Origin: a virus
Virus record (IMG/VR): IMGVR_UViG_3300034072_002238
Location: 1 to 60,534 of that record
Length of the DNA: 60,534 bases
Direction: 5' to 3' (one strand)
Within the stretch, counting starts at the first letter, position 1. Every line of letters begins with the position of its first letter. The notes beneath the pieces were generated by a model. That model was not told the DNA's origin. It ran no database searches and was given only the letters and a program-made list of their open reading frames with translations. A program made the translations under genes and the position numbers. Shown piece after piece: positions 1-60,534 of the stretch.

Positions 1-1257
1 ATGCTCACTGATGTCCAGATCCGGAACGCCAAGAAGCAAGAGAAGCCCTACAAGCTGACCGACTCGGGCGGGCTGCACATCTACATCGCGTCATCAGGCT
101 CAAAACTCTGGCGCATGAGATACCGATTTCGCGAAAAAGAAAAGCTCCTCTCCATCGGCTCTTATCCTGATCTGTCGCTCAGCGAAGCCAGGGCGGCACG
201 CGACAAGGCCAAGGCCGACCTCAAAGCTGGGCGCGATCCGGCAGCGGTCAAGAAGCTCGAAAAGCTGACCCCGACCAAGGCCAAGGCGGAATCGTTCGAA
301 GCCGTGGCACGGGAGTGGTTCGAGCTGCAGAAGCCGCAATGGGTCGAGCGCCACGCAGACGACGTGATCACCAGCCTTGAGACGGAAGTCTTCCCCTACC
401 TGGGCTCTTTCGTGGTGCGCGATCTCACCGCGACCGACGTGCTGCCGGTGCTACGCCTGGTCGAGCAGCGCGGCGCGATCGAGACGGCGCGCCGTATCCG
501 GCAGCGGATGTCGAGCGTTTTCGTCTATGCCATCGCCTCGGGCCGCGCTGCGACCGATCCGGCGGCGATCGTGCAGAAGGCCATGGCTCCGCTCAAGAAA
601 GGGCGGCAGCCCGCCATCATCGACATCGAGGGCGCCCGCGGCATCCTGCGTGCCACCGAAACGACGCCGGCGCATCCCGTCACGAAGCTGGCGTTGCGCA
701 TCCTTGCCCTCACTGCCGTTAGACCAGGCACACTGGTATCGACGCCCTGGAGCGAATGGGACGAGCCGGCGATCAAGGATGGCCTATGGCAGATCCCGGC
801 CCAGCGGATGAAGCTCAAGCTGCATCACAAGGAAGATGAAAACCGGGATCACATCGTGCCGTTGTCTCGTGAGGCAATCGGCGCGATCGAGGCGCTGCGG
901 TCACTGACGGGCAGAGGAAGGCTGGCATTCCCGAATGCACGGCACGCGCACAAGCAGATGTCGGAGAACGCAATCGGCTATCTGCTGAACCGCTCGGGCT
1001 ATCACGGCCGGCATGTGCCGCATGGCTGGCGCGCCACGTTCAGTTCGGTGATGAATGAGGCATACCCCGCCGACAAGCACGTCATTGACCTGATGTTGGC
1101 GCACATAGCGAAGGACAAGGTCGAGGGCGCCTATAACCGCGCCTTGCATCTCGATCGGCGCATCGAGCTTGCGCAGATCTGGGCCGACATGCTTATGAAA
1201 GAAGCGCCGCCGGCAGCGGATATGTTGGTCGGGCCGAGGAAGATACTGAAAGCCTAA
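1..1257 (+). CDS. int: Tyrosine-recombinase integrase (P4-like)
   Basis: Site-specific recombinase expected to integrate and excise the phage. The 418-residue protein has the usual layout: an N-terminal arm-binding domain of the DUF4102 type (about 1-90, with GGLHIYI and IGSYPDLSL), a core-binding SAM-like domain (about 95-200) and a C-terminal catalytic domain. The catalytic set is visible: R241 in LTAVRPG, H341 and R344 in HGWR, H368 in LAHIA, and Y378 in GAYNRA. Length is normal for the family and it looks intact. It converges on the minus-strand gene ending at 1254, sharing 4 bp. The gene begins at the first base of the window, so its promoter and the neighbouring att site cannot be seen. 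Confidence 0.95.
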   Translation: MLTDVQIRNAKKQEKPYKLTDSGGLHIYIASSGSKLWRMRYRFREKEKLLSIGSYPDLSLSEARAARDKAKADLKAGRDPAAVKKLEKLTPTKAKAESFEAVAREWFELQKPQWVERHADDVITSLETEVFPYLGSFVVRDLTATDVLPVLRLVEQRGAIETARRIRQRMSSVFVYAIASGRAATDPAAIVQKAMAPLKKGRQPAIIDIEGARGILRATETTPAHPVTKLALRILALTAVRPGTLVSTPWSEWDEPAIKDGLWQIPAQRMKLKLHHKEDENRDHIVPLSREAIGAIEALRSLTGRGRLAFPNARHAHKQMSENAIGYLLNRSGYHGRHVPHGWRATFSSVMNEAYPADKHVIDLMLAHIAKDKVEGAYNRALHLDRRIELAQIWADMLMKEAPPAADMLVGPRKILKA

Positions 1258-1568
1258 TAGCCTTCCGGCCTGTATCCTCTGATCAGCTTGGAAAAGATGA
1301 ATTCCAGCGGATGATCCCAGATCTTATGGTCGTAGCGCTTGCGCGCGTGAACCTCCCACGGAATCCAGACGTCTCCGCCGGGCGTCCGGAAGTGGACGTA
1401 TTCGAATACGTCGTAGGTGACCTTGTCCATCTGCAAGGCCATATCTGCGACGTTGAAAGCGGGGAGCACCTCGTTCAGTTCGGCCGCTTTATACCGATCG
1501 TCGAAGTGGGTGATGCGCTTGCCGTCGAGCGGTCCACCGAGTGCCAGGCCATCATACATTTCAGTCAT
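1254..1568 (-). CDS. Hypothetical phage protein
   Basis: 104-residue soluble protein of unknown function. The start contains GGPLDGKRI, a motif I recognise from many small phage proteins of unknown role. It is the last gene of the leftward operon that begins at 6809. It overlaps the upstream gene by 8 bp; an ATG three codons in (1559) is an alternative start. No domain that would suggest an activity. Confidence 0.7.
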   Translation of the reverse strand: MTEMYDGLALGGPLDGKRITHFDDRYKAAELNEVLPAFNVADMALQMDKVTYDVFEYVHFRTPGGDVWIPWEVHARKRYDHKIWDHPLEFIFSKLIRGYRPEGY

Positions 1569-2010
1569 GCCCCCATGATTTCGCTATCTGTACGAATTTG
1601 TCGTAGCCGTCGTGGCCGGGACGGCCTGAAAGTTCAGAGATCGGCGTTCCTATGAACTCGCCGGTTTCGCGTCCAAATATGAACACGCCGCAGCAATCGT
1701 CATCGCACCGGCGGCGATCATCAATCCATTCGTATGGCGCGGCCTCTCCGCATTCGACGCAAAAGTAATCCCGCTCGCCGGGTTCATACTGGTAATCGGG
1801 ATGCTCGCAACATTCGGGGCAGACCGCAGCGCCCGGGTTTTCCGGCCACCAGGCCATGATCCTATCGCGCTTTCGGCAAACTCGGCAGGGCGGCGCATCG
1901 TGGCCGATGCGGATTTTCAGGCCCGGCACATACAGGTCGAGTCCGAAGTGCAGCCAGCGGATGTTCGGTTTCCAGTGCCAGAAGAACGTTCGACTGACTT
2001 CGATCATCAC
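1561..2010 (-). CDS. Cysteine-rich zinc-binding-like hypothetical protein
   Basis: 149 residues, rich in tryptophan and cysteine. Pairs CRVC (about 42-45), CPEC (67-70), CVEC (84-87) and a later DDDCCG suggest two zinc knuckles, so it may bind nucleic acid or protein. It is not a recognised family. It overlaps the upstream gene by 4 bp, consistent with translational coupling in the leftward operon. Confidence 0.7.
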   Translation of the reverse strand: MMIEVSRTFFWHWKPNIRWLHFGLDLYVPGLKIRIGHDAPPCRVCRKRDRIMAWWPENPGAAVCPECCEHPDYQYEPGERDYFCVECGEAAPYEWIDDRRRCDDDCCGVFIFGRETGEFIGTPISELSGRPGHDGYDKFVQIAKSWGHD

Positions 2011-2222
2011 TTCTGATCCTCGGTGTACGATTCCAGCGCCAGCGGCGCGCTTTGCAGGGCCGCGTTGTACCCGTCGAGATACCCCTGCGGCATCACTCTA
2101 AGCTCGGGGTCGCTGTTGGCCATCTCACGGGTCATGGTCCACTCCTTGGCCAGCCATTCCGCGAACGCGGTCAACTCTTCCTGGACCAGAGCGGCCATGC
2201 GGGTTTCGATTGAGCCCCTCAT
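2007..2222 (-). CDS. Hypothetical small protein
   Basis: 71 residues, predicted helical and acidic, no known motif. The start codon overlaps the stop of the upstream gene (ATGA) and its own stop overlaps the next gene. That tight packing on both sides is the main support that it is real. Confidence 0.65.
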   Translation of the reverse strand: MRGSIETRMAALVQEELTAFAEWLAKEWTMTREMANSDPELRVMPQGYLDGYNAALQSAPLALESYTEDQK

Positions 2223-2440
2223 GCTCCCTCCGTCAGGTCATTGAAGGTTCTGGCGCGCGGCTCCTGATCCTGCGGACCGTCGGCGAAAACGACCAGGTCG
2301 CCATCATCCATCTCTCGTCGAGCGCAGGCATCCCATCGGGGATGGATGTAATGCGGTGCCCCGAACGTCTTCACCGCATTCCAGTAGCGGTCATCCTTGA
2401 AGCCGACGAAGTGGACGATACGAGTGGCAAGCTGAGACAC
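2219..2440 (-). CDS. Hypothetical small protein
   Basis: 73 residues with a GTG start that shares one base with the TAG of the upstream gene. The N-terminus reads like a beta-strand (IVHFVGF) followed by a Trp/His-rich part. Similar short proteins around a conserved FVGF...R.N.A...FG..D pattern are common in phages, but no function is known to me. Confidence 0.65.
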   Translation of the reverse strand: MSQLATRIVHFVGFKDDRYWNAVKTFGAPHYIHPRWDACARREMDDGDLVVFADGPQDQEPRARTFNDLTEGA

Positions 2441-2694
2441 TAGCGGTCAAACCTTTGGCGATGCGCCGGCACCGGTCGGTTGTGCAGCTCCATCTCTTCC
2501 TCATTGGTGAGTTTCAGAAACAACCGATTCCGCGCCCTCAGAATGTTCAGCAGATCTGGAAGTTGATGGCCTTCGCCGTAGCCGGCACCAAGCATGGTGC
2601 GGACCGCCTCCGTGAAATCAAGCATTTGCTGCTCGTAAGATCCGGCAGCGTAGTATGGCGGGGCCTCTTGCCCCATACGGTTCTCATCGGTCAT
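2440..2694 (-). CDS. Hypothetical small protein
   Basis: 84 residues. The open frame runs further upstream, but the ATG at 2694 overlaps the TGA of the upstream nuclease-like gene as ATGA, the rule in this operon, so I start it there. The body is an acidic helical protein (residues about 20-75) with no recognised domain. Confidence 0.65.
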   Translation of the reverse strand: MTDENRMGQEAPPYYAAGSYEQQMLDFTEAVRTMLGAGYGEGHQLPDLLNILRARNRLFLKLTNEEEMELHNRPVPAHRQRFDR

Positions 2695-3380
2695 GCGGCT
2701 TTGTCCTCGTAAATGGCTGGGTCCGCCTCGCAGCACTCTCTGGCGCGGAGCCTCCGACATATTCCCAGCGTCAGTTCTTTTCCGGTGCAGTGCCAACGCA
2801 GCGCCGCGGCCATCTCGGGCATGGTGGACTTCCGCGACGTTGATACGCGCAGCTCTCCACAGAGAACTCTCAATTCCTCGCGCCATAGCAGGTCCAGTGC
2901 GCCTTCCGGCAGCGGGGCATCGAGCCGCCGCTGTTTGAGGTCCCAACGCTCAAAACCATCGTGAGACCACGACGGATCGAGCGTCCTTCTGACCTTCGGG
3001 AACACCCACGTTTCAGCGGAATAGTCCCAATTTTGCGGGTATGTCTTGAGATAGAACTCTCCGTCCCGCTCGTAGTGACATGCCTTGGGGTGCGTCTTCT
3101 GCTCGATGAGGAATTTCTCGTGAATAGCCGCAACGGTCAGATGCGAGCACTTGCTCATGGCGGCGACCTGGTCCCGCAATCGGTCCAGCTTGTCCTTCGC
3201 TGATTTGATCTCGACGGCGATAATCTCAGCATGGCCGACCGCGATAAGATCCATGCGATTGGTGCCTAGACCACTGACATTGATCTCGTGGATGATCCGA
3301 GCGCTGGGGCGTAGTTCGCGCAGGCGCGCGACTACCGCGTCCCGGATTTCGGCTTCAGCGGTCGAGCGATAAGCAGGCAT
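2691..3380 (-). CDS. PD-(D/E)XK nuclease-like protein
   Basis: 229 residues. The N-terminal half carries the signature of the restriction-endonuclease-like fold: an acidic helix (about 8-20), then RMDLIAVG (D at about 44) and, 14 residues on, VEIKSAKDKLDRLRDQ (E at about 57, K at 59). This resembles the MmcB/sce7726-like nucleases of alphaproteobacteria. A DNA repair or DNA-processing role is an inference. The C-terminal 100 residues are not recognised. It lies between a lipoprotein gene and small unknown genes, 3 bp from the former. A catalytically dead relative is possible. Confidence 0.6.
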   Translation of the reverse strand: MPAYRSTAEAEIRDAVVARLRELRPSARIIHEINVSGLGTNRMDLIAVGHAEIIAVEIKSAKDKLDRLRDQVAAMSKCSHLTVAAIHEKFLIEQKTHPKACHYERDGEFYLKTYPQNWDYSAETWVFPKVRRTLDPSWSHDGFERWDLKQRRLDAPLPEGALDLLWREELRVLCGELRVSTSRKSTMPEMAAALRWHCTGKELTLGICRRLRARECCEADPAIYEDKAA

Positions 3381-3383
3381 TCG

Positions 3384-3695
3384 TCACCTCGCCGCTTCCA
3401 ATTCGAACTGCTGGATCCCTCGCACCAAGGCGACAGGGGCAAAGTTTATCGGGCCATCCCGACCAAACATTCGGGCACTGGACGTGATTTGCAGCGAATT
3501 GAAGCGGACACTGTAGTTACAGTCTCCGCCGTGCCTCACTCGGTGGCACCAGGCGTCCACGACCATGCCTTCATTCCCGAACGCCTTCATCTGGACCATC
3601 TGCCCAGGCTTGAATGCCGGTTCGGGTCGTTCGTCGCCCTCGCAGGACGAAAGAACGACCATCGACATGACAATCGCAGCTGCACTCAATTTCAT
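3384..3695 (-). CDS. Putative lipoprotein
   Basis: 103 residues beginning with a lipoprotein signal peptide: a short basic start, a hydrophobic stretch (AAIVMSMVVL) and a lipobox LSSC with the lipidated Cys at about 18. The mature part is a small beta-rich domain with FKPGQMVQMK near its start, reminiscent of SH3-like folds. Membrane-anchored phage lipoproteins made in lysogens often act in superinfection exclusion; here that is only a guess from location in the lysogeny-side operon. Start overlaps the preceding stop (ATGA). Confidence 0.7.
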   Translation of the reverse strand: MKLSAAAIVMSMVVLSSCEGDERPEPAFKPGQMVQMKAFGNEGMVVDAWCHRVRHGGDCNYSVRFNSLQITSSARMFGRDGPINFAPVALVRGIQQFELEAAR

Positions 3696-3895
3696 TGGAC
3701 ACCTCCACCGGGCTTGCTCTGCCCCTCGTTGAAATCACGCTGACGGCCAACGGCCTCGCCCCACGTCTCACAGAGCGCGACCACGATGCCCTCAATCCGG
3801 CTCTCGGTCTGTGTCGCGCGATCCACTTTCAGCACCGCAAATTTCTCCGGCTGGTCTGCTATGAGCTCGATAACTTCGAAGGTGAAATTGCTCAT
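3692..3895 (-). CDS. Hypothetical small protein
   Basis: 67 residues, a predicted alpha/beta protein (FTFEVIELI... KFAVLKVDR) with no recognised domain. It overlaps the methyltransferase upstream and the lipoprotein downstream by 4 bp each, so it is translationally coupled to both. Confidence 0.65.
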   Translation of the reverse strand: MSNFTFEVIELIADQPEKFAVLKVDRATQTESRIEGIVVALCETWGEAVGRQRDFNEGQSKPGGGVQ

Positions 3896-6027
3896 TCCGC
3901 CGCCTCGCCACCGTTCATGAAGTTGGCCTTGACGACCATCTCCCAGCAGTTGGCCGCCACGATCGCGGCATAGGGATAAGGCGACACGCTGTTGCCGCAG
4001 CAGCTGACCTGCACATCCTTCGGAAAGGCGACGAAGTGCCTGTTATCACCCTCGCCCTGCCAGACCCCGTCAATGACATAGTCAGGCGGAAAGCCTTGCG
4101 CGTTGAACAGCTCGCGCGGGGTCAGCATACGCATGCCGATATCGACGATGACGACGACCAGTTCGCCAATGGTCAGCGTCACGAATTCGCGCTCGTCCCA
4201 GAAGCCATGCGCCCGCATGAAATCCGCCACTTCACGCGCCCGGGCCTCCTGCTCCGGCCGGAAAGGCGGAATATCGAGCACGGCTTCGACATGGCCGAAA
4301 CGGTCATTGACGGTGACGGTGTGGCAGGGCTCGTCATGCCGGGCCCCGTCGCCCGTGCCGTAATATTTCGAGAAGAAGGGCGCGACGAGCTGCGACTTGT
4401 TGACGTCGGCCGTGACGGTGCCGAGCGGCTCGTCAATCGCATGGCCGGTGCTGTTGCCGAACTGGCGCGCGATGAAGGCTGTCACCGGGCTCTGCTGGGC
4501 CCCGGTCGCCGTCACCGTCGACAGCGGCTCATCCGCCCCCCGGCCCGGATTGACGCCACCGATCCGGCGGCTGTCATTGTTCTGCTGGGCGACGAAGGCC
4601 GTCGCAACCGCATGTTTCACACCACCGGCAACGACAGTGCCCAGCGGTTTTTCGATGTCGAGGGACCGAGGCGCTTGCCCATCCCGCTCACCATAGCCCG
4701 TCTGCACAAGCGTCGGGACGATCACCGCATGCCGGTTTTCCGTCGTGATCGTGCGCAGCGGCTCGGAAACATCCGCCGACCTGTCATCACCACCCGCACC
4801 CGGCCCATAGAAGGTCGTCAGGTGCGGCACGATGACGGCATTCTGGTCCTTGCCGCTCGCCGTGATGGTATGATGCGGATCCTCGACCGATCGCACCCCG
4901 CCGCCCTGCTGGGCATAGGTCAGGACAGGCGCGATCATGCCGACGGGAGCCGCGCCGCCAGGCTTCTTGATGTAGCTGTTGGCCGTTATCGTGGGCAATG
5001 GCTCGTTCATCGCGCTGCCGGTCGCGCCTGAGTTGAAGCGAGTGATCGAGGGAGCAATCAGCGCCTTCTCGCCCCGATGCGCCCCGGTGATAGTGCGCAA
5101 CGGCTCGGCGATATCTTCCAGCCGGGCACCATGGGTGACATTCACCAGAAACGGCCGCTCGGCATCGAGTACATAGCGCATCATGCCGCGCGCCACCCTG
5201 GCCATGGTATTGTCGGCCAGCGGCCGCACGGCGCGAAGGTGGTGCTTTTCCCAGATCTCCGCCTTCGTGTCGAAGATCGAGGGGCAAGGAAGCGACCAGT
5301 CGATGATGGTATAGGCGCCCGGCCACGGCAGCTTTCGCCCCTCGATCACGTCGTCGCTGTCCGGATGCCCGTGTGTCGGCTCCGGCCAGACGATCGGCTT
5401 GCCGTCAAACCGGATGACCAGAAACAGCCGCTTGCGGATCGTCGGCGCGCCATAATCGCAGGCCTTGAGTTCGCGCCACTCGATCTTGCCGCCCAGCTTG
5501 CGGATCTTCTTGCACCAGGCCTCAAAGGTCTGCCCGCGACGGTCAGGACACGGCATCAGCCCGCGCTCGGTCTCGATCAGCGGCCCCCAGTCCTTCCATT
5601 CCTCGACGTTTTCCATGGTGACGACATCGACCTTGCCGCCGCTCTTCTGGATGCGCTCGATCCATCCGGGAATGATCCAGGCCAGATCGCGGATGTTGCG
5701 CTCGACGGGTTTGCCGCCCTTCGCCTTGGAGAAGTGCTTGCAGTCGGGCGAGAAGTGCATGAGGCCGATATGGCGACCGCGCATATGGTCAAGCGGATCG
5801 ACGCGATAGACGTTTTCCGACAGGTGCAGCGTCTCGGGATGGTTCGCCGCATGCAGCGCAAGTGCTGCCTCGTTGTGGTTGATGGCGATATCGGGCGAGC
5901 GCCCCAGCGCCATCTCGATCCCGGTCGAGGCGCCACCACCGCCGGCAAAGCTGTCGACGATCAGCGGACGTCGCGCGGCTGGGATCGGCAGCGGCTGGAA
6001 CTCGTCAAAGAGGGTGCGCATGTTCAT
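3892..6027 (-). CDS. dcm: DNA (cytosine-5) methyltransferase, phage type with repeat insert
   Basis: 711 residues. It transfers a methyl group from S-adenosylmethionine to C5 of cytosine in DNA. Motif I is DSFAGGGGASTG (about 25-36); the catalytic Cys is in SPDCKHFS (C96) in place of the classical PCQ; the ENV motif is at 139-141 (MENVEEW); the C-terminal conserved block has TPRELFNAQGFP (about 635-648). Between about 300 and 580 there is a long insert built of repeats of the type DEPLxTVTA followed by FIARQ or FVAQQ, at the usual place of target recognition. No partner endonuclease is adjacent, so it is probably a solitary enzyme masking phage DNA or tuning expression. 4-bp overlaps on both sides. 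Confidence 0.92.
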   Translation of the reverse strand: MNMRTLFDEFQPLPIPAARRPLIVDSFAGGGGASTGIEMALGRSPDIAINHNEAALALHAANHPETLHLSENVYRVDPLDHMRGRHIGLMHFSPDCKHFSKAKGGKPVERNIRDLAWIIPGWIERIQKSGGKVDVVTMENVEEWKDWGPLIETERGLMPCPDRRGQTFEAWCKKIRKLGGKIEWRELKACDYGAPTIRKRLFLVIRFDGKPIVWPEPTHGHPDSDDVIEGRKLPWPGAYTIIDWSLPCPSIFDTKAEIWEKHHLRAVRPLADNTMARVARGMMRYVLDAERPFLVNVTHGARLEDIAEPLRTITGAHRGEKALIAPSITRFNSGATGSAMNEPLPTITANSYIKKPGGAAPVGMIAPVLTYAQQGGGVRSVEDPHHTITASGKDQNAVIVPHLTTFYGPGAGGDDRSADVSEPLRTITTENRHAVIVPTLVQTGYGERDGQAPRSLDIEKPLGTVVAGGVKHAVATAFVAQQNNDSRRIGGVNPGRGADEPLSTVTATGAQQSPVTAFIARQFGNSTGHAIDEPLGTVTADVNKSQLVAPFFSKYYGTGDGARHDEPCHTVTVNDRFGHVEAVLDIPPFRPEQEARAREVADFMRAHGFWDEREFVTLTIGELVVVIVDIGMRMLTPRELFNAQGFPPDYVIDGVWQGEGDNRHFVAFPKDVQVSCCGNSVSPYPYAAIVAANCWEMVVKANFMNGGEAAE

Positions 6028-6290
6028 GCTGCTGAGCCCTCCCCGGAGAGAGGAATGCTAAATGATATTGATGATCCCCCGTCAGTTGGGTCCTCACCTT
6101 TGTCGAGGAACCACAACGCCGCTTTGCCGGCGACAGTGAGTTTCCGGTCTTGCGTCACAAGACCCTGTCGGACGAGATCCCAGCCGCAATTCGGATAGCT
6201 GAACATGGGTGGAAAACTGCCCGTCTTCTCAAATTCGGCGCAGGCTTCCATGAGCCGGATTTGGTCAGACCTTTTGATTTCATCAGCCAT
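6024..6290 (-). CDS. Hypothetical small protein
   Basis: 88 residues with a possible winged-helix-like middle (MFSYPNCGWDLVRQGLVTQDRKLTVAGKAAL style helix-turn-strand pattern at about 28-58). That could make it a small DNA-binding protein, but the similarity is weak. Overlaps dcm by 4 bp. Confidence 0.6.
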   Translation of the reverse strand: MADEIKRSDQIRLMEACAEFEKTGSFPPMFSYPNCGWDLVRQGLVTQDRKLTVAGKAALWFLDKGEDPTDGGSSISFSIPLSGEGSAA

Positions 6291-6603
6291 GGGCCGAGCC
6301 CTCCGCGGTGGCTAACAGAGCGTAAATCTCTGCCCCGCGCTCGCGGGCTTTCTCCTCTGTGCTGACGAACGTGAACATCGACCCGGAGAGGAGTTGCGCG
6401 ATGTCGCGAAGAACCTCGCGATCAACGGCGACGGTTTTTTGAGATCCGTCCACATTTTGCGTGGGCGGCGAATTTTTGGCTTCCAGCCGCGCGTCGTTCT
6501 GCCCCGCCAAGTAGCCCGCTAGGAACCGATGGTGGCGCTTGTCGTACACGCTCCTTGATATGGTTAAGTCTGCAATCGCTCTCCGGATCTTGCCCATGCT
6601 CAT
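6283..6603 (-). CDS. Hypothetical small protein
   Basis: 106 residues. The frame is open further upstream, but ATG at 6603 overlaps the TGA of the excisionase-like gene, so I start it there. The first half is basic and tyrosine-rich (YDKRHHRFLAGYLAGQND), the second acidic and helical. No family recognised. Confidence 0.6.
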   Translation of the reverse strand: MSMGKIRRAIADLTISRSVYDKRHHRFLAGYLAGQNDARLEAKNSPPTQNVDGSQKTVAVDREVLRDIAQLLSGSMFTFVSTEEKARERGAEIYALLATAEGSAHG

Positions 6604-6809
6604 GCCGCCACCTTCGTGAGCGAATTGATCCACGCGTCGATCTCGGACTTCTTCCAACGCACCATCTTTGGCCCGACCTGCACCGGCGCCGGGAACGCGC
6701 CCTGGTCGATCTTCCGATATATGCTGGTCTTGCCCATGCTGGTACGGGCGCAGACGTCGGTGAGTTTCAGGAGGGTGTCGCCGGCATAGCTGACGAGTTC
6801 TGCGGACAT
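6600..6809 (-). CDS. AlpA-family DNA-binding protein, excisionase candidate
   Basis: 69 residues with the MerR-like winged helix of the AlpA family: LLKLTDVCARTSMGKTSIYRKIDQG (about 13-37) followed by FPAPVQVGPKMVRWKKSEIDAW. Such proteins regulate or direct excision with P4-type integrases. It is the first gene of the leftward operon and sits beside a promoter with a phage operator just upstream, which fits a regulated excisionase. It could instead be a transcription regulator of int. Confidence 0.8.
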   Translation of the reverse strand: MSAELVSYAGDTLLKLTDVCARTSMGKTSIYRKIDQGAFPAPVQVGPKMVRWKKSEIDAWINSLTKVAA

Positions 6810-6888
6810 GGAAATGCTCCAGATGCCGAAGGCGTGCTTCGAATGTGAAGGGGAATGGCCTCTAGGGGCCGCTGCTGTCCGCGCGAAC

Positions 6889-6918
6889 CATATGGAACGG
6901 AGTGGGAACGATTGTCAA
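6889..6918 (-). promoter_or_regulatory. Promoter for the xis-dcm leftward operon
   Basis: On the minus strand TTGACA (6918 to 6913) is followed after 17 nt by CCATAT (6895 to 6890), or after 18 nt by CATATG. This is close to the rhizobial vegetative consensus CTTGAC-N17-CTATAT. It is 80 bp upstream of the AlpA-type gene. Confidence 0.6.
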
Positions 6919-6924
6919 GAAAAA

Positions 6925-6941
6925 GTTTCGTTTAACGAAAC
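6925..6941. promoter_or_regulatory. Operator O1, perfect 17-bp inverted repeat
   Basis: GTTTCGTTTAACGAAAC: two 8-bp arms around a single T, with no mismatch. It lies 6 bp upstream of the -35 box of the xis-operon promoter. Related copies occur at 43035, 43113, 43603, 43637 and 54853, so it is probably bound by the CI-like or Cro-like regulator encoded at 43 kb. Confidence 0.75.
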
Positions 6942-6957
6942 TAATATCCAAATCGGA

Positions 6958-7080
6958 TCAGGTGCCGCCTGAGCAATGTTGCCAGACCAGCCAGCCGGCG
7001 ACGACGAGAAGCGCGACAAGCACAACGCGCGCCTGTGGCTTTGCTGCTTGGGTCACGTGCCTCGCTTTAAGCCTTGTCAT
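6958..7080 (-). CDS. Tiny single-span membrane protein of the lysis cassette
   Basis: 40 residues: a basic N-terminus, then one strongly hydrophobic span (VVLVALLVVAGWLVW, about 19-33) and a short tail with one Cys. The ATG at 7080 has an AGGAG box 8 nt upstream and overlaps the end of the holin-like gene by 14 bp. Position as last gene of the lysis operon suggests an accessory lysis protein (spanin-like or holin modulator). Function is inferred from place and topology only. Confidence 0.55.
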   Translation of the reverse strand: MTRLKARHVTQAAKPQARVVLVALLVVAGWLVWQHCSGGT

Positions 7081-7402
7081 CGACATTGCTCCTGATTTCC
7101 GCGCGCCGGATGCGGAAGGCTTTCAGGATGATTTCGACGATGATCACCCCGCCGATTCCAAGGATGAAACCTCCCACGCCCGCTGATTGTTCAACCGGTA
7201 CATCGATCCGGCCCAGAACCCACTTGAACATGGGGATGCCGACCGGTGCGAGGAAATAGGCGGTGACAGCGCCAACGAAGAGGCGGCGCACACCGGATAT
7301 GACGCCGGACCACTCCATGGCGACCGAGACGGCGGAGCCCGCCATACCCGCCAGGGCGATTTCGCCTTTCCCGCTCGCGATCCATTCCCAGAGAGAAGTC
7401 AT
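7067..7402 (-). CDS. Holin-like membrane protein
   Basis: 111 residues with three likely membrane segments: about 14-32 (EIALAGMAGSAVSVAME), 38-58 (VRRLFVGAVTAYFLAPVGIP) and 74-94 (GVGGFILGIGGVIIVEIIL), then a charged tail (RIRRAE). The start MTSLWEWIASGKGE is one I recognise from phage membrane proteins next to endolysins. Together with the 3TM holin upstream it may form a holin pair, or act as an antiholin. Confidence 0.7.
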   Translation of the reverse strand: MTSLWEWIASGKGEIALAGMAGSAVSVAMEWSGVISGVRRLFVGAVTAYFLAPVGIPMFKWVLGRIDVPVEQSAGVGGFILGIGGVIIVEIILKAFRIRRAEIRSNVDDKA

Positions 7403-7411
7403 CCCGCCTCG

Positions 7412-7930
7412 CTACTTCTTCAGTCCGCGCAGGATCGTATTCCCGCCCATGTACAATGTGGTGAAGATCGTGAAGATGCCGAGGAACGTTGCGACATCGA
7501 GGCCCACCTCGATCTGGATGCCAGGAGCAACGGCCCAGATCACTGCGTTGGCCACTGGCCGAAGGATGATGTACCAGGCGATGCAAACCAGCATGAGCCA
7601 CATCCCGGCCGGGCGCCACATCCAGCCGAACGCACTGTCCTTCTGCATTTCAGCGAGCATGAGTTTATTGGCCTCACGCTGGGATTCGAGAATGGCCGCG
7701 ATCAGCTCCGGGCTAGCTGCCTCGATCTGTCGGATAGCGTCTTCCACCTGCTCGGCGGGAACCGATGGCAGAGCCTCGGGAGGCACCCCCACCTTGTTCG
7801 CGACAGCATCAATGACCGCGCCACCAATCTCGCCGGCAGCTCCGCCGACGTGCTGTTCGAGCAGACCTTTCACGATCGGGGCCCCGACCTTTGCGGCAGC
7901 GGTCAGAAGAATTGCGATGATGGGCGACAT
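7412..7930 (-). CDS. 3TM-type holin (GTA holin family)
   Basis: 172 residues. The N-terminal half is soluble and Ala/Val-rich; the second half has W(R)PAGMW followed by hydrophobic segments at about 108-128 and 138-162 (PF11351-like pattern). Holins of this class assemble in the inner membrane and release or trigger the endolysin. The start codon shares one base with the endolysin stop, so the two are co-translated. Confidence 0.8.
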   Translation of the reverse strand: MSPIIAILLTAAAKVGAPIVKGLLEQHVGGAAGEIGGAVIDAVANKVGVPPEALPSVPAEQVEDAIRQIEAASPELIAAILESQREANKLMLAEMQKDSAFGWMWRPAGMWLMLVCIAWYIILRPVANAVIWAVAPGIQIEVGLDVATFLGIFTIFTTLYMGGNTILRGLKK

Positions 7931-8682
7931 CAGAGCGTTCCCTTGTAAGCAAGGGCGCGCTCAGCAGCGGCGCGCTTGCGGGCGATGAGGACAATGGTGA
8001 GGATGACCAGGGCGACGACCAGGGCGCCCAGCGTCGCGATTGTGGTTACGTCGAGTTGGGAGACGGTGTCGGTCGCGATCGGAGCACTGCCCGCACCGGC
8101 GGCACTCGTCGCGGTGACCTTGGCGGCCTGGTCGTTGCGCTTGGTGCTGACCTCGGCCTTGCTGATTTCCGTGACTGCAGCGAGCTTGATCTCGCTTTTG
8201 GTCTGCCCCATGGCTTCAAGCGCCATGACGACGCCTTTTGCTTCAATGTCGGCGATGCGGCGGCCCCACCCCTTGCCGAAAGTCTTCCAGGTCTTGAGAA
8301 GCTGCACGAAGCCCAGCCGGGCGCGGCAGATCTTCTTCACGGTAACGCTGTGGTCGTTTGACCCGGCAGCGGCCTTGAGCCATTTGATCCCACGCGAAAC
8401 GCCAGAGTTCACCGACGCGTCATAGACGGCGAGATCCACGCCCGGGAAAAGCTGGAACGCATCGACCGTCGGCTTCCAGTATTGCTGCCGGTAGATGAGT
8501 TTGGCCTCGGACAGGCTGATGTTGCGAACCGAGATCTTCGGCAGTCCGCGATCTTTGCGCCATGCGTCGTAGACGGCCTGAGTGATGCCGAACATGGTAG
8601 CGCCGCCGGGATCGGCCTTGTGGTTGCTCCAGCCACCTTCCCATTTCGCGGTGATTTCGTGACAGACTGCGAAGCGATCCAT
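7930..8682 (-). CDS. Endolysin, GH108 N-acetylmuramidase with C-terminal membrane anchor
   Basis: 250 residues, starting at ATG 8682 preceded by AGGAG. The N-terminus has the GH108 signature ITAKWEGGWSNHKADPGG, with E15 the expected catalytic glutamate, then FGIT. The peptidoglycan-binding-like part follows (FPGVDLAVYDASVNSG, about 83-98). Unusually, residues about 216-240 form a hydrophobic span followed by RKRAAAE, so the enzyme is predicted to be tethered by a C-terminal membrane segment. It cleaves the murein glycan at lysis. First gene of the leftward lysis operon. Confidence 0.88.
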   Translation of the reverse strand: MDRFAVCHEITAKWEGGWSNHKADPGGATMFGITQAVYDAWRKDRGLPKISVRNISLSEAKLIYRQQYWKPTVDAFQLFPGVDLAVYDASVNSGVSRGIKWLKAAAGSNDHSVTVKKICRARLGFVQLLKTWKTFGKGWGRRIADIEAKGVVMALEAMGQTKSEIKLAAVTEISKAEVSTKRNDQAAKVTATSAAGAGSAPIATDTVSQLDVTTIATLGALVVALVILTIVLIARKRAAAERALAYKGTL

Positions 8683-8711
8683 GGTGTGGCTCCTGATGAA
8701 ATCAAAGGGCC

Positions 8712-8806
8712 GCACGTCTTGCGCAGTGGGTCTGGATGTACCACGCGCGCCTGCTTGCAACAATCCCGCAAACCGGCTAAAACCTTTGTGACTGCGCAAG
8801 ATGTGC
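8712..8806. promoter_or_regulatory. Outward-facing 16-bp element pair between lysis and capsid operons
   Basis: ACTGCGCAAGAYGTGC occurs twice: on the minus strand at 8712-8727 pointing to the endolysin, and on the plus strand at 8791-8806 pointing to the capsid gene, with 15 of 16 bases equal. The arrangement in the divergent gap suggests paired late-promoter or activator sites. No clear sigma70 boxes are visible in the gap. Confidence 0.5.
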
Positions 8807-8833
8807 TGATTATCCAGAATTGGAGATTGGCAC

Positions 8834-9934
8834 ATGGCCCCCACGACGATCGCCTATGGCGACCCGAAAGCGCAGAAGAAGTGGTCCGGCTCGCTCATGA
8901 TCGCCACGATGGCGAAGAGCTACTGGGACCGCAAGTTCATCGGCGAGAGCGACGAGTTCTGCATCCAGCGTCTGACTGACCTGGAATCCGACGCCGGCGA
9001 CACCATCACGTTCGACCTTTCCGTTCAGCTGCGCCACAAGCCGACCTACGGCGACCAGCGTCTGCAGGGCAAGGAAGAAAGCCTTCGCTTCTTCTCCGAC
9101 CAGATCCAGATTGACCAGATGCGCCACGGCGTATCCGCAGGCGGCAAGATGAGCCGCAAGCGGACCGTGCACAACATCCGCAAGGTCGCCAAGGATCGCC
9201 TGTCGGATTACTGGTCGAAGTTCGTCGACCAGATGATGTTCATCTACCTGTCCGGTCACCGCGGCATGAACGAGAACTTCATCGAAGACACGGCCTGGGC
9301 CGGGCACGCGAACAACCCCATCCAGGCCCCCGACACGAACCACCTTCTCTGGGGCGGCGACGCCACCAGCAAGGCGACGATCGACAGCTCGGACAAGATG
9401 TCCCGTTCGTTGATCGAGCGTGCCGAGGTCAAGGCCTCGATGATGGCCGCGACTGACCCCAAGCAAGCCCAGATGATGCCGCTGATGATCAATGGCGAAA
9501 GCCATTACGTCTGCGTCATGTCGAAATTCCAGGCCCATGATCTGCGCACCGCAGACGCTCAGGGCTGGCTCGACATCCAGAAGGCAGCGGCGGCATCTGA
9601 AGGCCGGACTAACCCGATTTTCAAGGGCGGCCTCGGCATGCTCAAGAACGTGGTTCTCCACGAGCATGAGGACGTCATCCGGTTTGCCGATTACGGCTCT
9701 GGCACCAACCTGCCCGCCGCGCGCGCACTGTTCCTCGGCCGTCAGGCCGGTGTGGTGGCGTTCGGGGCAACGGGCGGCTTCCGCTTCCAGTGGACGGAAG
9801 AAATGCAGGACCACGGCAACGAACCGGTCATTGCCGGCGGCTTGATCGCGGGCGTCAAGAAAACCCGCTTCAACAACACCGACTTTGGCGTGCTGTCGCT
9901 CGACACCTACGCCAAGGACCCCAACGCAGCCTGA
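8834..9934 (+). CDS. Major capsid protein, N4-gp56 family
   Basis: 366 residues. The sequence matches the N4-gp56-type HK97-fold capsid pattern I know from alphaproteobacterial phages: an early FIGESDEFCIQ segment, TFDLSVQLRHKPTYGD, FFSDQIQIDQMRHGVSAGG (the extended E-loop area), SHYVCVMS, and a C-terminal FGVLSLDTYA. No protease or delta domain is seen. It starts the rightward structural operon. Unusually, portal, scaffold and terminase are 24 kb away on the other strand. Confidence 0.88.
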   Translation: MAPTTIAYGDPKAQKKWSGSLMIATMAKSYWDRKFIGESDEFCIQRLTDLESDAGDTITFDLSVQLRHKPTYGDQRLQGKEESLRFFSDQIQIDQMRHGVSAGGKMSRKRTVHNIRKVAKDRLSDYWSKFVDQMMFIYLSGHRGMNENFIEDTAWAGHANNPIQAPDTNHLLWGGDATSKATIDSSDKMSRSLIERAEVKASMMAATDPKQAQMMPLMINGESHYVCVMSKFQAHDLRTADAQGWLDIQKAAAASEGRTNPIFKGGLGMLKNVVLHEHEDVIRFADYGSGTNLPAARALFLGRQAGVVAFGATGGFRFQWTEEMQDHGNEPVIAGGLIAGVKKTRFNNTDFGVLSLDTYAKDPNAA

Positions 9935-10011
9935 CGGCGGCGTTGCCGGCACGGATTGAGACGCGGTCTACGGGTCGCGTTTCCCCTCCCAACTAAGACC
10001 AGGAGCCCCCG

Positions 10012-10467
10012 ATGGCTGTCATTCAGAGCAAATTTGCAAAGGGCGTCATTGGTGCGCCCTATCCGGCATTCGCCGGCCACGTCGTTGCCAAGCGCTTCGA
10101 CCACGCGTTCGCCGCCGCTCCGGCGCTGAACGATATCATCGAACTCGCCCCCCTGCCGGCCGGTGCCCGCGTCATCGATATGATTTTCGATGGTGATGAC
10201 CTCGACAGCGGCACTGCGATGCTTGTCGACGTCGGCATCATGTCCGGTGAATGGGGCGACGAAAGCCAGAGCCGCACCGTAGGCGCTGAGTTTTTCTCCG
10301 CATCCAACCTGCTGCAGGCCGGTGGCGTTGCGCGTCCGACGCTCAAGACCGCGTTCCGCACAACGCCGTCTGGGACCAACCGCTCGATCGGCGTCAAGAT
10401 CGCCACGGCAGCCGGCACCTTCGTCGCCGGTTCGATCGGGCTGACCGTCCTCTACGCGACGGACTGA
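10012..10467 (+). CDS. Putative capsid decoration or head protein
   Basis: 151 residues, beta-rich (ALNDIIELAPLPAGARVIDMIFDGDDL), no charge clusters. Proteins of this size and pattern follow N4-gp56 capsid genes in related phages and are thought to be head decoration or structural proteins. A terminator follows at once, so it is transcribed in the same strong unit as the capsid gene. AGGAG precedes the ATG. Confidence 0.65.
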   Translation: MAVIQSKFAKGVIGAPYPAFAGHVVAKRFDHAFAAAPALNDIIELAPLPAGARVIDMIFDGDDLDSGTAMLVDVGIMSGEWGDESQSRTVGAEFFSASNLLQAGGVARPTLKTAFRTTPSGTNRSIGVKIATAAGTFVAGSIGLTVLYATD

Positions 10468-10488
10468 CCCCGCTTCACATGTTGAAGA

Positions 10489-10525
10489 CAGGGGGCCGAT
10501 TCTCGCGCCCCCTGCTTTTGTTTTC
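10489..10525 (+). terminator. Rho-independent terminator after the capsid pair
   Basis: CAGGGGGC (10489-10496) and GCCCCCTG (10507-10514) form an 8-bp perfect stem with a 10-nt loop, followed by CTTTTGTTTT. It lies between the decoration-like gene and the next structural gene, where a leaky terminator would make capsid mRNA more abundant than downstream messages. Confidence 0.85.
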
Positions 10526-10545
10526 TGGCAAGCAAGGACACTGTC

Positions 10546-11154
10546 ATGGCTCTCATCCAATGCCTGCTCGGCTCCGCCACTCCGGTCCTCAGCAGCACTA
10601 CATACGCTTTTGAACGGGATGATCACGGTCGCTTCGTGTGCGAGGTCCATGACCTGGTGCATATCCAGTGCCTGCTTTCCCGCGACGACATCTATCGCAT
10701 CGCTGCCGCAGTGGTTCCCGAACCGGTCGAATCTCATATCGAGACGCTTCTCGGTTCCAGCATCCTTCCCTCCCTTGTCGAGATTGCCGATGGCGTCTCT
10801 GTCCAGATCGGCGCGGTGGTCGCCAGGGCACACACTGAGAGCGGCCTGACCATCGCCGAGTGGAACGCTCAGGCGGCTGATGATCGTGAGGCCGCCCTGG
10901 AGCTGACCGTCGAAGCCATGAAGGCCGAACACGCACCGAAGCCGCAGGACCCGGCTCAGCCCGAGCCCGAGCCTGCACCAGCGTCTGAGCCGGACGCTGC
11001 ACAGCCCGACGCGTCCGAGGCCGTCGATCCCGCCGAGGAAGACACCGACGGCGATCAGGACGGCCCGACCCTCGACGCCGTGGTGGCCGGCATCGTGACT
11101 GAAGCCGATGTCGCTCCGGCCCCCAAGCCGCGTCGCGGCCGTCGCAGCCGGTAA
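10546..11154 (+). CDS. Hypothetical virion-associated protein with acidic Pro-rich tail
   Basis: 202 residues. The first 125 form an ordered domain with no recognised family. Residues about 130-190 are low-complexity and acidic (runs of PQDP, EPEPAP, EEDTDGDQD), ending in a basic tail PKPRRGRRSR. Position between the capsid pair and the connector genes suggests a head or assembly protein. Confidence 0.65.
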   Translation: MALIQCLLGSATPVLSSTTYAFERDDHGRFVCEVHDLVHIQCLLSRDDIYRIAAAVVPEPVESHIETLLGSSILPSLVEIADGVSVQIGAVVARAHTESGLTIAEWNAQAADDREAALELTVEAMKAEHAPKPQDPAQPEPEPAPASEPDAAQPDASEAVDPAEEDTDGDQDGPTLDAVVAGIVTEADVAPAPKPRRGRRSR

Positions 11155-11160
11155 GCCCCG

Positions 11161-11847
11161 ATGCTGGCGAGCAAGGTCATCACCGATGCGTCGGTCATCC
11201 TGATCGACACCGAGTTAGTCCGCTGGCCCGCCAGAGAGCTTGCCGGCTGGCTCGACCACGGCGTGCTCTCCATCATCACGGTAAAACCCTCCGCATCGAG
11301 CGAGACCATCGCGCTCAGCTTGGCGCGCGGCACGAAACAGGCTTTGCCCGCAGACCAGCGCATTCGCCAGCTGCTCGACCTCACGCGCAACTTGGGCGGA
11401 TCAAACGGCGCAGCTGGTCGGGCAATCCGCTCCGTGTCGCGCGCCGAGCTCGACGGCAACCAGCCCAACTGGCACGACCCGCGATATGTGCCGTTCAAGA
11501 AGGAAGTGCGCCAGTTCGTGTTTGACGAGGCTCTTCCGCGCGAATTCTACGTCGTGCCGGGGAATGACGGCACCGGCTCCGTCGAAGCCGCGGTTGCTAC
11601 GCTGCCAGAACGCGTCGTCGATCGCGTCACGGCCAACGTCGACCTGGCCGAAAGCTATGCGATCGAGGTTGGGATCGGCGACGAATACGAGCCGGCGCTG
11701 CTCGATTATGTGCTCTATCGCGCCTTCTCCAAGGAGGATCCGGCAGCGGCTCCGGCAAGAGCGGTGACGCACTATCAGGCCTTTGCCACCGCTATCGGCC
11801 TGCAGAGCCAGGTCGAGACCGCGACCAGCCCTGGGAGAAAGCGCTGA
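11161..11847 (+). CDS. Head-tail connector-like protein (DUF6682-like)
   Basis: 228 residues. RWPARELAGWLDHGVLSIITVKPSAS (about 21-46) matches the start of DUF6682-type phage adaptors, which sit between capsid and tail genes in podoviruses. The C-terminal part (YEPALLDYVLYRAFSKED) is also typical. It shares one base with the next gene. Role as neck protein is inferred from family memory and order. Confidence 0.65.
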   Translation: MLASKVITDASVILIDTELVRWPARELAGWLDHGVLSIITVKPSASSETIALSLARGTKQALPADQRIRQLLDLTRNLGGSNGAAGRAIRSVSRAELDGNQPNWHDPRYVPFKKEVRQFVFDEALPREFYVVPGNDGTGSVEAAVATLPERVVDRVTANVDLAESYAIEVGIGDEYEPALLDYVLYRAFSKEDPAAAPARAVTHYQAFATAIGLQSQVETATSPGRKR

Positions 11848-12470
11848 TGGTCGAGATGGTCGACATCGATGACTTCCTGCCCGAGGTGCTGCGGTATGCG
11901 CCGAATGCCAGCGATTTCACGGCTCACCGCTTCATCATCCAGGCGGGCCGGGATCTGTGCCAGCGCTGCAGGCTGTGGCGCGAGAACGACAGCGTCGCCA
12001 TCACCGCACCGGAAATGCAGGGGCTCTGCACCATAGCCGACGCGGCTATCGTTGAGATCCAGTCCGCGACGCTCGACGGGCGTCAGCTTGAACCCGTGAG
12101 CCCCGAATGGCTTGACGAAAAGCTGCCCAACTGGGCCAACGACGAAACCGAAGGCACGGCGCTCTATGTGACGCAGACCACACCCAACACGGTGTCTGTC
12201 GTGCCTCGTAGCCCCGGCACCTTGCTCGCACGCCTGGTCCTGAAACCGGCGCGCAACGCTACCAGCCTGCCGGCACTTCTTCTTGAAGACTACAGCGAGG
12301 AGATCGGCCGCGGGGCCGCGGGGCGCATCTTGACGGACCCAAACTCCGACAATCCGCAGCTCGGTCTTGACCACCGCAACTGGTTCGAGAAGCGCCTCGA
12401 CGTGATCGCGCTGCGCATCGCTCGCGGGCAGCAGAACGCGCCGCTGCGCACCAAAGGAGCATTTCTGTAA
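11847..12470 (+). CDS. Tail-connector-like protein
   Basis: 207 residues. Opens with an acidic segment FLPEVLRYAPNASDFTAHRFIIQAGRDLCQRC, then a beta-rich middle and a helical end with NWFEKRLDVIALRIARGQ. Proteins of this shape follow the DUF6682-like adaptor in related phages and probably build the neck. One-base overlaps on both sides. Confidence 0.6.
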   Translation: MVEMVDIDDFLPEVLRYAPNASDFTAHRFIIQAGRDLCQRCRLWRENDSVAITAPEMQGLCTIADAAIVEIQSATLDGRQLEPVSPEWLDEKLPNWANDETEGTALYVTQTTPNTVSVVPRSPGTLLARLVLKPARNATSLPALLLEDYSEEIGRGAAGRILTDPNSDNPQLGLDHRNWFEKRLDVIALRIARGQQNAPLRTKGAFL

Positions 12471-12886
12471 TGACGACGAGCACCTATGCCGGCAATGCCA
12501 TCCTGAACCTCTTCCTGCGTGGCGTCGCGGTCACCCCACCGACGGAGGTCTATATCTCTCTTCATACCGGTGACCCGGGGGCCAATGGCGCCAATGAGGT
12601 GACGACGGGGGCTTGGCCGTCCTACGCGCGGCAGGACGCGGCGCAGGGCGGCGCAATTGCTACGGGGTTTTCAGAGGCCACTGCCAAGGCGACCACCAAC
12701 CTGGAACAGTTGCTCTATGCCGCGAACGACGGCGCGTCCGAGGTGGTCGTGACACACTTCGGCATCTGGGACGCGGCAACGGGTGGCAACTTCATCCACG
12801 GTGACCCGCTCGACGCTCCCAAGACCTACTTCCCCTCTGACGAAGGCGTCATTCACGCCGGCGCACTCGACGTTGAGGTGACCTGA
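12470..12886 (+). CDS. Phage tail-fibre-associated protein (Gp80-like)
   Basis: 138 residues. The pattern VYISLHTGDPGANGANEV (about 27-44) followed by YARQ and a C-terminal THFGIWDAATGGNF belongs to a widespread family of small beta-sandwich tail or fibre proteins. It probably decorates or links fibres. One-base overlap with both neighbours. Confidence 0.7.
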   Translation: MTTSTYAGNAILNLFLRGVAVTPPTEVYISLHTGDPGANGANEVTTGAWPSYARQDAAQGGAIATGFSEATAKATTNLEQLLYAANDGASEVVVTHFGIWDAATGGNFIHGDPLDAPKTYFPSDEGVIHAGALDVEVT

Positions 12887-13398
12887 TGCTGGGTTATGGC
12901 GCGCTCAACGGAACGACGCTGAACAGCCTGCCGATCAACAGCGGCACGTGGCTCATGCAGATGGTTGCGGTCTCGTCGCTGTCCGTCCCATCGGGTCTGG
13001 CCCTGACGCGGCGCGTCGGACCAGTTTCAACGTCTTCCATCGAAGTGGCGGCCTTGGCCAACGTGAGACGACGTGCTGCAGCGGTCGCGTCTAGCGCTGT
13101 TTATGTCGATGCGACTGCTGCCCTGGTGCGCCGCGCCGCGCCGCGAGCGCTGGGCCGGGTGCAGGTCGATGGAGCGCTGCGGCTCACGCGCCGCGTCACC
13201 CACAGCCCTCTTGGCGTGGTGATCATCATCGGCAGAGGCAAGGCCGCGTGGCGAAGCCTTCGCCCGACCGAGCCTAGCCGAACACTGAGGTTCACCGAGA
13301 TTCGTCGCGTAGCCATCAATGATGACGATCGCGGCGTATCCATCGCGCGGGAACCCCGCCAGGTCCACGTGTCCCGAGGCAGGGAGAGCGGCCAATGA
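12886..13398 (+). CDS. Hypothetical tail protein
   Basis: 170 residues beginning MLGYGALNGTTLNSLPI, then an unusually Ala/Val/Arg-rich part (about 35-130) with spaced ARR/TRR motifs, and a basic tail. Not a recognised family. Overlaps the genes on either side by 1 and 4 bp, which supports that it is translated. A long open frame on the opposite strand here is a composition shadow. Confidence 0.6.
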   Translation: MLGYGALNGTTLNSLPINSGTWLMQMVAVSSLSVPSGLALTRRVGPVSTSSIEVAALANVRRRAAAVASSAVYVDATAALVRRAAPRALGRVQVDGALRLTRRVTHSPLGVVIIIGRGKAAWRSLRPTEPSRTLRFTEIRRVAINDDDRGVSIAREPRQVHVSRGRESGQ

Positions 13399-13673
13399 TT
13401 TGTGATGTCATCACCAAAGTGCCGGTCGACGTGCTCGACTATGATTTCGACTTCGCCCGTTGGCTGCCCGCGGATGACCGCATTGTCGACAGCGTAGCTG
13501 AGATCAGTTCCAGCACGGCGGTGGTCGACAAGATCGACCAGGCCGACGCGGTGGCGAGGGTCTGGATCTCTGGCGGTGACGTTGGTGACGCCGGAACAGT
13601 GACGGTGACCATCACCACATTGGGGGGGCGCACCAAGCAGGTGCAGGCCACCCTGAAAATCAAGGAGGCCTGA
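13395..13673 (+). CDS. Fibre-tail adaptor-like protein
   Basis: 92 residues. VLDYDFDFARWLPADDRI near the N-terminus, ARVWISGGDVGDAGTVTVTITTLGGRTKQ in the middle and TLKIKE at the end match the small Ig-like fibre-tail adaptor family that joins fibres to the tail in many phages. ATGA-type overlap with the gene before. Confidence 0.7.
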   Translation: MICDVITKVPVDVLDYDFDFARWLPADDRIVDSVAEISSSTAVVDKIDQADAVARVWISGGDVGDAGTVTVTITTLGGRTKQVQATLKIKEA

Positions 13674-13674
13674 C

Positions 13675-14640
13675 ATGGTGGTGAAACTTTCAAACAACGC
13701 GTCTTCGACCTTGGCCGGCTCGATCAACAGCAGCGTCACGTCCCTGTCGGTGGCTTCCGGTGACGCCGCGAAATTCCCCGCCCTAGGCGCGGGAGAATGG
13801 TTCCCTCTGACCGTCGTGGATACGGCAGGCAACATGGAGATCATGAGGGTGACGGCTCGCGCCGGCGCGGCTCTGACGGTTGTTCGTGGGCAAGAAGGCA
13901 CAACGGCAAAGAGCTTTTCTGCCGGATCGAAGTGTGATCTTCGACTGACTGCCGCGGCGCAAGTCGACCATGAACATGCAATGTCCGCAATAGTCGGTTT
14001 GGAGGATGCGCTGGCGGGCAAGGCCGACGATTCGGAAATCACCGCGCTGTATGAAGCACTCGATGACCTCGAACTTTCAGTTGACACAGCCTTGGAGGGC
14101 AAGGCTGACTTGCTCAGTGGCGGCGCAAGCGACAATACGTTTTCCGACACATCGGAACTCGTATTCCTCGACGGCACGACGCAAAAGCGCGGGACGCTCC
14201 TTGGTCTCATCAACTCGATCTTCGATGGCACGCGAGCGATTGCGAACGGAGTGTTTCTCGCGGCATCGTTCGCATGGCAGAACGCGGGCGGCTTCAGGCT
14301 CACGCACGACATCACGACGCTGACTGACCATCGGGTTGCGAACTGGCCAAACGGCCCTGTGACTATCCCGACAGGGACGTTGATCACCGGGGCTGATGTT
14401 GCGCCGAATGTCGCTGCAATTACAGCCGGTGGAATCGGCTCAACTGTTCTCGCTTACCGCCTTTCGACGTCGGGTGCTGTTCTTTTTGGCGCGACGCAGC
14501 CTGGTAGCAATCTGCGACCATGCAACACGTCATCGGCGGGCGATCCAACAACCACAAGCCTCACGGGAACATGGATGTGCCTCGGCACGGCGTTGTCTGG
14601 AAGTGGTGTCGCAACTCATTGGCGCAAGGTGGCAGCATGA
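13675..14640 (+). CDS. Tail fibre protein
   Basis: 321 residues with a strong AAGGAGG 6 nt upstream of the ATG. N-terminal 90 residues form a beta domain (LSVASGDAAKFPALGAGEW, then MEIMRVTARAGAALTVVRGQEGTTA) known from phage fibre proteins; after VDHEHAMSAIVGLEDALAGKADDSEI a likely trimeric coiled part follows, then a Gly/Thr-rich distal domain ending WMCLGTALSGSGVATHWRKV. Probable receptor-contact protein. The fibre-assembly-like gene overlaps its end. Confidence 0.8.
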   Translation: MVVKLSNNASSTLAGSINSSVTSLSVASGDAAKFPALGAGEWFPLTVVDTAGNMEIMRVTARAGAALTVVRGQEGTTAKSFSAGSKCDLRLTAAAQVDHEHAMSAIVGLEDALAGKADDSEITALYEALDDLELSVDTALEGKADLLSGGASDNTFSDTSELVFLDGTTQKRGTLLGLINSIFDGTRAIANGVFLAASFAWQNAGGFRLTHDITTLTDHRVANWPNGPVTIPTGTLITGADVAPNVAAITAGGIGSTVLAYRLSTSGAVLFGATQPGSNLRPCNTSSAGDPTTTSLTGTWMCLGTALSGSGVATHWRKVAA

Positions 14641-15188
14641 ACTACGAATTCAGAAGCCCGGTCTACTCGTCAAACGACGGGCAACAGATCGATATGGAGA
14701 TCAATCACCCCTCGCTTGGGTGGATACCCTACACGGCTCGGCCTGATGCGACGGAGCAACGCAACCGGGATATGTACGCGGCCGCATTGCTTGGTGAGGT
14801 TGGGGAATATGGCGAGCCCGAGCCGCCCGACAGCTCCGCCGTCAACAAGGAACGCGACCGGCGGATCGCGGCCGGCACCACCATCAGTGTGTCCGGCTAC
14901 GGGGTCATCCCCATGACCGGGACGGACCGCGACATGACGCTTATCACAGCGATGCTGATCCGCGCGCGGGACGCTCACGCGGACGGAGCCGCATCTGCAA
15001 GCATGGTTCTTCGGGATCGCGACAACGTCATCCACAACCTCACCCCCCTGCAGATGCTTGAGCTGACGTCGAAAGGGATGCAATGGGTGGAGGATACCAT
15101 GACGGTAAGTTGGGCCATGAAAGACGGTACGGCACCCTTCGAAGGGGGCATCCCACTCGACTTTACGGATGATGGCTACTGGCCTTGA
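14637..15188 (+). CDS. Tail-fibre assembly-like protein (DUF4376-like)
   Basis: 183 residues from ATG 14637, overlapping the fibre stop (ATGA). The second half, RDRRIAAGTTISVSGYGVIPMTGTDRD to LRDRDNVIHNLTPLQMLEL, matches the DUF4376 module found C-terminal in tail-fibre assembly proteins and tail tips. Probably a chaperone or small fibre component for the protein upstream. Confidence 0.7.
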   Translation: MNYEFRSPVYSSNDGQQIDMEINHPSLGWIPYTARPDATEQRNRDMYAAALLGEVGEYGEPEPPDSSAVNKERDRRIAAGTTISVSGYGVIPMTGTDRDMTLITAMLIRARDAHADGAASASMVLRDRDNVIHNLTPLQMLELTSKGMQWVEDTMTVSWAMKDGTAPFEGGIPLDFTDDGYWP

Positions 15189-15197
15189 GGTGTTGTA

Positions 15198-16943
15198 ATG
15201 GCCGTCATCAAGATCTCCGCATTTGCCGGTGAACGGCCGTTGATCAGTCCGCGACTGTTGCCTGATACCGCGGCCACGGCTGCGTCAAATCTGCGCCTCG
15301 ACGACGGCGCGCTGACACCCACAAACCGGTCCGCACTCACCCTCTTTGCGGCGGACAACGCCAATGACCTGACGATCTACCGTCACGGATCGGACTGGCT
15401 GTCATGGGGAGGTGTGGTGCATGCGGTTCCAGGGCCCGTCGCCGAAGATCGTCTGTATTTCACCGGGGACGGCGTTCCGAAGATGCGCGCCGCGGGTAGC
15501 GAATATCCGTTGGCGCTGGCCCCTCCAACTGCAGCGCCTACGGCAACGCCCAGCGGCACCGGTTCGGGTGATATCCAGAGCCGCACTTATGTGTGGACCT
15601 GGGTTACCGCGTTCGGTGAGGAATCGGCACCGTCTCCCACGTCCGCGATCATCGATTGGCAGCCGGGGCAGTCCGTCACCCTGAGTGGGTTTGAAAGCAC
15701 ACCGGCGGGCCGAAACATCACGAAGCAGCGCATCTATCGCTCTCAGACCGGGTCGAGCGGCACATACCTGTATTTCATTGCGGAGCGTGATGCGACCGAC
15801 GCAGATTTCGCCGATACGGTCGCTGTCGACGCTTTCAATGAAGCCCTGCCTTCGGCGGGATGGACCCCGCCACCTGACACCCTCGCGGGCTTGATCAGCA
15901 TGCCAAACGGTATGATGGCGGCATTCACGGGCCGAGAGGTCTGGTTCTCGGAACCATACCGGCCCCATGCCTGGCCCGAACGCTACACCATGACGTGTGA
16001 CGCCGAGGTGGTGGGATTGGTGTCTCTCGGCTCCGTGCTGATCGTCATGACGAAGGCGAACCCGTACCTCATGGCTGGCTCTCACCCCGATTCCATGCAG
16101 AGCCAGAAACTCGAGGCGAACCTGCCTTGCATCAATGCGCGTGGGATCGTGGATCTGGGATTCGTGGCCTGTTACCCGACCAAGGATGGTCTGGTAACCG
16201 TTGGTGCGGATGGGGCGGTCAATCTCGCAACGCGTCAACTGTTCAGCCGAGAGGACTGGCTTCGTTTTTCCCCGTCAACGATCATTGGTGCCCAGAGTGC
16301 TGGGAGCTATGTCATGTTCTATGATCGCACCCTGCCAGACGGAGCCAGGCTTGCCGGATCTCTGCTGATCAACGTCTCGGGCGGCGAATTCCTCGTGCGA
16401 GCCGACGAGATTGCGTCGGCCGCTTTCTATGACACCGCCGACGCCTGCCTCTATTTCAAGAGATCTGGTGCGACAAACATCTATCGCTTCGACGATCCGA
16501 ACCAACCCCCGTCAACCTACTACTGGCGATCAAAAGAATTCTGGGCTACGCGGCCCGAGACTTTCGGCGCTCTTCTGGTCGACCTTGGGCAGGGCGGCAC
16601 GGTGTTTTCACCCGAGCAGATCGCTGTAGAACAAGCAGAGATCATCGCGGCCAATGAGGAGATCATTGCCGATGACGCGCTGATGTCAGAGATGAACGCC
16701 GCACCTATGAACGTTCTCCCCCTGGCCGGGGACACGCTGACATCTTTCCCGGATTACGGCTCGCTCACCATCAACGTCTACGGCGACCGCAAGCTTGTGC
16801 GCAGCGTGACGCGGGCCGGGGTGGTCGACAGATTGCCGGCGGGTTTCAAGGCGCGCCTCTGGGAAGTGTCGGTGTCCTCGAACCTGCAGGTAACCCAGAT
16901 CATGATGGCAGGCACTGTAGATGAGCTGAGGAACAGCCAGTGA
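15198..16943 (+). CDS. Tail hub or nozzle-like protein
   Basis: 581 residues, beta-rich. RTYVWTWVTAFGEESAPS (about 131-148) followed by RIYRSQTGSSGTYLYFIAE and GLISMPNGMMAAFTGREVWFSEPYRPHAWP are the blocks I recognise in podovirus tail-hub proteins of alphaproteobacterial phages. A helical Glu/Ala-rich segment (VEQAEIIAANEEIIADDALM, about 476-495) interrupts the fold. It probably forms the tail tube or nozzle below the portal. Intact and of usual length. Confidence 0.75.
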   Translation: MAVIKISAFAGERPLISPRLLPDTAATAASNLRLDDGALTPTNRSALTLFAADNANDLTIYRHGSDWLSWGGVVHAVPGPVAEDRLYFTGDGVPKMRAAGSEYPLALAPPTAAPTATPSGTGSGDIQSRTYVWTWVTAFGEESAPSPTSAIIDWQPGQSVTLSGFESTPAGRNITKQRIYRSQTGSSGTYLYFIAERDATDADFADTVAVDAFNEALPSAGWTPPPDTLAGLISMPNGMMAAFTGREVWFSEPYRPHAWPERYTMTCDAEVVGLVSLGSVLIVMTKANPYLMAGSHPDSMQSQKLEANLPCINARGIVDLGFVACYPTKDGLVTVGADGAVNLATRQLFSREDWLRFSPSTIIGAQSAGSYVMFYDRTLPDGARLAGSLLINVSGGEFLVRADEIASAAFYDTADACLYFKRSGATNIYRFDDPNQPPSTYYWRSKEFWATRPETFGALLVDLGQGGTVFSPEQIAVEQAEIIAANEEIIADDALMSEMNAAPMNVLPLAGDTLTSFPDYGSLTINVYGDRKLVRSVTRAGVVDRLPAGFKARLWEVSVSSNLQVTQIMMAGTVDELRNSQ

Positions 16944-17194
16944 ACCCGGTCTACGACAACCGCATGCATGAAAAGCTTGAGACACTGGACGGCTCGCGCA
17001 GCGGCCGCCGCGATAACGCCGCTGTCCGGTTCTCCGATCTCGATCAGCTCCTGCAGCTCGCCGAGGTGAAAACGAAGAAGCTCACATCCCCCCCCACAGA
17101 AGCGGACTTCAACTCGTTGCTCGACGACCTCACGGCGATCTCCAATGCGGTCCGATCGGTTGCCTCTGATCTGCGGAAGAGACGGAGCCGCTGA
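16940..17194 (+). CDS. Small virion-associated hypothetical protein
   Basis: 84 residues with a GTG start overlapping the hub stop codon. Helical and charged, ending in RKRRSR. It shares one base with the acetyltransferase-like gene downstream. Possibly a small structural or assembly protein; no family recognised. Confidence 0.6.
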   Translation: MNPVYDNRMHEKLETLDGSRSGRRDNAAVRFSDLDQLLQLAEVKTKKLTSPPTEADFNSLLDDLTAISNAVRSVASDLRKRRSR

Positions 17195-17646
17195 TGTTCG
17201 CTGTGGTTTATGATTGCCAGGCTGAACTGATCGCGTGGGCCGAGGCCCGCATTCCCGACAATCGGTTCCGTAATGACGCGAAAGCGATCGGCGTGACACG
17301 AAACGGCGACATCTGTGGCGTTGCCGTGTTCGACAATTTTTCCGTGGGCAGTTGCTGCGTCTCGGTCGCGTCCGACGGGTCACGGCGCTGGATGACACGC
17401 GAGTTCCTGATCCGCGTTTTTGCCTATCCATTCCTGCAGCTCGGCTATCGCCGGTTGACCTGTTTCATCGCCGCATCGAACCACGATAGCATTCGACTTT
17501 GCGAACACCTGGGGTGGTCCCGCGAAGGCGTTCTTCGTCGAGGCGCGCCCGACGGCGACGACATGTTACTTCTCGGCCTGCTGCGCGAAGAGTGCCGCTA
17601 CCTGCCGGAACGCATGACTGGCAAAGTGCACGGCGCTTCGCTATAA
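17194..17646 (+). CDS. GNAT-type acetyltransferase-like phage protein
   Basis: 150 residues with the layout of phage GNAT proteins found among tail genes: ICGVAVFDNFSVGSCCVSVAS (beta strands), then an R/Q-x-x-G-x-A-like region replaced by RVFAYPFLQLGYRRLTCFIAASNHDSIRLCEHLGWSREGVLRRG, which is the typical C-terminal fold (x-N-x-x-S-x-x-L-x-x-x-L-G-W). The acceptor is unknown; it may modify a virion or host protein. Confidence 0.75.
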   Translation: MFAVVYDCQAELIAWAEARIPDNRFRNDAKAIGVTRNGDICGVAVFDNFSVGSCCVSVASDGSRRWMTREFLIRVFAYPFLQLGYRRLTCFIAASNHDSIRLCEHLGWSREGVLRRGAPDGDDMLLLGLLREECRYLPERMTGKVHGASL

Positions 17647-17695
17647 CTGGGCATCTCCCGCGCATGAGTGCGGCTCCAATCTCAAGGAGTTGCAC

Positions 17696-18898
17696 ATGGG
17701 TAAGGGCAGCACAGACGCTCCCGCTCCGGATCCGAACATTGGCAAGGCCGCTCTCAAGCAGGCCGAGACGGGTGAACAGTGGCTGTCCTTTGCAAAGGAC
17801 GCTTTTGCCGTCTCCCAGGACCGCCAGAAAGAACTCGACGCGCTAACCACGCGGGTGACCGAGCAACAGCTCGGCTTGGCAACTGATCAGGCGGATTGGT
17901 CGCGCGAGGATCGACAGCGATACGAAGATGTCTATCGGCCGATCGAAGACAAATACATCGAGGAGGCGACAAACTATGCCTCGCCCGAGCGACAGGCGCA
18001 GGCCGCTGCGGAAGCCCGGAGCGATGTGCAGACGGCTGCCTCGGGTGCCCGCGCCGCGACCGAGCGCAACAATGCCGCGATGGGCATTGATCCTCGCTCC
18101 GGCCGTGCGGCTGGCGTCCAGGCGACATCCGACATGGGCATCGCGCTTGCAGAGGCCGGCGCAGCGAACAATGCCCGCACGGCGGTTCGGGACAAGGGTC
18201 TGGCTCTGACGGCCGACGTCGCTAACATGGGTCGCGGCGCCACATCGGCGGCAGCGGCCGGCGCAGCGGGCAGTGTCGGTGCGAGCGGGACTGCTCTTTC
18301 TGGCGCCCAGGCCACGAACGCCCAGGCCATGGCGGCACCTTCGATCGTTTCCCAGGGCTTTAGTGGTGCGATGCAGGGCTATGCCGGCCAAGCCTCTACA
18401 TTGAACCAACAGTACGGAATCCAGAGCCAGAACTGGGCAACTCAGCAACAGATGAATGCGCAAAGCGCATCTGGTTTCGGCTCGTTCCTCGGTGGCATTG
18501 CGGGGCTTTTCGCCACGTCAGACGAGGATCTGAAGGAAGAGAAGGAGCCGCTTGAAGAAGGCGCCTCGCTTGAAGCGCTCGAAAACATGCGGGTAGAAAG
18601 CTGGAAGTACAAACCCGGCGTCGAGGACGAGGGCGAGCACATCGGCACCTATGCCCAGGATTTCCAGCGCGAAACTGGGACGGGCGATGGCCACAGAATA
18701 GCACTCCAAGATGCAATCGGCGTCACCATGGGCGCTGTCAAAGACCTCAACGCAAAGGTCGACCGGATATCCTCCGCGATCGGGCTCGGCGATGATGTCA
18801 TGCCGCCGATCTCCAACGTCCGTCGCCCACCAGTCAATAGCACCGAACGCCGCACTGCGCCGATGCGCGACCAGGAAGCAAACAGGGAGGCCGCATAA
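17696..18898 (+). CDS. Internal virion protein with S74 chaperone-like C-terminus
   Basis: 400 residues from ATG 17696, chosen because AAGGAG ends 6 nt upstream; a TTG two codons earlier is the alternative. The first 230 residues are helical and Ala/Gln-rich, like DNA-ejection proteins. Residues about 280-370 read SDEDLKEEKEPLE, VESWKYKPG, GEHIGTYAQDF and a long helix ending AKVDRI, which is the intramolecular-chaperone (peptidase S74) pattern that trims fibres after trimerisation. The combination suggests a tail-needle or ejection protein. Confidence 0.7.
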   Translation: MGKGSTDAPAPDPNIGKAALKQAETGEQWLSFAKDAFAVSQDRQKELDALTTRVTEQQLGLATDQADWSREDRQRYEDVYRPIEDKYIEEATNYASPERQAQAAAEARSDVQTAASGARAATERNNAAMGIDPRSGRAAGVQATSDMGIALAEAGAANNARTAVRDKGLALTADVANMGRGATSAAAAGAAGSVGASGTALSGAQATNAQAMAAPSIVSQGFSGAMQGYAGQASTLNQQYGIQSQNWATQQQMNAQSASGFGSFLGGIAGLFATSDEDLKEEKEPLEEGASLEALENMRVESWKYKPGVEDEGEHIGTYAQDFQRETGTGDGHRIALQDAIGVTMGAVKDLNAKVDRISSAIGLGDDVMPPISNVRRPPVNSTERRTAPMRDQEANREAA

Positions 18899-20241
18899 TG
18901 GCTAATATTGGGATTGGCCTTGGTGGATTCATGGAAGGTTTTCAGGGTGGCATGCGCGCCCGGGCCGCCATTGACGATCGCAAGCGACAGAAGATCCTCG
19001 ATGAGAGGCAGGACACTGAATACAACCGCTCCGTCAAGCAGCGCGACGAGATTTCGGCTATCAACACCCAAGCGCAGACCGAATTTCAGAGCCGGGTCGG
19101 AGCAGGGACCGCCAAGCCTGATCAGTTCGACCAGTTCTGGTCCGACTACGCCCTGCCAAAACTCAAGAACACGTACCTGTCGCAGGGCAACCTTGAGATG
19201 GCCGAGAAAGTGCAGGCTTGGGGTGACAGCGAGGACACGCGCGCCGGTGCAAAACTCGCCATGAGCGCCATCACCAAGGCACAGACCGGCGATGCCGCAG
19301 GCGCTCTGGCGGATGCGATGGAAGCCGGGAAGCGTAAGGGCTATCTGTCGCATGGCTTCGAAATCTTGGGGCAGGACACCATCGTTGATCCGGAGGGGAA
19401 ACTCCAGGGCTACAGGCTGCAGATGAAAGGTGCCGACGGCAAGGAGCTCACGCAGGATCTGCCGCTGGCCCAGGTGCCAAAGCTGATCGCCACATACCTC
19501 AACCCCGAGGCGGCCTGGCAGTCGCAGGTCGCCGCTCAGGGTGACGAGGCAAAGCGCCAGACCGAGCTTCGGACCTATGAGGACAAGAAGAAGATCGACA
19601 AGCAGTACGGCACCGGAGAGAACAAATCTCGCGGCGACGCCATCACCGCGTTGCGCAAACGCATGGATGGAGGCCTCGCTGGTGATGAGCCGAAGTTTGA
19701 CGATCTGCCCCGCGAAGAGCAGGAGAAGATGATTTCGCAGGAGGTCGAGCTGCAGAGCGGGCAGACCGGGCTTGGTGCGCCGGCGGGCGCCGCACCGCCC
19801 GCAGACACGTCCGGCCGTAAGGTCCTTGTCGACACCGCAACAGGGCAGCCGGTTCCACCGGCGCGCTCGCAAGCATCTCCATCATCGGCGCCCGCTACCA
19901 GACCGCAGCAAACAGGCGGAGAGCCTGAAAAGCGCGGCTGGCTGGGCGGCCTTGTCGACACTGCAAAGGCGGGATTGGCTCGCGAGGCCGACACACTGCG
20001 CGGCCGCAACACCGGCCAGTCGCAAGCCGGCCAGGAGCGGCAGCCACCCAAGGAAACGCGTGAGGACCGTGTTTCGTATCTGCTGGGTGCCGCAGAAGCG
20101 GCGATCAAGGATGGCGCGGTTCCGGAGCGTATTGCGGATGAGCTCGCTCAGAATGGCGTGCCGCAGGAGGCTTGGCCGGCTGCGCTTCGGCAGGCGTTGG
20201 CTCAGCGGCAGCGAGGGGCGGTGGGGCTTGGGTCGCAGTAG
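18898..20241 (+). CDS. Large helical internal virion protein
   Basis: 447 residues. Opens with a glycine-rich amphipathic stretch (IGIGLGGFMEGFQGGMRARA), then long charged helices, a Pro/Ala-rich linker (about 290-345) and a C-terminal helical domain. Size, composition and place after the S74-type protein fit a DNA-ejection protein. One-base overlap with the gene before. It converges on the membrane-protein gene ending at 20253. Confidence 0.6.
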   Translation: MANIGIGLGGFMEGFQGGMRARAAIDDRKRQKILDERQDTEYNRSVKQRDEISAINTQAQTEFQSRVGAGTAKPDQFDQFWSDYALPKLKNTYLSQGNLEMAEKVQAWGDSEDTRAGAKLAMSAITKAQTGDAAGALADAMEAGKRKGYLSHGFEILGQDTIVDPEGKLQGYRLQMKGADGKELTQDLPLAQVPKLIATYLNPEAAWQSQVAAQGDEAKRQTELRTYEDKKKIDKQYGTGENKSRGDAITALRKRMDGGLAGDEPKFDDLPREEQEKMISQEVELQSGQTGLGAPAGAAPPADTSGRKVLVDTATGQPVPPARSQASPSSAPATRPQQTGGEPEKRGWLGGLVDTAKAGLAREADTLRGRNTGQSQAGQERQPPKETREDRVSYLLGAAEAAIKDGAVPERIADELAQNGVPQEAWPAALRQALAQRQRGAVGLGSQ

Positions 20242-20252
20242 CCCTGAGAAGC

Positions 20253-20831
20253 TTATTGCAGTCTCGGTGGTTGCGTCTCCATATACTGCGCCCCGATGTA
20301 TAGCGTTATGTTCCCTGTCCATCTGTCCAAAACGTAAGCTGCTGGCCGTTCACCTGCGGGCGCCGGCACGGTTTCGTACCGAAGCATCCAAGCTAGCCCG
20401 ACGAGAACGATCACCCCAATCAATGGCCACGATTGTCTGACGGCGGTAGAAAGTCTCTGCATTTGATTGTTCTCTGATCTCTCGGCGCTCGTCGCTGTTG
20501 GCGCCGAAACTAATACTGGCTGGTCGGCCTCTTGGATAGCTTCCCTGTGTGCCCGAGGGCTGCCAGGGAAGTAAATCAGCATGACCACTGTGACCACCAC
20601 AGCCACCACAAAGATGCTAAACATCCCCTGATCCATGAACTGCTGCGGAGTGTCGTATTTCCCGACGGCAAGCAGGACGCATGCAACCAGAGAAGCGGCC
20701 ATCGCTCTGAGTGCGGCAACCGCCGTCGGTGTCTTCTTGCTCTTGTTGTAGATGCCCCACCAGCAGAATACTCCCACAAGCAGCACTGCAGGAGCCGGAA
20801 ACAGGAAGGCCGTCAGTAGCTGATTAGCCAT
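20253..20831 (-). CDS. Multi-span membrane protein
   Basis: 192 residues starting at ATG 20831, which overlaps the Arc-type gene by 8 bp. Four hydrophobic segments: about 4-24 (LLTAFLFPAPAVLLVGVFCWW), 38-56 (AALRAMAASLVACVLLAVG), 66-86 (MFSIFVVAVVVTVVMLIYF) and 130-147 (WPLIGVIVLVGLAWML). No family recognised. As part of a repressor-controlled pair it could alter the host envelope in the lysogen, for example superinfection exclusion; this is inference. Confidence 0.65.
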   Translation of the reverse strand: MANQLLTAFLFPAPAVLLVGVFCWWGIYNKSKKTPTAVAALRAMAASLVACVLLAVGKYDTPQQFMDQGMFSIFVVAVVVTVVMLIYFPGSPRAHREAIQEADQPVLVSAPTATSAERSENNQMQRLSTAVRQSWPLIGVIVLVGLAWMLRYETVPAPAGERPAAYVLDRWTGNITLYIGAQYMETQPPRLQ

Positions 20832-21084
20832 CATTTTTGGCCTCGTCCCCCTTTGTCTCAGCCAGCACGCGCCGAACGGCCCTCTCGACAATCTCCTGCA
20901 TTTTTCCGTCTGGAAAGGTCCTCTCTGGAAGAGAGCCATACCTGAGCGTCATCTCCAGCCGAGCGATGATTTCCGCGTTCAGGCTGCGCATATTGTCGGC
21001 CGCATGTTGCTTCAGTGCGTCGCGCATTCCGTCTGGGAATCGCAGTACATACTTGTCTTCACTCTGGGGCGACCGATCTTTCAT
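20824..21084 (-). CDS. Arc-family ribbon-helix-helix repressor
   Basis: 86 residues. DKYVLRFPDGMRDALKQHAADNMRSLNAEIIARLEMTL (about 10-47) is the Arc/Mnt ribbon-helix-helix: a beta strand with FP, a first helix, then SLNAEI and a second helix. The rest is a short helical tail. It binds DNA as a dimer of beta ribbons. It is divergent from a second Arc-type gene at 21187, and three inverted repeats lie between them, the likely operators. Confidence 0.85.
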   Translation of the reverse strand: MKDRSPQSEDKYVLRFPDGMRDALKQHAADNMRSLNAEIIARLEMTLRYGSLPERTFPDGKMQEIVERAVRRVLAETKGDEAKNDG

Positions 21085-21086
21085 AT

Positions 21087-21161
21087 TGGCTATGAGCCAT
21101 AGTTTCCCTCTTGACGCAATGATGGCTATCAGCCACTATCGAATATGGCTATTAGCCATAT
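21087..21161. promoter_or_regulatory. Three Arc-type operators and two face-to-face promoters
   Basis: TGGCTATNAGCCA is present at 21087-21099 (N = G), 21123-21135 (C) and 21146-21158 (T, extended to 19 bp at 21143-21161). Rightward promoter: TTGACG 21111-21116, 17 nt, CACTAT 21134-21139, with site 2 in its spacer. Leftward promoter: TTGCCA 21171 to 21166, 17 nt, CCATAT 21148 to 21143, overlapping site 3. The promoters overlap head-on, so repression or interference would couple both genes. Confidence 0.8.
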
Positions 21162-21186
21162 TTGTTGGCAATGTTGAGGAGCGTCA

Positions 21187-21360
21187 ATGTACCCCAGCCA
21201 AACTGCAGACAAGCTTATGCTGCGCTTGCCTGAAGGGCTTCGTCAAAAGGTCAAGATCGAGGCTGCGATGAACAACAGAAGCATGAATGCAGAGGTGATT
21301 TATCACCTGCAGCGCGCCTATGAAGGCGCACAAAACGAAAAGAGCGGGACCACGGCCTGA
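21187..21360 (+). CDS. Second Arc-family repressor, short
   Basis: 57 residues, MYPSQTADKLMLRLPEGLRQ then VKIEAAMNNRSMNAEVIYHLQRAY: a bare ribbon-helix-helix with the LRLPEGLR strand and SMNAEV turn. GAGGAG lies 9 nt before the ATG. It is the divergent partner of the Arc-type gene at 21084, with which it shares the operator region, like a compact genetic switch. A terminator stem overlaps its last codons. Confidence 0.8.
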   Translation: MYPSQTADKLMLRLPEGLRQKVKIEAAMNNRSMNAEVIYHLQRAYEGAQNEKSGTTA

Positions 21361-21380
21361 GAACCGTCCCGCTCTTTTCT
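21338..21380 (+). terminator. Terminator overlapping the end of the short Arc gene
   Basis: AAAAGAGCGGGAC (21338-21350) pairs perfectly with GTCCCGCTCTTTT (21366-21378), a 13-bp stem with a 15-nt loop that holds the stop codon, ending in a T-run. It should separate the repressor message from the genes that follow. The stem can also act on the opposite strand. Confidence 0.85.
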
Positions 21381-21409
21381 CCACATCACCCTTAGAAAAG
21401 GAATGCGCT

Positions 21410-21775
21410 ATGGAAAATAGCAGCAAGCGCCTCGGCGCGCAACCACGTCACCCCGGCCAATCCCGGCGAACCATTTTGAAGCTTGCAGCAGCGGCGCCGC
21501 TCGCGTCGTTGCCGATTGCCACCGCTACCGAGACTGTCCTACCCATCGCATCGGCGCCCGTCCCGCCAGCCATGGCCGGCTACTACGCCTTCCTCCTGTT
21601 GGAACTGGCCGAGATCGAGGATTTGTACGGGCTGCCGGAGATGGATCTCGCCACGGCCCAAGCCGGCGCCGAGCGTGGCGCCGCATTGCAGGGCGATACC
21701 ACTGTCGACATGCGCAACAAATGGCTGTCCATCTACGCCGACACGCGCGCTGCTTTCGCCCGAAAGGAGGCGTGA
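21410..21775 (+). CDS. Small exported protein with Tat-like signal
   Basis: 121 residues from ATG 21410, with AAAAGGA 7 nt upstream. Residues about 18-45 look like a twin-arginine signal: SRRTILKLAAAAPLASLPIA, with RR followed by a weakly hydrophobic, Ala-rich stretch. The mature part is a small acidic helical domain (LLLELAEIEDLYGL... RNKWLSIYADTRAAFARKE). No known family. Export as a folded protein is inferred from the motif. Confidence 0.6.
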   Translation: MENSSKRLGAQPRHPGQSRRTILKLAAAAPLASLPIATATETVLPIASAPVPPAMAGYYAFLLLELAEIEDLYGLPEMDLATAQAGAERGAALQGDTTVDMRNKWLSIYADTRAAFARKEA

Positions 21776-21778
21776 TCA

Positions 21779-21844
21779 ATGATCTTCTCCAAACAAGACT
21801 TGTTCCCGGCGATGCCCGCCGTCGCCACGCCAGAGGGCAAGTGA
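21779..21844 (+). CDS. Possible 21-residue ORF
   Basis: ATG 21779 lies 8 nt after an ideal AAAGGAGG, and its TGA overlaps the next ATG. The peptide is MIFSKQDLFPAMPAVATPEGK. Alternatively the ribosome uses GTG 21772, giving an N-terminally extended version of the next protein. The Shine-Dalgarno spacing favours the short ORF. Confidence 0.35.
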   Translation: MIFSKQDLFPAMPAVATPEGK

Positions 21845-22020
21845 TGATCCGCAAGAACATGGGGGCGACGTATGACGATTGCCTCAGGATCACCGCGCGT
21901 CGATCCGTGTGGATGGTCTTGTACCTTCGCGCGCGTCGAACCGGCGATAGGCTCAAGGGCTTCTATCGTCGGCAGGCACTGGCCCACGAAGCGCAGTGGC
22001 GCAAAGAAACGGAGGCATAA
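21844..22020 (+). CDS. Small basic hypothetical protein
   Basis: 58 residues, arginine- and tyrosine-rich (ITARRSVWMVLYLRARRTGDRLKGFYRR). Its ATG overlaps the stop of the 21-residue ORF and its stop directly abuts the HNH gene. Could bind nucleic acid by charge; no family recognised. Confidence 0.5.
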   Translation: MIRKNMGATYDDCLRITARRSVWMVLYLRARRTGDRLKGFYRRQALAHEAQWRKETEA

Positions 22021-22818
22021 ATGACATGCGGCTGCCTTGTCGAGGGCTGCGAGCGTCCGCACAAAGCTCGAGGCTGGTGCCATCTGCACTATCAGCAGCA
22101 TCGTCGGGCAGGTACCAGTCACGGAGGCCCGAGGAATAAAGCAGAGGATGGGGCGGTTGCAATATACCTTCGAGAAGTTGCCTTCGTCTACGAAGGCGAT
22201 GACTGTCTGCCATGGCCATTCTCAACAAATGGGCGAGGGTACGGTCGGGCTCGCCTCGACGGGAAGCCAGGTTATGCGCATGTTTTTGTTTGCGAGCACC
22301 ACTGCGGACCTAAGCCAACCCCAGAACATGAGGCAGCGCATTCATGCGGCAAGGGTCACCTGGGTTGCATCACAAAGAGGCACCTCCGTTGGGCCACTCC
22401 TCGCGAGAACTCGATGGACCGCCTTTTGCACGGGACGGACCCGCGCGGGGAGAAAAGCGCGCTAGCGAAGCTGTCCAATTCAGATGTTGAAGCAATCCTC
22501 AAGAGCCGCGAAAGCCACACCAAACTTGCCGTTCGGTACGGCGTATCACTCTCCAACATCGAGTCGATCCGCTCTGGCAGGTCATGGGCCTGGATGGGCA
22601 GAGATAAAACGCCCACCGCTGAAAAAGGATATGTCAGGGGGGATAATCACCCGTCATCGAAACTGACCGAACAGGACGTCCTAGAGATCGTCAGACGTAG
22701 AAGCGTGCGGACCAGAGCCCAACTTGCTGAAGAGTATGGTACCACCTTGAGCTCGATCGACGATATCCTTTACGGGAGGTCGTGGGCTTGGCTTACCGGG
22801 GCAAAGAAACGGCGCTAA
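22021..22818 (+). CDS. HNH endonuclease with zinc-knuckle N-terminus and two repeated HTH modules
   Basis: 265 residues. N-terminus: CLVEGCERPHKARGWCHLHY, a zinc knuckle (1-24). Residues about 87-133 are the His-Me finger: HVFVCEHHCG, AAHSCGKGHLGCI and HLRWATPRENSMD. Two C-terminal repeats follow, KLSNSDVEAIL to GRSWAW (about 150-191) and KLTEQDVLEIV to GRSWAW (about 214-256), each a helix-turn-helix module as in free-standing homing endonucleases. It probably cuts a specific site, spreading itself or aiding recombination. It ends at the convergence point with the giant minus-strand gene (4-bp overlap). Confidence 0.82.
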   Translation: MTCGCLVEGCERPHKARGWCHLHYQQHRRAGTSHGGPRNKAEDGAVAIYLREVAFVYEGDDCLPWPFSTNGRGYGRARLDGKPGYAHVFVCEHHCGPKPTPEHEAAHSCGKGHLGCITKRHLRWATPRENSMDRLLHGTDPRGEKSALAKLSNSDVEAILKSRESHTKLAVRYGVSLSNIESIRSGRSWAWMGRDKTPTAEKGYVRGDNHPSSKLTEQDVLEIVRRRSVRTRAQLAEEYGTTLSSIDDILYGRSWAWLTGAKKRR

Positions 22819-25800
22819 TAAATCCGAGCCGGCATTGCCGCTCTCAACCGCTGGCTCAGGATCTCGTTCTGGATCACAACGCCATCCTCGCGCTTCGCAG
22901 CATTCCGCTGCCGCGTCTTGATCGACCGCTTTAGCGTGTCACCGGTGATCGGGATGGCGCTGTGAACCGGCTTTTTGTTGAACGCCTTCACCCGGTCCAG
23001 CGCTTCCGCCACGCCTTCCTTGTCGCCAGCAATCGCTGCCATGGCCCAGGCGTTCACGATCCGCTGCCGATCATCCATGACACGTTGCTCGGCATTCTTG
23101 AGTGCACCGGAGCGCTCCCAGGTTTCAGACACGACGGCGGGGGAGATCCCCATAGCCTGGGCCACGGCGCCGTGAATGCCGATCTGCTCGGCCGGCAACA
23201 GCTCATCGCCCCGGATCGACTGCAGCCCCTCGTTGGCATAGCGGAACGCCTTCATCGGATCGCGGATGAACTTGGGTGCCGCGACCTCGATGCCGCGGGC
23301 CACGTCGCCCTCCATGACAAGCGATGCGCCACGGAACCACTGTTCGCCAATCCCGGCTGTCGCGCCCAGTGCCTGGCTGAGCCAGAACTGCCACTCCTCC
23401 TTGCCCTGCAGATCCTGCCCCGGAGAGCGGAACCACAAGTCCGGCATGCCAATTCGGCTGGTGAGATCGACGCCGAGGTAATGTCCAGGCACCCCCTTAA
23501 GCACAACGCCGCCCAGCTCCGGCCCAAGGATGTCGAGCACATCGGCTTTGAACCGTTCCTCGAATTCCATCGGATCATCGTCATCTCCAAATATCATGCC
23601 GGCGACCGCCATCATGAGATTGAAGCCGAACGTGCCGGTGACGCCTGCCATCAGCGTCATCATCCCCGTTACGCCGGCCAGCTGGTACCGAGCCTCGCGC
23701 CGAGCCTGCGCGCTCTCGCCCTTCACAGACTGATGGATATCCCGGAACATGCGGTAAAGCATATTCACGCTGTACGAGCGAAAGACCAGCGCCACCTTAG
23801 CAAAGTCGTTTTGCATGAAACGCGGTCTCGATGAATTACTAAAGTCAAAATGGACGCGATAGGTCAGATCATGGGCGCTGTCGATCGCGTCAAGATGGCT
23901 CTGCCCCGACTTGCGCGCCAGACGATAGGCAGCAAGCGCCGTCGCCTCGCGGTTCCAAACTTCGGTGTTGTGGAACGCCCAGGACATGACGCCCATGACA
24001 CGGGCCCGGAGCGGCGAATATTTCACGCCCGTGTCGCCCACGCCGGCGAGATCATGGCTCTGGGTCCGGTCGATCATGCCGCTGCGATAGAACGCATCGA
24101 CGGCCGCCATCTCCTCGCGGGTCAGGTTGGCGTTTCGCACGCTGCCCTTGCCGCTGATCAGGTCCGACGACGCCTTTGCCACTTCGACGCTGGCCCGGCC
24201 AAGACCGCCGAAACGTGCGCCAAGGATCGGGAGGCCCATCATGAACGTTTGCGTCAGGTTAAGCACGGCCGCTGCCGGTGAGGCAGCGAGGAACCAGACG
24301 AACGCCGTGCTGGTCATGGTCTGGGCGACCGATCCACCGGTCGGGTTCATGACCCACTTGTGCCGCGACGCCAACTCGTTAGCCAGCCGCATCGCGCGGG
24401 TCTGATCATCGGCTGCCTCGGCCTGGTCAAACGTCGTGTTGACCAGTTCCTGCAGCTCGAGACCGTATTTCAGCTTCGCCATCTGATGCGCGGCGTGGAA
24501 CATGTGCGACGAGAACACGCGCAGCGCATCCGTGTCATAGCCGGCCGTGCCCTTGCGGTGCATGTAGCGCTTGCGCATCGACAGCTCGGGCAGCGTTTCT
24601 ATGTACCTGGCCCAAACAGCCCCCATGACATCGTTATCGACCCCGGCATTGCCAAGCAGCTGCTCCACTTCGGCCACCATGCGCGGGTCCATGGCGGCAC
24701 GGGGATCGCTCATCTCCTTCATCACGCCTTTGGTGATCGCAGCGCCGGGATAGTCTCGCTGGATGTCCCGTGCGAACCGGTCGCGATCCGCAGCGCGCTC
24801 GAATTTTGAGAAGCTGATCACACTGCCGTCGACATCCTTGGCCGTGACGTAATACTGCCCGAAGCGACCGAGGGGGAAATACGGAGCCGGGACACGGTTG
24901 CTCTCGAACTGGATGCGCAACTTGGTAAGCCGAGCCTTGGCAGACCAGTCCATTTTCGTGCTTTCGGACTTATACCGGCTGGCCGCATCCTCTTCCGCCT
25001 TGCGGCGGTCGATCGGGTTCATCTTCGCGTTGCGGATTTCTTCCAGCTTCTGCTTGTACCGGGTTTCGGCCTGATCCTTCGCGATCTGCTGCGACTTGCG
25101 GACATTGTCGAGCAGGATCTGGTCGAGTTCGTCGGCCTGGGCACGGTAGGCATCGCGCACCTTGGCAAACAGTTCCTTGCCTGCCGGCGCCAACGCCTGG
25201 TACCGCTTGCGCAGAATGTCATATCCAGCCTTGGCCTTCGTCTCGTCGTCGGTCAGGCTGGGATCGATCCCGGCAAGCGTGCTCTCGTGCATCAGGTTTG
25301 CCAGTTCCTGCGCCTTGGCCTTGTTCGCCTTCCCGAAACCAAGCCGCATGTATTTCAGCCAGTCGCCTGCGATCGCGTCTGCCTCGGCATGCTTGTCGCC
25401 GCGATAGGCATCCATGAGACGCTTTACGCCCATGTATTCCTTCACAGCAGTCATGTTTGGCCGCGCGAGCTCGACGAAATAGTTGAGTGGGACGGTGGCG
25501 AGCACCGACGGGTTCAGATCGGTCCACTTGCCGCTGATCGCCTCGACGATGCTGTTTTCGGAAATGCGGCGGGTGCCGGTCAGACGCCGAGCGTTTCGAC
25601 CTTGCGCAGTCGCTTGATAGTCTCCCGGGCTTCCTTCAGATAGGCCGCCTTGTCCACGAAGTTCTCCGACATCGATTCCAGCGTCTTGAGCCACTGCTCC
25701 CAGCTCTGCAACGTGTCGAAGGGGCTCGGTGGGTCGATAAAACCCGGCATCAGAAGGCGGCGTTGTTCTGCGCTCATCGAGTATTGTCCTTGCCAGTTTA

Positions 25801-28800
25801 AGCGCAGCCTTGTCGATGAAGTTTTCCAACATCGGTATATTAGAGATAGTATACGGCTGCGTGTTGATTAAATCAATGATGCCGGCGCGCCGAACCACCT
25901 CCGCCACAATGCTGTGGTGCGCCTCCTGAGCCTGCTCGGCAGTGATCGTCTTGGCTTCGACGCTTGACTGCAAAAGGAAACGCAGACCGTTGCCAACATC
26001 CTTGAAGGCTGCCTGAAGGCGGCTCATCGTCATGGTGAGGTCGTGAACTGATCCGTCCGTTGCCAAGGCGGCGCGCGCTTTGTCCGTGAGAGACGCGCGG
26101 CTTTCTCGACCATTGTGCCCAATAGCCCAAACCGAATAGATCCCTGGCAGGACCATCATCGACATGTCCGCAGTGCTTACCGGCCCGTTTCGAGGATGGT
26201 TGTGTACGATCACCAAGCGGCGATCAGGGTTGCTCGCGGCCTGTGCCAATGCGGTATTCAGCCCCACAAAGTTCGGCTGATCCGTAGTACCAAACTCAAT
26301 CACGCTGCCATCGTCTTCGATGGCCATGATGAATTCATTGCCGGTCTTGAGCCCGCGCTCAAGCACCGTTTCTCTGGCCCAGGTGAAGATTGGCGCCGCA
26401 GCATCGCGTTTGGGCACAGGAATGCGGCGGAACGCGCTGGTCGTTCCTACAGCCGCCTCACCGTCTGGCCGTTTTTCACGAGGCTGCAGGATCTGCGGCT
26501 GAGTGTCTGCGGCCGGTTCATTTGCGACCGCTGGCTTCGCGGGCGCAGTTGGCTCCATCACGGTCTCAGAAACGAGCTTATCCGTGCCGATCACCTTGTA
26601 GTCGTTGGCTGGCTTGAGGACGTTTATTCCGGCACGAGCCGCGGCCGTCTCCAGCGCCCTGATCGTTGCGGCAGCAGCTTGCGAAATATCGCCGCCCGTT
26701 GAGTAGCCGAAATAGGCATCGTAGCTGGAGATGCGGACGAAGCTGCCGCGCTCCTTGTCGATCAGCTTGTTCGCGCCCATGCGCGCGAAGAACTCTGCAT
26801 GGTCGCCGTTGGTGTTGTGCGTCGGTCTGATCAGGTAGAGCTTGCCTGATGGCTCAATGACAGCGGCGCCCATGCCGTCTCGTTTGGTGCTGAGCTGCTC
26901 AACGAATTTCGGTACCGAAATACGGGTGAGCAGGTCTTTGTAGATCTGCTCCTTGGTTTCGGTCAGATAGTCATCACCGTATTCGTCTTTCGGTCGCCAG
27001 CCTTCATCCTCCGTCGGCGGCGGGCTCCAGAAGACGTCATTGAACGGATTGGATGCCGGCTCATCGGTCCAGCCGCGATTGAGCCAATCCTTGAAATTAT
27101 CGAGTCTCGTTGCAGTGACCGGCCCCAGTTCCCAGCCCTTCGTGTAGTTCGCCAGATAGGCCTTCTCTGCCTCGTCCTGTGTTTGGAACCCGAGCATGAC
27201 CTTGTGCTCGTCGAACTCCCCATCGCTGCTTTCCTGGTCGACGATGAAGACAGGCGAGTTTGCTTCCAGCGTGTCCGTACCCGGTTTCACAAAGACGTCT
27301 ACATGGTCGCCGTCGCTGCCGCGCGTGCGCCGAATGTAACCGTAGTGACTACGCATCTCGACGGACCAGGCCTTGCCGTCCTTGTCCGTGCCCTTGCGCT
27401 CGGAACCAGCCGGGTTCTCGATCGAGATGTCGAGGCCGCCTAGCGTGATGCGGCCAACCTTGTAGTTCCCAGCCTCTTTCTGTGCCGGCGTAGGCTCCGG
27501 CAGATCGTTCGTTGGCGAGGTGGCAGCTTGGTTGGCTGCGTCATCAACCGTCTGCTCTGCTGGCGCATCTGCAGCGTCTGGCGCTTTCTTCGCACTCTTT
27601 CCGGGTTTGCCTTCGCCGTAGATCTGGCGGAAGGTTTCCTCATCCAGCAGCTCTGCGGCTTCATATTTGCCCTTCTCAAAGGCGATCGTTTCCAACGCTT
27701 TCAGCCGCTCTGCCTTCGACATGGAGTTGATGCGGTCCTGCGCCTCTTGGCTCAGGCTCTCGATCGGAACGCTGTCGTCTTCGGCGTTGAAGTATCTGTT
27801 TATCTCGCCATTAATCCGCGCCTCCGATTCGACGGAATTAGCCTCCGTCGAATCCTCGTCAGTCGGCGCTTCCGCTGCCGCTAACTTCTCGCTGCGCACG
27901 GTTGCCAACTTCCGCTGCATGGCGGCCGACAGATCGGCCCAAGGCGTCTTTGGTGGGCGCTTGATATTGGCCGAAATCATCGCGAGGCGGCGGCCTTCGT
28001 AGTCCAGTTCCCGGTCATACCAAGCCTGCGTCTCATCCGCTGCCGGGCTGGTGTCTGCGTCGACCACCTCACGGCGCCAGCGGGCAAGGATGTTATCCAT
28101 GACCGGAGGCATGCGCTGCGGCAGCTTCGAGTTTGCGGAGCGCACATTACGCACCATGCGCGTGGCATAGTCGTCAGCCAGCTGGCCGACGGCCTGTTCC
28201 GAAATTCCGAACTCGTTCGCCAGTGCCTTCAACGCGCGCGGATCGACCTTGTCCAGATCAAGCTGCGAAGTGCCCATAACACGCTTCGACGATTGCCGTT
28301 CTTTCCCGAGGTCAAACAGCCGGGCGTGCTTGTCATCCGGCAGCACGATAGTCTTGCCGAGAAGTGTCCGCGACGTCGGGCCTGCGTCTCCCACTTCGCG
28401 CTCAACCGGCGGATTGCGTTCGAGATCCTGCGCCTCAACCTGCTTTTCGGTGAGTTTCGAAACCTTGAGCGACGACACCGGAACCTGCAGGTCCTTGCCG
28501 TCTTCCGTGCGCACCAGAGCCTCTGTGCCACCATTCTCGTAGCCCTGCACGGTGGCGACAAACCGGCCGCCATTCTCGTCGTCGACGATGACGCTCTGCC
28601 CGGCTGTCGGCGCGCTGGGGAAGCGTTCCGTCGCCTCCTTCTGCTCCGATCGCGGCGGCAGACCCTCCGAACGCACCTCGGTCCCCACCGGCGCCATGGG
28701 TTCCAGGGCTGGGTCCGTCGAAAACTCGGGGATGGTGTCATTGATCGGCTGGGGCCCACGGTCGGGGATCGTCTCCATGGGCTTGGCGATCTGCGTCAGG

Positions 28801-31571
28801 TTCCTGAGCGGGATCTGGTAGACCTCGCCGGAACCGCTATCGACCACAACCGCTTCTTCGCCTTCGTAGCCGTCAACGCGACCCATGAACGGCTCGATCC
28901 CATCAGCGTCGATCCGGACCGTTGCGCCGACCTGCGGGCGACCACCTGCTGCTGGGGCTGCACCCGCTGCCGGCGCGCCTGGTGCAACTGGCGCAGGGAT
29001 CACATCGGCTGGCGCAGCGGCACCGCGCTCGGCGATCTGCTGCTCGGCATGCTGCACGGCGCGACCAATGGGGCCGCGTGGCGCCGCCGCTGCCGGTGCT
29101 GGATCAGGCTCTGCTGCAGGTTCAAGACTGCCGTCACGTGCTACGCGTCGATAGCCTTCCGGTACCGGCGCATCTGCACTCGTGGCGGTTTCGCGCTGCG
29201 GGCTGACCGCACCACCGGCGGCGCCCAGACCGCCGCCCATGACGCCGCCGCCGGCAATGCCGGATGCCACGGCCTCGCCGACACCTTCGGTCAGGTCCTG
29301 GTCTGGGTTGGCGTCGCGAACGCCGATGTTCTCGGCGACGGTTTGCGCTGCGCCCTGCGGCGCTTCTTCAAGCAGGCCTTCCGCGACCATGCCTCTTGCC
29401 GCGCCCGAAACCATGCGCTTGGCGACGCTGCCGCCAACGCCTTCAGCCAAAATCTTCGCAAGCGCACGGTCCCCCATGCCGCCGAACATGCCGGTAGCAA
29501 CGCCGGCAATAGCGAATGACTTCGTCGCGGCATCGTCGGAGAGGGCTGTCAAAGCTTCGTCTTCGGTCATCCCGCCCGCAACGAGGGCCTGAACCGTCTC
29601 TGTCTGCAGGAGTTGATCACGGGGAATGGCGGAGATGCGGTCGCGCACGGACTTAGCGGCGTCCGCACCCCCCAAGGTGCCCTCAAGTACGGCGCCGGCG
29701 ACCGTCGCTGTTCTCGCCGCCGCTGCTGCTGCTGCGCGCTCTGATCCAGTTGCAGCAAGGGTGCGAAGGTATGCGCCACGCGCCATCAATCCGCCGGGCG
29801 CCATTGTGACCACAGTGGCAGGAACGCTCTCGCCCACGGTCCGGAGATAGCTACGCGGGTCACGCCAGGCCGGGCCGAACCATCCACGTTCACTGTCCCA
29901 CCAGTTCTTGACGTCAGCGTCGGCCTGATCCGGACTGACCGACGCATTGGTCTGCGCCTTCGATGCATCGAGCCGCTGCTCAAGCGTCTGCCCCATGAAC
30001 CATCGGTCAATGTCATCCGATGCCTGCATGAGGGCCTTGCCGCCCGGCAGTTTGCTGAAAATCGTGTCAGACAGAGACATCAGCGATTGGCCAACGCCAA
30101 TGACGCCCGATTTCAGGATGCGCCCGGTATCTCCAGCCAAGCCGCCGGAGCGGTTTTCGTCTTCCCATTGCTGCTGGAACTGAGGCAACTCGGCCTCGTC
30201 GATCTCGACGTAGCGACCGGGGCTGTCGGCCTCCAACTCAGCGCGCCGCGCTTCGACATCACCGTTGTTGCGCTCATTGAACGCCCTGATCCGGTTCTGC
30301 TCGAACTGATCCGCAACCTGTGTCTGTTCCGCTTCCTTTGCGGCTTTCACTTCTGCCGCTTTGTCGGCGAACGGGTTGCCGCCGGCCATGAGCCCCATCG
30401 GGTCGCTGGCTGCAAAGCTGTCGTCGATCACGATTGTCTTGCCTGCGACCTGTGACGGGTTCGCTGTCTGGCTCTCGATTGCGGCTTGTGCTGGCGTTGG
30501 GCTGGCCGCGATTTCCTGAAACCACTGGGGCGCTCTGCCGAGGTTCTTGTTCGTCTTATCGTGCATGAACCAGGGGCGGCCGTCGCCCTGCTGGTCTTTC
30601 ATGTCGACGTGCAGCATGTCGGGGCTGTTGCTGTACGTGATGAACCGCTTCGCCCCGCGCGAAAGCAGAGACTGCACGAGCGTCTTGCGCTCCTGCTCGC
30701 TCATGCCCTTCATAGAGATATCGCTTGCCGTGCCGTGGGAATGCTCGCCCGGCTGCTGCTTCCTCGCTTCCACAGAATGCTGCGGGCTGCGGTAGCCGGA
30801 TAAGACGGTAAGTCCGCGGCCCAGGTCCTGCGATGCGCCCTCCAACACGCTGCGGAACGTCGGCTGAATTTCGTCCTGCCCCGGGTTCACGAAGGCAAGC
30901 GCACCAGCATTGCCGGTCATCGGCGCTGGCTCATCGGGTAGCAGGTCAGCGATACCCCGCCCCTTCGGCGCACGGACGGTCTTTTCCTCGGACTTGCCCG
31001 ATAGCACCGCCGCGAAAGGATCTCCGTCCAGCCCGATCTGGCCGGCCAGTTCGTTGTAGCTCGGCACACGCTTCTTCGTGTCAGGCCCAGTCTCGGCGCG
31101 GTAAAACAAATGCTCGCCGACTTCGGCGGTTTTCGGCATCTTCGACGCCCAGTCAGGGTTCACGGACTTGGCGTGGTAGTGATCGGCCTCGCCTGTGATG
31201 TCGGGCAACTCGCCGGCAAGAACGGCATCAAGGATCGATTCCGCCTTAGCGCGGATGGTCGGATCTTCCATGGCCTTGAGCGCCTGCGGGCCGGGCTTGG
31301 CGTAACCCGTGAACTGATCCGGCTCTCGAACCACGTCGGCCGGTGACTTGCCTCGGCGATCGGCCCGGTTCTTGATGACCTGGGCAACGGCGGTCATGCC
31401 CTGCTCGCCTTCGCCAGCCGCCTCGGCGATGATCGTCTTCACCAGGTCTGCGCGATCGACATCGGGCAACTGGGTGCGCGGCTTCGGAGGCTCTGCCGCT
31501 GCAGGCTTGCCGCCGTAGATGTTCAGAGGGTCATTCCAGGCAGTGTCGCCGAGACCGATGACGATGGGCAT
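22815..31571 (-). CDS. Giant polyvalent ejection protein (SleB, M15, InPase-like, JAB, PLxRFG domains)
   Basis: 2918 codons, the largest gene. Domains in order: SleB-type cell-wall hydrolase (about 41-165, Glu in IIAEAAGEGEQG); M15-type D-Ala-D-Ala peptidase (about 235-340, SGYRSP, HSHGTASD, HVD, with the zinc ligands present); Ala/Gly-rich segments (about 590-790) that may cross membranes; an inorganic-pyrophosphatase-like domain (about 1368-1500, HYGYIRRTRGSDGDHVDVFV); a JAB/MPN metalloprotease (about 1727-1835, VHNHP and later STAD); a helical C-terminal half with the FPLGRFG (PLxRFG) motif at about 2232 and hydrophobic stretches. Such polyvalent proteins are known to be packed in podovirus heads and injected with the DNA. 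The two murein enzymes would open the wall; the others would act in the cytoplasm. Residues about 1927-2002 are read in a doubtful frame (see 25580-25777). Confidence 0.85.
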   Translation of the reverse strand: MPIVIGLGDTAWNDPLNIYGGKPAAAEPPKPRTQLPDVDRADLVKTIIAEAAGEGEQGMTAVAQVIKNRADRRGKSPADVVREPDQFTGYAKPGPQALKAMEDPTIRAKAESILDAVLAGELPDITGEADHYHAKSVNPDWASKMPKTAEVGEHLFYRAETGPDTKKRVPSYNELAGQIGLDGDPFAAVLSGKSEEKTVRAPKGRGIADLLPDEPAPMTGNAGALAFVNPGQDEIQPTFRSVLEGASQDLGRGLTVLSGYRSPQHSVEARKQQPGEHSHGTASDISMKGMSEQERKTLVQSLLSRGAKRFITYSNSPDMLHVDMKDQQGDGRPWFMHDKTNKNLGRAPQWFQEIAASPTPAQAAIESQTANPSQVAGKTIVIDDSFAASDPMGLMAGGNPFADKAAEVKAAKEAEQTQVADQFEQNRIRAFNERNNGDVEARRAELEADSPGRYVEIDEAELPQFQQQWEDENRSGGLAGDTGRILKSGVIGVGQSLMSLSDTIFSKLPGGKALMQASDDIDRWFMGQTLEQRLDASKAQTNASVSPDQADADVKNWWDSERGWFGPAWRDPRSYLRTVGESVPATVVTMAPGGLMARGAYLRTLAATGSERAAAAAAARTATVAGAVLEGTLGGADAAKSVRDRISAIPRDQLLQTETVQALVAGGMTEDEALTALSDDAATKSFAIAGVATGMFGGMGDRALAKILAEGVGGSVAKRMVSGAARGMVAEGLLEEAPQGAAQTVAENIGVRDANPDQDLTEGVGEAVASGIAGGGVMGGGLGAAGGAVSPQRETATSADAPVPEGYRRVARDGSLEPAAEPDPAPAAAAPRGPIGRAVQHAEQQIAERGAAAPADVIPAPVAPGAPAAGAAPAAGGRPQVGATVRIDADGIEPFMGRVDGYEGEEAVVVDSGSGEVYQIPLRNLTQIAKPMETIPDRGPQPINDTIPEFSTDPALEPMAPVGTEVRSEGLPPRSEQKEATERFPSAPTAGQSVIVDDENGGRFVATVQGYENGGTEALVRTEDGKDLQVPVSSLKVSKLTEKQVEAQDLERNPPVEREVGDAGPTSRTLLGKTIVLPDDKHARLFDLGKERQSSKRVMGTSQLDLDKVDPRALKALANEFGISEQAVGQLADDYATRMVRNVRSANSKLPQRMPPVMDNILARWRREVVDADTSPAADETQAWYDRELDYEGRRLAMISANIKRPPKTPWADLSAAMQRKLATVRSEKLAAAEAPTDEDSTEANSVESEARINGEINRYFNAEDDSVPIESLSQEAQDRINSMSKAERLKALETIAFEKGKYEAAELLDEETFRQIYGEGKPGKSAKKAPDAADAPAEQTVDDAANQAATSPTNDLPEPTPAQKEAGNYKVGRITLGGLDISIENPAGSERKGTDKDGKAWSVEMRSHYGYIRRTRGSDGDHVDVFVKPGTDTLEANSPVFIVDQESSDGEFDEHKVMLGFQTQDEAEKAYLANYTKGWELGPVTATRLDNFKDWLNRGWTDEPASNPFNDVFWSPPPTEDEGWRPKDEYGDDYLTETKEQIYKDLLTRISVPKFVEQLSTKRDGMGAAVIEPSGKLYLIRPTHNTNGDHAEFFARMGANKLIDKERGSFVRISSYDAYFGYSTGGDISQAAAATIRALETAAARAGINVLKPANDYKVIGTDKLVSETVMEPTAPAKPAVANEPAADTQPQILQPREKRPDGEAAVGTTSAFRRIPVPKRDAAAPIFTWARETVLERGLKTGNEFIMAIEDDGSVIEFGTTDQPNFVGLNTALAQAASNPDRRLVIVHNHPRNGPVSTADMSMMVLPGIYSVWAIGHNGRESRASLTDKARAALATDGSVHDLTMTMSRLQAAFKDVGNGLRFLLQSSVEAKTITAEQAQEAHHSIVAEVVRRAGIIDLINTQPYTISNIPMLENFIDKAALKLARTILDERRTTPPSDAGFYRPTEPLRHVAELGAVAQDAGIDVGELRGQGGLSEGSPGDYQATAQGRNARRLTGTRRISENSIVEAISGKWTDLNPSVLATVPLNYFVELARPNMTAVKEYMGVKRLMDAYRGDKHAEADAIAGDWLKYMRLGFGKANKAKAQELANLMHESTLAGIDPSLTDDETKAKAGYDILRKRYQALAPAGKELFAKVRDAYRAQADELDQILLDNVRKSQQIAKDQAETRYKQKLEEIRNAKMNPIDRRKAEEDAASRYKSESTKMDWSAKARLTKLRIQFESNRVPAPYFPLGRFGQYYVTAKDVDGSVISFSKFERAADRDRFARDIQRDYPGAAITKGVMKEMSDPRAAMDPRMVAEVEQLLGNAGVDNDVMGAVWARYIETLPELSMRKRYMHRKGTAGYDTDALRVFSSHMFHAAHQMAKLKYGLELQELVNTTFDQAEAADDQTRAMRLANELASRHKWVMNPTGGSVAQTMTSTAFVWFLAASPAAAVLNLTQTFMMGLPILGARFGGLGRASVEVAKASSDLISGKGSVRNANLTREEMAAVDAFYRSGMIDRTQSHDLAGVGDTGVKYSPLRARVMGVMSWAFHNTEVWNREATALAAYRLARKSGQSHLDAIDSAHDLTYRVHFDFSNSSRPRFMQNDFAKVALVFRSYSVNMLYRMFRDIHQSVKGESAQARREARYQLAGVTGMMTLMAGVTGTFGFNLMMAVAGMIFGDDDDPMEFEERFKADVLDILGPELGGVVLKGVPGHYLGVDLTSRIGMPDLWFRSPGQDLQGKEEWQFWLSQALGATAGIGEQWFRGASLVMEGDVARGIEVAAPKFIRDPMKAFRYANEGLQSIRGDELLPAEQIGIHGAVAQAMGISPAVVSETWERSGALKNAEQRVMDDRQRIVNAWAMAAIAGDKEGVAEALDRVKAFNKKPVHSAIPITGDTLKRSIKTRQRNAAKREDGVVIQNEILSQRLRAAMPARIY
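25580..25777 (-). other. Alternative-frame coding block inside the giant gene
   Basis: A 65-codon open frame (+1 relative to the main frame) from ATG 25777 to TGA 25580. It looks more protein-like than the host frame: hand-counted G/C at third positions is about 80% (52/65), against about 41% for the main frame over the same bases. The peptide has natural composition (LLMPGFIDPPSPFDTLQSWEQWLKTLE). AAGGA lies 9 nt before the ATG. It is either an overlapping small gene or the mark of two compensating frameshifts. Confidence 0.5.
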
Positions 31572-31790
31572 GCGCGCAGGCTCCGTATGATCGGGGCCGC
31601 ACTCATGCGCGGGAACTCATCGGTTATAGAACTCGCAGGCGATTTAGGGAAGGTGGGGTGGAACGCGTCAGTTCACATCCCTGAGGATCGTCTACTGGGT
31701 CTTGACTGAGCAGTGAGGAGCAGTAGATGCAGTGGCGCGGCAGATATTGATAAACCTACTCCCGATCAGGCGGATGCTCGGCATTTTGGG
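31572..31790. other. Gap between the giant gene and a lone plus-strand gene
   Basis: 219 bases. It holds CGGAG upstream of the giant gene's ATG, TTGACT at 31704-31709 reading right, and short GAGCAGT repeats. A 7-codon ORF (ATG 31727, after GAGGAG) could be a leader peptide for the plus-strand gene at 31791. No hairpin terminator was found. Confidence 0.35.
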
Positions 31791-32057
31791 ATGAAGCCAA
31801 TGACCAGAGGCCCCACTATCTCTGAATTCAAACTGCCAAAGATCGTTATTCGCTGCTACTCGTGCGACCGGCGCGGGGTCTACGACCGTGATCGGGCGAT
31901 CGAACGCCTTGGTCCAGACTATACCTTGGAACGTTTCATCCATGAGGTCAAAGCGACTTGCCGCGACCGTGTGAATGGCCACTGCGACGCCGGATGCGAT
32001 GACCTCGTGTCCATGTTCATCGCAGCGCCTTTCACGCCGGCCTACAAGGACCGATAA
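31791..32057 (+). CDS. Zinc-ribbon-like small protein, lone plus-strand gene
   Basis: 88 residues (alternative ATG at 31800). LPKIVIRCYSCDRRGVYDRDRAIERLG is a pattern I know from small alphaproteobacterial phage and chromosomal proteins with one CxxC; later C...CDAGCDDL may complete the metal site. It is the only rightward gene between 22.8 and 43.1 kb, so it must have its own promoter, perhaps active in the lysogen. Confidence 0.6.
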   Translation: MKPMTRGPTISEFKLPKIVIRCYSCDRRGVYDRDRAIERLGPDYTLERFIHEVKATCRDRVNGHCDAGCDDLVSMFIAAPFTPAYKDR

Positions 32058-32098
32058 ATCAGCTTGTGGGCCGCGACGTCTTTTCCCCTAGCAGATGA

Positions 32099-32566
32099 TT
32101 ATTGGGGTGTCGGTGCCAGCAACCATTCCCTACCCTTGCCTTGGGTGGTGGAATACGCCTCGATGAGGCCACGCGTAATGTTTTCGATGCCGTAGGCTTC
32201 CATCTCTATGCCGGGATCTTTCTCGCCGATCTGATCGCACAAAAACTGCCAGACGTGCACGGCTTCGTGCACCAGCGTCATGAACACCTCAAGAGCGTCG
32301 CACTCAGCGCTGGGAAAGACGCAGACGATGATGACACCTTGGCCAGTGGTATGGTTTTTCATCCACTGAGTGTAGCCGGCGGCGTTAGTCGTCTTGGGCC
32401 ACGGCGAATCGGCTCTGAGCCGCTTCATTTCGCGATGCCAAGCAGCCTCGCTGGGGCAAAAGCCAATCGCGACCGGCTGCCAGCCGCGATTAACCCACAC
32501 AACGCGATCTTGCTTCAAACCGCCACCCAGTCGATCGCCAGAAGATCGGTTTGGGATGCGAGCCAC
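32099..32566 (-). CDS. HExxH metallopeptidase-like protein
   Basis: 155 residues from GTG 32566; a TTG at 32518 that overlaps the upstream stop is an equally possible start. MTLVHEAVHVWQFLCDQIGEKDPGIEMEAYGIENI has the zinc-peptidase signature HEAVH and a downstream Glu as third-ligand candidate. The substrate is unknown. It sits between the Tad2-like gene and the giant ejection protein, so it may process virion proteins or act on the host. Confidence 0.65.
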   Translation of the reverse strand: MARIPNRSSGDRLGGGLKQDRVVWVNRGWQPVAIGFCPSEAAWHREMKRLRADSPWPKTTNAAGYTQWMKNHTTGQGVIIVCVFPSAECDALEVFMTLVHEAVHVWQFLCDQIGEKDPGIEMEAYGIENITRGLIEAYSTTQGKGREWLLAPTPQ

Positions 32567-32934
32567 CCTGTCACTGTTGAACCATCTGCGGCGCGCATGC
32601 AGAGATGCGGCATGCGGGTCGACGTGCCCCTGTCGCCGTTCTCGAACAACGACGAGCGAACCCCACCGATGTAGCTCTGCACCGACTCGTTACCGAAATC
32701 GTGGCTGCCCTTTTCGAGCCAGAGATACATGCCCTTGCCCTTCCAGCCCTTGCGGGCGACCTTCTCGCCGTTCTTGAGGCGTTCAAGTGCGGCACCGAAA
32801 TTGAACGGCAGCGTGGTCATTTCGCTTTCGCCGGCCTCTTTCGGGCCTACGTTGCCACGGTCCAGCGCAGCGGGCAGAGCTTTGCCTTTAAGATCGCGCT
32901 TCCCCAAACGATAATCAAATTCGTCTCGTGCCAT
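32515..32934 (-). CDS. DUF2829 / Tad2-like protein (candidate anti-Thoeris)
   Basis: 139 residues. From about residue 45 it follows the DUF2829 pattern: FGAALERLKNGEKVARKGWKGKGMYLWLE, then MPHLCMRAADGSTVTGWLASQTDLLAIDW. DUF2829 proteins include Tad2, which sequesters the signalling nucleotide made by Thoeris defence. The start at 32934 has AGGAG 9 nt upstream; it adds about 38 N-terminal residues not usual for the family, and ATG 32820 is the alternative. Anti-defence activity is inferred from family, not shown. Confidence 0.75.
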   Translation of the reverse strand: MARDEFDYRLGKRDLKGKALPAALDRGNVGPKEAGESEMTTLPFNFGAALERLKNGEKVARKGWKGKGMYLWLEKGSHDFGNESVQSYIGGVRSSLFENGDRGTSTRMPHLCMRAADGSTVTGWLASQTDLLAIDWVAV

Positions 32935-33120
32935 TGATGTATCTCCTGTTTAGCTGGAATGACGGGCAGGGACGGCCGGGCACCCCCAACCACGAATTTC
33001 GCCGCCTGCCCGATTGCTGCCCTAGTCGGCCCGCTCTCGCGGCGTCTGGCTACGGGGACTTCCGCAGACCCGTTACCCAACCACGGCGATTGAGCTGGCC
33101 GTCAGCTTGCCTGCCGCGCC
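32935..33120. other. Gap upstream of the Tad2-like gene
   Basis: 186 bases without a convincing gene. CGGGCAGG (32963-32970) and CCTGCCCG (33005-33012) can form an 8-bp stem in RNA upstream of the Tad2-like gene, but no T-run follows. No clear promoter boxes. Confidence 0.3.
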
Positions 33121-33309
33121 TCAACGGGCGCGGGCCAGTTCCTCGATCTGCTCTTCGCAGATGCCTTCCGCCTTCACGACGACGACGCGCTGCGATGGCT
33201 CAAGATCAAACTCAAGCCGGGTTCGCCGGCCGCTCTTGTGTACGCATCGGATTGTCCCGACGCCGGGCAGCTCGATCTTCTGGCCTGGTTCAATGTCGTA
33301 TCGCAGCAT
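33121..33309 (-). CDS. Small beta-rich protein, possibly CsrA-like
   Basis: 62 residues: YDIEPGQKIELPGVGTIRCVHKSGRRTRLEFDLEPSQRVVVVK. The spacing of Gly, KSG and RL resembles small CsrA-like RNA-binding proteins found in rhizobial phages, but the match is loose. It lies just downstream of the scaffold gene (16-nt gap), so it may regulate late mRNA or be a minor structural protein. Confidence 0.55.
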   Translation of the reverse strand: MLRYDIEPGQKIELPGVGTIRCVHKSGRRTRLEFDLEPSQRVVVVKAEGICEEQIEELARAR

Positions 33310-33325
33310 CGACGGCTCTTTCCGG

Positions 33326-34315
33326 TCAGGATTGCGAGAGGTAGCGGTCTTGATCGGCCGGCGAGAGCCGTTTCAGGGCGGCTTCGTAAGCGACGCTGTC
33401 CTTATCCATCAGCCGGTCCAGATGCGCGAATTCGCCGCCGTCATCCGCGTCGGTAATGTCGCTTGCAGGGATGTGCGCCAGCGTCGGCGGCGGGGCAGGG
33501 CGCGCCTTATCCGACCTGACCGTGGGCTTCGGTGCCGGCGCAGGGGCCTGCTTGTCCTCGATCGGCAGCCCAAGCTCGGCCTGGATAGCCTTGTGGGCCT
33601 TGGCAAGGATTGCCGGGCTCAGCGGGTTGACTGCGGTGACCTGCAGTTCGCGCACCGTCTTGTCGAGCGCGTCGTAAAGAAATCCGCCCTTTTTGTACTG
33701 CGGATGGTCCTTGGTGAAGTTCTTGACCTCGTCGCGCCACGTTTCCAGGGCGGTTTCGCGCTGGGTTTCGATCCTGATCTCGCGCTTAAGCAGTTCCTCG
33801 CGCTGATCCTCGATTGCCTCGCGCTGCTCATTGAACTCCGTTGCCATCAGATCGCCGTCATCAAACTTTTTGGCGAGTTCGGCGAGCTGCTGCTTCAGCT
33901 CCGCTTTCTTTGTCGTGAGATCTTCCGCATCGAGCCATGCCGGGCGCTTTTCGTTGGCTTCGTCGGATGCGTCCTGGCCGGTTTGGTCAGCGCCAGCGGC
34001 CTCTGGTCCGGCGCCGGTTCCCTGGTCCGCTGCTGGTGCTTCTGCGGCGGCTGCGGCGGTGGCGGTGGCATCCGCGGCGAGTTTGGCCGCATCGGCGTCG
34101 TCTTGACCGTCGCCTTCTCCATCATCAGCGCCGTCAGTATCGCCGCCGTCCTTGTCGTCAGAACCACCATCTTCTGCGGTGGTGTCCTCGCCTTCGTCGG
34201 TTCCATCACCCTCACCCTCACCCTCATCTGCGTCGTCGTCGAGCAGCCCCTCGCGCTCTTCGTCCGTGAGAAGGGCCAGTTCGGCTTCGGTGAATTTGCT
34301 GCGCTCTGTGGTCAT
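33326..34315 (-). CDS. Scaffold protein
   Basis: 329 residues, very acidic. The first 120 are low-complexity Asp/Glu/Gly/Ala; about 125-195 form a long charged helix (KKAELKQQLAELAKKFDDGD, EIRIETQRETALETW); the C-terminus is Pro-rich then helical. This layout and the place right after the portal are typical of capsid scaffolds. The capsid it should template is encoded 24 kb away on the other strand. Confidence 0.8.
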   Translation of the reverse strand: MTTERSKFTEAELALLTDEEREGLLDDDADEGEGEGDGTDEGEDTTAEDGGSDDKDGGDTDGADDGEGDGQDDADAAKLAADATATAAAAAEAPAADQGTGAGPEAAGADQTGQDASDEANEKRPAWLDAEDLTTKKAELKQQLAELAKKFDDGDLMATEFNEQREAIEDQREELLKREIRIETQRETALETWRDEVKNFTKDHPQYKKGGFLYDALDKTVRELQVTAVNPLSPAILAKAHKAIQAELGLPIEDKQAPAPAPKPTVRSDKARPAPPPTLAHIPASDITDADDGGEFAHLDRLMDKDSVAYEAALKRLSPADQDRYLSQS

Positions 34316-34324
34316 GTTGACCTC

Positions 34325-36550
34325 CTATCCTAGTCCGATGTTCTGTTGGGGTTGGGGTGCCTGCTGCGCCTGTGCCTGGGCAGCGGCGGCCTGCTGCTCT
34401 GCCGCAGCTTTGGCCTGCTCTTCGCCTTCCGTGCGCGAGACAAAGCCTGCCTCGTGCAGGAGATGGTCAGCTACGTCGGATACAACGGGCACCGCGGACA
34501 CGGTGCCGGCCGTCTCGACGGCGGTCTTCTGAGTTTCGACGCGGGTCTTGGCGGCCCTTGCTTGCGCTTCCTGCGCCTGGGCGTCCGACTTGCGGGCGTC
34601 GGCCATCAACTTCGCCAAGGCTGCCATGATCTGCTGCTGGTTCAGCGCGCTCATCTGATCAGCCTGAGCCTTGCGCGCCTGCTGATCGGGATCATCCTGC
34701 TCCGCATCGGGGTCAACCATGCCTGTGACCTGACGGATGCGCTTCACGAGCTCGTCGCGTTGCGGGATGTCCATCGATTCCACGATGAGATCGAGCGAGA
34801 TCATGACGAGCTGCGGCGCGACCGGCGCCAGCTTGCCGAGGAGGTCGAGCAGCTCGGCCACCTGCGCCTGACGGACGGACGCGCGCCAATCGTCTTCATC
34901 GATGATGAAATCAGCCTTGCTGCGGATGATATCGTTCTCCGGCAGACCGTCGTTGACCGTGACATACTCCGGAGAGCCCCGGCTGTTCGTGATCCGGAAT
35001 TGCTTCTCTTCGGTCATGAACTGCTCGACGAGCGACAGTGTCTTCTCGCCTCGCACCTGGTTCGCGAAGCGGAGATTGTCGAACAGCCCGGCTGTGGCGA
35101 GTGCGCCCTGCTCTTGGCGGGCGGAGATAGCAACGCCTGACACGGCGTTCGTTGATCTGCCAAGGTTCTCGTCGGTCACCCCGCCGACCTGTTGCACCAT
35201 CTGGATGTTCCGCGACATCATCTCGAGGTGATACTGCGACAGCTCGCGATCGACGTTGAGGGTGAGCGATGTGCCCGCCTTCTTCACAATCACCGCATCT
35301 GGACGCGCGGCTTCCTCGACAAGCTGGTTCACGTCTTCGACGGCGCCTTCATCCATGATGATCTTGTTCGTCGAGATGATGTGCAGCGCCTTGGATGCGC
35401 GCTTGTTGATGTCCGTCTGGATGTCCCGGATGTTGCGTACCAGGCCATACGGCATGTTGTCGCGAGCCCGGCGCTTGTTCCAGATCGGGGTGAACGGGTA
35501 GCGATTGTGCCGGTAAGGCGATTCCGACAGCCAGAGCAGACCGGCTGTGGTGAACAGCGCGACATACATCCGCATGACCGGCTTTTCGATCAGCGTCCCG
35601 TCGCCGCTGTCGATCGCATCGGCATGGCCGGCCGAATATTCGTCGAAGATCTCACCGGCGAACATCCCGCCGGCAATCTTCCTCGTCTTCACCGGGGCAC
35701 GGAACCACATTTCGAAGATGCGCAGGCGATCTCGGCGATACCCCGTGACGTGGTCGCTGCTGGTGCCGCTGTCGCTCCAGCCCTGGTTCTCCATCTCGGC
35801 CTGGTCCATGGCGTGGTCGCCAAAGGAATCGAGGCCCATCCAGTTCAGCTTGTGGTCAACGGAGCGCTCGATCAGGCTGCGGCGCTTGGGGAAGGTGGCG
35901 CAGGCAACGTCCTTGTCGACCCACTTGCTGCGACCGACATACCGCCCGTCCTCGATGTCGAGGCGTGTTGCGGTGCTGTCCCAGATCATGTTCCGCCACG
36001 ATTCGTAGCGGGTGTAGAGCGGCTCGCCCTCGTCGTCGCCTTGCCAGCCATCCTCAATCCAGCCAATACCGGCCTTGGTCGCGTCGGCGAAGCCTCTGGA
36101 AACCTCGAACGGCGTTCGGTTGACGTCGGAATGATACTTGAGAAGCTCCGACTTCCGCCGGGCAGGCTCGCCGTGCTCCTTGCGGCGCGGCAGAACCTTG
36201 AAATCCGTCCGGCTGCGCTTCTCCGATCCCAGCACCCAGTCAATCGTGGTGGCGATGACGTTGAACACCAAAGGCATCTGGCCGCGCGCTTTCAGCGTCT
36301 CGGCGTCTTCGGTGCTCCACTGGATGTTGTCGTAGAAGTCCTCGTCGATCGCCATTTCGATGCGATTGGGTGCCTGGCGGTCAATCTCACGCTGCCAGAG
36401 GTCGAGAAGGCGGAGATGCAGCCGCACGTTCTCGCCACTGTCGAGCGAGTTTCCGCGCTTGGGCCGCATCGGAGGGCTGTCACCGCCGGGTATCGGCGAT
36501 TCGTACTTCTTCTTGCGGACAGAGCCGTCATCTGAGCGGAGGTCAAACAA
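34325..36550 (-). CDS. Portal protein, P22 type
   Basis: 741 residues. It forms the ring through which DNA enters and leaves. Recognisable blocks: FYDNIQWSTEDAETLKARGQMPLVFNVI, VLGSEKRSRTDFKVLPR, PFTPIWNKRRARDNMPYGLVRNIRDIQTDINKRASKAL, and a C-terminal Gln/Ala-rich coiled part (about 640-735), like the barrel helix of P22 gp1. Length agrees with that family. Lies between the 142-residue gene and the scaffold. Confidence 0.9.
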   Translation of the reverse strand: MFDLRSDDGSVRKKKYESPIPGGDSPPMRPKRGNSLDSGENVRLHLRLLDLWQREIDRQAPNRIEMAIDEDFYDNIQWSTEDAETLKARGQMPLVFNVIATTIDWVLGSEKRSRTDFKVLPRRKEHGEPARRKSELLKYHSDVNRTPFEVSRGFADATKAGIGWIEDGWQGDDEGEPLYTRYESWRNMIWDSTATRLDIEDGRYVGRSKWVDKDVACATFPKRRSLIERSVDHKLNWMGLDSFGDHAMDQAEMENQGWSDSGTSSDHVTGYRRDRLRIFEMWFRAPVKTRKIAGGMFAGEIFDEYSAGHADAIDSGDGTLIEKPVMRMYVALFTTAGLLWLSESPYRHNRYPFTPIWNKRRARDNMPYGLVRNIRDIQTDINKRASKALHIISTNKIIMDEGAVEDVNQLVEEAARPDAVIVKKAGTSLTLNVDRELSQYHLEMMSRNIQMVQQVGGVTDENLGRSTNAVSGVAISARQEQGALATAGLFDNLRFANQVRGEKTLSLVEQFMTEEKQFRITNSRGSPEYVTVNDGLPENDIIRSKADFIIDEDDWRASVRQAQVAELLDLLGKLAPVAPQLVMISLDLIVESMDIPQRDELVKRIRQVTGMVDPDAEQDDPDQQARKAQADQMSALNQQQIMAALAKLMADARKSDAQAQEAQARAAKTRVETQKTAVETAGTVSAVPVVSDVADHLLHEAGFVSRTEGEEQAKAAAEQQAAAAQAQAQQAPQPQQNIGLG

Positions 36551-36576
36551 AGCTGACCTCCTGCGGAGTTGGCGCG

Positions 36577-37005
36577 CTAGTGCTCCGTGATTTCTGTCTC
36601 ACCAACGATCTTCCCCGTCTGATTGTCGATCAGCACTGCCTCGGCAATGCTGATCCGGTCCTGCGGCTGGTACGGGGGGATGTGCAGAAGGTCGCCGAGC
36701 ATGTCGTGAATGAACGACGCAAGCCAAATTATGGTGCGGGGTTCCATCGATAGGCCGAGGACTTCTGCATATTTGAAAACAATGCGGGCGGTCTGCTCGG
36801 GGTCACCGACGTCTTCAGACCAGATCCAAGCCCGGTCCTGCGTAATGACGCAAGGACGCAGCCTATCGCTCTTTTCCCTGCCCGCGGGGATGAGCGCCAT
36901 GCACGGTTTGAACTGTCCATCCAACCGTACCCAAGTGCCAATAGCGGTAACGTCTCCGCGTGTTTTTGTCCATGCTCGAATTTCAAGGTCGAGATCTGGT
37001 GTCAT
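36577..37005 (-). CDS. Hypothetical protein between terminase and portal
   Basis: 142 residues from ATG 37005, 14 bp after the terminase stop. Mixed alpha/beta: TRGDVTAIGTWVRLDGQFKPCMALIPAG, then VFKYAEVLGL and a helical end. Conserved-looking but not a named family. The location suggests a packaging or head accessory protein. Confidence 0.6.
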   Translation of the reverse strand: MTPDLDLEIRAWTKTRGDVTAIGTWVRLDGQFKPCMALIPAGREKSDRLRPCVITQDRAWIWSEDVGDPEQTARIVFKYAEVLGLSMEPRTIIWLASFIHDMLGDLLHIPPYQPQDRISIAEAVLIDNQTGKIVGETEITEH

Positions 37006-37019
37006 CGGTGCTCTCCGGT

Positions 37020-38564
37020 TTAGACGGCCATGCCGCTCGTGTTGCGTCTTCGGGGGATGGTCACGCGCCCGGCATGGGCCGTGAGCTGCGTGACAAGGTG
37101 GCGGCCCTGGGCCTTCTGCCGGAGCGCGTCGGCCGCGTGCTGGTGGCCGTTGTTGGCCGGCGCGTCCGACCAGACACCCATGTTGGTGTTCCACTTCTTC
37201 CGGTAATTATCGATGTGCAGCAGACCCTGGGCGCACTCCTGCTCGTCGAAGACATAGTTGACGAAGTCCTCGCGCAGCGCAGGAATGCCCACATTCCAGA
37301 GATCAAGCGTGCGATCGATGATGTGAATGTTGCCGAGGCCCAGACCTTCCAGCATTTCCTTGGGCGTCTCGATAATGAGCGCGCCCGGCCGGCGCTGGTC
37401 GCCGTCGTGCGGCAGGAAGTGGTGGCCGAAGATATACCCACGGCGCTGGAACTCGGCCATGATGAACGAGTATGGCTCGCAGCTGCATTCGAAGTAGCCG
37501 ATGAAGTGGTCCATCAGCCCGACGCGTTGGTGAAACCAGATCGCGATGTCGTCGTTGACGCCCAGATCCCAGAACGTGTTGACCGGTATCTCGGGCTTGT
37601 ACGGGACGCGCGTGATGCGCCCTTGCGATCGGGCCGCCGTCATCTGTTTGGCGAAGATCACGCCCTCGGTCGAGACCTTGAACGCCTCTTCGACTTCCGA
37701 CGGGTATTCCTGCCACATCTTTTCGTCTTCATCACCAAAGTCGGTGCGGCGCGTCTCGACATACCAGGCGCGCTTGCGCAGCGGAATCGGACGGCCGATC
37801 TTTCGCTCAAGCTCGTCGAAGTATTTGGTGTCCTTGGCGGAGATGGTCACGCCTTCCGGGTCGAGCTCATACTCGTCTGCATCCCACCAGGACGCGAAAT
37901 GGAGCCGGTACTGCAGGCGGTTGAGCTTCTTGCCTTGCTGGGCGTTGGCAAGCGCCTCCATCACCATCTTGAAGTAGGAGCCATCGCGCCCCTTGGCCGT
38001 GCTCTCGATGAAGATGACGCCCTGCGCTGCGGCGGCGAAGGCACCGGTGACGATCTTTTCTGCCTGCAGCGGGCGCTCAAAGCAGATGATGCCGAACTCC
38101 GACACGTGCAGCCAGTTCAGCGTGTCACCACGCGCGCTGATCGCGACCTGTATCGCCGAGCCGTTTGAAAAGCTCTTCTCGGTCACATTGTCGGTGATGA
38201 TCTTGCGCGCTTCCCTGATCCACGGCGGCAGCCGGTTATAGGCAAACTCGATCTTGTTGCGCATGATCTTGCTGGCCGTGTCTTCGTCCTGGGCAATGAT
38301 CGCGGCGCGCTGGTTCTCGTTGAAGAGGCAGGCGTCAAGGATCAGCAGCTGGATCAGCGTCGAGAACCCGCGCTGGCGAGCCTTTGGCACGATATTCCGG
38401 TGCCAGATACGGCTGAGCAGCTTCTCTTGCGCCTCGTTCGGCACGAACAGGACCGTTTTCCCGTTCTTGTCGAGGATGTAGTAGAGGTTCCGAATCCGCC
38501 ACTGGACGGACTTCATGTTCTCCTTGAGCTGTTCGACGGTCAGGCCCTGCAGATGCTCGTACAT
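37020..38564 (-). CDS. terL: Terminase large subunit
   Basis: 514 residues: ATPase plus nuclease that drives DNA packaging. Walker A variant KARQRGFS (61-68), Walker B with catalytic Glu in LHVSEFG (E155), coupling motif FIESTAKG, and a nuclease domain with VNTFWDLGVNDD (first Asp) and HQHAADALR near the C-terminus. Complete. Preceded by the small subunit with a 4-bp gap. Confidence 0.93.
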   Translation of the reverse strand: MYEHLQGLTVEQLKENMKSVQWRIRNLYYILDKNGKTVLFVPNEAQEKLLSRIWHRNIVPKARQRGFSTLIQLLILDACLFNENQRAAIIAQDEDTASKIMRNKIEFAYNRLPPWIREARKIITDNVTEKSFSNGSAIQVAISARGDTLNWLHVSEFGIICFERPLQAEKIVTGAFAAAAQGVIFIESTAKGRDGSYFKMVMEALANAQQGKKLNRLQYRLHFASWWDADEYELDPEGVTISAKDTKYFDELERKIGRPIPLRKRAWYVETRRTDFGDEDEKMWQEYPSEVEEAFKVSTEGVIFAKQMTAARSQGRITRVPYKPEIPVNTFWDLGVNDDIAIWFHQRVGLMDHFIGYFECSCEPYSFIMAEFQRRGYIFGHHFLPHDGDQRRPGALIIETPKEMLEGLGLGNIHIIDRTLDLWNVGIPALREDFVNYVFDEQECAQGLLHIDNYRKKWNTNMGVWSDAPANNGHQHAADALRQKAQGRHLVTQLTAHAGRVTIPRRRNTSGMAV

Positions 38565-38568
38565 CAGG

Positions 38569-39681
38569 TCAGCCTTCGTCGACGATCAGGCCGCCGGCTT
38601 CTGGCGCGTCATCGGATGCGCCCTCGTCGTCTGCCACAGGCAACACGACCGAGCCGTTCAGCTTGTTCAGCCACTGGTCGAGATTGCTGCCCTCTTCGAC
38701 GTCGTGCTTGATATGCCGCACGTCTCGCCATTCCTTCGGGTTGCGGTTCTGCAGCCACCACATCGCGGCCTTGGTGTCCGGCGGCACGTGTTCGATAATC
38801 TCGACGCGATGCGCCTCGCCATCGACGAAGAACACCTTTTCGCTGTCGAACGAATAACCCGTGGCGCGCTTGAACAGGCTTTCGGCCACCTTTGCATCGG
38901 CCGCTTCCTTTCCGACCATCAGAGCCTCCCGGAACGCGGGATATTCCAGTTTCCACCGGTGGATGGTGCGAATGGAAACCTCAAACGCCTGAGCTATCTC
39001 CAGATCGGTTGCGCCAAGAGCGGCCAACTGTTCGGCGATCGTGACATTGCGATCGTCCCATGTCGTCGGCCGCCCACCGTAGTTCCGCAAATCGGGCCTG
39101 AATGCGTCGTGAAACTCGTGGTGTTCTTCCTTCCACCATTCGAGCTGCTCAGTGTCGACATGAAAGAAATCCGCGATCTCGTCTTCCGGCACCTTTGCCA
39201 GCACCATGCGCCTGGCCAGCCCGGCAAAGCTCTTCTCGTACTTCACCGGCTTCGGCTCGGTCTCCGCCACCACGCCACCCTTGGCAGCGGCCCGCGTCTT
39301 CCTCGGCGCCGCCTTGGCCTTGGTCTTGCCTGCCTTCCCACCACCAGCAGGTTTCGTCGATCGAGCACCAGGCTTGGCGTCCGCTGCTGCCGTGGAATTC
39401 GGCTTTAGGGGTGACAAAATCCCGGCGGCCTTGGCCTTCGCCGGGGCCGTTCCTTTCGGCTTTGCGGCCGTCGCCAGCGCAGCCCGGCCCTTGGCCGTGA
39501 TGACGACGCCGGGATAGCCACTAAGCCGCTTGTCCTTGAGCAGACCAGCCGCGATCAGCGGCGCGCATGCAGCTTTGGCTTGGGCTTCCCAGACGTCCTG
39601 CGGCCAGCCAAGGCGGCCGGTCTCGCCCTTGGCGCAGAGACGCAGGATTTCGCGCTGGGTCGCGGTCAGTGTGGCCGCCAT
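38569..39681 (-). CDS. terS: Terminase small subunit with extra N-terminal domain
   Basis: 370 residues. The C-terminal part carries the small-subunit pattern: DDRNVTIAEQLAALGATDLEIAQAFEVSIRTIHRWKLEYPAF (helix-turn-helix) and LFKRATGYSFDSEKVFF, MWWLQNRNPKEWRD. In front lie a winged-helix-like domain (1-70) and a Lys/Ala/Pro-rich linker (about 75-140) like histone tails, which make it roughly twice the usual size. The extension may add DNA contact or localisation. It shares one base with the DUF1376 gene. Confidence 0.85.
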   Translation of the reverse strand: MAATLTATQREILRLCAKGETGRLGWPQDVWEAQAKAACAPLIAAGLLKDKRLSGYPGVVITAKGRAALATAAKPKGTAPAKAKAAGILSPLKPNSTAAADAKPGARSTKPAGGGKAGKTKAKAAPRKTRAAAKGGVVAETEPKPVKYEKSFAGLARRMVLAKVPEDEIADFFHVDTEQLEWWKEEHHEFHDAFRPDLRNYGGRPTTWDDRNVTIAEQLAALGATDLEIAQAFEVSIRTIHRWKLEYPAFREALMVGKEAADAKVAESLFKRATGYSFDSEKVFFVDGEAHRVEIIEHVPPDTKAAMWWLQNRNPKEWRDVRHIKHDVEEGSNLDQWLNKLNGSVVLPVADDEGASDDAPEAGGLIVDEG

Positions 39682-40349
39682 CAGTGCCTCCTTGTCCGCT
39701 GGCTGTTCAGCAGATCATGCAGTTCGGCACGTCCTCGGCCCCGCCCTTCCAGGGCCTGCAGCAGGTGACCACCAGAGGCATACGGCGCTGCGTCTAGCGC
39801 ATGCTCGCTCACTCGCTGCCCAGCGTCGGGTTGCAGGATCTCGGCGACCATGTCTGGCGGCCCGGTTTCCGGGTCGCGCGCAACGTCATACTCAAGGGAA
39901 GAGTTATTATATTCTGGTACTGGTACTGGTACTGGTATTGATGATCGTTCGGTGATCGGGCGATAGCTGGCGCCATTGATTGCGTTGGTCTTTTCCGGTT
40001 TTTTACGCTTCTTTTCCTCGCGAATTTTCACGGAATTTGCGCATTTTTTGGAGATTTTTATCGAATTTTCGATTTCTGTCTCGCAGCGGTGATTGCTGAT
40101 TTTACCGGCTGGGGTGATGTAGATCTTGCGCAGTTCGATAAGTTGCGAGATCAACTTGCGGGCCTTCCCGACCGTGCTATTCAACTCGCCGGCTAGCCAC
40201 CTTTCGTTGAATTCTATCGGGCCACCCTCGTCGTAGATCAGGTCGAGGATGGTCGAATAGGCGCCGCGCTGCTCCAGATCGAGTCGCCGGTAGCCCTGCA
40301 GCGCGTCCTGATGATAGCGGCGGTGATATGGCATGGTGCGACGGCTCAT
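39681..40349 (-). CDS. DUF1376 replication-initiation-like protein
   Basis: 222 residues from ATG 40349 (ATGA overlap with gcrA). MPYHRRYHQDALQGYRRLDLEQRGAYSTILDLIYDEGG is the DUF1376 winged-helix signature, found in phage replication-initiation proteins; a Lys-rich helix and a PVPVPVPE stretch follow, the latter encoded by a TGGTAC tandem repeat. Role in origin binding is inferred. No helicase loader is recognised nearby. Confidence 0.8.
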   Translation of the reverse strand: MSRRTMPYHRRYHQDALQGYRRLDLEQRGAYSTILDLIYDEGGPIEFNERWLAGELNSTVGKARKLISQLIELRKIYITPAGKISNHRCETEIENSIKISKKCANSVKIREEKKRKKPEKTNAINGASYRPITERSSIPVPVPVPEYNNSSLEYDVARDPETGPPDMVAEILQPDAGQRVSEHALDAAPYASGGHLLQALEGRGRGRAELHDLLNSQRTRRH

Positions 40350-40855
40350 CGTCCCCCCCGCGTTGCTTGTCGAGGCTGGTAGGCCAGCCTGGCGTGATAC
40401 GGGCAGAAGCTCTCTAACCGTGCGGTTCCGTTGCCACAGAACAGCGCCGAGCCATGTCCGTTTGTCACCGGCCAATGGCACTCATTGGCCTCCAGTTCGT
40501 GCAGCTTGATTGACCGGAAGGACGGCGAACCGCTCTCGGCTGGAATGTCGGGCGGAACCGTGTTCGCTCCGTGCTGAGCCGATGAAGTATCAACGGGCGA
40601 AAGGACGGCAGTCTGGTGGCGGAACCTGCTTGGCGCTGGCACCTGTGCAGGCGGTGCTGGTTCCGCCCGTGTCGGGCGCAGGGATTGTTCCTTGCGCCGT
40701 GGAACTTTCCCGGCGGCCTGTAGCCGATTTATTTTTCCTGTGACGGCATTGCGAGACACGCCGCCCAAAGCCGTGGCGATCTCGCTGGCGCTGCGACCTT
40801 CGCCCCACAACGCAATGGCCTGGTTGAGCCGCTCTTCGGACCAGTAATTATCCAT
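40346..40855 (-). CDS. gcrA: GcrA-family cell-cycle regulator
   Basis: 169 residues from ATG 40855. N-terminus YWSEERLNQAIALWGEGRSASEIATALGGVSRNAVTGKINRL is the GcrA DNA-binding helix-turn-helix; a Pro/Ala linker follows; the C-terminus has CHWPVTNGHG, LFCG and FCPYHARLAYQP, the sigma70-contact end. In Caulobacter GcrA activates promoters methylated at GANTC. A phage copy could redirect host cell-cycle genes or serve phage promoters. Intact, normal length. Confidence 0.9.
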   Translation of the reverse strand: MDNYWSEERLNQAIALWGEGRSASEIATALGGVSRNAVTGKINRLQAAGKVPRRKEQSLRPTRAEPAPPAQVPAPSRFRHQTAVLSPVDTSSAQHGANTVPPDIPAESGSPSFRSIKLHELEANECHWPVTNGHGSALFCGNGTARLESFCPYHARLAYQPRQATRGGR

Positions 40856-41120
40856 CGACGTCACTCCGTCTGGCCCCGCGACGAGACGGCGCCGAAACGT
40901 CTCGCCAATCGATCCCGCTTTCCTCGATCGACATGCAGTGCGCATCGGGACCATCCAGTGAACGGGGGACATGGACCGGGACGTCAACCAGCGAAGCCGC
41001 GTTGATGTGCATGATGGCGGCGCGGCCGTTCCGGGTGACGGAGTTCAGCAGCAGCGCGTCAAGACGCGTCAGCACCGCCGCTCCCGCTAGGACGGCAACC
41101 GTTGGTGAAACAACACTCAT
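40848..41120 (-). CDS. Hypothetical small protein
   Basis: 90 residues. The first 15 are hydrophobic (VVSPTVAVLAGAAVL), the rest mixed, with an Arg-rich end. It overlaps the GcrA gene by 8 bp and starts 14 bp after the GapR gene. No family recognised. Confidence 0.55.
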   Translation of the reverse strand: MSVVSPTVAVLAGAAVLTRLDALLLNSVTRNGRAAIMHINAASLVDVPVHVPRSLDGPDAHCMSIEESGIDWRDVSAPSRRGARRSDVDG

Positions 41121-41134
41121 GACTGGGCCTCCCG

Positions 41135-41404
41135 TCAGTTGGCGTCGGGAGGGCTCTCGATCATGCCCAGCGCGTGGAGATAGGTGTCGAGTACAAGATC
41201 CTCTTCCATGCGCTCCTGATCATCCTTCTTGCGCAGCGCAATGACCCGCTTGAGGATGACAGTGTCGAAGCCCATGGATTTAGCCTCGCCATAGACGTCC
41301 TTGATATCGTCGGCGATGGTCTTCTTTTCCTCTTCGAGGCGCTCGATGCGCTCGACGAAGGCGCGAAGCTGGTCGCGCGCCACGCCATGTGCAGCGTCAG
41401 TCAT
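41135..41404 (-). CDS. gapR: GapR-family (DUF2312) nucleoid-associated protein
   Basis: 89 residues from ATG 41404. [51 protein letters not shown] covers nearly the whole GapR fold: a coiled helix then a basic DNA-binding helix. In Caulobacter GapR clamps overtwisted DNA ahead of replication and transcription and is needed for the cell cycle. The phage copy may help replication of its own DNA. Overlaps the upstream gene by 8 bp. Confidence 0.92.
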
Positions 41405-41828
41405 ATTCGTATTCCTTCTGTTGCTTGATTGGCCGGCTCGGCTTCTTCCGCGCCCGGCGTCGATGTCGAGCCAAGGCTGACGAAGCCTCACGCTCGGAGA
41501 GAATTTTTAGCTTTCCGCCCATGCGGACCATCGGTGGCCTGATGGTTATGACGGTTCCATCGCGATCGAGAACGGCCCAGAACTGGCGCGTGCCGACGTT
41601 GGGAAGAGCGAGCGATGCTGCGGTACTGACCGCTCCGCACCAGATCAAATGCCGGACCTGCAGCAGGGTGAGACCCGAGGCGAGGCAATGCGCGTGGGCG
41701 CTTTCGCGTTCATCGTCATAGACCTGGTCGATTTTCACCCTCAGGACATGTTGGCAGTACCTGACAACAGCGTGGTAGGTGACGCAGCGGTGTGAGAGCT
41801 TGCGGCGACTAACTGGGGCCGGGCTCAT
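41397..41828 (-). CDS. Hypothetical basic protein
   Basis: 143 residues. ATG 41828 is chosen because GGAGGGG lies just upstream; a TTG four codons earlier also exists. The centre ([26 protein letters not shown], then [18 protein letters not shown]) is a small alpha/beta unit; the C-terminus is strongly basic ([13 protein letters not shown]). It may bind nucleic acid. No family recognised. Confidence 0.6.
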
Positions 41829-42087
41829 GCGCCCCTCCAATTATCTTGATCCGATCCGCGGCCTGGACCAGCACGCGCAGTTCGTGGCGCTTGCGGTCAA
41901 CTTCGGCCTGAGGCCACCTGCCCGTTGACCCGTGCGTCTCGATCCACCACGACTTGGCGTCGGACTGCTTGCGCAAGCCTTCGACAATCTCGGCGTCTGT
42001 CAGTGGCTCGGCGCGGGCGCTTTCACGCGCGGCGCGGATCTTCCGCTGTTCCGCCTGATAGGCGATATCGGACACGCTCTGAACCAT
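41809..42087 (-). CDS. Hypothetical small protein
   Basis: 92 residues, charged and helical, with two Trp (KSWWIETHGSTGRWP). The start is ATG 42087 or the GTG one codon earlier; both overlap the upstream stop. No function suggested by the sequence. Confidence 0.6.
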   Translation of the reverse strand: MVQSVSDIAYQAEQRKIRAARESARAEPLTDAEIVEGLRKQSDAKSWWIETHGSTGRWPQAEVDRKRHELRVLVQAADRIKIIGGAHEPGPS

Positions 42088-42785
42088 CACGCGCTCCGGA
42101 TTTCGAGGGCGTCGCGCTCGCGGCGCAGGCGCGCGATTTCCTCATCGAGCAGGCGGGCGCGCTCGCCAGTCGCGGCCCGCGCTACCCAGCCCGGGGGACG
42201 CTCAAGACACGATTCGAGCAGTTCGGGGCCGAACGTCGCAATGAGCGTGGAGAAGTGCTCGACGGATGGCTGTGATCGCCGCAAGAGCCAGTTCTCGACC
42301 GTGGCGGCAGCAATCCCGGTTCTGGCCTCGATATGGTGGCTCGTCGACTGCGGGAAGGTCTTGCGGAGCCAGTCGGCCAAGCCAACTGGGTCAAACTTCG
42401 CGCGACGCTTCCCGCAAGTCTGCGGTGCGGCAGGTGCAGACCCCCGCCAAGCCCCCGTGTTTTGTTGTTCGTACAGGGGCTCTTCCTCGGCGAGACCGTA
42501 GCGGACGGTGCTGATCCCTTGGGACAGGGAACGCGAGGAATGGGTAGGCAAGGCAATCAGGTGCGCGTTGCGGACGGGTCGCACGATCATGGCTTGCCTC
42601 CCGATCCGCAGGAGAGCGGATGTTTTGAGGCGGTCGGAGATGTTGCGGAACAGATCCTTGATCGCCTCAGACGGGGAAGAACTGCAGCCGGCGGCTCGGG
42701 AGGAGCGTGTGGGCGCCGGCTGCTCGGTCAGCGTGGGGGAGGAGCGGCCGCCGACTTTTGGAAAGGAAAGGATTGATGCCGTCAT
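42087..42785 (-). CDS. HTH-domain phage regulator
   Basis: 232 residues. The N-terminal 125 are disordered-looking. Residues about 128-200 form a helical DNA-binding unit: FDPVGLADWLRKTFPQSTSHHIEARTGIAAATVENWLLRRSQPS, an XRE-like helix-turn-helix. A coiled helix ends it (ERARLLDEEIARLRRERD). It is second in the leftward early operon after Cro (ATGA overlap), the place of CII-like or replication regulators. Confidence 0.65.
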   Translation of the reverse strand: MTASILSFPKVGGRSSPTLTEQPAPTRSSRAAGCSSSPSEAIKDLFRNISDRLKTSALLRIGRQAMIVRPVRNAHLIALPTHSSRSLSQGISTVRYGLAEEEPLYEQQNTGAWRGSAPAAPQTCGKRRAKFDPVGLADWLRKTFPQSTSHHIEARTGIAAATVENWLLRRSQPSVEHFSTLIATFGPELLESCLERPPGWVARAATGERARLLDEEIARLRRERDALEIRSA

Positions 42786-43024
42786 TGACCCGCAGCCCTC
42801 TTGAGTTCAGAGACCGCGAAAAACTGCGGAGCGAGTTCGGCACGGGGGATGCCGGTGACCTTCTCGATATCCAACACCCGCTCAAGCGGGACGCCTTCGG
42901 TCTCCCAGCGGTGGATGCTGCTCTTGGCAAAAGGCGGGTTGAACATCGCGCCCAGATCCTCCTGGCGGAGGTTCCTGGCGAGGCGATACGCCTTGATAGG
43001 GCTGATTTTCAAATCGGTGCTCAT
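42782..43024 (-). CDS. Cro-like repressor (YdaS/Cro-type HTH)
   Basis: 80 residues. ATG 43024 is the true start; the frame opens further up but crosses the promoter. DLKISPIKAYRLARNLRQEDLGAMFNPPFAKSSIHRWETEGVPLERVLDIEKVTGIPRAELAPQFF is a compact Cro-type helix-turn-helix. Its promoter contains operator O2 between -35 and -10, with the predicted transcript start one base before the ATG, so the mRNA would be leaderless. Divergent from the CI-like gene at 43121. Confidence 0.85.
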   Translation of the reverse strand: MSTDLKISPIKAYRLARNLRQEDLGAMFNPPFAKSSIHRWETEGVPLERVLDIEKVTGIPRAELAPQFFAVSELKRAAGQ

Positions 43025-43031
43025 GGCGCCA

Positions 43032-43060
43032 ATGGTTGCGTTAAACGAAACCAGTGTCAA
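43032..43060 (-). promoter_or_regulatory. cro promoter with operator O2 in its spacer
   Basis: Minus strand: TTGACA (43060 to 43055), 17-nt spacer, AACCAT (43037 to 43032). The spacer holds GTTTCGTTTAACGCAAC (43051 to 43035), beginning 3 nt after the -35 box. One mismatch to the perfect O1 palindrome. Binding would block RNA polymerase directly. Confidence 0.75.
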
Positions 43061-43112
43061 GGCTCTAGGTTCGTTCTCACGACGGCGCGAAGAATCGGGG
43101 CAACTGGTAAAA

Positions 43113-43129
43113 GTTTCGTCATGACGAAC
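43113..43129. promoter_or_regulatory. Operator O3 over the CI-like start codon
   Basis: GTTTCGTCATGACGAAC, with a perfect 14-bp core TTCGTCATGACGAA. The ATG of the CI-like gene lies in its centre. It suggests autoregulation or Cro repression of cI. The central bases differ from the other operators, so affinity may differ. Confidence 0.65.
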
Positions 43130-43495
43130 AAGCCCGACCACGACCACGGCAAGCGCCGCCACTTCATCCCGGAATGGGCAGAGCTGCGCGGTAAAAAGCA
43201 GGCCGACATCGTCCGCGATCTCGATATTCCGAAGAGCGTGGTGTTCCGGTGGTTCTCAGAAGGTGTGATACCCACTGAGAAGTATCTTCTGCCGCTCGCA
43301 GAGTACCTGATGGTCGATGATGTCATCAGCCTGTTCCGCCATCCCGATGACGACTGGCTTGCGCAGATGTTCAGGGATAAGACCGATGAGCAGCGCGAAA
43401 AGGCTGTCGCTATGCTCAAGCTGTTTTTCGAAAGTATCGGCTCAGAAGGAAAGGCAGATGCATTGGAAGCCATAAAGGCCTCCCGCAAGCGCTGA
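43121..43495 (+). CDS. CI-like helix-turn-helix repressor without peptidase domain
   Basis: 124 residues from ATG 43121. HFIPEWAELRGKKQADIVRDLDIPKSVVFRWFSEGVIPTEKYLLPLAEYLMVD is an XRE-type helix-turn-helix; the C-terminus is a helical dimerisation-like part (DEQREKAVAMLKLFFESIG). There is no S24 self-cleavage domain, so induction would need an antirepressor or another signal. Divergent from the Cro-like gene. Likely binds the GTTYCGTTTAACGRAAC operators. Confidence 0.75.
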   Translation: MTNKPDHDHGKRRHFIPEWAELRGKKQADIVRDLDIPKSVVFRWFSEGVIPTEKYLLPLAEYLMVDDVISLFRHPDDDWLAQMFRDKTDEQREKAVAMLKLFFESIGSEGKADALEAIKASRKR

Positions 43496-43593
43496 CGTTT
43501 GCGGCGCCCAATGCGTGGCCAACACGCCTCGACAGCCCTCTCCCTGCCGAAACCGACATTCTTCGTTTGACGAGACAGCCAAATCGCGTCTGA

Positions 43594-43622
43594 TTGCATT
43601 CGGTTCTGTTTCACGCAACTTT
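43594..43622 (+). promoter_or_regulatory. Early promoter with operator O5
   Basis: TTGCAT (43594-43599), 17-nt spacer, AACTTT (43617-43622). The spacer contains GTTCTGTTTCACGCAAC at 43603-43619, 3 nt after the -35 box, the same geometry as the cro promoter. Weaker boxes and operator than the promoter next to it. Confidence 0.55.
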
Positions 43623-43627
43623 GTCGC

Positions 43628-43656
43628 TTGACTTAGGTTCCGTTTAGCGCAACTAT
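43628..43656 (+). promoter_or_regulatory. Main early promoter with operator O6
   Basis: TTGACT (43628-43633), 17-nt spacer, AACTAT (43651-43656), with GTTCCGTTTAGCGCAAC at 43637-43653. The first gene starts at 43697. It probably drives the long rightward early operon and is shut off in the lysogen. Confidence 0.7.
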
Positions 43657-43696
43657 GGTCTCCAGCATCGGGCAACCGATCAACCGGAGCCACCCC

Positions 43697-43825
43697 ATGA
43701 AAATGTCACTCGCAATCGCGAGCGCCTTTGCGCTCGTGCTCATTTTTGCGCCCTCCGACAAGGCCTTGGACCGCTGCATGGAGCTGCACAGCTTCGACAC
43801 GTGCCACTTCGCCTTGAACCGCTGA
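43697..43825 (+). CDS. 42-residue exported or membrane peptide
   Basis: MKMSLAIASAFALVLIFAP opens with a signal-like hydrophobic span; the rest is DKALDRCMELHSFDTCHFALNR with two Cys. GGAG precedes the ATG. First gene after the early promoter. I recall similar short proteins with the SFDTCH motif in rhizobial prophages; the role is unknown. Confidence 0.6.
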   Translation: MKMSLAIASAFALVLIFAPSDKALDRCMELHSFDTCHFALNR

Positions 43826-43836
43826 GAGGCTGCGCC

Positions 43837-44214
43837 ATGATCAAGTGGACCTGCGTCTATTGCGGCTCGGTTGAGCAGCTTCATTTCTTGCCCGATCGCT
43901 GCTCGTCGTGTGGTGGCCCAATGGAAACGCAAGACGGTCGGTCGACTGCATCGGGTTTCTGCGAAGATGTGACCAACCTCTACGCACAGCGGGGCGAGCT
44001 TGCGGAACAGCTGCGCCTCGAAAACTGGGCGAAGGAGGCAATCGCCGACTTTGATGCCGAGTTGGCAGCTGCCTCGGACGAGCCGGCTGCAGTAATCCGG
44101 TTGTGGCAGCGTGGCGGTGTGCTTACCCCGGCGCAGCGCGAGATCATTGACGACGCGCTGGCCAGCAATCGTTTTGAGATGCTGATGGGCGTCTATGGTC
44201 AGGCGGCCGCCTGA
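43837..44214 (+). CDS. Zinc-ribbon hypothetical protein
   Basis: 125 residues from ATG 43837. The N-terminus WTCVYCGSVEQLHFLPDRCSSCGG has two CxxC pairs, a zinc ribbon; the rest is helical and acidic with LTPAQREIIDDALA near the end. May bind nucleic acid or protein. TGATG overlap with the next gene. Confidence 0.65.
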   Translation: MIKWTCVYCGSVEQLHFLPDRCSSCGGPMETQDGRSTASGFCEDVTNLYAQRGELAEQLRLENWAKEAIADFDAELAAASDEPAAVIRLWQRGGVLTPAQREIIDDALASNRFEMLMGVYGQAAA

Positions 44215-44765
44215 TGTCAAAGACCTCCAAAAAGTTCAAAAGACGCGCACACGACGAATACATCACGCCGATTGAAGCCACGTTGCCGCTGCGGCCGTTT
44301 CTGCGCGAGATACGTACTTTCGCTGAGCCATGCTGCAATCAACGACAGCTTGTTGGGCACCTGGAGCCTGTCGGACCCATTTGCATCCACAGTGACGACA
44401 TCCAGCACGGGACAGACGCGCTCGTCGACCCGATCCTTGCTCAGTTGATTGTCGATGCGATCATCACGAACCCGCCCTACACCTGGTCGGTGCTCAAGGC
44501 GATGCTGGTCCTCTTCCCCAAGATCGCGCCGACATGGCTCCTGCTGGAAGCTGACTTCAAGTATCGCGCTCAATCCGCGCCATTCATGCGCTTCTGTTCC
44601 GACGTCGTTCCGATAGGGCAGATCCGCTGGTTTCCCGGCACCAAGCACAAGAGCTTCAAGCACTATGCCTGGTACCGTTTCGATGCGCGTCACAACGGCG
44701 CGACCATTTTCCACCCCCGCCAATCCGAACCTGCCGCATCTCGCGCCCTGCCCGAGGCGGCTTAA
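44214..44765 (+). CDS. NPPY-motif methyltransferase-like protein
   Basis: 183 residues. TFAEPCCNQRQLVGHLE resembles a shortened SAM-binding motif I, and VDAIITNPPYTWSVLKAML has the NPPY motif IV of N6-adenine methyltransferases. WLLLEADFKYRAQSAPFM and RWFPGTKHKSFKHYAWYRFD follow. Shorter than full enzymes, without a clear target-recognition domain; it may be a small DNA methylase or an inactive relative. One-base overlap with the gene before. Confidence 0.7.
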   Translation: MSKTSKKFKRRAHDEYITPIEATLPLRPFLREIRTFAEPCCNQRQLVGHLEPVGPICIHSDDIQHGTDALVDPILAQLIVDAIITNPPYTWSVLKAMLVLFPKIAPTWLLLEADFKYRAQSAPFMRFCSDVVPIGQIRWFPGTKHKSFKHYAWYRFDARHNGATIFHPRQSEPAASRALPEAA

Positions 44766-44786
44766 CCACGCACAAGGAGAAATGAC

Positions 44787-45206
44787 GTGCTCGACATCCC
44801 TAACAAAAAGAAGCCGAACCCGATCGACGTCCATATCGGCGCGCGCATTCGGTTCCGCCGCAACATGATCGGCATGAGCCAGGAGAAGCTGGGTGAGGCC
44901 CTCGGCATCACTTTTCAGCAAATTCAGAAATACGAGAAGGGCAGTAACCGCGTCGGCGGTAGCCGCATGCAGCACATTGCTGACACGCTGGGCGTCCCGG
45001 TGAGCTTCTTCTTTGAGGACGCCCCGGCGGTCAGCAGAGACGCGGCAGCGGCCGGCGCAAGTGAGCCCAGCCTCACGGAGCTGGCGGCCTATCCCGACAT
45101 GCTCCGCATGATGCGCATGTTCTCGAAAATCGGCGACGGCCATGCGCGAAAGAAGCTGCTCGGCATCGTCGAGATCGTCGCCGGCGTGACGAACCCCATC
45201 GACTGA
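44787..45206 (+). CDS. PraR-like XRE regulator
   Basis: 139 residues, GTG start with AAGGAG 7 nt upstream. PNPIDVHIGARIRFRRNMIGMSQEKLGEALGITFQQIQKYEKGSNRVGGSRMQHIADTLGVPVSFFFEDAP is almost the canonical sequence of the alphaproteobacterial PraR/PhrR regulators, which control quorum sensing, biofilm and symbiosis genes. Acquired from a host, it could rewire host gene control or act on phage DNA. Confidence 0.88.
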   Translation: MLDIPNKKKPNPIDVHIGARIRFRRNMIGMSQEKLGEALGITFQQIQKYEKGSNRVGGSRMQHIADTLGVPVSFFFEDAPAVSRDAAAAGASEPSLTELAAYPDMLRMMRMFSKIGDGHARKKLLGIVEIVAGVTNPID

Positions 45207-45236
45207 CCATCACCCCAACTTGAAAAGGACCAGCCC

Positions 45237-46118
45237 ATGAGACCCATGGCAATTCTAGCGCTCGCCTTGTCGGCGATTTTTGCAGGGATCGGCATCGCGC
45301 ACGCCGACACGATCAGGCTCTGCACCGGAAGCGAGACGGGCGTCTACTTCGCCGCGGGCAAGAAGATCCGCGAAATGGCTGGGGCGAGCGTCACGGTCGA
45401 CGTTGTCACGACCGAGGGCACGATCGACAACATGCGGCGCACGCTTGATCTGCCGAAAACGGACGGCGAAAGCTGCGACGCGTTCATCGGGCAGCCCGAC
45501 GGCCCGGCTTACCGGGCGGCAACCAATCGCGGCAGCATTGCCACCCTGCGGCCCGTGACCACGCTGCATCGCGAATACCTTCATGGGCTTTGCAACAAGG
45601 AATCGGGTGTCGACGACATCGGCGACCTGGAAAACGATCCGACCAAGTATTCCGTTGCGATCGGGCCAGTCGGCAGCGGCGCATGGTTGATCTGGCAGAA
45701 CTTCGTCCGCGAGGATGAAGATTACAAGGACGTGCCAACCACTCCCGAGGACGGCATCCTTGCCCTGACGGCAGTCTCCACCGGCCAGGCGACCTGCATG
45801 ATTGTCCCTGCCGGGCTGGGCAATGGCACGGTTGGCGAAGCGGATCAGACGTTCGGCGATACGATTGCGCTCGTCGGCGCCAACGACAAGGACTTCGACG
45901 ACGCGGCGGACATCTCAGGCAAGCCTCTCTACGAGTATGCGAAGATCCCCGGCTCGGCCTATCCGACGTCGTTCGACTATTGGAGCGACGTTAAAACGGT
46001 CAGTTGGATGGCGACCGTCTATCTCAACACGGAGAAGGTCTCCCGTCCGGCGCAGGCAGCATTCGCAACGGCGGCATCGCGCGCTGCGCCGTCGATCAAG
46101 GCGAGTTTCGGCAAATGA
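45237..46118 (+). CDS. TAXI-type periplasmic solute-binding protein
   Basis: 293 residues with a signal peptide (hydrophobic 5-20, AHA cleavage at 23). The mature protein reads IRLCTGSETGVYFAAGKKIREMAG, then SCDAFIGQPDGPAYRA, YSVAIGPVGSGAWLIWQNF, and near the C-terminus a TVYLNTEKVSRPAQ, which match the TRAP-TAXI binding protein fold. No transporter subunits are present, so it likely works alone in the periplasm: binding a ligand, or binding a receptor. Such a gene inside an early phage operon is odd. It overlaps the next gene by 4 bp. Confidence 0.75.
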   Translation: MRPMAILALALSAIFAGIGIAHADTIRLCTGSETGVYFAAGKKIREMAGASVTVDVVTTEGTIDNMRRTLDLPKTDGESCDAFIGQPDGPAYRAATNRGSIATLRPVTTLHREYLHGLCNKESGVDDIGDLENDPTKYSVAIGPVGSGAWLIWQNFVREDEDYKDVPTTPEDGILALTAVSTGQATCMIVPAGLGNGTVGEADQTFGDTIALVGANDKDFDDAADISGKPLYEYAKIPGSAYPTSFDYWSDVKTVSWMATVYLNTEKVSRPAQAAFATAASRAAPSIKASFGK

Positions 46119-46291
46119 GCGCGCTGTTCAGCTTGATCCCCATCCGCCTGGTGCTGGCCGTCGTCGCTGTCACCCTCCTCGTGTTGCAGTTCCTGTTCGG
46201 TGTCGTCGTCGATTTCGTGCTCGGCGTCCTGTTCGTGCTGCTGGTCCTTGCAGCATTCGCTCTCGGCCGCAGCACCGCCCCCAGGTCCTGA
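46115..46291 (+). CDS. Two-span small membrane protein
   Basis: 58 residues: IRLVLAVVAVTLLVLQFLFGVVVDFVLGVLFVLLVLAAFALG gives two adjacent hydrophobic spans with one Asp in the turn. ATGA overlap with the periplasmic-protein gene suggests they work together, for example to hold the binding protein near the inner membrane. Inference only. Confidence 0.6.
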   Translation: MSALFSLIPIRLVLAVVAVTLLVLQFLFGVVVDFVLGVLFVLLVLAAFALGRSTAPRS

Positions 46292-46355
46292 CGATCCGCT
46301 CCGGTTACCGCCCGTTCTCGACGGGCGGTTTCCCGAACAGATGAAAGGAATTCAG

Positions 46356-47087
46356 ATGCCTAAAATATCCCAGGACGTTCTACAGGTGCTCGACGCTGCT
46401 ACAATTGATGGCGCGCTCCTGACGCTCAATGGTAGCCTCGATCGCAAGCTGTATGTTGAAACCAACAAGGTTATTGAAGCGGCCGGGGGCAAATGGAACC
46501 GCTCCAAGCGGGCCCACGTCTTTGATGGCGACGCGATCGAGTTCATTGAACCCATCATTCTCACCGGTGAATATCGGCTAACAAAGCAGGATTTCGGCCA
46601 ATTTGATACGCCTGCCAATCTGGCGTGTGACGTCGTCTCTCTGGCCGGTATAGAGCCGGGAATGACGGTGCTTGAGCCGAGTGCGGGGATCGGCCGTTTA
46701 GCGTCGGCAGCAGAGCGAGTCGGCGGCAAGGTGACCTGCTACGAGGTGGATGCGAAGCGCGCTTCCGACCTTACTGATTTCGTTGTCCACGTCTGCGACT
46801 TCCTGTCCGTCGACCCGGAACAGAGTTTCGATCGCGTCGTGATGAACCCGCCATTTGCGCGACAAGATGACATTCGGCATGTCCGGCACGCTTTTAAATT
46901 TCTAAGGAGCGGCGGGCGTCTCGTCGCTATTATGTCTGCCGGCGTCATGTTCCGGGAGAACAAAGCCACGGCCGAGTTCCGCGAGTTTGTTCGCACGCAC
47001 CGTGGGAGCATCAAAGCGCTACCCGAGAATTCCTTCAAAGACAGCGGCACAGGCGTCAACACCTGCGTCGTGACTATGGAGGCGTGA
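46356..47087 (+). CDS. NPPF-motif DNA methyltransferase-like protein
   Basis: 243 residues from ATG 46356; AAAGGA 6 nt upstream decides against the ATG at 46341. LTKQDFGQFDTPANLACDVVSLAGIEPGMTVLEPSAGIGRLA gives motif I (EPSAGIG), YEVDAK motif II, and DRVVMNPPFARQDDIRHVRHA motif IV (NPPF). The order I-IV and the preceding QFDTP fit N6-adenine methylases. The N-terminal 60 residues carry an extra domain (VIEAAGGKWNRSKRAHVFDG) typical of phage and plasmid versions. Confidence 0.82.
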   Translation: MPKISQDVLQVLDAATIDGALLTLNGSLDRKLYVETNKVIEAAGGKWNRSKRAHVFDGDAIEFIEPIILTGEYRLTKQDFGQFDTPANLACDVVSLAGIEPGMTVLEPSAGIGRLASAAERVGGKVTCYEVDAKRASDLTDFVVHVCDFLSVDPEQSFDRVVMNPPFARQDDIRHVRHAFKFLRSGGRLVAIMSAGVMFRENKATAEFREFVRTHRGSIKALPENSFKDSGTGVNTCVVTMEA

Positions 47088-47089
47088 CT

Positions 47090-47593
47090 ATGGATAATAG
47101 GATCCCCCCACGACCCACTGAAACCAGCCCGGAGTGCCGCGCGCTCGCGATAGAGCCGGTGCTCGGCGACGTGGTCGAGTGGTTGGCCGACGAAGGGGCC
47201 AGCATGGATCGGGTGCGCCAGGAGATCTTGGCTGCATTCGCCCCTGATGCTTACAGCCTTGCTCGCAACCTGGAGCGACGGGGCTGGGCGCCAGACGCTC
47301 GCCTCGTATCGATCCTTGACGACATCAGCACGTGGCACGTCCACAAGCAGCTCTCGAAGGACTGGGTCACGACCCACGGCATCACGGTTGTGTTCGGCAT
47401 CGGCGACAGAATCTGCACCAGCGGCATCAAGGCCGGGACTGTGGTCGCGATTTATCCCGACCACGCGCAAATCGTCGTGCAGCCCGACGACAGGCGGGCG
47501 GAGTTCGAAAGCCGGCCTCATAGCGGCACCGTGATCAACGTTGAAGACGCGGTGCGGATCGCGGGCACGATCGGCGCCGAGGTGCCGGCATGA
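47090..47593 (+). CDS. Hypothetical early protein
   Basis: 167 residues. ATG 47090 is preferred: GGAGG ends 7 nt before it, while a GTG at 47084 would be only 1 nt from that box. It has a helical N-terminal half and a beta-rich part FGIGDRICTSGIKAGTVVAIYPDHAQIVVQPDD that resembles an SH3-like fold. Function unknown. ATGA overlap with the next gene. Confidence 0.6.
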   Translation: MDNRIPPRPTETSPECRALAIEPVLGDVVEWLADEGASMDRVRQEILAAFAPDAYSLARNLERRGWAPDARLVSILDDISTWHVHKQLSKDWVTTHGITVVFGIGDRICTSGIKAGTVVAIYPDHAQIVVQPDDRRAEFESRPHSGTVINVEDAVRIAGTIGAEVPA

Positions 47594-47931
47594 CGAAGGG
47601 GAACGTTTTTTCCTTTCCCGGCAGCGGACAGGCGAGTGTTTCCTGCGCAATGCCGCCAGAGCTGACCGAAGTCGAGACTGACCGCCTTGTTGAGGCCGTC
47701 GAAGCGGCGGCGGCGGCCGTGCTGGATTGCGGCTCCGCGCTGCGATGGATCAGGGCCGGCGGCGTCCTCACCCCCGACAATCATGTTCTCAACGGCGAGG
47801 CCCTGCATTCGCTCCTTTCCGCGACGCTCGCGATCTCGTTGCTGATGGGAAGCCGGAACAGCGAGCGGCCCCTGCAGCGGGAAATCTATTCCTGGATCGA
47901 GAAGGAGACGACGCATGCCACCGAAACATGA
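47590..47931 (+). CDS. Hypothetical early protein
   Basis: 113 residues. An N-terminal NVFSFPGSG stretch is followed by Ala/Glu-rich helices. No family recognised. Overlaps the genes on both sides by 4 and 17 bp. Confidence 0.55.
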   Translation: MTKGNVFSFPGSGQASVSCAMPPELTEVETDRLVEAVEAAAAAVLDCGSALRWIRAGGVLTPDNHVLNGEALHSLLSATLAISLLMGSRNSERPLQREIYSWIEKETTHATET

Positions 47932-48220
47932 ACGCGTGGAGAACGAACACGACGACGGCCGCTTCCTGACCTGCGAAAACTGCCTTCGCGGCATCATGCC
48001 GGGCGAGCGATACCATGGCGGCGGTGAAGTCGACATCTGCGCCGATTGTGCACCGGCGTATCAGGATATGATCGATGATCCGGGGCAGTTCTGGGACGAA
48101 AACGCCGAAGAACATATGACGGAGGAGGAGGCGCGCGAGATCTGCGACGCGCACTGCAATTCCGGCGGGCAGCTCTCCGACAAGATACTGACCAGTGAAG
48201 CGCCGGGGGGTGCCGAATGA
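47915..48220 (+). CDS. Cysteine-rich zinc-binding-like protein
   Basis: 101 residues. FLTCENCLRGIMPGERYHGGGEVDICADCAPAYQDM forms a CxxC...CxxC zinc knuckle; the C-terminus is acidic with another C...C. Similar small phage proteins of this type are common; the role is unknown. Confidence 0.6.
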   Translation: MPPKHERVENEHDDGRFLTCENCLRGIMPGERYHGGGEVDICADCAPAYQDMIDDPGQFWDENAEEHMTEEEAREICDAHCNSGGQLSDKILTSEAPGGAE

Positions 48221-48795
48221 CGACGGCTTATCCCCTTTCCTGGCCTGCGCACATGCCCCGCGCCACCAAGCGCGAAAAGGGCCAGTTTCGCACCAAGCTT
48301 TCGTCGGCCCTGGTCAACGTCCGAAACTCACTGCACCTGTTCGGGTGTGACAGCGGCGAGCCAATCGCCAATCTGGTGATTTCGTCAAATGTGACGCTGG
48401 GCGACACCTCTCCGGCTGATCCCGGCGTGGCGATCTGGTTTCAGTGGCAGGGCATGCAGGTCTGCATCCCGGTTGACCGCTATTCCTCGGTCGAGGGCAA
48501 TCTGCAGGCGATCCACCACATCATCGAGGCAAGACGTGTCGAGATCCGGCACGGGACGCTGGCCCTGGTGCGCGCCACCTTCTCCGGCTTCGTTGCTCTG
48601 CCGGCACCGGCCAAGCGCTCGTGCTGGGACGTGCTCGGGCTTACCGAGAATATGAAAACCTACGCGAAACAAGATGTGGAGGCGGCGTATCGCCGTCTGT
48701 CCAAGGCGCGTCACCCTGATGCGCCGGGCGGGTCACATGACGCGATGGCGGAACTGAACGCTGCCCGCGAGGAAGCTTTGGGGTTGCTGTTATGA
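48217..48795 (+). CDS. J-domain protein
   Basis: 192 residues. The last 60 are a J domain: CWDVLGLTENM, AYRRLSKARHPDAPGGSHDAMAELNAAREEAL, with the HPD signature at 166-168. J domains stimulate Hsp70 (DnaK). The first 135 residues (beta-rich, WFQWQGMQVCIPVDRYSSVEGN) are a client-binding or unrelated phage domain. It could recruit host DnaK for replication or assembly. Confidence 0.8.
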   Translation: MTTAYPLSWPAHMPRATKREKGQFRTKLSSALVNVRNSLHLFGCDSGEPIANLVISSNVTLGDTSPADPGVAIWFQWQGMQVCIPVDRYSSVEGNLQAIHHIIEARRVEIRHGTLALVRATFSGFVALPAPAKRSCWDVLGLTENMKTYAKQDVEAAYRRLSKARHPDAPGGSHDAMAELNAAREEALGLLL

Positions 48796-49211
48796 CATCG
48801 GACACTCTCCCCAATCTCGCTCTGTCCGTCCGCCAGCCGTGGGCGCACTGCATCTTGCATCTGGGAAAGCCGATCGAGAACCGTTCCTGGTCGACAAAGA
48901 TCCGGGGAGAGGTTTGCATCCACGCCTCGCTCTTTAATCACATTGACGAGTGGATGAAGGCGCTTTCGACCTATCAGGCCACACGCCCCGGGTTCGATGC
49001 GTTGAAGGCCTTTCCGCCAAGCAACACCCTCCAGCGCGGCGGCATCATCGGAACGGTCGAGATCGTCGACGTCGTCACCCAATCCGACAGCCCGTGGTTT
49101 TTCGGGCCGGTAGGCATCGTTCTGGCGAACCCCAAACCCTGCGAATTCATCCCTGTACGCGGCCAGCTCGGCTTCTTCGACTGGCGCAAGAACCTCTTGG
49201 AGGCCGTATGA
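48792..49211 (+). CDS. ASCH-domain protein
   Basis: 139 residues. ALSVRQPWAHCILHLGKPIENRSWSTKIRGEVCIHAS and GGIIGTVEIVDVV are the ASCH fold, related to the RNA-binding PUA domain; some ASCH proteins are ribonucleases or bind modified RNA. The full domain is present. ATGA overlaps on both sides. Confidence 0.85.
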   Translation: MTSDTLPNLALSVRQPWAHCILHLGKPIENRSWSTKIRGEVCIHASLFNHIDEWMKALSTYQATRPGFDALKAFPPSNTLQRGGIIGTVEIVDVVTQSDSPWFFGPVGIVLANPKPCEFIPVRGQLGFFDWRKNLLEAV

Positions 49212-50227
49212 GAAACCCACTGTCGATCAATATTCACGATGCCTCGTTCGGTATCTGGCAGGACAACCCACACGATCCCACATTTCGAACCGAGATCTAC
49301 GCCGAGATGATCCGCCGTATGCGGTCTCAAGGATGGTCGGTCCGCGCCGATCGCGAGACGCGGAAGCGTTTTCCCACCTTGAGCCCTGACCAGCGCGAAG
49401 GTGCCAAAGGTACGCTTCGCTTTGCGCTAGAGATCACCGGGCGCGTGGTAAAAATCGAGTTTTGGTCCGAGACTGCGCCCCAGATCAACAGCTATGGCCG
49501 CTACTACGATTTTGACAAACTGCAGCGCATGTCGCCGCAGGACGCGCCTAGGGTGGAGTTGGAATTTCGCCGTCTCATCGCGTGGCTACAGGGTATCGCC
49601 CCGATCGATGTGAATCGGACGAAAGAGCGTCACCTGTCCGCGTTGGAGCGTATCGAAAAACGGTATGCGGAGAGCTCCCACAAGGACAAGCAATTTGGTC
49701 GCCCTGTCTGCAAGTACGACAGCAATCGGAAAACTGCTGACGGAGGGCTTCTGGAGCAGGGCCAGACGGTATGGTTCACTGATCACGGAGGCAGGGTCCT
49801 GCGTGGTTCCGCCTTCTACAACATCAACAATATGTGGTGGATCGTCTCGGGAGGGCTGCTGTTCAACAAGGGCTGTCGCGAGCTCTTTGTTTCGTTGCCG
49901 ACCGACATCCGGACGAAGAGGAACGAACGCGCACGACGCAATCGCCTTGAGAAGGAGTTGCAGGTCGCGGTCCAGCGGATGGATTTCCAGCGCGCTCACG
50001 TCTTAAAGACGATTATCTTCGGGACCGAGCAGACATACATGATTTGGGCGCGCGAGAACGCTGCCTACTATCGCTCTCAATACGCCGGCTACACCACCGA
50101 CACCGCATCCGCAGGACGCTACACCAGGGCCGAGGCCGAGGCTGAATGCAGACGTGCCCCCCATGAGCTTGAGATGGTGTGCCCCGACGGCACCCGCGTC
50201 CGTTTCGACAGAAAGGATGCGGCGTGA
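49208..50227 (+). CDS. Hypothetical phage protein
   Basis: 339 residues from ATG 49208 (overlap with the ASCH stop). N-terminal: YAEMIRRMRSQGWSVRADRETRKRFPTLSPDQREGAKGTLRFALEITGRVVKIEFWSE, a known phage module of unknown role; the C-terminal half is charged with a metal-free basic helix (RTKRNERARRNRLEKEL). No catalytic motif visible. Confidence 0.6.
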   Translation: MRNPLSINIHDASFGIWQDNPHDPTFRTEIYAEMIRRMRSQGWSVRADRETRKRFPTLSPDQREGAKGTLRFALEITGRVVKIEFWSETAPQINSYGRYYDFDKLQRMSPQDAPRVELEFRRLIAWLQGIAPIDVNRTKERHLSALERIEKRYAESSHKDKQFGRPVCKYDSNRKTADGGLLEQGQTVWFTDHGGRVLRGSAFYNINNMWWIVSGGLLFNKGCRELFVSLPTDIRTKRNERARRNRLEKELQVAVQRMDFQRAHVLKTIIFGTEQTYMIWARENAAYYRSQYAGYTTDTASAGRYTRAEAEAECRRAPHELEMVCPDGTRVRFDRKDAA

Positions 50228-50406
50228 CCCACGGTCCCAACAAGATCCACGGCAAGTGCCCAAGCTGCAGTCACGTCTTTCTCGTGGCGCAGCTGCCCAT
50301 GCCGATCTCTGTAGCCGCAGAGGCCATGCGAGCCGCATGCTGCCCAACATGCGGCACCAAGAAAGGTATCACGATCGCCCGTGCCGAGGAGGTGCCTCAT
50401 GGCTGA
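50224..50406 (+). CDS. Small zinc-ribbon protein
   Basis: 60 residues from GTG 50224, which overlaps the previous stop (GTGA). GKCPSCSHVFLVAQLPMP and CCPTCGTKKG give two CxxC pairs. Typical of small phage zinc-ribbon proteins. Overlaps the DUF5131 gene by 8 bp. Confidence 0.6.
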   Translation: MTHGPNKIHGKCPSCSHVFLVAQLPMPISVAAEAMRAACCPTCGTKKGITIARAEEVPHG

Positions 50407-51307
50407 AACCTCATCGATCGAGTGGACCGATGCCACCATCAATTTCTGGTGGGGCTGTACCAAGGTCTCTCCCGGCTGCGACAATTGCTACGCCGAGCAG
50501 TGGAACGCGTTTCGCGGCAGCGGACAATGGGGACCAGGTGCGCCGCGGCGGATGATCAAGGGCGCGGCCGCTCTTCTGCGCCGCATCAACCGCAACGCCG
50601 GCAAGTTCGTCCAAGTCCATGGGCGTCGGCCCCGCATCTTCATGCACTCCATGTCCGACGTCTTCGACAACGAAGTGCCGAACGAAATCCGGCACAATGC
50701 GCTGCGCCAGGCCGCTGCAGCATCTGCGGTCCATATCCAGATAGTGACGAAGCGGATCGGCAACGTTCGCGACATGGTGCCGCCGGAATGGCTCAATTCG
50801 TGGCCGGCCCATGTCGGCCTGATCATCTCGATATGCACCAAGCGTGAAGCAACCCGAGACATCCCGAAGCTTCGGGACCTGAAAAAGCAGCTCGGCATCC
50901 CGTGGGTCGGGATTTCCATGGAGCCCATGCTGGAGCCGATCACCAAACTCGACCTTCAAGACATCGACTGGGTCATTGTCGGCGGGGAGAGCGGCAAGCG
51001 TGGCCAGGTGACGCGGCCCCTTCATCCGGCATGGGTCATGTCCGTTCAATCGGCCTGCGCCAGGTCCGGTACCGCGTTTTTCTTCAAGCAGTGGGGCGAC
51101 TGGCTACCGGATGGAGAGGCGCCGCGCTCCGTCATTGATGATCTCATCCTGTCGCGTGTTGCGCAGATCGAGCTACACGCCGATCCGAGCCCTTTCGCTA
51201 CCGTTCGTTTCGACACTCGCACGATGTACCGCGCCGGCAAGAAGAGAAGCGGTGCGCTGCTGTATGGCCATCGGTTTCAGGCGTTCCCGAAGGAGCTCCT
51301 GCGATGA
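50399..51307 (+). CDS. DUF5131 / phage Gp37-Gp68-like protein, radical-SAM-like
   Basis: 302 residues from ATG 50399. SSIEWTDATINFWWGCTKVSPGCDNCYAEQW is the family signature, with C20, C27 and C30 placed like an iron-sulfur cluster site; IFMHSMSDVFDNEVPNEI, WVGISMEPM and WVIVGGESG follow in order. The family is common in phages and related in sequence to radical-SAM repair enzymes; the reaction is unknown. Complete. Confidence 0.85.
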   Translation: MAETSSIEWTDATINFWWGCTKVSPGCDNCYAEQWNAFRGSGQWGPGAPRRMIKGAAALLRRINRNAGKFVQVHGRRPRIFMHSMSDVFDNEVPNEIRHNALRQAAAASAVHIQIVTKRIGNVRDMVPPEWLNSWPAHVGLIISICTKREATRDIPKLRDLKKQLGIPWVGISMEPMLEPITKLDLQDIDWVIVGGESGKRGQVTRPLHPAWVMSVQSACARSGTAFFFKQWGDWLPDGEAPRSVIDDLILSRVAQIELHADPSPFATVRFDTRTMYRAGKKRSGALLYGHRFQAFPKELLR

Positions 51308-51525
51308 TCCGCATCATCTTGGAAAGCCCTTGGACGCGGCATCGGTGCCTCACGATCCTGATCGGCAGGCGGAAGAACGCAGATTACTTCGAGCGTCAAT
51401 ATCGCTTCGCCTTCATCTGGGGCTGGTCATTCTACGAGCGTCGCTACGTCTGCAAAATCGAGACGGTACCGGCCTGGTCTGAGGTGCCTTCCGTCGTCGC
51501 AGAATACAGGAGGACGATGCGATGA
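51304..51525 (+). CDS. Hypothetical small protein
   Basis: 73 residues, basic and aromatic-rich (YFERQYRFAFIWGWSFYERRYVCKIE), a predicted small beta-protein. No family recognised. 4-bp overlaps with both neighbours. Confidence 0.55.
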   Translation: MIRIILESPWTRHRCLTILIGRRKNADYFERQYRFAFIWGWSFYERRYVCKIETVPAWSEVPSVVAEYRRTMR

Positions 51526-52220
51526 CAAAGACCGCAACCAAGCCCCTTAAGGCCTATGCCGTCCTTGAAACCTGCGAAGACACGGGCGGCATCATCTTTG
51601 CCCGGCGCGACATCGAGGCCAGAAAGCGCGGTTCCTGCGAATATTCCGATGGCGACATCACGGGTGTCAGCTGCCGGCGCGCGCCCTGGGCGGATCAATA
51701 TGTCGAGACGCAGAGCGTGCCTGTCGCGGCCGCGATTGAGCACGGCTGGCGGTTCGAATGCCACGGCTGCGCCGAAACGCTGACCTACGATTGGTTCGAC
51801 GACAATGCGTTGCCGTTGTCCGGTGCCATCGGAACCATGGACAGCCTCGTTTTCTGCTGTTCCGAGTGCAAGGGCCGCTTCGATGAGGTGGAGCGTCGGA
51901 AGAAGGCCTTCGGCGAGGAGTTCCTGGACGTCCTGCGGTTGGTCGTGACTGAGCGGTTCGGGGCCGTCGAGTTCTGCAGCTATGGCTTCCGGCCTCATGT
52001 CTACGTCATCGAACAGTCTGGCGCTCTCGGCATCGGACAGGCCGCAATCAGCTTCCAGTTTCCCGGCCAGATCATTGCGCCAGCAACTCTCAAGTTCGAG
52101 TGGCCCTACAGCTTCTCCCGAGACGGGCACGGGCCGGTGAACCCCTACTACACCTGCACCAATGGTGACCGCGAGGCCTTCGAAGCCTTTGCCGTCGCAA
52201 CCAAGAGGAATGCCGAATGA
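51522..52220 (+). CDS. Hypothetical cysteine-containing protein
   Basis: 232 residues. The first part (AYAVLETCEDTGGIIFARRDIEARKRG, then DGDITGVSCRRAPWAD) and FECHGCAETL...FCCSECKGRFDEVERR (CxxC pairs, about 85-120) suggest a zinc-binding domain; the C-terminus is beta-rich with an aromatic end. Similar proteins occur in alphaproteobacterial phages; the function is unknown. Confidence 0.6.
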   Translation: MTKTATKPLKAYAVLETCEDTGGIIFARRDIEARKRGSCEYSDGDITGVSCRRAPWADQYVETQSVPVAAAIEHGWRFECHGCAETLTYDWFDDNALPLSGAIGTMDSLVFCCSECKGRFDEVERRKKAFGEEFLDVLRLVVTERFGAVEFCSYGFRPHVYVIEQSGALGIGQAAISFQFPGQIIAPATLKFEWPYSFSRDGHGPVNPYYTCTNGDREAFEAFAVATKRNAE

Positions 52221-53155
52221 TCGACCTCTACAAACCCGACATCTGCATCTATCACGGCGACTGCCTCGACGGTTTCGGCGCGGCCTGGGCCGCGCACCTG
52301 AAATGGCCTGACTGCGACTTTCGGCCTGGCTGGTATGACAAGCCCCTGCCGATCGACGGTATCGACGGCAAGAATGTCCTCTTCGTCGACTTTTCAGCGC
52401 CGGAACTGCAGTTGCTGGAAATCGGTCACCGGGCAGCGTCCGTCGTGGTGCTCGATCACCACAAGACCTCCGAGGCCGAACTCGCACGCTTTGCGCAGAA
52501 CAAGCACGACATTGAAAACTGCGCCGTTCACCTCGCCGAACGAAAGGCGGCGGGGCTGGTGCCGATCGTCGCCTACTTCGACATGGACCGTTCTGGTTGC
52601 TCCATGACTTGGGATCTGGTGTGCGAAGGCGGAGAGTACCATCTGCCAGAGCTGCTGATGTATATCGGCGACCGCGACCTCTGGAAATTTCATTTCCGCG
52701 ACACGACCCGCGCTGTGTGTGCCGCCGTGCAAAGCTATCCGATGGATTTTGCAGTGTGGGACGAGTGGCGCAATTGGCGAGTGGGCGGGCACCACCTGGT
52801 GGCGCAGGGCGAGGCTATCCTGCGCGCCAACCGCATGACGGTCGAAAAGCTGCTCAAGGAGGTGCGGTTTCAGACCGTCGGCGGGCACCCTATCCCTGTC
52901 CCCACGGTCAACGCGCCATATCAGTTTTCGAGCGACGCGGCGCACACCCTCCTGGAGCGGTTCCCTGAGGCTCCCTTTGCCGCGACGTTCTTCATTCGCG
53001 CCGACGGACGCATGCAGTGGTCCCTTCGATCCGAAGCGAAGCGGGAGGATGTGTCGACGATCGCCAAGGCCAATGGCGGCGGCGGACACCGCAACGCGGC
53101 AGGCTTCACGCAGCAGACCATGATCATGGGCTGGGATCTTGGGAGAGAGGTATGA
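52217..53155 (+). CDS. DHH-family phosphoesterase
   Basis: 312 residues. IYHGDCLDGFGAAWAA (about 12-27), NVLFVDFS (metal Asp), VVVLDHHKT (D80 H81 H82) and AYFDMDRSGCSMTW are the DHH catalytic motifs; ANGGGGHRNAAGF near the C-terminus is the DHHA1 substrate-binding motif. These Mn-dependent enzymes cleave small nucleotides such as oligoribonucleotides, pAp or cyclic dinucleotides. All metal ligands are present. Degrading a host signalling nucleotide is a possible counter-defence role but is not shown. Confidence 0.88.
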   Translation: MIDLYKPDICIYHGDCLDGFGAAWAAHLKWPDCDFRPGWYDKPLPIDGIDGKNVLFVDFSAPELQLLEIGHRAASVVVLDHHKTSEAELARFAQNKHDIENCAVHLAERKAAGLVPIVAYFDMDRSGCSMTWDLVCEGGEYHLPELLMYIGDRDLWKFHFRDTTRAVCAAVQSYPMDFAVWDEWRNWRVGGHHLVAQGEAILRANRMTVEKLLKEVRFQTVGGHPIPVPTVNAPYQFSSDAAHTLLERFPEAPFAATFFIRADGRMQWSLRSEAKREDVSTIAKANGGGGHRNAAGFTQQTMIMGWDLGREV

Positions 53156-53493
53156 AAGCTGCCGTTTGGAGCAGGATGCTCAGCCGTATGTTCTCCTCTC
53201 TCAAGCTTCGATGGGCCGAGATCTGCGCCGAGTTCTCGGAGCCAGAAGACTTCGGCGCCCCGTTCGAGATGGCGGCATGCTGCAATTCCTCGCGTCACCT
53301 GAAGGCGCTTCTACGTGAGGCCTGTGATCTGTTGTCGGAAGAGCGCGACGAGATTTTCACGTCGCATCAGATCGGCGGCAAGCTCGTCGTGACCGACGTG
53401 TTCTCTGCCAATGCTGCCGAGCGCATCCAGCAGATCGACGACCTCATCAAAGCGGCAGCGGTCGCGATCAACGCACCGGAGGACGCTGTATGA
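53152..53493 (+). CDS. Hypothetical small protein
   Basis: 113 residues from ATG 53152 (ATGA overlap with the DHH gene). Charged, helical, with LLREACDLLSEERDEIF in the middle. No family recognised. Confidence 0.55.
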   Translation: MKAAVWSRMLSRMFSSLKLRWAEICAEFSEPEDFGAPFEMAACCNSSRHLKALLREACDLLSEERDEIFTSHQIGGKLVVTDVFSANAAERIQQIDDLIKAAAVAINAPEDAV

Positions 53494-53945
53494 GACGTAC
53501 CCGCCATCAACGCAAACCCCTGATCAAGATGAAGAACGGACGGCACCGGGTCGCGGCGCAGCGTGAGGTCGATTTGCAGCGCGCCTTGACCTCATCCGAG
53601 GCTCGAACCCTTTACCTGCAACGCCTTCTCTCCGGCGTCTCCCAGCGTCTCGACGCCGTTCTGAAAGAAGGGGCCAGCGGCGCACTCCCGCCGGAGATCC
53701 GGCAGCGCGCCGTAGACGATATTTGCAATCAGCTGACGCAGAACTTCGGCGAGGAGATAGGGCGTGCGTTCTGCAAGGCGGCGGAGCGTCCATACGACCG
53801 CGGCTTCGTGCTCGACGCGCTTGTGAGGCGCCGTCAGAACCGGATTTCTGATTTCAACCTGGAGCGTTACACGGAGAAATCCATCATCCTGCGCGGCTAT
53901 CTGCCGTCCTTTGAGTGGAATTTCGAATGCGAGGTTCCGAGGTGA
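53490..53945 (+). CDS. Hypothetical basic protein
   Basis: 151 residues with a very basic N-terminus (RRTRHQRKPLIKMKNGRHR) and a helical body with RISDFNLERYTEK. It could interact with nucleic acid. Overlaps the Arr-like gene by 4 bp. Confidence 0.55.
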   Translation: MRRTRHQRKPLIKMKNGRHRVAAQREVDLQRALTSSEARTLYLQRLLSGVSQRLDAVLKEGASGALPPEIRQRAVDDICNQLTQNFGEEIGRAFCKAAERPYDRGFVLDALVRRRQNRISDFNLERYTEKSIILRGYLPSFEWNFECEVPR

Positions 53946-54325
53946 CGACTTCCCCTCTCTACCACGGCGGTTACGGCGGCCTATCCGTCGGGCAGCTCGT
54001 CTTGCCCCCGAACAAGACCGGGGCTCCAAGCACCGCCAGCTTTGGCGCGGCAGCGGTCTGCGACAGAAATGCGGTCTACGTCACGTCGAACTTTGAAGCC
54101 GCCATGATGTTTGCCTGCGCGCATCCTTCGGGTCGGGGCAAGGTCTATGAGGTCGAGCCGATCGGTGACCTGGTCGATGACATCGACGCGGTCGGGCGGG
54201 ACTATGCATTCGCTTGCCCATCGGCCCGGGTGACGCGAGTTTTCAAGATCAAAGGCAAGATCATCCGGAACTTCCAGCGAGCCATGCTAACGGAGCAGAG
54301 GGAAGGACGGCAGCCGCATGTCTGA
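53942..54325 (+). CDS. Arr-like ADP-ribosyltransferase
   Basis: 127 residues from GTG 53942 (GTGA overlap). The protein follows the Arr (rifamycin ADP-ribosyltransferase) pattern: SPLYHGGYGGLSVGQLVLPP (His 8), AVYVTSNFEAAMMFA (Tyr 46), GRGKVYEVEPIGDLVDDID (acidic at about 76-80), then RVTRVFKIKG. Those places correspond to the His-Tyr-Asp triad of Arr. The size equals that of Arr-2. It could modify rifamycin, but phage ADP-ribosyltransferases more often modify host proteins such as RNA polymerase. Confidence 0.7.
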   Translation: MTTSPLYHGGYGGLSVGQLVLPPNKTGAPSTASFGAAAVCDRNAVYVTSNFEAAMMFACAHPSGRGKVYEVEPIGDLVDDIDAVGRDYAFACPSARVTRVFKIKGKIIRNFQRAMLTEQREGRQPHV

Positions 54326-54620
54326 ACGGATCTCGTGTTGCGTCCCCTATTGCCGCCGCACCCATCACAACCGGGAACGCTTCTCGGGGTGGATCTGCGC
54401 CAAGCATTGGGCGCTCGTGTCGAGATCGACGAAGACAGCGCTGCGGGTCAACAAACGGCGCATCCGCACAGTTCTTCGGCAGCGGCCGGAATACGCGGAG
54501 TATTGGAAGATGCCGCCCGGATCTCCTCGCCGGCTCCGTGCCGTGGCTATGTGGGCCCGCCACGATCAGATATGGCAGACCTGTAAGGCCGAGGCTGTCG
54601 AACGGGCGGCGGGGATTTGA
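54318..54620 (+). CDS. Hypothetical zinc-knuckle phage protein
   Basis: 100 residues. ISCCVPYCRRTHHNRERFSGWICAKHWALVSRS shows C...C and C..H, a small zinc knuckle; then a basic helical stretch (LRVNKRRIRTVLRQR). I know this pattern from many phage genomes; the role is unknown. Overlaps the Arr-like gene by 8 bp. Confidence 0.65.
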   Translation: MSERISCCVPYCRRTHHNRERFSGWICAKHWALVSRSTKTALRVNKRRIRTVLRQRPEYAEYWKMPPGSPRRLRAVAMWARHDQIWQTCKAEAVERAAGI

Positions 54621-54847
54621 TGCGTACCGCCCCACCGCATCCATGCCTGTGCTGTTCCCTGCCAGACTGCGACGAAAAATCCAAAGCTTGTGGGCTACGG
54701 CGGGCGTTGAACCGCTACTATTATTTCAGGCGCCGAAACCTGCCCGTCCCTGACAATGTCAGAGCGCTGTACTCGCTGGCCTGGCGGGAGCTTTATGGCC
54801 AACGAGGGGCAAGCCCGCGGACCCCTCATGACATTCTTCGCCCTTGA
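54620..54847 (+). CDS. Hypothetical small cysteine-rich protein
   Basis: 75 residues from ATG 54620 (one-base overlap with the previous stop). HPCLCCSLPDCDEKSKACGLRRALN suggests a zinc knuckle; RYYYFRRRNLPVP follows. It is the last gene before the internal promoter at 54844. Confidence 0.55.
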   Translation: MRTAPPHPCLCCSLPDCDEKSKACGLRRALNRYYYFRRRNLPVPDNVRALYSLAWRELYGQRGASPRTPHDILRP

Positions 54848-54872
54848 CTTTGGTTCCGTTTAACGGAACCAT
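54844..54872 (+). promoter_or_regulatory. Internal early promoter with perfect operator O7
   Basis: TTGACT (54844-54849), 17-nt spacer, AACCAT (54867-54872). The spacer holds GTTCCGTTTAACGGAAC at 54853-54869 (perfect, extends to 19 bp at 54852-54870), 3 nt after the -35 box. Same geometry as cro and the main early promoter, about 11 kb downstream of the latter. Confidence 0.75.
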
Positions 54873-54890
54873 GCTGGAACAGATCCGGAC

Positions 54891-54956
54891 GCGAAAGGAC
54901 TTGAGCGTGAACGCGGACACCATGCCAGCACCATGCGAAAGGACTTGATCGTGAAC
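54891..54956 (+). repeat. 22-bp direct repeat carrying a ribosome-binding site and GTG start
   Basis: GCGAAAGGACTTGAGCGTGA is the start of copy 1 (54891-54912); copy 2 (54935-54956) differs at one base, 44 bp later. Each copy has AAAGGAC 6 nt before a GTG, so the translation start signal is duplicated. Confidence 0.7.
54907..54948 (+). CDS. Possible 13-residue leader peptide
   Basis: GTG 54907 to TGA 54948: MNADTMPAPCERT. It begins 28 nt after the predicted transcript start and ends 3 nt before the GTG of the next gene, over whose ribosome-binding site its ribosome would pass. A leader or translation-coupling role is inferred. Confidence 0.4.
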   Translation: MNADTMPAPCERT

Positions 54957-55145
54957 ATCGATCCGAATCCTTCGCGGCTCCCCTACATCTTCCGCTGGGA
55001 TCGCCAGGGGCGGAAGGGCCAGCCCTGTGAGGTGGTCATCCGCGGGCCGGTAATGAACTCGTGCCTGGTTCGGTTTGCCGATGGCTACTCGATGGTCACG
55101 AGCCGAAATGCCCTGAAGAAGAACAAGGGGGCGGCATCGCAATGA
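54951..55145 (+). CDS. Hypothetical small protein
   Basis: 64 residues from GTG 54951 (AAAGGAC 6 nt upstream); ATG 54933 is the alternative. PYIFRWDRQGRKGQPCEVVIRGPVMNSCLVRFADGYSMVTSRNAL has the look of a small beta-barrel, as in many phage proteins. First gene of the second early unit. Confidence 0.6.
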   Translation: MNIDPNPSRLPYIFRWDRQGRKGQPCEVVIRGPVMNSCLVRFADGYSMVTSRNALKKNKGAASQ

Positions 55146-55354
55146 GCATCAAGCACACGATTGGTGGTCTGTCCCTTTTCACAGATGATCGGTTCGGCGC
55201 GACGTTTCGGGTCTGCAACAGCGCGCGTGGCGACTTCAATACGGTTCTGTTTGACAGGGACGAACTGACCCGCCTCCGGTTCCTTATCGATTGCATGCTC
55301 GCCGACACGCCGCAGCCGGACGTTTCCAATGTCCAAACATCACACACGGCGTAA
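55142..55354 (+). CDS. Hypothetical small protein
   Basis: 70 residues from ATG 55142 (ATGA overlap). GLSLFTDDRFGATFRVCNS and LRFLIDCMLAD suggest a small alpha/beta protein. No family recognised. Confidence 0.55.
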   Translation: MSIKHTIGGLSLFTDDRFGATFRVCNSARGDFNTVLFDRDELTRLRFLIDCMLADTPQPDVSNVQTSHTA

Positions 55355-55478
55355 GCGCCGGCAGCAGAAGCAGGCGGTGCGCCACGGGCCGTCCGCCAAA
55401 CCCACACATAAATCCCGCTCCGGACGCACGGGCAGCGGCCATTCACGAAAACTACGATCCATGAGGATTTCGAAGTGA
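55329..55478 (+). CDS. Highly basic 49-residue protein
   Basis: MSKHHTRRKRRQQKQAVRHG continues with almost only Arg, Lys, His, Ser and Gly; no acidic residue at all. It overlaps the genes on both sides (26 and 4 bp), fitting the operon. It could be a nucleic-acid-binding or ribosome-interacting peptide. Confidence 0.5.
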   Translation: MSKHHTRRKRRQQKQAVRHGPSAKPTHKSRSGRTGSGHSRKLRSMRISK

Positions 55479-55936
55479 CAGAGCAACAACATGAGATAGC
55501 GCCCGCCACGACGGAGCAACAGGAGCTGCTTCGTACCGGCGCCGCCATGGCCAACATCTGTTTCAATCTCTCGTTCGACGCTCGGCTCGATGAGCGGACG
55601 CGGTTGACTGTGCAAACGGCGCGAAAAGAGTGGGATCAGGCAGCCAAAGAACTCCTGTTGCACGCTCCCACACCCTATTCGGTCATCAAGCGCATTGCCG
55701 ACGTCGCCTCGGCCGTCGGCTGGCAGGCCGGAGAACCGGCCTTGGAAGCCGCCGGACATATCGTCTCTGTCCTCGCCATTCATCCCGAGCACGTCGACCG
55801 ATTCCTCGCCGAGGGGGCCGAGCTGTTCATTGACGGCACGTTCCGCCCCGAAAACGGCTCGCTCACTTACCGTTCGATCGGTGGCGACATCCTATCCCCG
55901 GCCGTTCTCCGCAAAGCGCAGGGATCAGCTCAATGA
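55475..55936 (+). CDS. Hypothetical early protein
   Basis: 153 residues from GTG 55475. Gln/Glu-rich start, an all-helical middle (MANICFNLSFDARLDERTRLTVQTARKEWDQA), then mixed. No family recognised. 4-bp overlaps on both sides. Confidence 0.6.
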   Translation: MTEQQHEIAPATTEQQELLRTGAAMANICFNLSFDARLDERTRLTVQTARKEWDQAAKELLLHAPTPYSVIKRIADVASAVGWQAGEPALEAAGHIVSVLAIHPEHVDRFLAEGAELFIDGTFRPENGSLTYRSIGGDILSPAVLRKAQGSAQ

Positions 55937-56517
55937 CAAACCGGCAGCAATTCACCATTGGACAGCGGGTCCGCAAGGTTGGAGGCCGATACGGCGGCCC
56001 CGGCCGAATCGTCGGCGATACGATGGCGCTGGACGACGACGGTTACAAACTCTGGAACGTGGCCATGAAGGTGGCCGATGGCTACGGCGAATTCGTCCAC
56101 GTCTTCCCCTCAAGCGCGCTGGAGCCCGACGAGGGCACACCGCCGGCAGCGGAGCCTGCGGCCAAGGGGGACGAACAACTGAAGCTGTGGTTTTTCCGCG
56201 ACCTGAACGACGAGCAACGCCTCAAGCTCTTTGGCTTGTTCGACCTTCCGACAAAGGAGATCGGCAGCAACCATGGCCGGCAGTCCATTGCCCTCCGGCA
56301 CATCATTCAGGCGATGATCAAGATGGTTGCCGAGACCACTGCACCACCCTCAACACATTTGCTGGTGGAGTGCTCTGAGTGCCACGGCACTGGAGAGGTG
56401 TTCTGTCACGCCGACGACTGCTGCGATGACCTTTGCGCTCTTAACGGAGATGAGCACTCGTGCTCCGGAAAGGTTGAGCTTTGCGGCTGCGCCACCACGG
56501 AGGGTCGGAACCAATGA
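55933..56517 (+). CDS. Protein with SH3-like and cysteine-rich domains
   Basis: 194 residues. FTIGQRVRKVGGRYGGPGRIVGDTMA (about 7-32) looks like an SH3-like KOW fold; the C-terminus VECSECHGTGEVFCHADDCCDDLC is a DnaJ-type zinc finger (CxxCxGxG). The function is unknown; the two halves might bind RNA and protein. Confidence 0.6.
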   Translation: MTNRQQFTIGQRVRKVGGRYGGPGRIVGDTMALDDDGYKLWNVAMKVADGYGEFVHVFPSSALEPDEGTPPAAEPAAKGDEQLKLWFFRDLNDEQRLKLFGLFDLPTKEIGSNHGRQSIALRHIIQAMIKMVAETTAPPSTHLLVECSECHGTGEVFCHADDCCDDLCALNGDEHSCSGKVELCGCATTEGRNQ

Positions 56518-57062
56518 CCGGACGCAGGCTGACAGAGGCGCAGTTCGCTATGCAGTGCGCCTATATCGCCAAGAATGCAGCGGCATGGACTGGTGATACG
56601 CTGACAACCTTTGATGATCTGTCCAAGGACGCGAATACCGACACGGTTGCTCGCTTCACCAATGACATGCGCGAGCGCCTTGACCGCTTGGACCAGTGGG
56701 CCGGACGCACCCCTTCGCCCGCACCAAATATGGCGCCACTGTTCTGGTATCGGCCAGTCGGCGAAGACGGCGGTTATGAAGGCCCACATCACGCGTCATC
56801 CGAGTTGGGCAAGATGTTTCGTGACCATATGCCTGGTCAGTGGAAGCCGCTGTATGCGCACCCGCCTGCACCCAAGGAACACGTGATATGTGCGGCAGTC
56901 GAGGAATACCATCTGGTTCACGTCGCCGAAGGTGAGGATCAAAGGCTGGGCAGGCATTCTGCTATTCGGGGGATGATGGTTCGCCTCGGACTGTATCCCG
57001 AGTTCTGCAGCGCTCTTGATCATTCACCCGCCCTCGCCGCCACGGAGGTGTCGCAAGGATGA
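56514..57062 (+). CDS. Hypothetical protein with W-x-PLY motif
   Basis: 182 residues from ATG 56514 (ATGA overlap). A helical first half, then LFWYRPVGEDGGYEGP, GQWKPLYAHPP, a short module frequent at the C-terminus of phage proteins with no known activity. No catalytic motif. Confidence 0.6.
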   Translation: MTGRRLTEAQFAMQCAYIAKNAAAWTGDTLTTFDDLSKDANTDTVARFTNDMRERLDRLDQWAGRTPSPAPNMAPLFWYRPVGEDGGYEGPHHASSELGKMFRDHMPGQWKPLYAHPPAPKEHVICAAVEEYHLVHVAEGEDQRLGRHSAIRGMMVRLGLYPEFCSALDHSPALAATEVSQG

Positions 57063-57532
57063 GCACCAACGGAGGATATTCGCGCGTTGATATGAGCGCG
57101 ATTGCGCCCCTGATGCCCGCCAACAAGACGGCTGCGTTGACCGCCTCCAAGGGGGAGCATTTCGAGTGGGCCGCTTCTCACTGCACCCTGCATTCATCAG
57201 CCCCGATACCGCATCGGACGCCGAACCGGGAAGAGCTGATCAAGCCCAGCTTCAAGAACCTGACCGGCATGAAGTTTGGCCGCCTGTCCGTGCTCGGCAT
57301 CGCGGCCGAAATTCCGTCAAAAGCCAAAGGCCAGCGCTGGGTGGTCCGGTGCGTATGTGGCGCCCACGAGATCCGGAAGGCGAAAGCCATCAAGGCAGCG
57401 GCGTCCGGGAGAAATGGCGAAGATAATTCCCAGATGTGCGCGTGGTGCGCAAACAACCAACGTCTGCAGCGCGGCCTGCATAATCAGAAAAAAGCCAGCC
57501 ACGTTGCCCGGACCATCAGAGGTGAAGCATGA
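57059..57532 (+). CDS. AP2-like zinc-containing phage protein
   Basis: 157 residues. NLTGMKFGRLSVLGIAAEIPSKAKGQRWVVRCVCGAHEIRKAKAIKA and CAWC match the small AP2-like domain that precedes HNH modules in phage homing endonucleases (LTGxxFGRLxVL, CxCG). No HNH follows, so it is likely a DNA-binding protein. Confidence 0.7.
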   Translation: MSTNGGYSRVDMSAIAPLMPANKTAALTASKGEHFEWAASHCTLHSSAPIPHRTPNREELIKPSFKNLTGMKFGRLSVLGIAAEIPSKAKGQRWVVRCVCGAHEIRKAKAIKAAASGRNGEDNSQMCAWCANNQRLQRGLHNQKKASHVARTIRGEA

Positions 57533-57939
57533 GCGAGTTTCAGAGGCGCCTAGAGGCGAACATTCGCGAGAGCCTGCGCTTTGCGGTCGGCGAGGTCCAG
57601 GATGATGCTGTGGCCCACATGCTGGCGGGCGTGAATGCCGTGCTCAATCATCCAAGCGCACCGCCGCCCGCGCAACATGTGCGGGTGTATCCGCAGGAAC
57701 TGACGGACGATCTACGCTTCATCCTATCGATGATGATGTGGACCACGGGACCGATGGCTCAAACTCTTCGCGATGGCGGCCAGGACATCAAGCGGAAGGC
57801 CGAGGAAGAGCAGGCGGAGGTCATGCATTGGCTGATCGGTCTGGCGCTGGAGCATGGCATCCTATGGCGCCAGAAGGCATCCGACCGCATCCGTGAGATC
57901 CGAGACGCCCTCGCCACCACGGAGGGCCAGGACCGATGA
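57529..57939 (+). CDS. Hypothetical helical protein
   Basis: 136 residues, almost all helix: LRFAVGEVQDDAVAHMLAGVNAV, then FILSMMMWTTGPMAQTLRDGGQDIKRKAEEEQAEV. No family recognised. 4-bp overlaps on both sides. Confidence 0.6.
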   Translation: MSEFQRRLEANIRESLRFAVGEVQDDAVAHMLAGVNAVLNHPSAPPPAQHVRVYPQELTDDLRFILSMMMWTTGPMAQTLRDGGQDIKRKAEEEQAEVMHWLIGLALEHGILWRQKASDRIREIRDALATTEGQDR

Positions 57940-58490
57940 ACGTTGACCTTTTCCAGAACACCGTTCTCGAAGCGTCGTTCATGCTGAAAGAGGCGGTTAT
58001 TTCAGACTGCACCTTCTATCGCTACGAGCTGCGCCGGATCTGGGACACCGGCAAGCCCATGCTGGTCGTGTGCATGCTCAATCCCAGCACCGCCGACAGT
58101 TCGATCAATGACCCAACGGTTCTTACGCTGATCCATTTCGGCAAGCTCTGGGGTTACGGCGGGCTACTGATCGTCAACCTCTACGGCTTCAGGTCATCCA
58201 GCCCCGCCGAGATGTTCTCTAAGGGTGCGGCTGCTATCGGACCGTTGAACGAAAAGTACACGTTCGCGGCGATCAAATACGCCAAGGAAAACGGCGGCAA
58301 GCTGCTCGCGGCTTGGGGGAACGGCGGCCATGAGAAAGCGATATTCTTCGCCGAACGCGTCACCTGCGCCGGCGTCGAATTGATCTGCCTTGGCACGACA
58401 CAGAGCGGCGCTCCGAAGCACCCCTTGGCGAGAGGAAAGCACCGCATCCCGCGCGATCAGATGCCTATCGTTTGGAGGACTGCAGCATGA
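57936..58490 (+). CDS. DUF1643 protein
   Basis: 184 residues. YRYELRRIWDTGKPMLVVCMLNPSTADSSINDPTVLTLIHFGKLWGYGGLLIVNLYGFRSS is the DUF1643 signature (MLNPSTAD, NLY), followed by LAAWGNGG. The family is common in phages and bacteria; the activity is unknown. Length and motifs are complete. Confidence 0.9.
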   Translation: MNVDLFQNTVLEASFMLKEAVISDCTFYRYELRRIWDTGKPMLVVCMLNPSTADSSINDPTVLTLIHFGKLWGYGGLLIVNLYGFRSSSPAEMFSKGAAAIGPLNEKYTFAAIKYAKENGGKLLAAWGNGGHEKAIFFAERVTCAGVELICLGTTQSGAPKHPLARGKHRIPRDQMPIVWRTAA

Positions 58491-58633
58491 AAGTCACACC
58501 GATTTTCGCATGGTATGACCTTTGGATCGGCGCGTTTTACGACAGGGCAAAACGCCGCCTCTACATCTTCCCGGTCCCAATGTTCGGTTTCTACATCGAG
58601 CGCGCCGCCTCGGAGGGGACGGACAATGGCTAA
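58487..58633 (+). CDS. Small phage protein of unknown function
   Basis: 48 residues: FAWYDLWIGAFYDRAKRRLYIFPVPMFGFYI. This WYDLWIG...RLYIFPVP sequence I recognise from many phages and prophages; the function is unknown. Overlaps the genes on either side by 4 and 8 bp. Confidence 0.75.
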   Translation: MKVTPIFAWYDLWIGAFYDRAKRRLYIFPVPMFGFYIERAASEGTDNG

Positions 58634-58859
58634 AGCCCATGTCGTCACGTGGAAGTCCATCGTCACCGAGGAGTGGTTGGTCGAGGGCGCAGCGAATGCC
58701 GCTGAAGCTCGCGAGATGTTCATGAATGGAGAGGCTCGCCTTTGCTCCAAAAGCGATTTCGACGTCGGCCGTGTGCAGCGCGTTAGGCTTGCGACCGAAG
58801 GTGACATCGACAGCGCCGATCTTCATCAGTCTGGCGAACCGAACAGGAGCGAGGAATGA
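58626..58859 (+). CDS. Hypothetical small protein
   Basis: 77 residues from ATG 58626. WKSIVTEEWLVEGAANAAEAREMFMNGEARL is an alpha/beta pattern like short stress or DNA-binding modules of phages. No function known. Overlaps on both sides. Confidence 0.6.
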   Translation: MAKAHVVTWKSIVTEEWLVEGAANAAEAREMFMNGEARLCSKSDFDVGRVQRVRLATEGDIDSADLHQSGEPNRSEE

Positions 58860-59053
58860 CCGACAAGCTCACGAAATGCGCCGACTGCAACGGTCGAGGC
58901 TATCACAGGTGCGAGTGCTGGCCGGGTGACTGCATCTGCGGTCAAGACGACGAACCGTGCTGGGAGTGCGCGGGAGACGGCTGGATTGATCCCAGTTACG
59001 ATGACTTCGACCCCAGCCCATCGCCAGCACCCACGGAGGGTTCGACCGAATGA
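58856..59053 (+). CDS. DnaJ-type zinc-finger small protein
   Basis: 65 residues with eight Cys: CADCNGRGYHRCECWPGDCICGQDDEPCWECAGDGW, a pair of CxxCxGxG-like knuckles as in DnaJ or bacteriochlorophyll chaperones. The tail is acidic and Pro-rich. Could aid folding or bind metal. Overlaps on both sides. Confidence 0.65.
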   Translation: MTDKLTKCADCNGRGYHRCECWPGDCICGQDDEPCWECAGDGWIDPSYDDFDPSPSPAPTEGSTE

Positions 59054-59907
59054 CGCCGACCCGCCCTGCAATGCGCTGGCACGGTGGCAAGTGGCTGCTC
59101 GCACCATGGATCATCAGCCACTTTCCCGACCACCGGACCTACGTCGAACCATTTGGTGGCGCTGCCAGCGTCCTGTTGCGCAAACCGAGGTCCTATGCGG
59201 AGGTCTACAACGATCTCGACAGTGACGCCGTGAACCTCTTCCAGGTCCTGCGATCCGATCGCGCGGCCGAGTTGGTCGAAGCTCTGCGCCTCACCCCGTT
59301 TGCCCGTGAAGAGTTCTCCCATGCATACGAGCAATGCGAGGATCCGGTAGAGCGTGCGCGCCGCCTAGTGGCGAGGTCGTTCATGGGCTTTGGCGGCGAT
59401 GCCGTTAAGAACCGCACGACCGGCTTCCGCAACGACAGCAATCGCAGCGGCGGACCGCCGGCGAAGGATTGGGCCAACTATCCCGACTGCCTGCCGGCAC
59501 TGATAGCGCGCATGCGTGGCATCGTGATCGAGAGCCGTCCGGCGGAATACATCGTCGGCAAGTTCGATGGCCCTGAAACCCTGTTCTATGTCGATCCGCC
59601 ATATGTGCACAGCAGTCGGGATCTAAGCGGCGCCGGCAAGCTTCCGCGCCACACTTATGAGTTCGAGATGACGGATCACGACCACATCCGGCTGATCGAA
59701 CAGTTGCGCGCCGTCGAGGGCATGGTTGTTCTCTCCGGATATCCGTCCGATCTCTACGACGATGCCCTGGGTGATTGGAAGCGCGTGACCCGCACTGCCC
59801 TCGCCGACGGCGCCCGCGAGCGCACCGAAGTTCTTTGGATTAACCCTGCCGGCAGGGATCGCCTTGACGCCGTCCAGATGCCGCTACTGTTCGAAGGTGC
59901 AGCATGA
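59050..59907 (+). CDS. DNA adenine methyltransferase, class D12 (Dam-like)
   Basis: 285 residues. RWHGGKWLLAPWI and YVEPFGGAAS (33-40) are the SAM-binding motif, SFMGFGGDA the target-region block, and FYVDPPYVHSS (DPPY 182-185) the catalytic motif of N6-adenine enzymes. It closes with LWINPAG. Complete. No restriction partner is adjacent. Target sequence unknown; GATC would be usual for the class. Confidence 0.92.
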   Translation: MTPTRPAMRWHGGKWLLAPWIISHFPDHRTYVEPFGGAASVLLRKPRSYAEVYNDLDSDAVNLFQVLRSDRAAELVEALRLTPFAREEFSHAYEQCEDPVERARRLVARSFMGFGGDAVKNRTTGFRNDSNRSGGPPAKDWANYPDCLPALIARMRGIVIESRPAEYIVGKFDGPETLFYVDPPYVHSSRDLSGAGKLPRHTYEFEMTDHDHIRLIEQLRAVEGMVVLSGYPSDLYDDALGDWKRVTRTALADGARERTEVLWINPAGRDRLDAVQMPLLFEGAA

Positions 59908-60187
59908 CGGAAAACCCTTACGTCAGGATCATGAAGGCTGCCGAGCGAGGCGTCGGCGTTCGTATCACTGCCGACGAGTGCCACTACTTGGCTCAGGACA
60001 GCTCCATCATTGCTGTCGCAGCGCTTACGCTTGTCGGCGAGCAAAGCGACGGGGGCGGGTCTCTGAAAGTGGGGGTAGGCTTTGGGAATTGCACCGCGGC
60101 GGACGCTGGGATCAGGTCATCACCGACGTCAGGATTGCAGCCGACGGGAAGACACTTTGGATCAAGGTTGGGAAGGTCTCATCATGA
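59904..60187 (+). pseudogene. Small early gene split by an apparent -1 frameshift
   Basis: ATG 59904 (ATGA overlap with the methyltransferase) opens a normal-looking protein, RIMKAAERGVGVRITADECHYLAQDSS. After the G-run near 60050 this frame turns into nonsense and runs to 60479 across the next gene. The -1 frame instead gives WDQVITDVRIAADGKTLWIKVGK and stops at 60187, where its TGA overlaps the next ATG. One base is probably missing around 60050-60075, or there is programmed slippage. Confidence 0.55.
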
Positions 60188-60534
60188 GCACCCTCACCAG
60201 GCAAATGATCATCGATCAAATCAACCGGGTGAGGGAAATGGCACCGCCGCCGCGCGAAATCGTGTTTTCGATGCACGCCCTCAAGCCAACCGACGAGCGG
60301 CTGTTTCCTGTCAGCCGCCATCGATCGCGGCGCATCCTGAAAAAGCTGATCAAGCGGCACGGTGGCGAGTTCCGGATGGCTCCGGCGATCATCTCCATCG
60401 GAAAGACCATCTATGCCCACCCTGCTTTCCGCGCTTCGCTCCGTGCAGAAATGACCAAAAGAGCAGTGGTGCAAAATGAGGGTAGAAATGCGGGTATCGA
60501 ACCAAGAATATCCGGCGTGAAGGTATATTTCTAA
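60184..60534 (+). CDS. Hypothetical basic protein
   Basis: 116 residues from ATG 60184. IIDQINRVREMAPPPREIVFSMHALKPTDERLFPVSRHRSRRILKKLIKRHGGEFRMAP is basic and helical, with an IISIGKTIYAHPAFR end segment. It resembles small rhizobial phage proteins of unknown role. The stop codon is the last base of the window. Confidence 0.6.
   Translation: MSTLTRQMIIDQINRVREMAPPPREIVFSMHALKPTDERLFPVSRHRSRRILKKLIKRHGGEFRMAPAIISIGKTIYAHPAFRASLRAEMTKRAVVQNEGRNAGIEPRISGVKVYF

What the first reader, a model, noticed from the sequence alone, without database searches (positions are those of the whole stretch)
25566..25790. A 65-codon block in the giant gene is coding in the wrong frame
Over about 200 bases the +1 frame has about 80% G/C at third positions and natural composition, while the annotated frame has about 41% and unusual composition. 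Frames on both sides favour the main frame. Either two compensating indels changed about 75 residues (about 1927-2002), or a small gene with its own AAGGA and ATG lies inside, or two genes were fused here around a third. The bases just upstream (25800-25860) are also AT-richer than the rest, which points to recombination.
Basis: seen in the sequence. Interest (0 to 1): 0.7.

Follow-up and report, generated by a model that had tools for sequence, protein, structure and literature searches.

The report
Small gene hidden inside giant gene
Inside one very large phage gene, a second, 65-residue gene is written in a shifted reading frame; relatives across many phages show it is a real partner gene of a metalloenzyme (JAB) domain that was swallowed when genes fused, so one stretch of DNA is under selection to encode a small protein while also carrying the giant protein through.

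Summary
The +1 frame at 25580-25777 (-) has 79% GC3 against 41% for the main frame. Composition and an open frame alone prove little; conservation decides. All 25 distinct nested copies examined (alphaproteobacterial phages and prophages) keep this ORF, always +1, always from an ATG with an upstream ribosome-binding motif, at the same place: the C-terminal end of a JAB/JAMM domain. Main-frame synonymous change drops inside the ORF (2/62 versus 1210/3583 codons, p=5e-9). In other phages the same protein is an ordinary gene directly after MuF-JAB genes; a profile made only from those stand-alone genes finds the window peptide at E=1e-13. So this is a conserved nested gene, swallowed when the JAB gene was fused to other domains. 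It is neither a double indel nor a de novo frame: the main frame here is the overprinted linker. Likely mechanism: independent internal initiation giving a helical-hairpin protein that binds or restrains the neighbouring JAB effector. Coding is shown; the partner or immunity role is inferred from position, tandem cassettes and MuF/Tox-JAB precedent. A second, unrelated nested +1 gene (~100 aa) occurs in related giant genes. The small protein has no significant match in Pfam, NCBIfam, PHROGs or the PDB.

The parts
25580..25777 (-). Nested +1 ORF, 65 aa, MSAEQRRLLMPGFIDPPSPFDTLQSWEQWLKTLESMSENFVDKAAYLKEARETIKRLRKVETLGV (coordinates include stop)
   Evidence: conserved peptide, start, frame and position; synonymous trough; stand-alone homologues
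25787..25791 (-). AAGGA ribosome-binding motif 9 nt upstream of the nested ATG
   Evidence: an SD-like 4-mer or better in 15/15 representative nested loci against 24% at out-of-frame ATGs
22815..31571 (-). Host gene: giant polyvalent virion-type protein, 2918 aa (Hydrolase_2, weak M15, InPase, JAB, LPD39; PHROG 10089 DarB-like)
25776..26393 (-). JAB/JAMM domain in the main frame (residues about 1727-1932), motif E1746, HNHP 1790-1793, S1799, D1802; its C-terminal end coincides with the nested start
   Evidence: AF2 pLDDT 92; best Foldseek hits Pyrococcus JAMM1 and AF2198 JAB1/MPN
25005..25556 (-). LPD39 domain in the main frame (residues 2006-2189), the fusion partner downstream of the nested gene
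   Evidence: Pfam PF18858, E 1.7e-60

Best explanation
25580-25777 (-) is a real, separately translated gene nested in the +1 frame of the giant gene. It descends from a small gene that in many phages stands directly behind (few-nt overlap) a MuF-type head protein gene ending in a JAB/JAMM domain. In this lineage the JAB reading frame was extended through the small gene and joined to a downstream domain (LPD39), so the small gene became internal. It is probably translated from its own AAGGA/ATG on the giant-gene mRNA (inferred). It makes a two-helix hairpin protein (predicted) with a conserved IDPPSPF-DTLQSW N-terminal motif. Main-frame residues 1932-1998 are a linker shaped by the small gene's constraints (for example 'RHVAEL' is the main-frame reading of 'DTLQSW'). 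Most likely function (inferred, about 0.5): a cognate partner of the adjacent JAB domain that binds and restrains or escorts it in the producing cell before the giant protein is packaged and delivered, in the manner of MuF-toxin/immunity and Tox-JAB/Imm pairs. Shown: coding, conservation, linkage to JAB. Inferred: internal initiation and the partner role.
For: Same peptide, frame (+1) and position in all nested homologues examined. Profile from stand-alone genes alone finds the window peptide at E=1e-13, best shuffle 0.17. SD-like motif 15/15 against 24%. Main-frame synonymous suppression inside the ORF: L018/L019 2/62 v 1210/3583, p=5e-9; L012/L016 0/62 v 792/3774, p=5e-7; window/L040 6/31 v 886/1779, p=5e-4. 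Stand-alone copies directly after MuF-JAB or JAB genes. Of 76 JAB loci in IMG/VR, 44 have the small ORF at the JAB end: 23 nested +1, 21 separate. Small ORF and JAB occur together in the class-wide sample. Tandem cassettes of JAB tail + small gene in one genome. In relatives without this JAB domain (POI1126, Mwe-JY07, Skulduggery, Pavtok, PEp14, ZX1, Parlo, LASTA) the ORF is also absent. AF2 hairpin pLDDT 81. Precedents: PMC5576092, PMC3482391.
Against: No expression data. No experiment or structure shows binding to JAB, and no complex was modelled. The small protein keeps a conserved motif, which is less typical of polymorphic immunity proteins. One distant relative (L048) lies beside guaA with no JAB gene, and another (L074) has no JAB within its 4-kb stretch. 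The 76 JAB loci are not deduplicated and were found with a pattern seeded on nested examples.
Confidence: 0.8

Rival explanations
1. The small ORF is expressed as a C-terminal extension of the JAB part by +1 programmed frameshifting, giving a truncated giant protein, rather than from its own start.
For: The +1 frame is open well upstream of the ATG in some loci, up to 173 codons in total.
Against: In L023 an in-frame TAA directly precedes the ATG, so no upstream +1 shift could enter the ORF. ATG and SD are kept in all lineages. Stand-alone homologues start at their own ATG. The +1 sequence upstream of the ATG is not peptide-like.
Confidence: 0.05
2. The nested gene is real but is a general head-tail assembly or structural protein, unrelated in function to JAB, that merely sits next to the MuF-JAB gene.
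For: In G106 the order is DnaT_2, Phage_attach, MuF-JAB, small gene, HK97-gp10-like; MuF genes sit in the morphogenesis block.
Against: It travels with JAB rather than with one structural context: it follows JAB in giant genes joined to LPD39, helicase (Ruegeria 45A6) or ART-PolyVal (L114), and in a PBECR3-JAB gene; it is absent where JAB is absent; JAB-tail + small-gene cassettes are duplicated.
Confidence: 0.3
3. Two compensating indels made the giant protein read about 66 codons in the wrong frame (assembly error or recent mutation).
For: Composition inversion confined to the block.
Against: The same +1 relation and peptide in all nested homologues, including isolate phages PBC5, Atu_ph08 and Ruegeria 45A6 and GTDB prophages.
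Confidence: 0.01
4. Synonymous constraint reflects an RNA structure or regulatory signal, and the peptide is incidental.
For: Constraint reaches slightly upstream of the ATG in some pairs; a 9-bp hairpin can be drawn over the window start site.
Against: The hairpin is no better than shuffles (z -0.55) and start-site folds differ among 11 relatives. Amino-acid conservation with stand-alone protein homologues cannot come from an RNA element.
Confidence: 0.02

Closest known systems
MuF polymorphic toxins with a small downstream ORF (Jamet et al. 2017, PMC5576092)
   Same: MuF head protein with a C-terminal effector-type domain, followed at once by a small ORF (89.4% of MuF toxin genes there)
   Different: JAB is not mentioned in that paper; toxicity and immunity untested here; in this lineage the small gene lies inside, not behind, the fused effector gene
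[quoted passage not shown] 2012, PMC3482391)
   Same: JAB-fold domain with E, HxH, S, D as a delivered effector paired with a small gene
   Different: No Pfam or NCBIfam match of this JAB region or of the small protein; Imm65 or other listed immunity families not compared
Large polyvalent proteins of phages and conjugative elements (Iyer et al. 2017, PMC5512222)
   Same: The host gene has LPD39 and several enzymatic domains; RadC/JAB domains are described in such proteins
   Different: The word 'overlapping' does not occur in that paper; here a separate gene sits in the inter-domain linker
Internal (nested) overlapping genes of viruses, such as phiX174 E within D (PMC8227390)
   Same: One gene wholly inside another, +1 frame, both under constraint
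   Different: There the nested frame is usually the de novo one. Here the nested gene has stand-alone homologues and the outer frame is the newcomer over this stretch

Membership tests
Nested (internal) overlapping protein-coding gene | ORF wholly inside another ORF on the same strand in another frame | tested here: met
Nested (internal) overlapping protein-coding gene | Purifying selection on both frames | tested here: met
   Small frame: peptide conservation. Outer frame: synonymous trough, kept open in all, but its own sequence is only weakly conserved there
Nested (internal) overlapping protein-coding gene | Both products translated | not testable with these tools
   SD and ATG conservation is indirect; no proteomics
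JAB/JAMM (MPN+) domain (upstream neighbour) | E, HxH, S, D metal/catalytic motif | tested here: met
   Invariant E20, H64, H66, S73, D76
JAB/JAMM (MPN+) domain (upstream neighbour) | JAB fold | tested here: met
   AF2 pLDDT 92; Foldseek top hit Pyrococcus JAMM1, prob 1.00 but E 0.028 and TM-score 0.36/0.54; RadC only weakly in Pfam
MuF toxin-immunity module | MuF N-terminal domain with C-terminal effector domain | tested here: inconclusive
   Met in homologues G106 (above Pfam cut-off) and G571 (just below); no MuF domain found in the window's giant gene
MuF toxin-immunity module | Small ORF immediately downstream of the effector domain | tested here: met
MuF toxin-immunity module | Effector toxic, small protein protective | not testable with these tools
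   Needs experiment
Large polyvalent protein (LPD) | Multi-domain phage protein with LPD and enzymatic domains | tested here: met
   LPD39, InPase, Hydrolase_2

The most novel reading that the evidence does not exclude
Phage giant effector genes carry the antidote or partner of one of their effector domains as a nested +1 gene inside the effector gene itself, so partner and effector cannot be separated by recombination; the JAB domain plus its hidden partner moves as one cassette between giant proteins (LPD39, helicase and ART contexts), and a second nested family shows that such hidden genes recur in DarB-like giants.
Probability: 0.3. Interest if true: 0.85.

Novelty: new variant of a known kind. 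Interest (0 to 1): 0.68.

Why it matters
Current annotation of these phages, including reference isolates such as Atu_ph08, shows only the giant CDS, so a conserved gene is missed; related giants miss a second one. It is a clear case where the direction of overprinting can be read: the nested gene has stand-alone relatives, and the outer frame is the newcomer over that stretch. It also gives a defined, untested gene pair (JAB effector + small helical protein) in phage-delivered proteins, with simple tests.

Tried and rejected
Foldseek of the small protein against PDB and BFVD: nothing at E<=1e-3. Pfam, PHROGs and NCBIfam for the small protein: no significant family. tblastn of stand-alone copies in the phage collection: none. 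Conserved RNA structure at the start: none. A 24/30-nt similarity between the JAB C-terminal helix (25832) and the small ORF (25672) is in different frames and was not seen in the relatives I read; treated as chance. ORF length as evidence: rejected, 53% of re-codings keep it open. Weak hits L050 and L051 are junk frames. L049 looked wrong because of orientation; re-read as a genuine stand-alone copy with its own ATG in L074. The first residues of the query were mistyped; the LPD39 homologues it found do not depend on them. Stand-alone genes rarely have an open outer frame (1 of 17 in the +1-type relation, 0 of 17 in the other), so the nested state needed stops to be lost; I did not reconstruct how.

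Full report
Observation. The giant gene runs 22815-31571 (-), 2918 aa. A 65-aa ATG ORF sits in its +1 frame at 25580-25777 (-), opposite main residues 1932-1998. Third-position GC is 79% in the small frame and 41% in the main frame; the gene as a whole has 73%. The inversion is unusual in this gene (main GC3 in the lowest 0.4% of windows), but an open +1 frame of this length is not: 53% of synonymous re-codings keep it open. Composition alone could not decide.

Homologues. tblastn of the peptide found phages PBC5 (5e-6), Atu_ph08 (2e-4) and, weakly, Ruegeria 45A6 (0.4). In all three the peptide is in the +1 frame of a giant gene. Scans of IMG/VR and GTDB contigs brought more loci, all +1; 25 distinct nested sequences were used. 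Invariant residues of the 13-row alignment are M1, D15, P17, T22, L23, W26, K48, A50, I54.

Selection. In close pairs, main-frame synonymous differences nearly vanish inside the ORF: L018/L019 2 of 62 against 1210 of 3583 (p=5e-9), L012/L016 0 of 62 against 792 of 3774 (p=5e-7), L041/L042 1 of 54 against 486 of 3835 (p=0.006); window/L040 6 of 31 against 886 of 1779 (p=5e-4). Among 15 representative lineages the small-frame peptides align better than the main-frame peptides in 104 of 105 pairs. All 15 have an SD-like 4-mer or better before the ATG, against 24% of out-of-frame ATGs in the same genes (binomial p=4e-10; lineages are related, so this is a guide).

What it is next to. The start coincides with the C-terminal end of a JAB/JAMM domain in every nested copy aligned. 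E, HxH, S and D are invariant. The AF2 model of the domain has pLDDT 92 and its best PDB matches are Pyrococcus JAMM1 and AF2198 JAB1/MPN, with modest scores. What follows differs: LPD39 here, helicase in Ruegeria 45A6, ART-PolyVal in L114.

Stand-alone relatives. In G106 the peptide is an ordinary gene with an ATGA overlap after a MuF-JAB gene and before an HK97-gp10-like gene. G571, G529 and G454 show a small gene at the stop of a JAB gene (weak similarity in G529); G404 has one copy inside the JAB gene tail and three more, with remnants of the JAB tail before copies. G391 has two tandem nested copies. A scan for the JAB domain gave 76 IMG/VR loci: small ORF at the JAB end in 44, of which 23 nested (+1) and 21 separate (mostly +2, short overlap or gap) (not deduplicated). 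Many of the other 32 also have a 55-73-aa ORF at the JAB stop that looks alike by eye (not tested). A profile from stand-alone genes alone finds the window peptide at E=1e-13; the best of 1400 shuffles scored 0.17. So the small gene exists independently of the giant frame, and the outer frame over this stretch is best read as the later addition (inference).

Overlap phase. Short stand-alone overlaps are in phase +2 and nested ones in phase +1. This agrees with the general rule that short unidirectional overlaps are mostly phase 2 and long ones phase 1, usually formed by elongation of the upstream gene (PMC3887535).

Mechanism. Shown: a conserved coding frame with conserved start, SD and JAB linkage. 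Inferred: internal initiation on the giant mRNA. A frameshift route is unlikely because in L023 an in-frame TAA directly precedes the ATG. Function is inferred: MuF toxin genes are followed by a small ORF in 89.4% of cases, proposed as immunity genes (PMC5576092), and Tox-JAB domains in polymorphic toxins are accompanied by immunity proteins (PMC3482391). DarB-like giants are found in virions of a related phage, JC1 (PMC9144972). A partner that restrains or escorts the JAB domain until delivery fits; a plain assembly role is the main rival.

Second nested family. The synonymous scan showed another trough about 2100-2230 codons upstream in the Agrobacterium clade. It holds a +1 ORF, MNLNNWIELGRQHWKEF..., about 100 aa. 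It is also +1 in giants of phages POI1126, VvAW1, Mwe-JY07, Pavtok, LASTA and Itty13; in the PBC5 record it is in frame with the upstream ORF. It is not in this window.

Limits. No expression data; no complex model; JAB loci were found with a pattern seeded on nested cases; several loci are near-duplicates.

Noticed in passing
L075 1501-1806 (Atu_ph08), L076-L082; L018 about 3193-3762: A second, unrelated nested +1 gene of about 100 aa (MNLNNWIELGRQHWKEFLPNRY...LLLPPE) inside DarB-like giant genes of phages of Agrobacterium, Ochrobactrum, Vibrio, Erwinia, Klebsiella, Pseudomonas and a Microcystis phage, in a strong synonymous trough; not annotated as its own gene in the records viewed.
   Followed up: partly
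L076 (PBC5 NC_003324.1 24658-27963): In the PBC5 record the second nested peptide is in frame with the upstream ORF gp22 and the giant gene is split in two, unlike in all relatives viewed: a frameshift in the phage or in the record.
   Followed up: partly
L082 (Itty13 NC_070969.1 5596-8823): Genes are annotated on the strand opposite to the giant frame and its nested gene; probably misannotated.
   Followed up: no
L070 (G404) 3463-5251: Four copies of the small gene behind a PBECR3-JAB gene; copies 1, 3 and 4 are preceded by similar JAB-tail sequence, like displaced effector-partner cassettes.
   Followed up: partly
L048 (G142), 1501 on: A weak relative of the small protein directly behind guaA (GMP synthase), with no JAB gene; perhaps an integrated-element remnant.
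   Followed up: no
window 25672-25643 and 25832-25803 (-): 24 of 30 nt identical between the JAB C-terminal helix (main frame) and part of the small ORF (+1 frame), 160 nt apart; chance or a local repeat.
   Followed up: partly
window about 24980-25130 (-): A further low-synonymous window in the LPD39 region, about 216-265 codons after the small-ORF start (window/L040); similar windows in some other pairs.
   Followed up: no
window 34325-36550 (-): P22-like portal protein (Pfam E 1.6e-181), which places the giant gene near virion structural genes.
   Followed up: no
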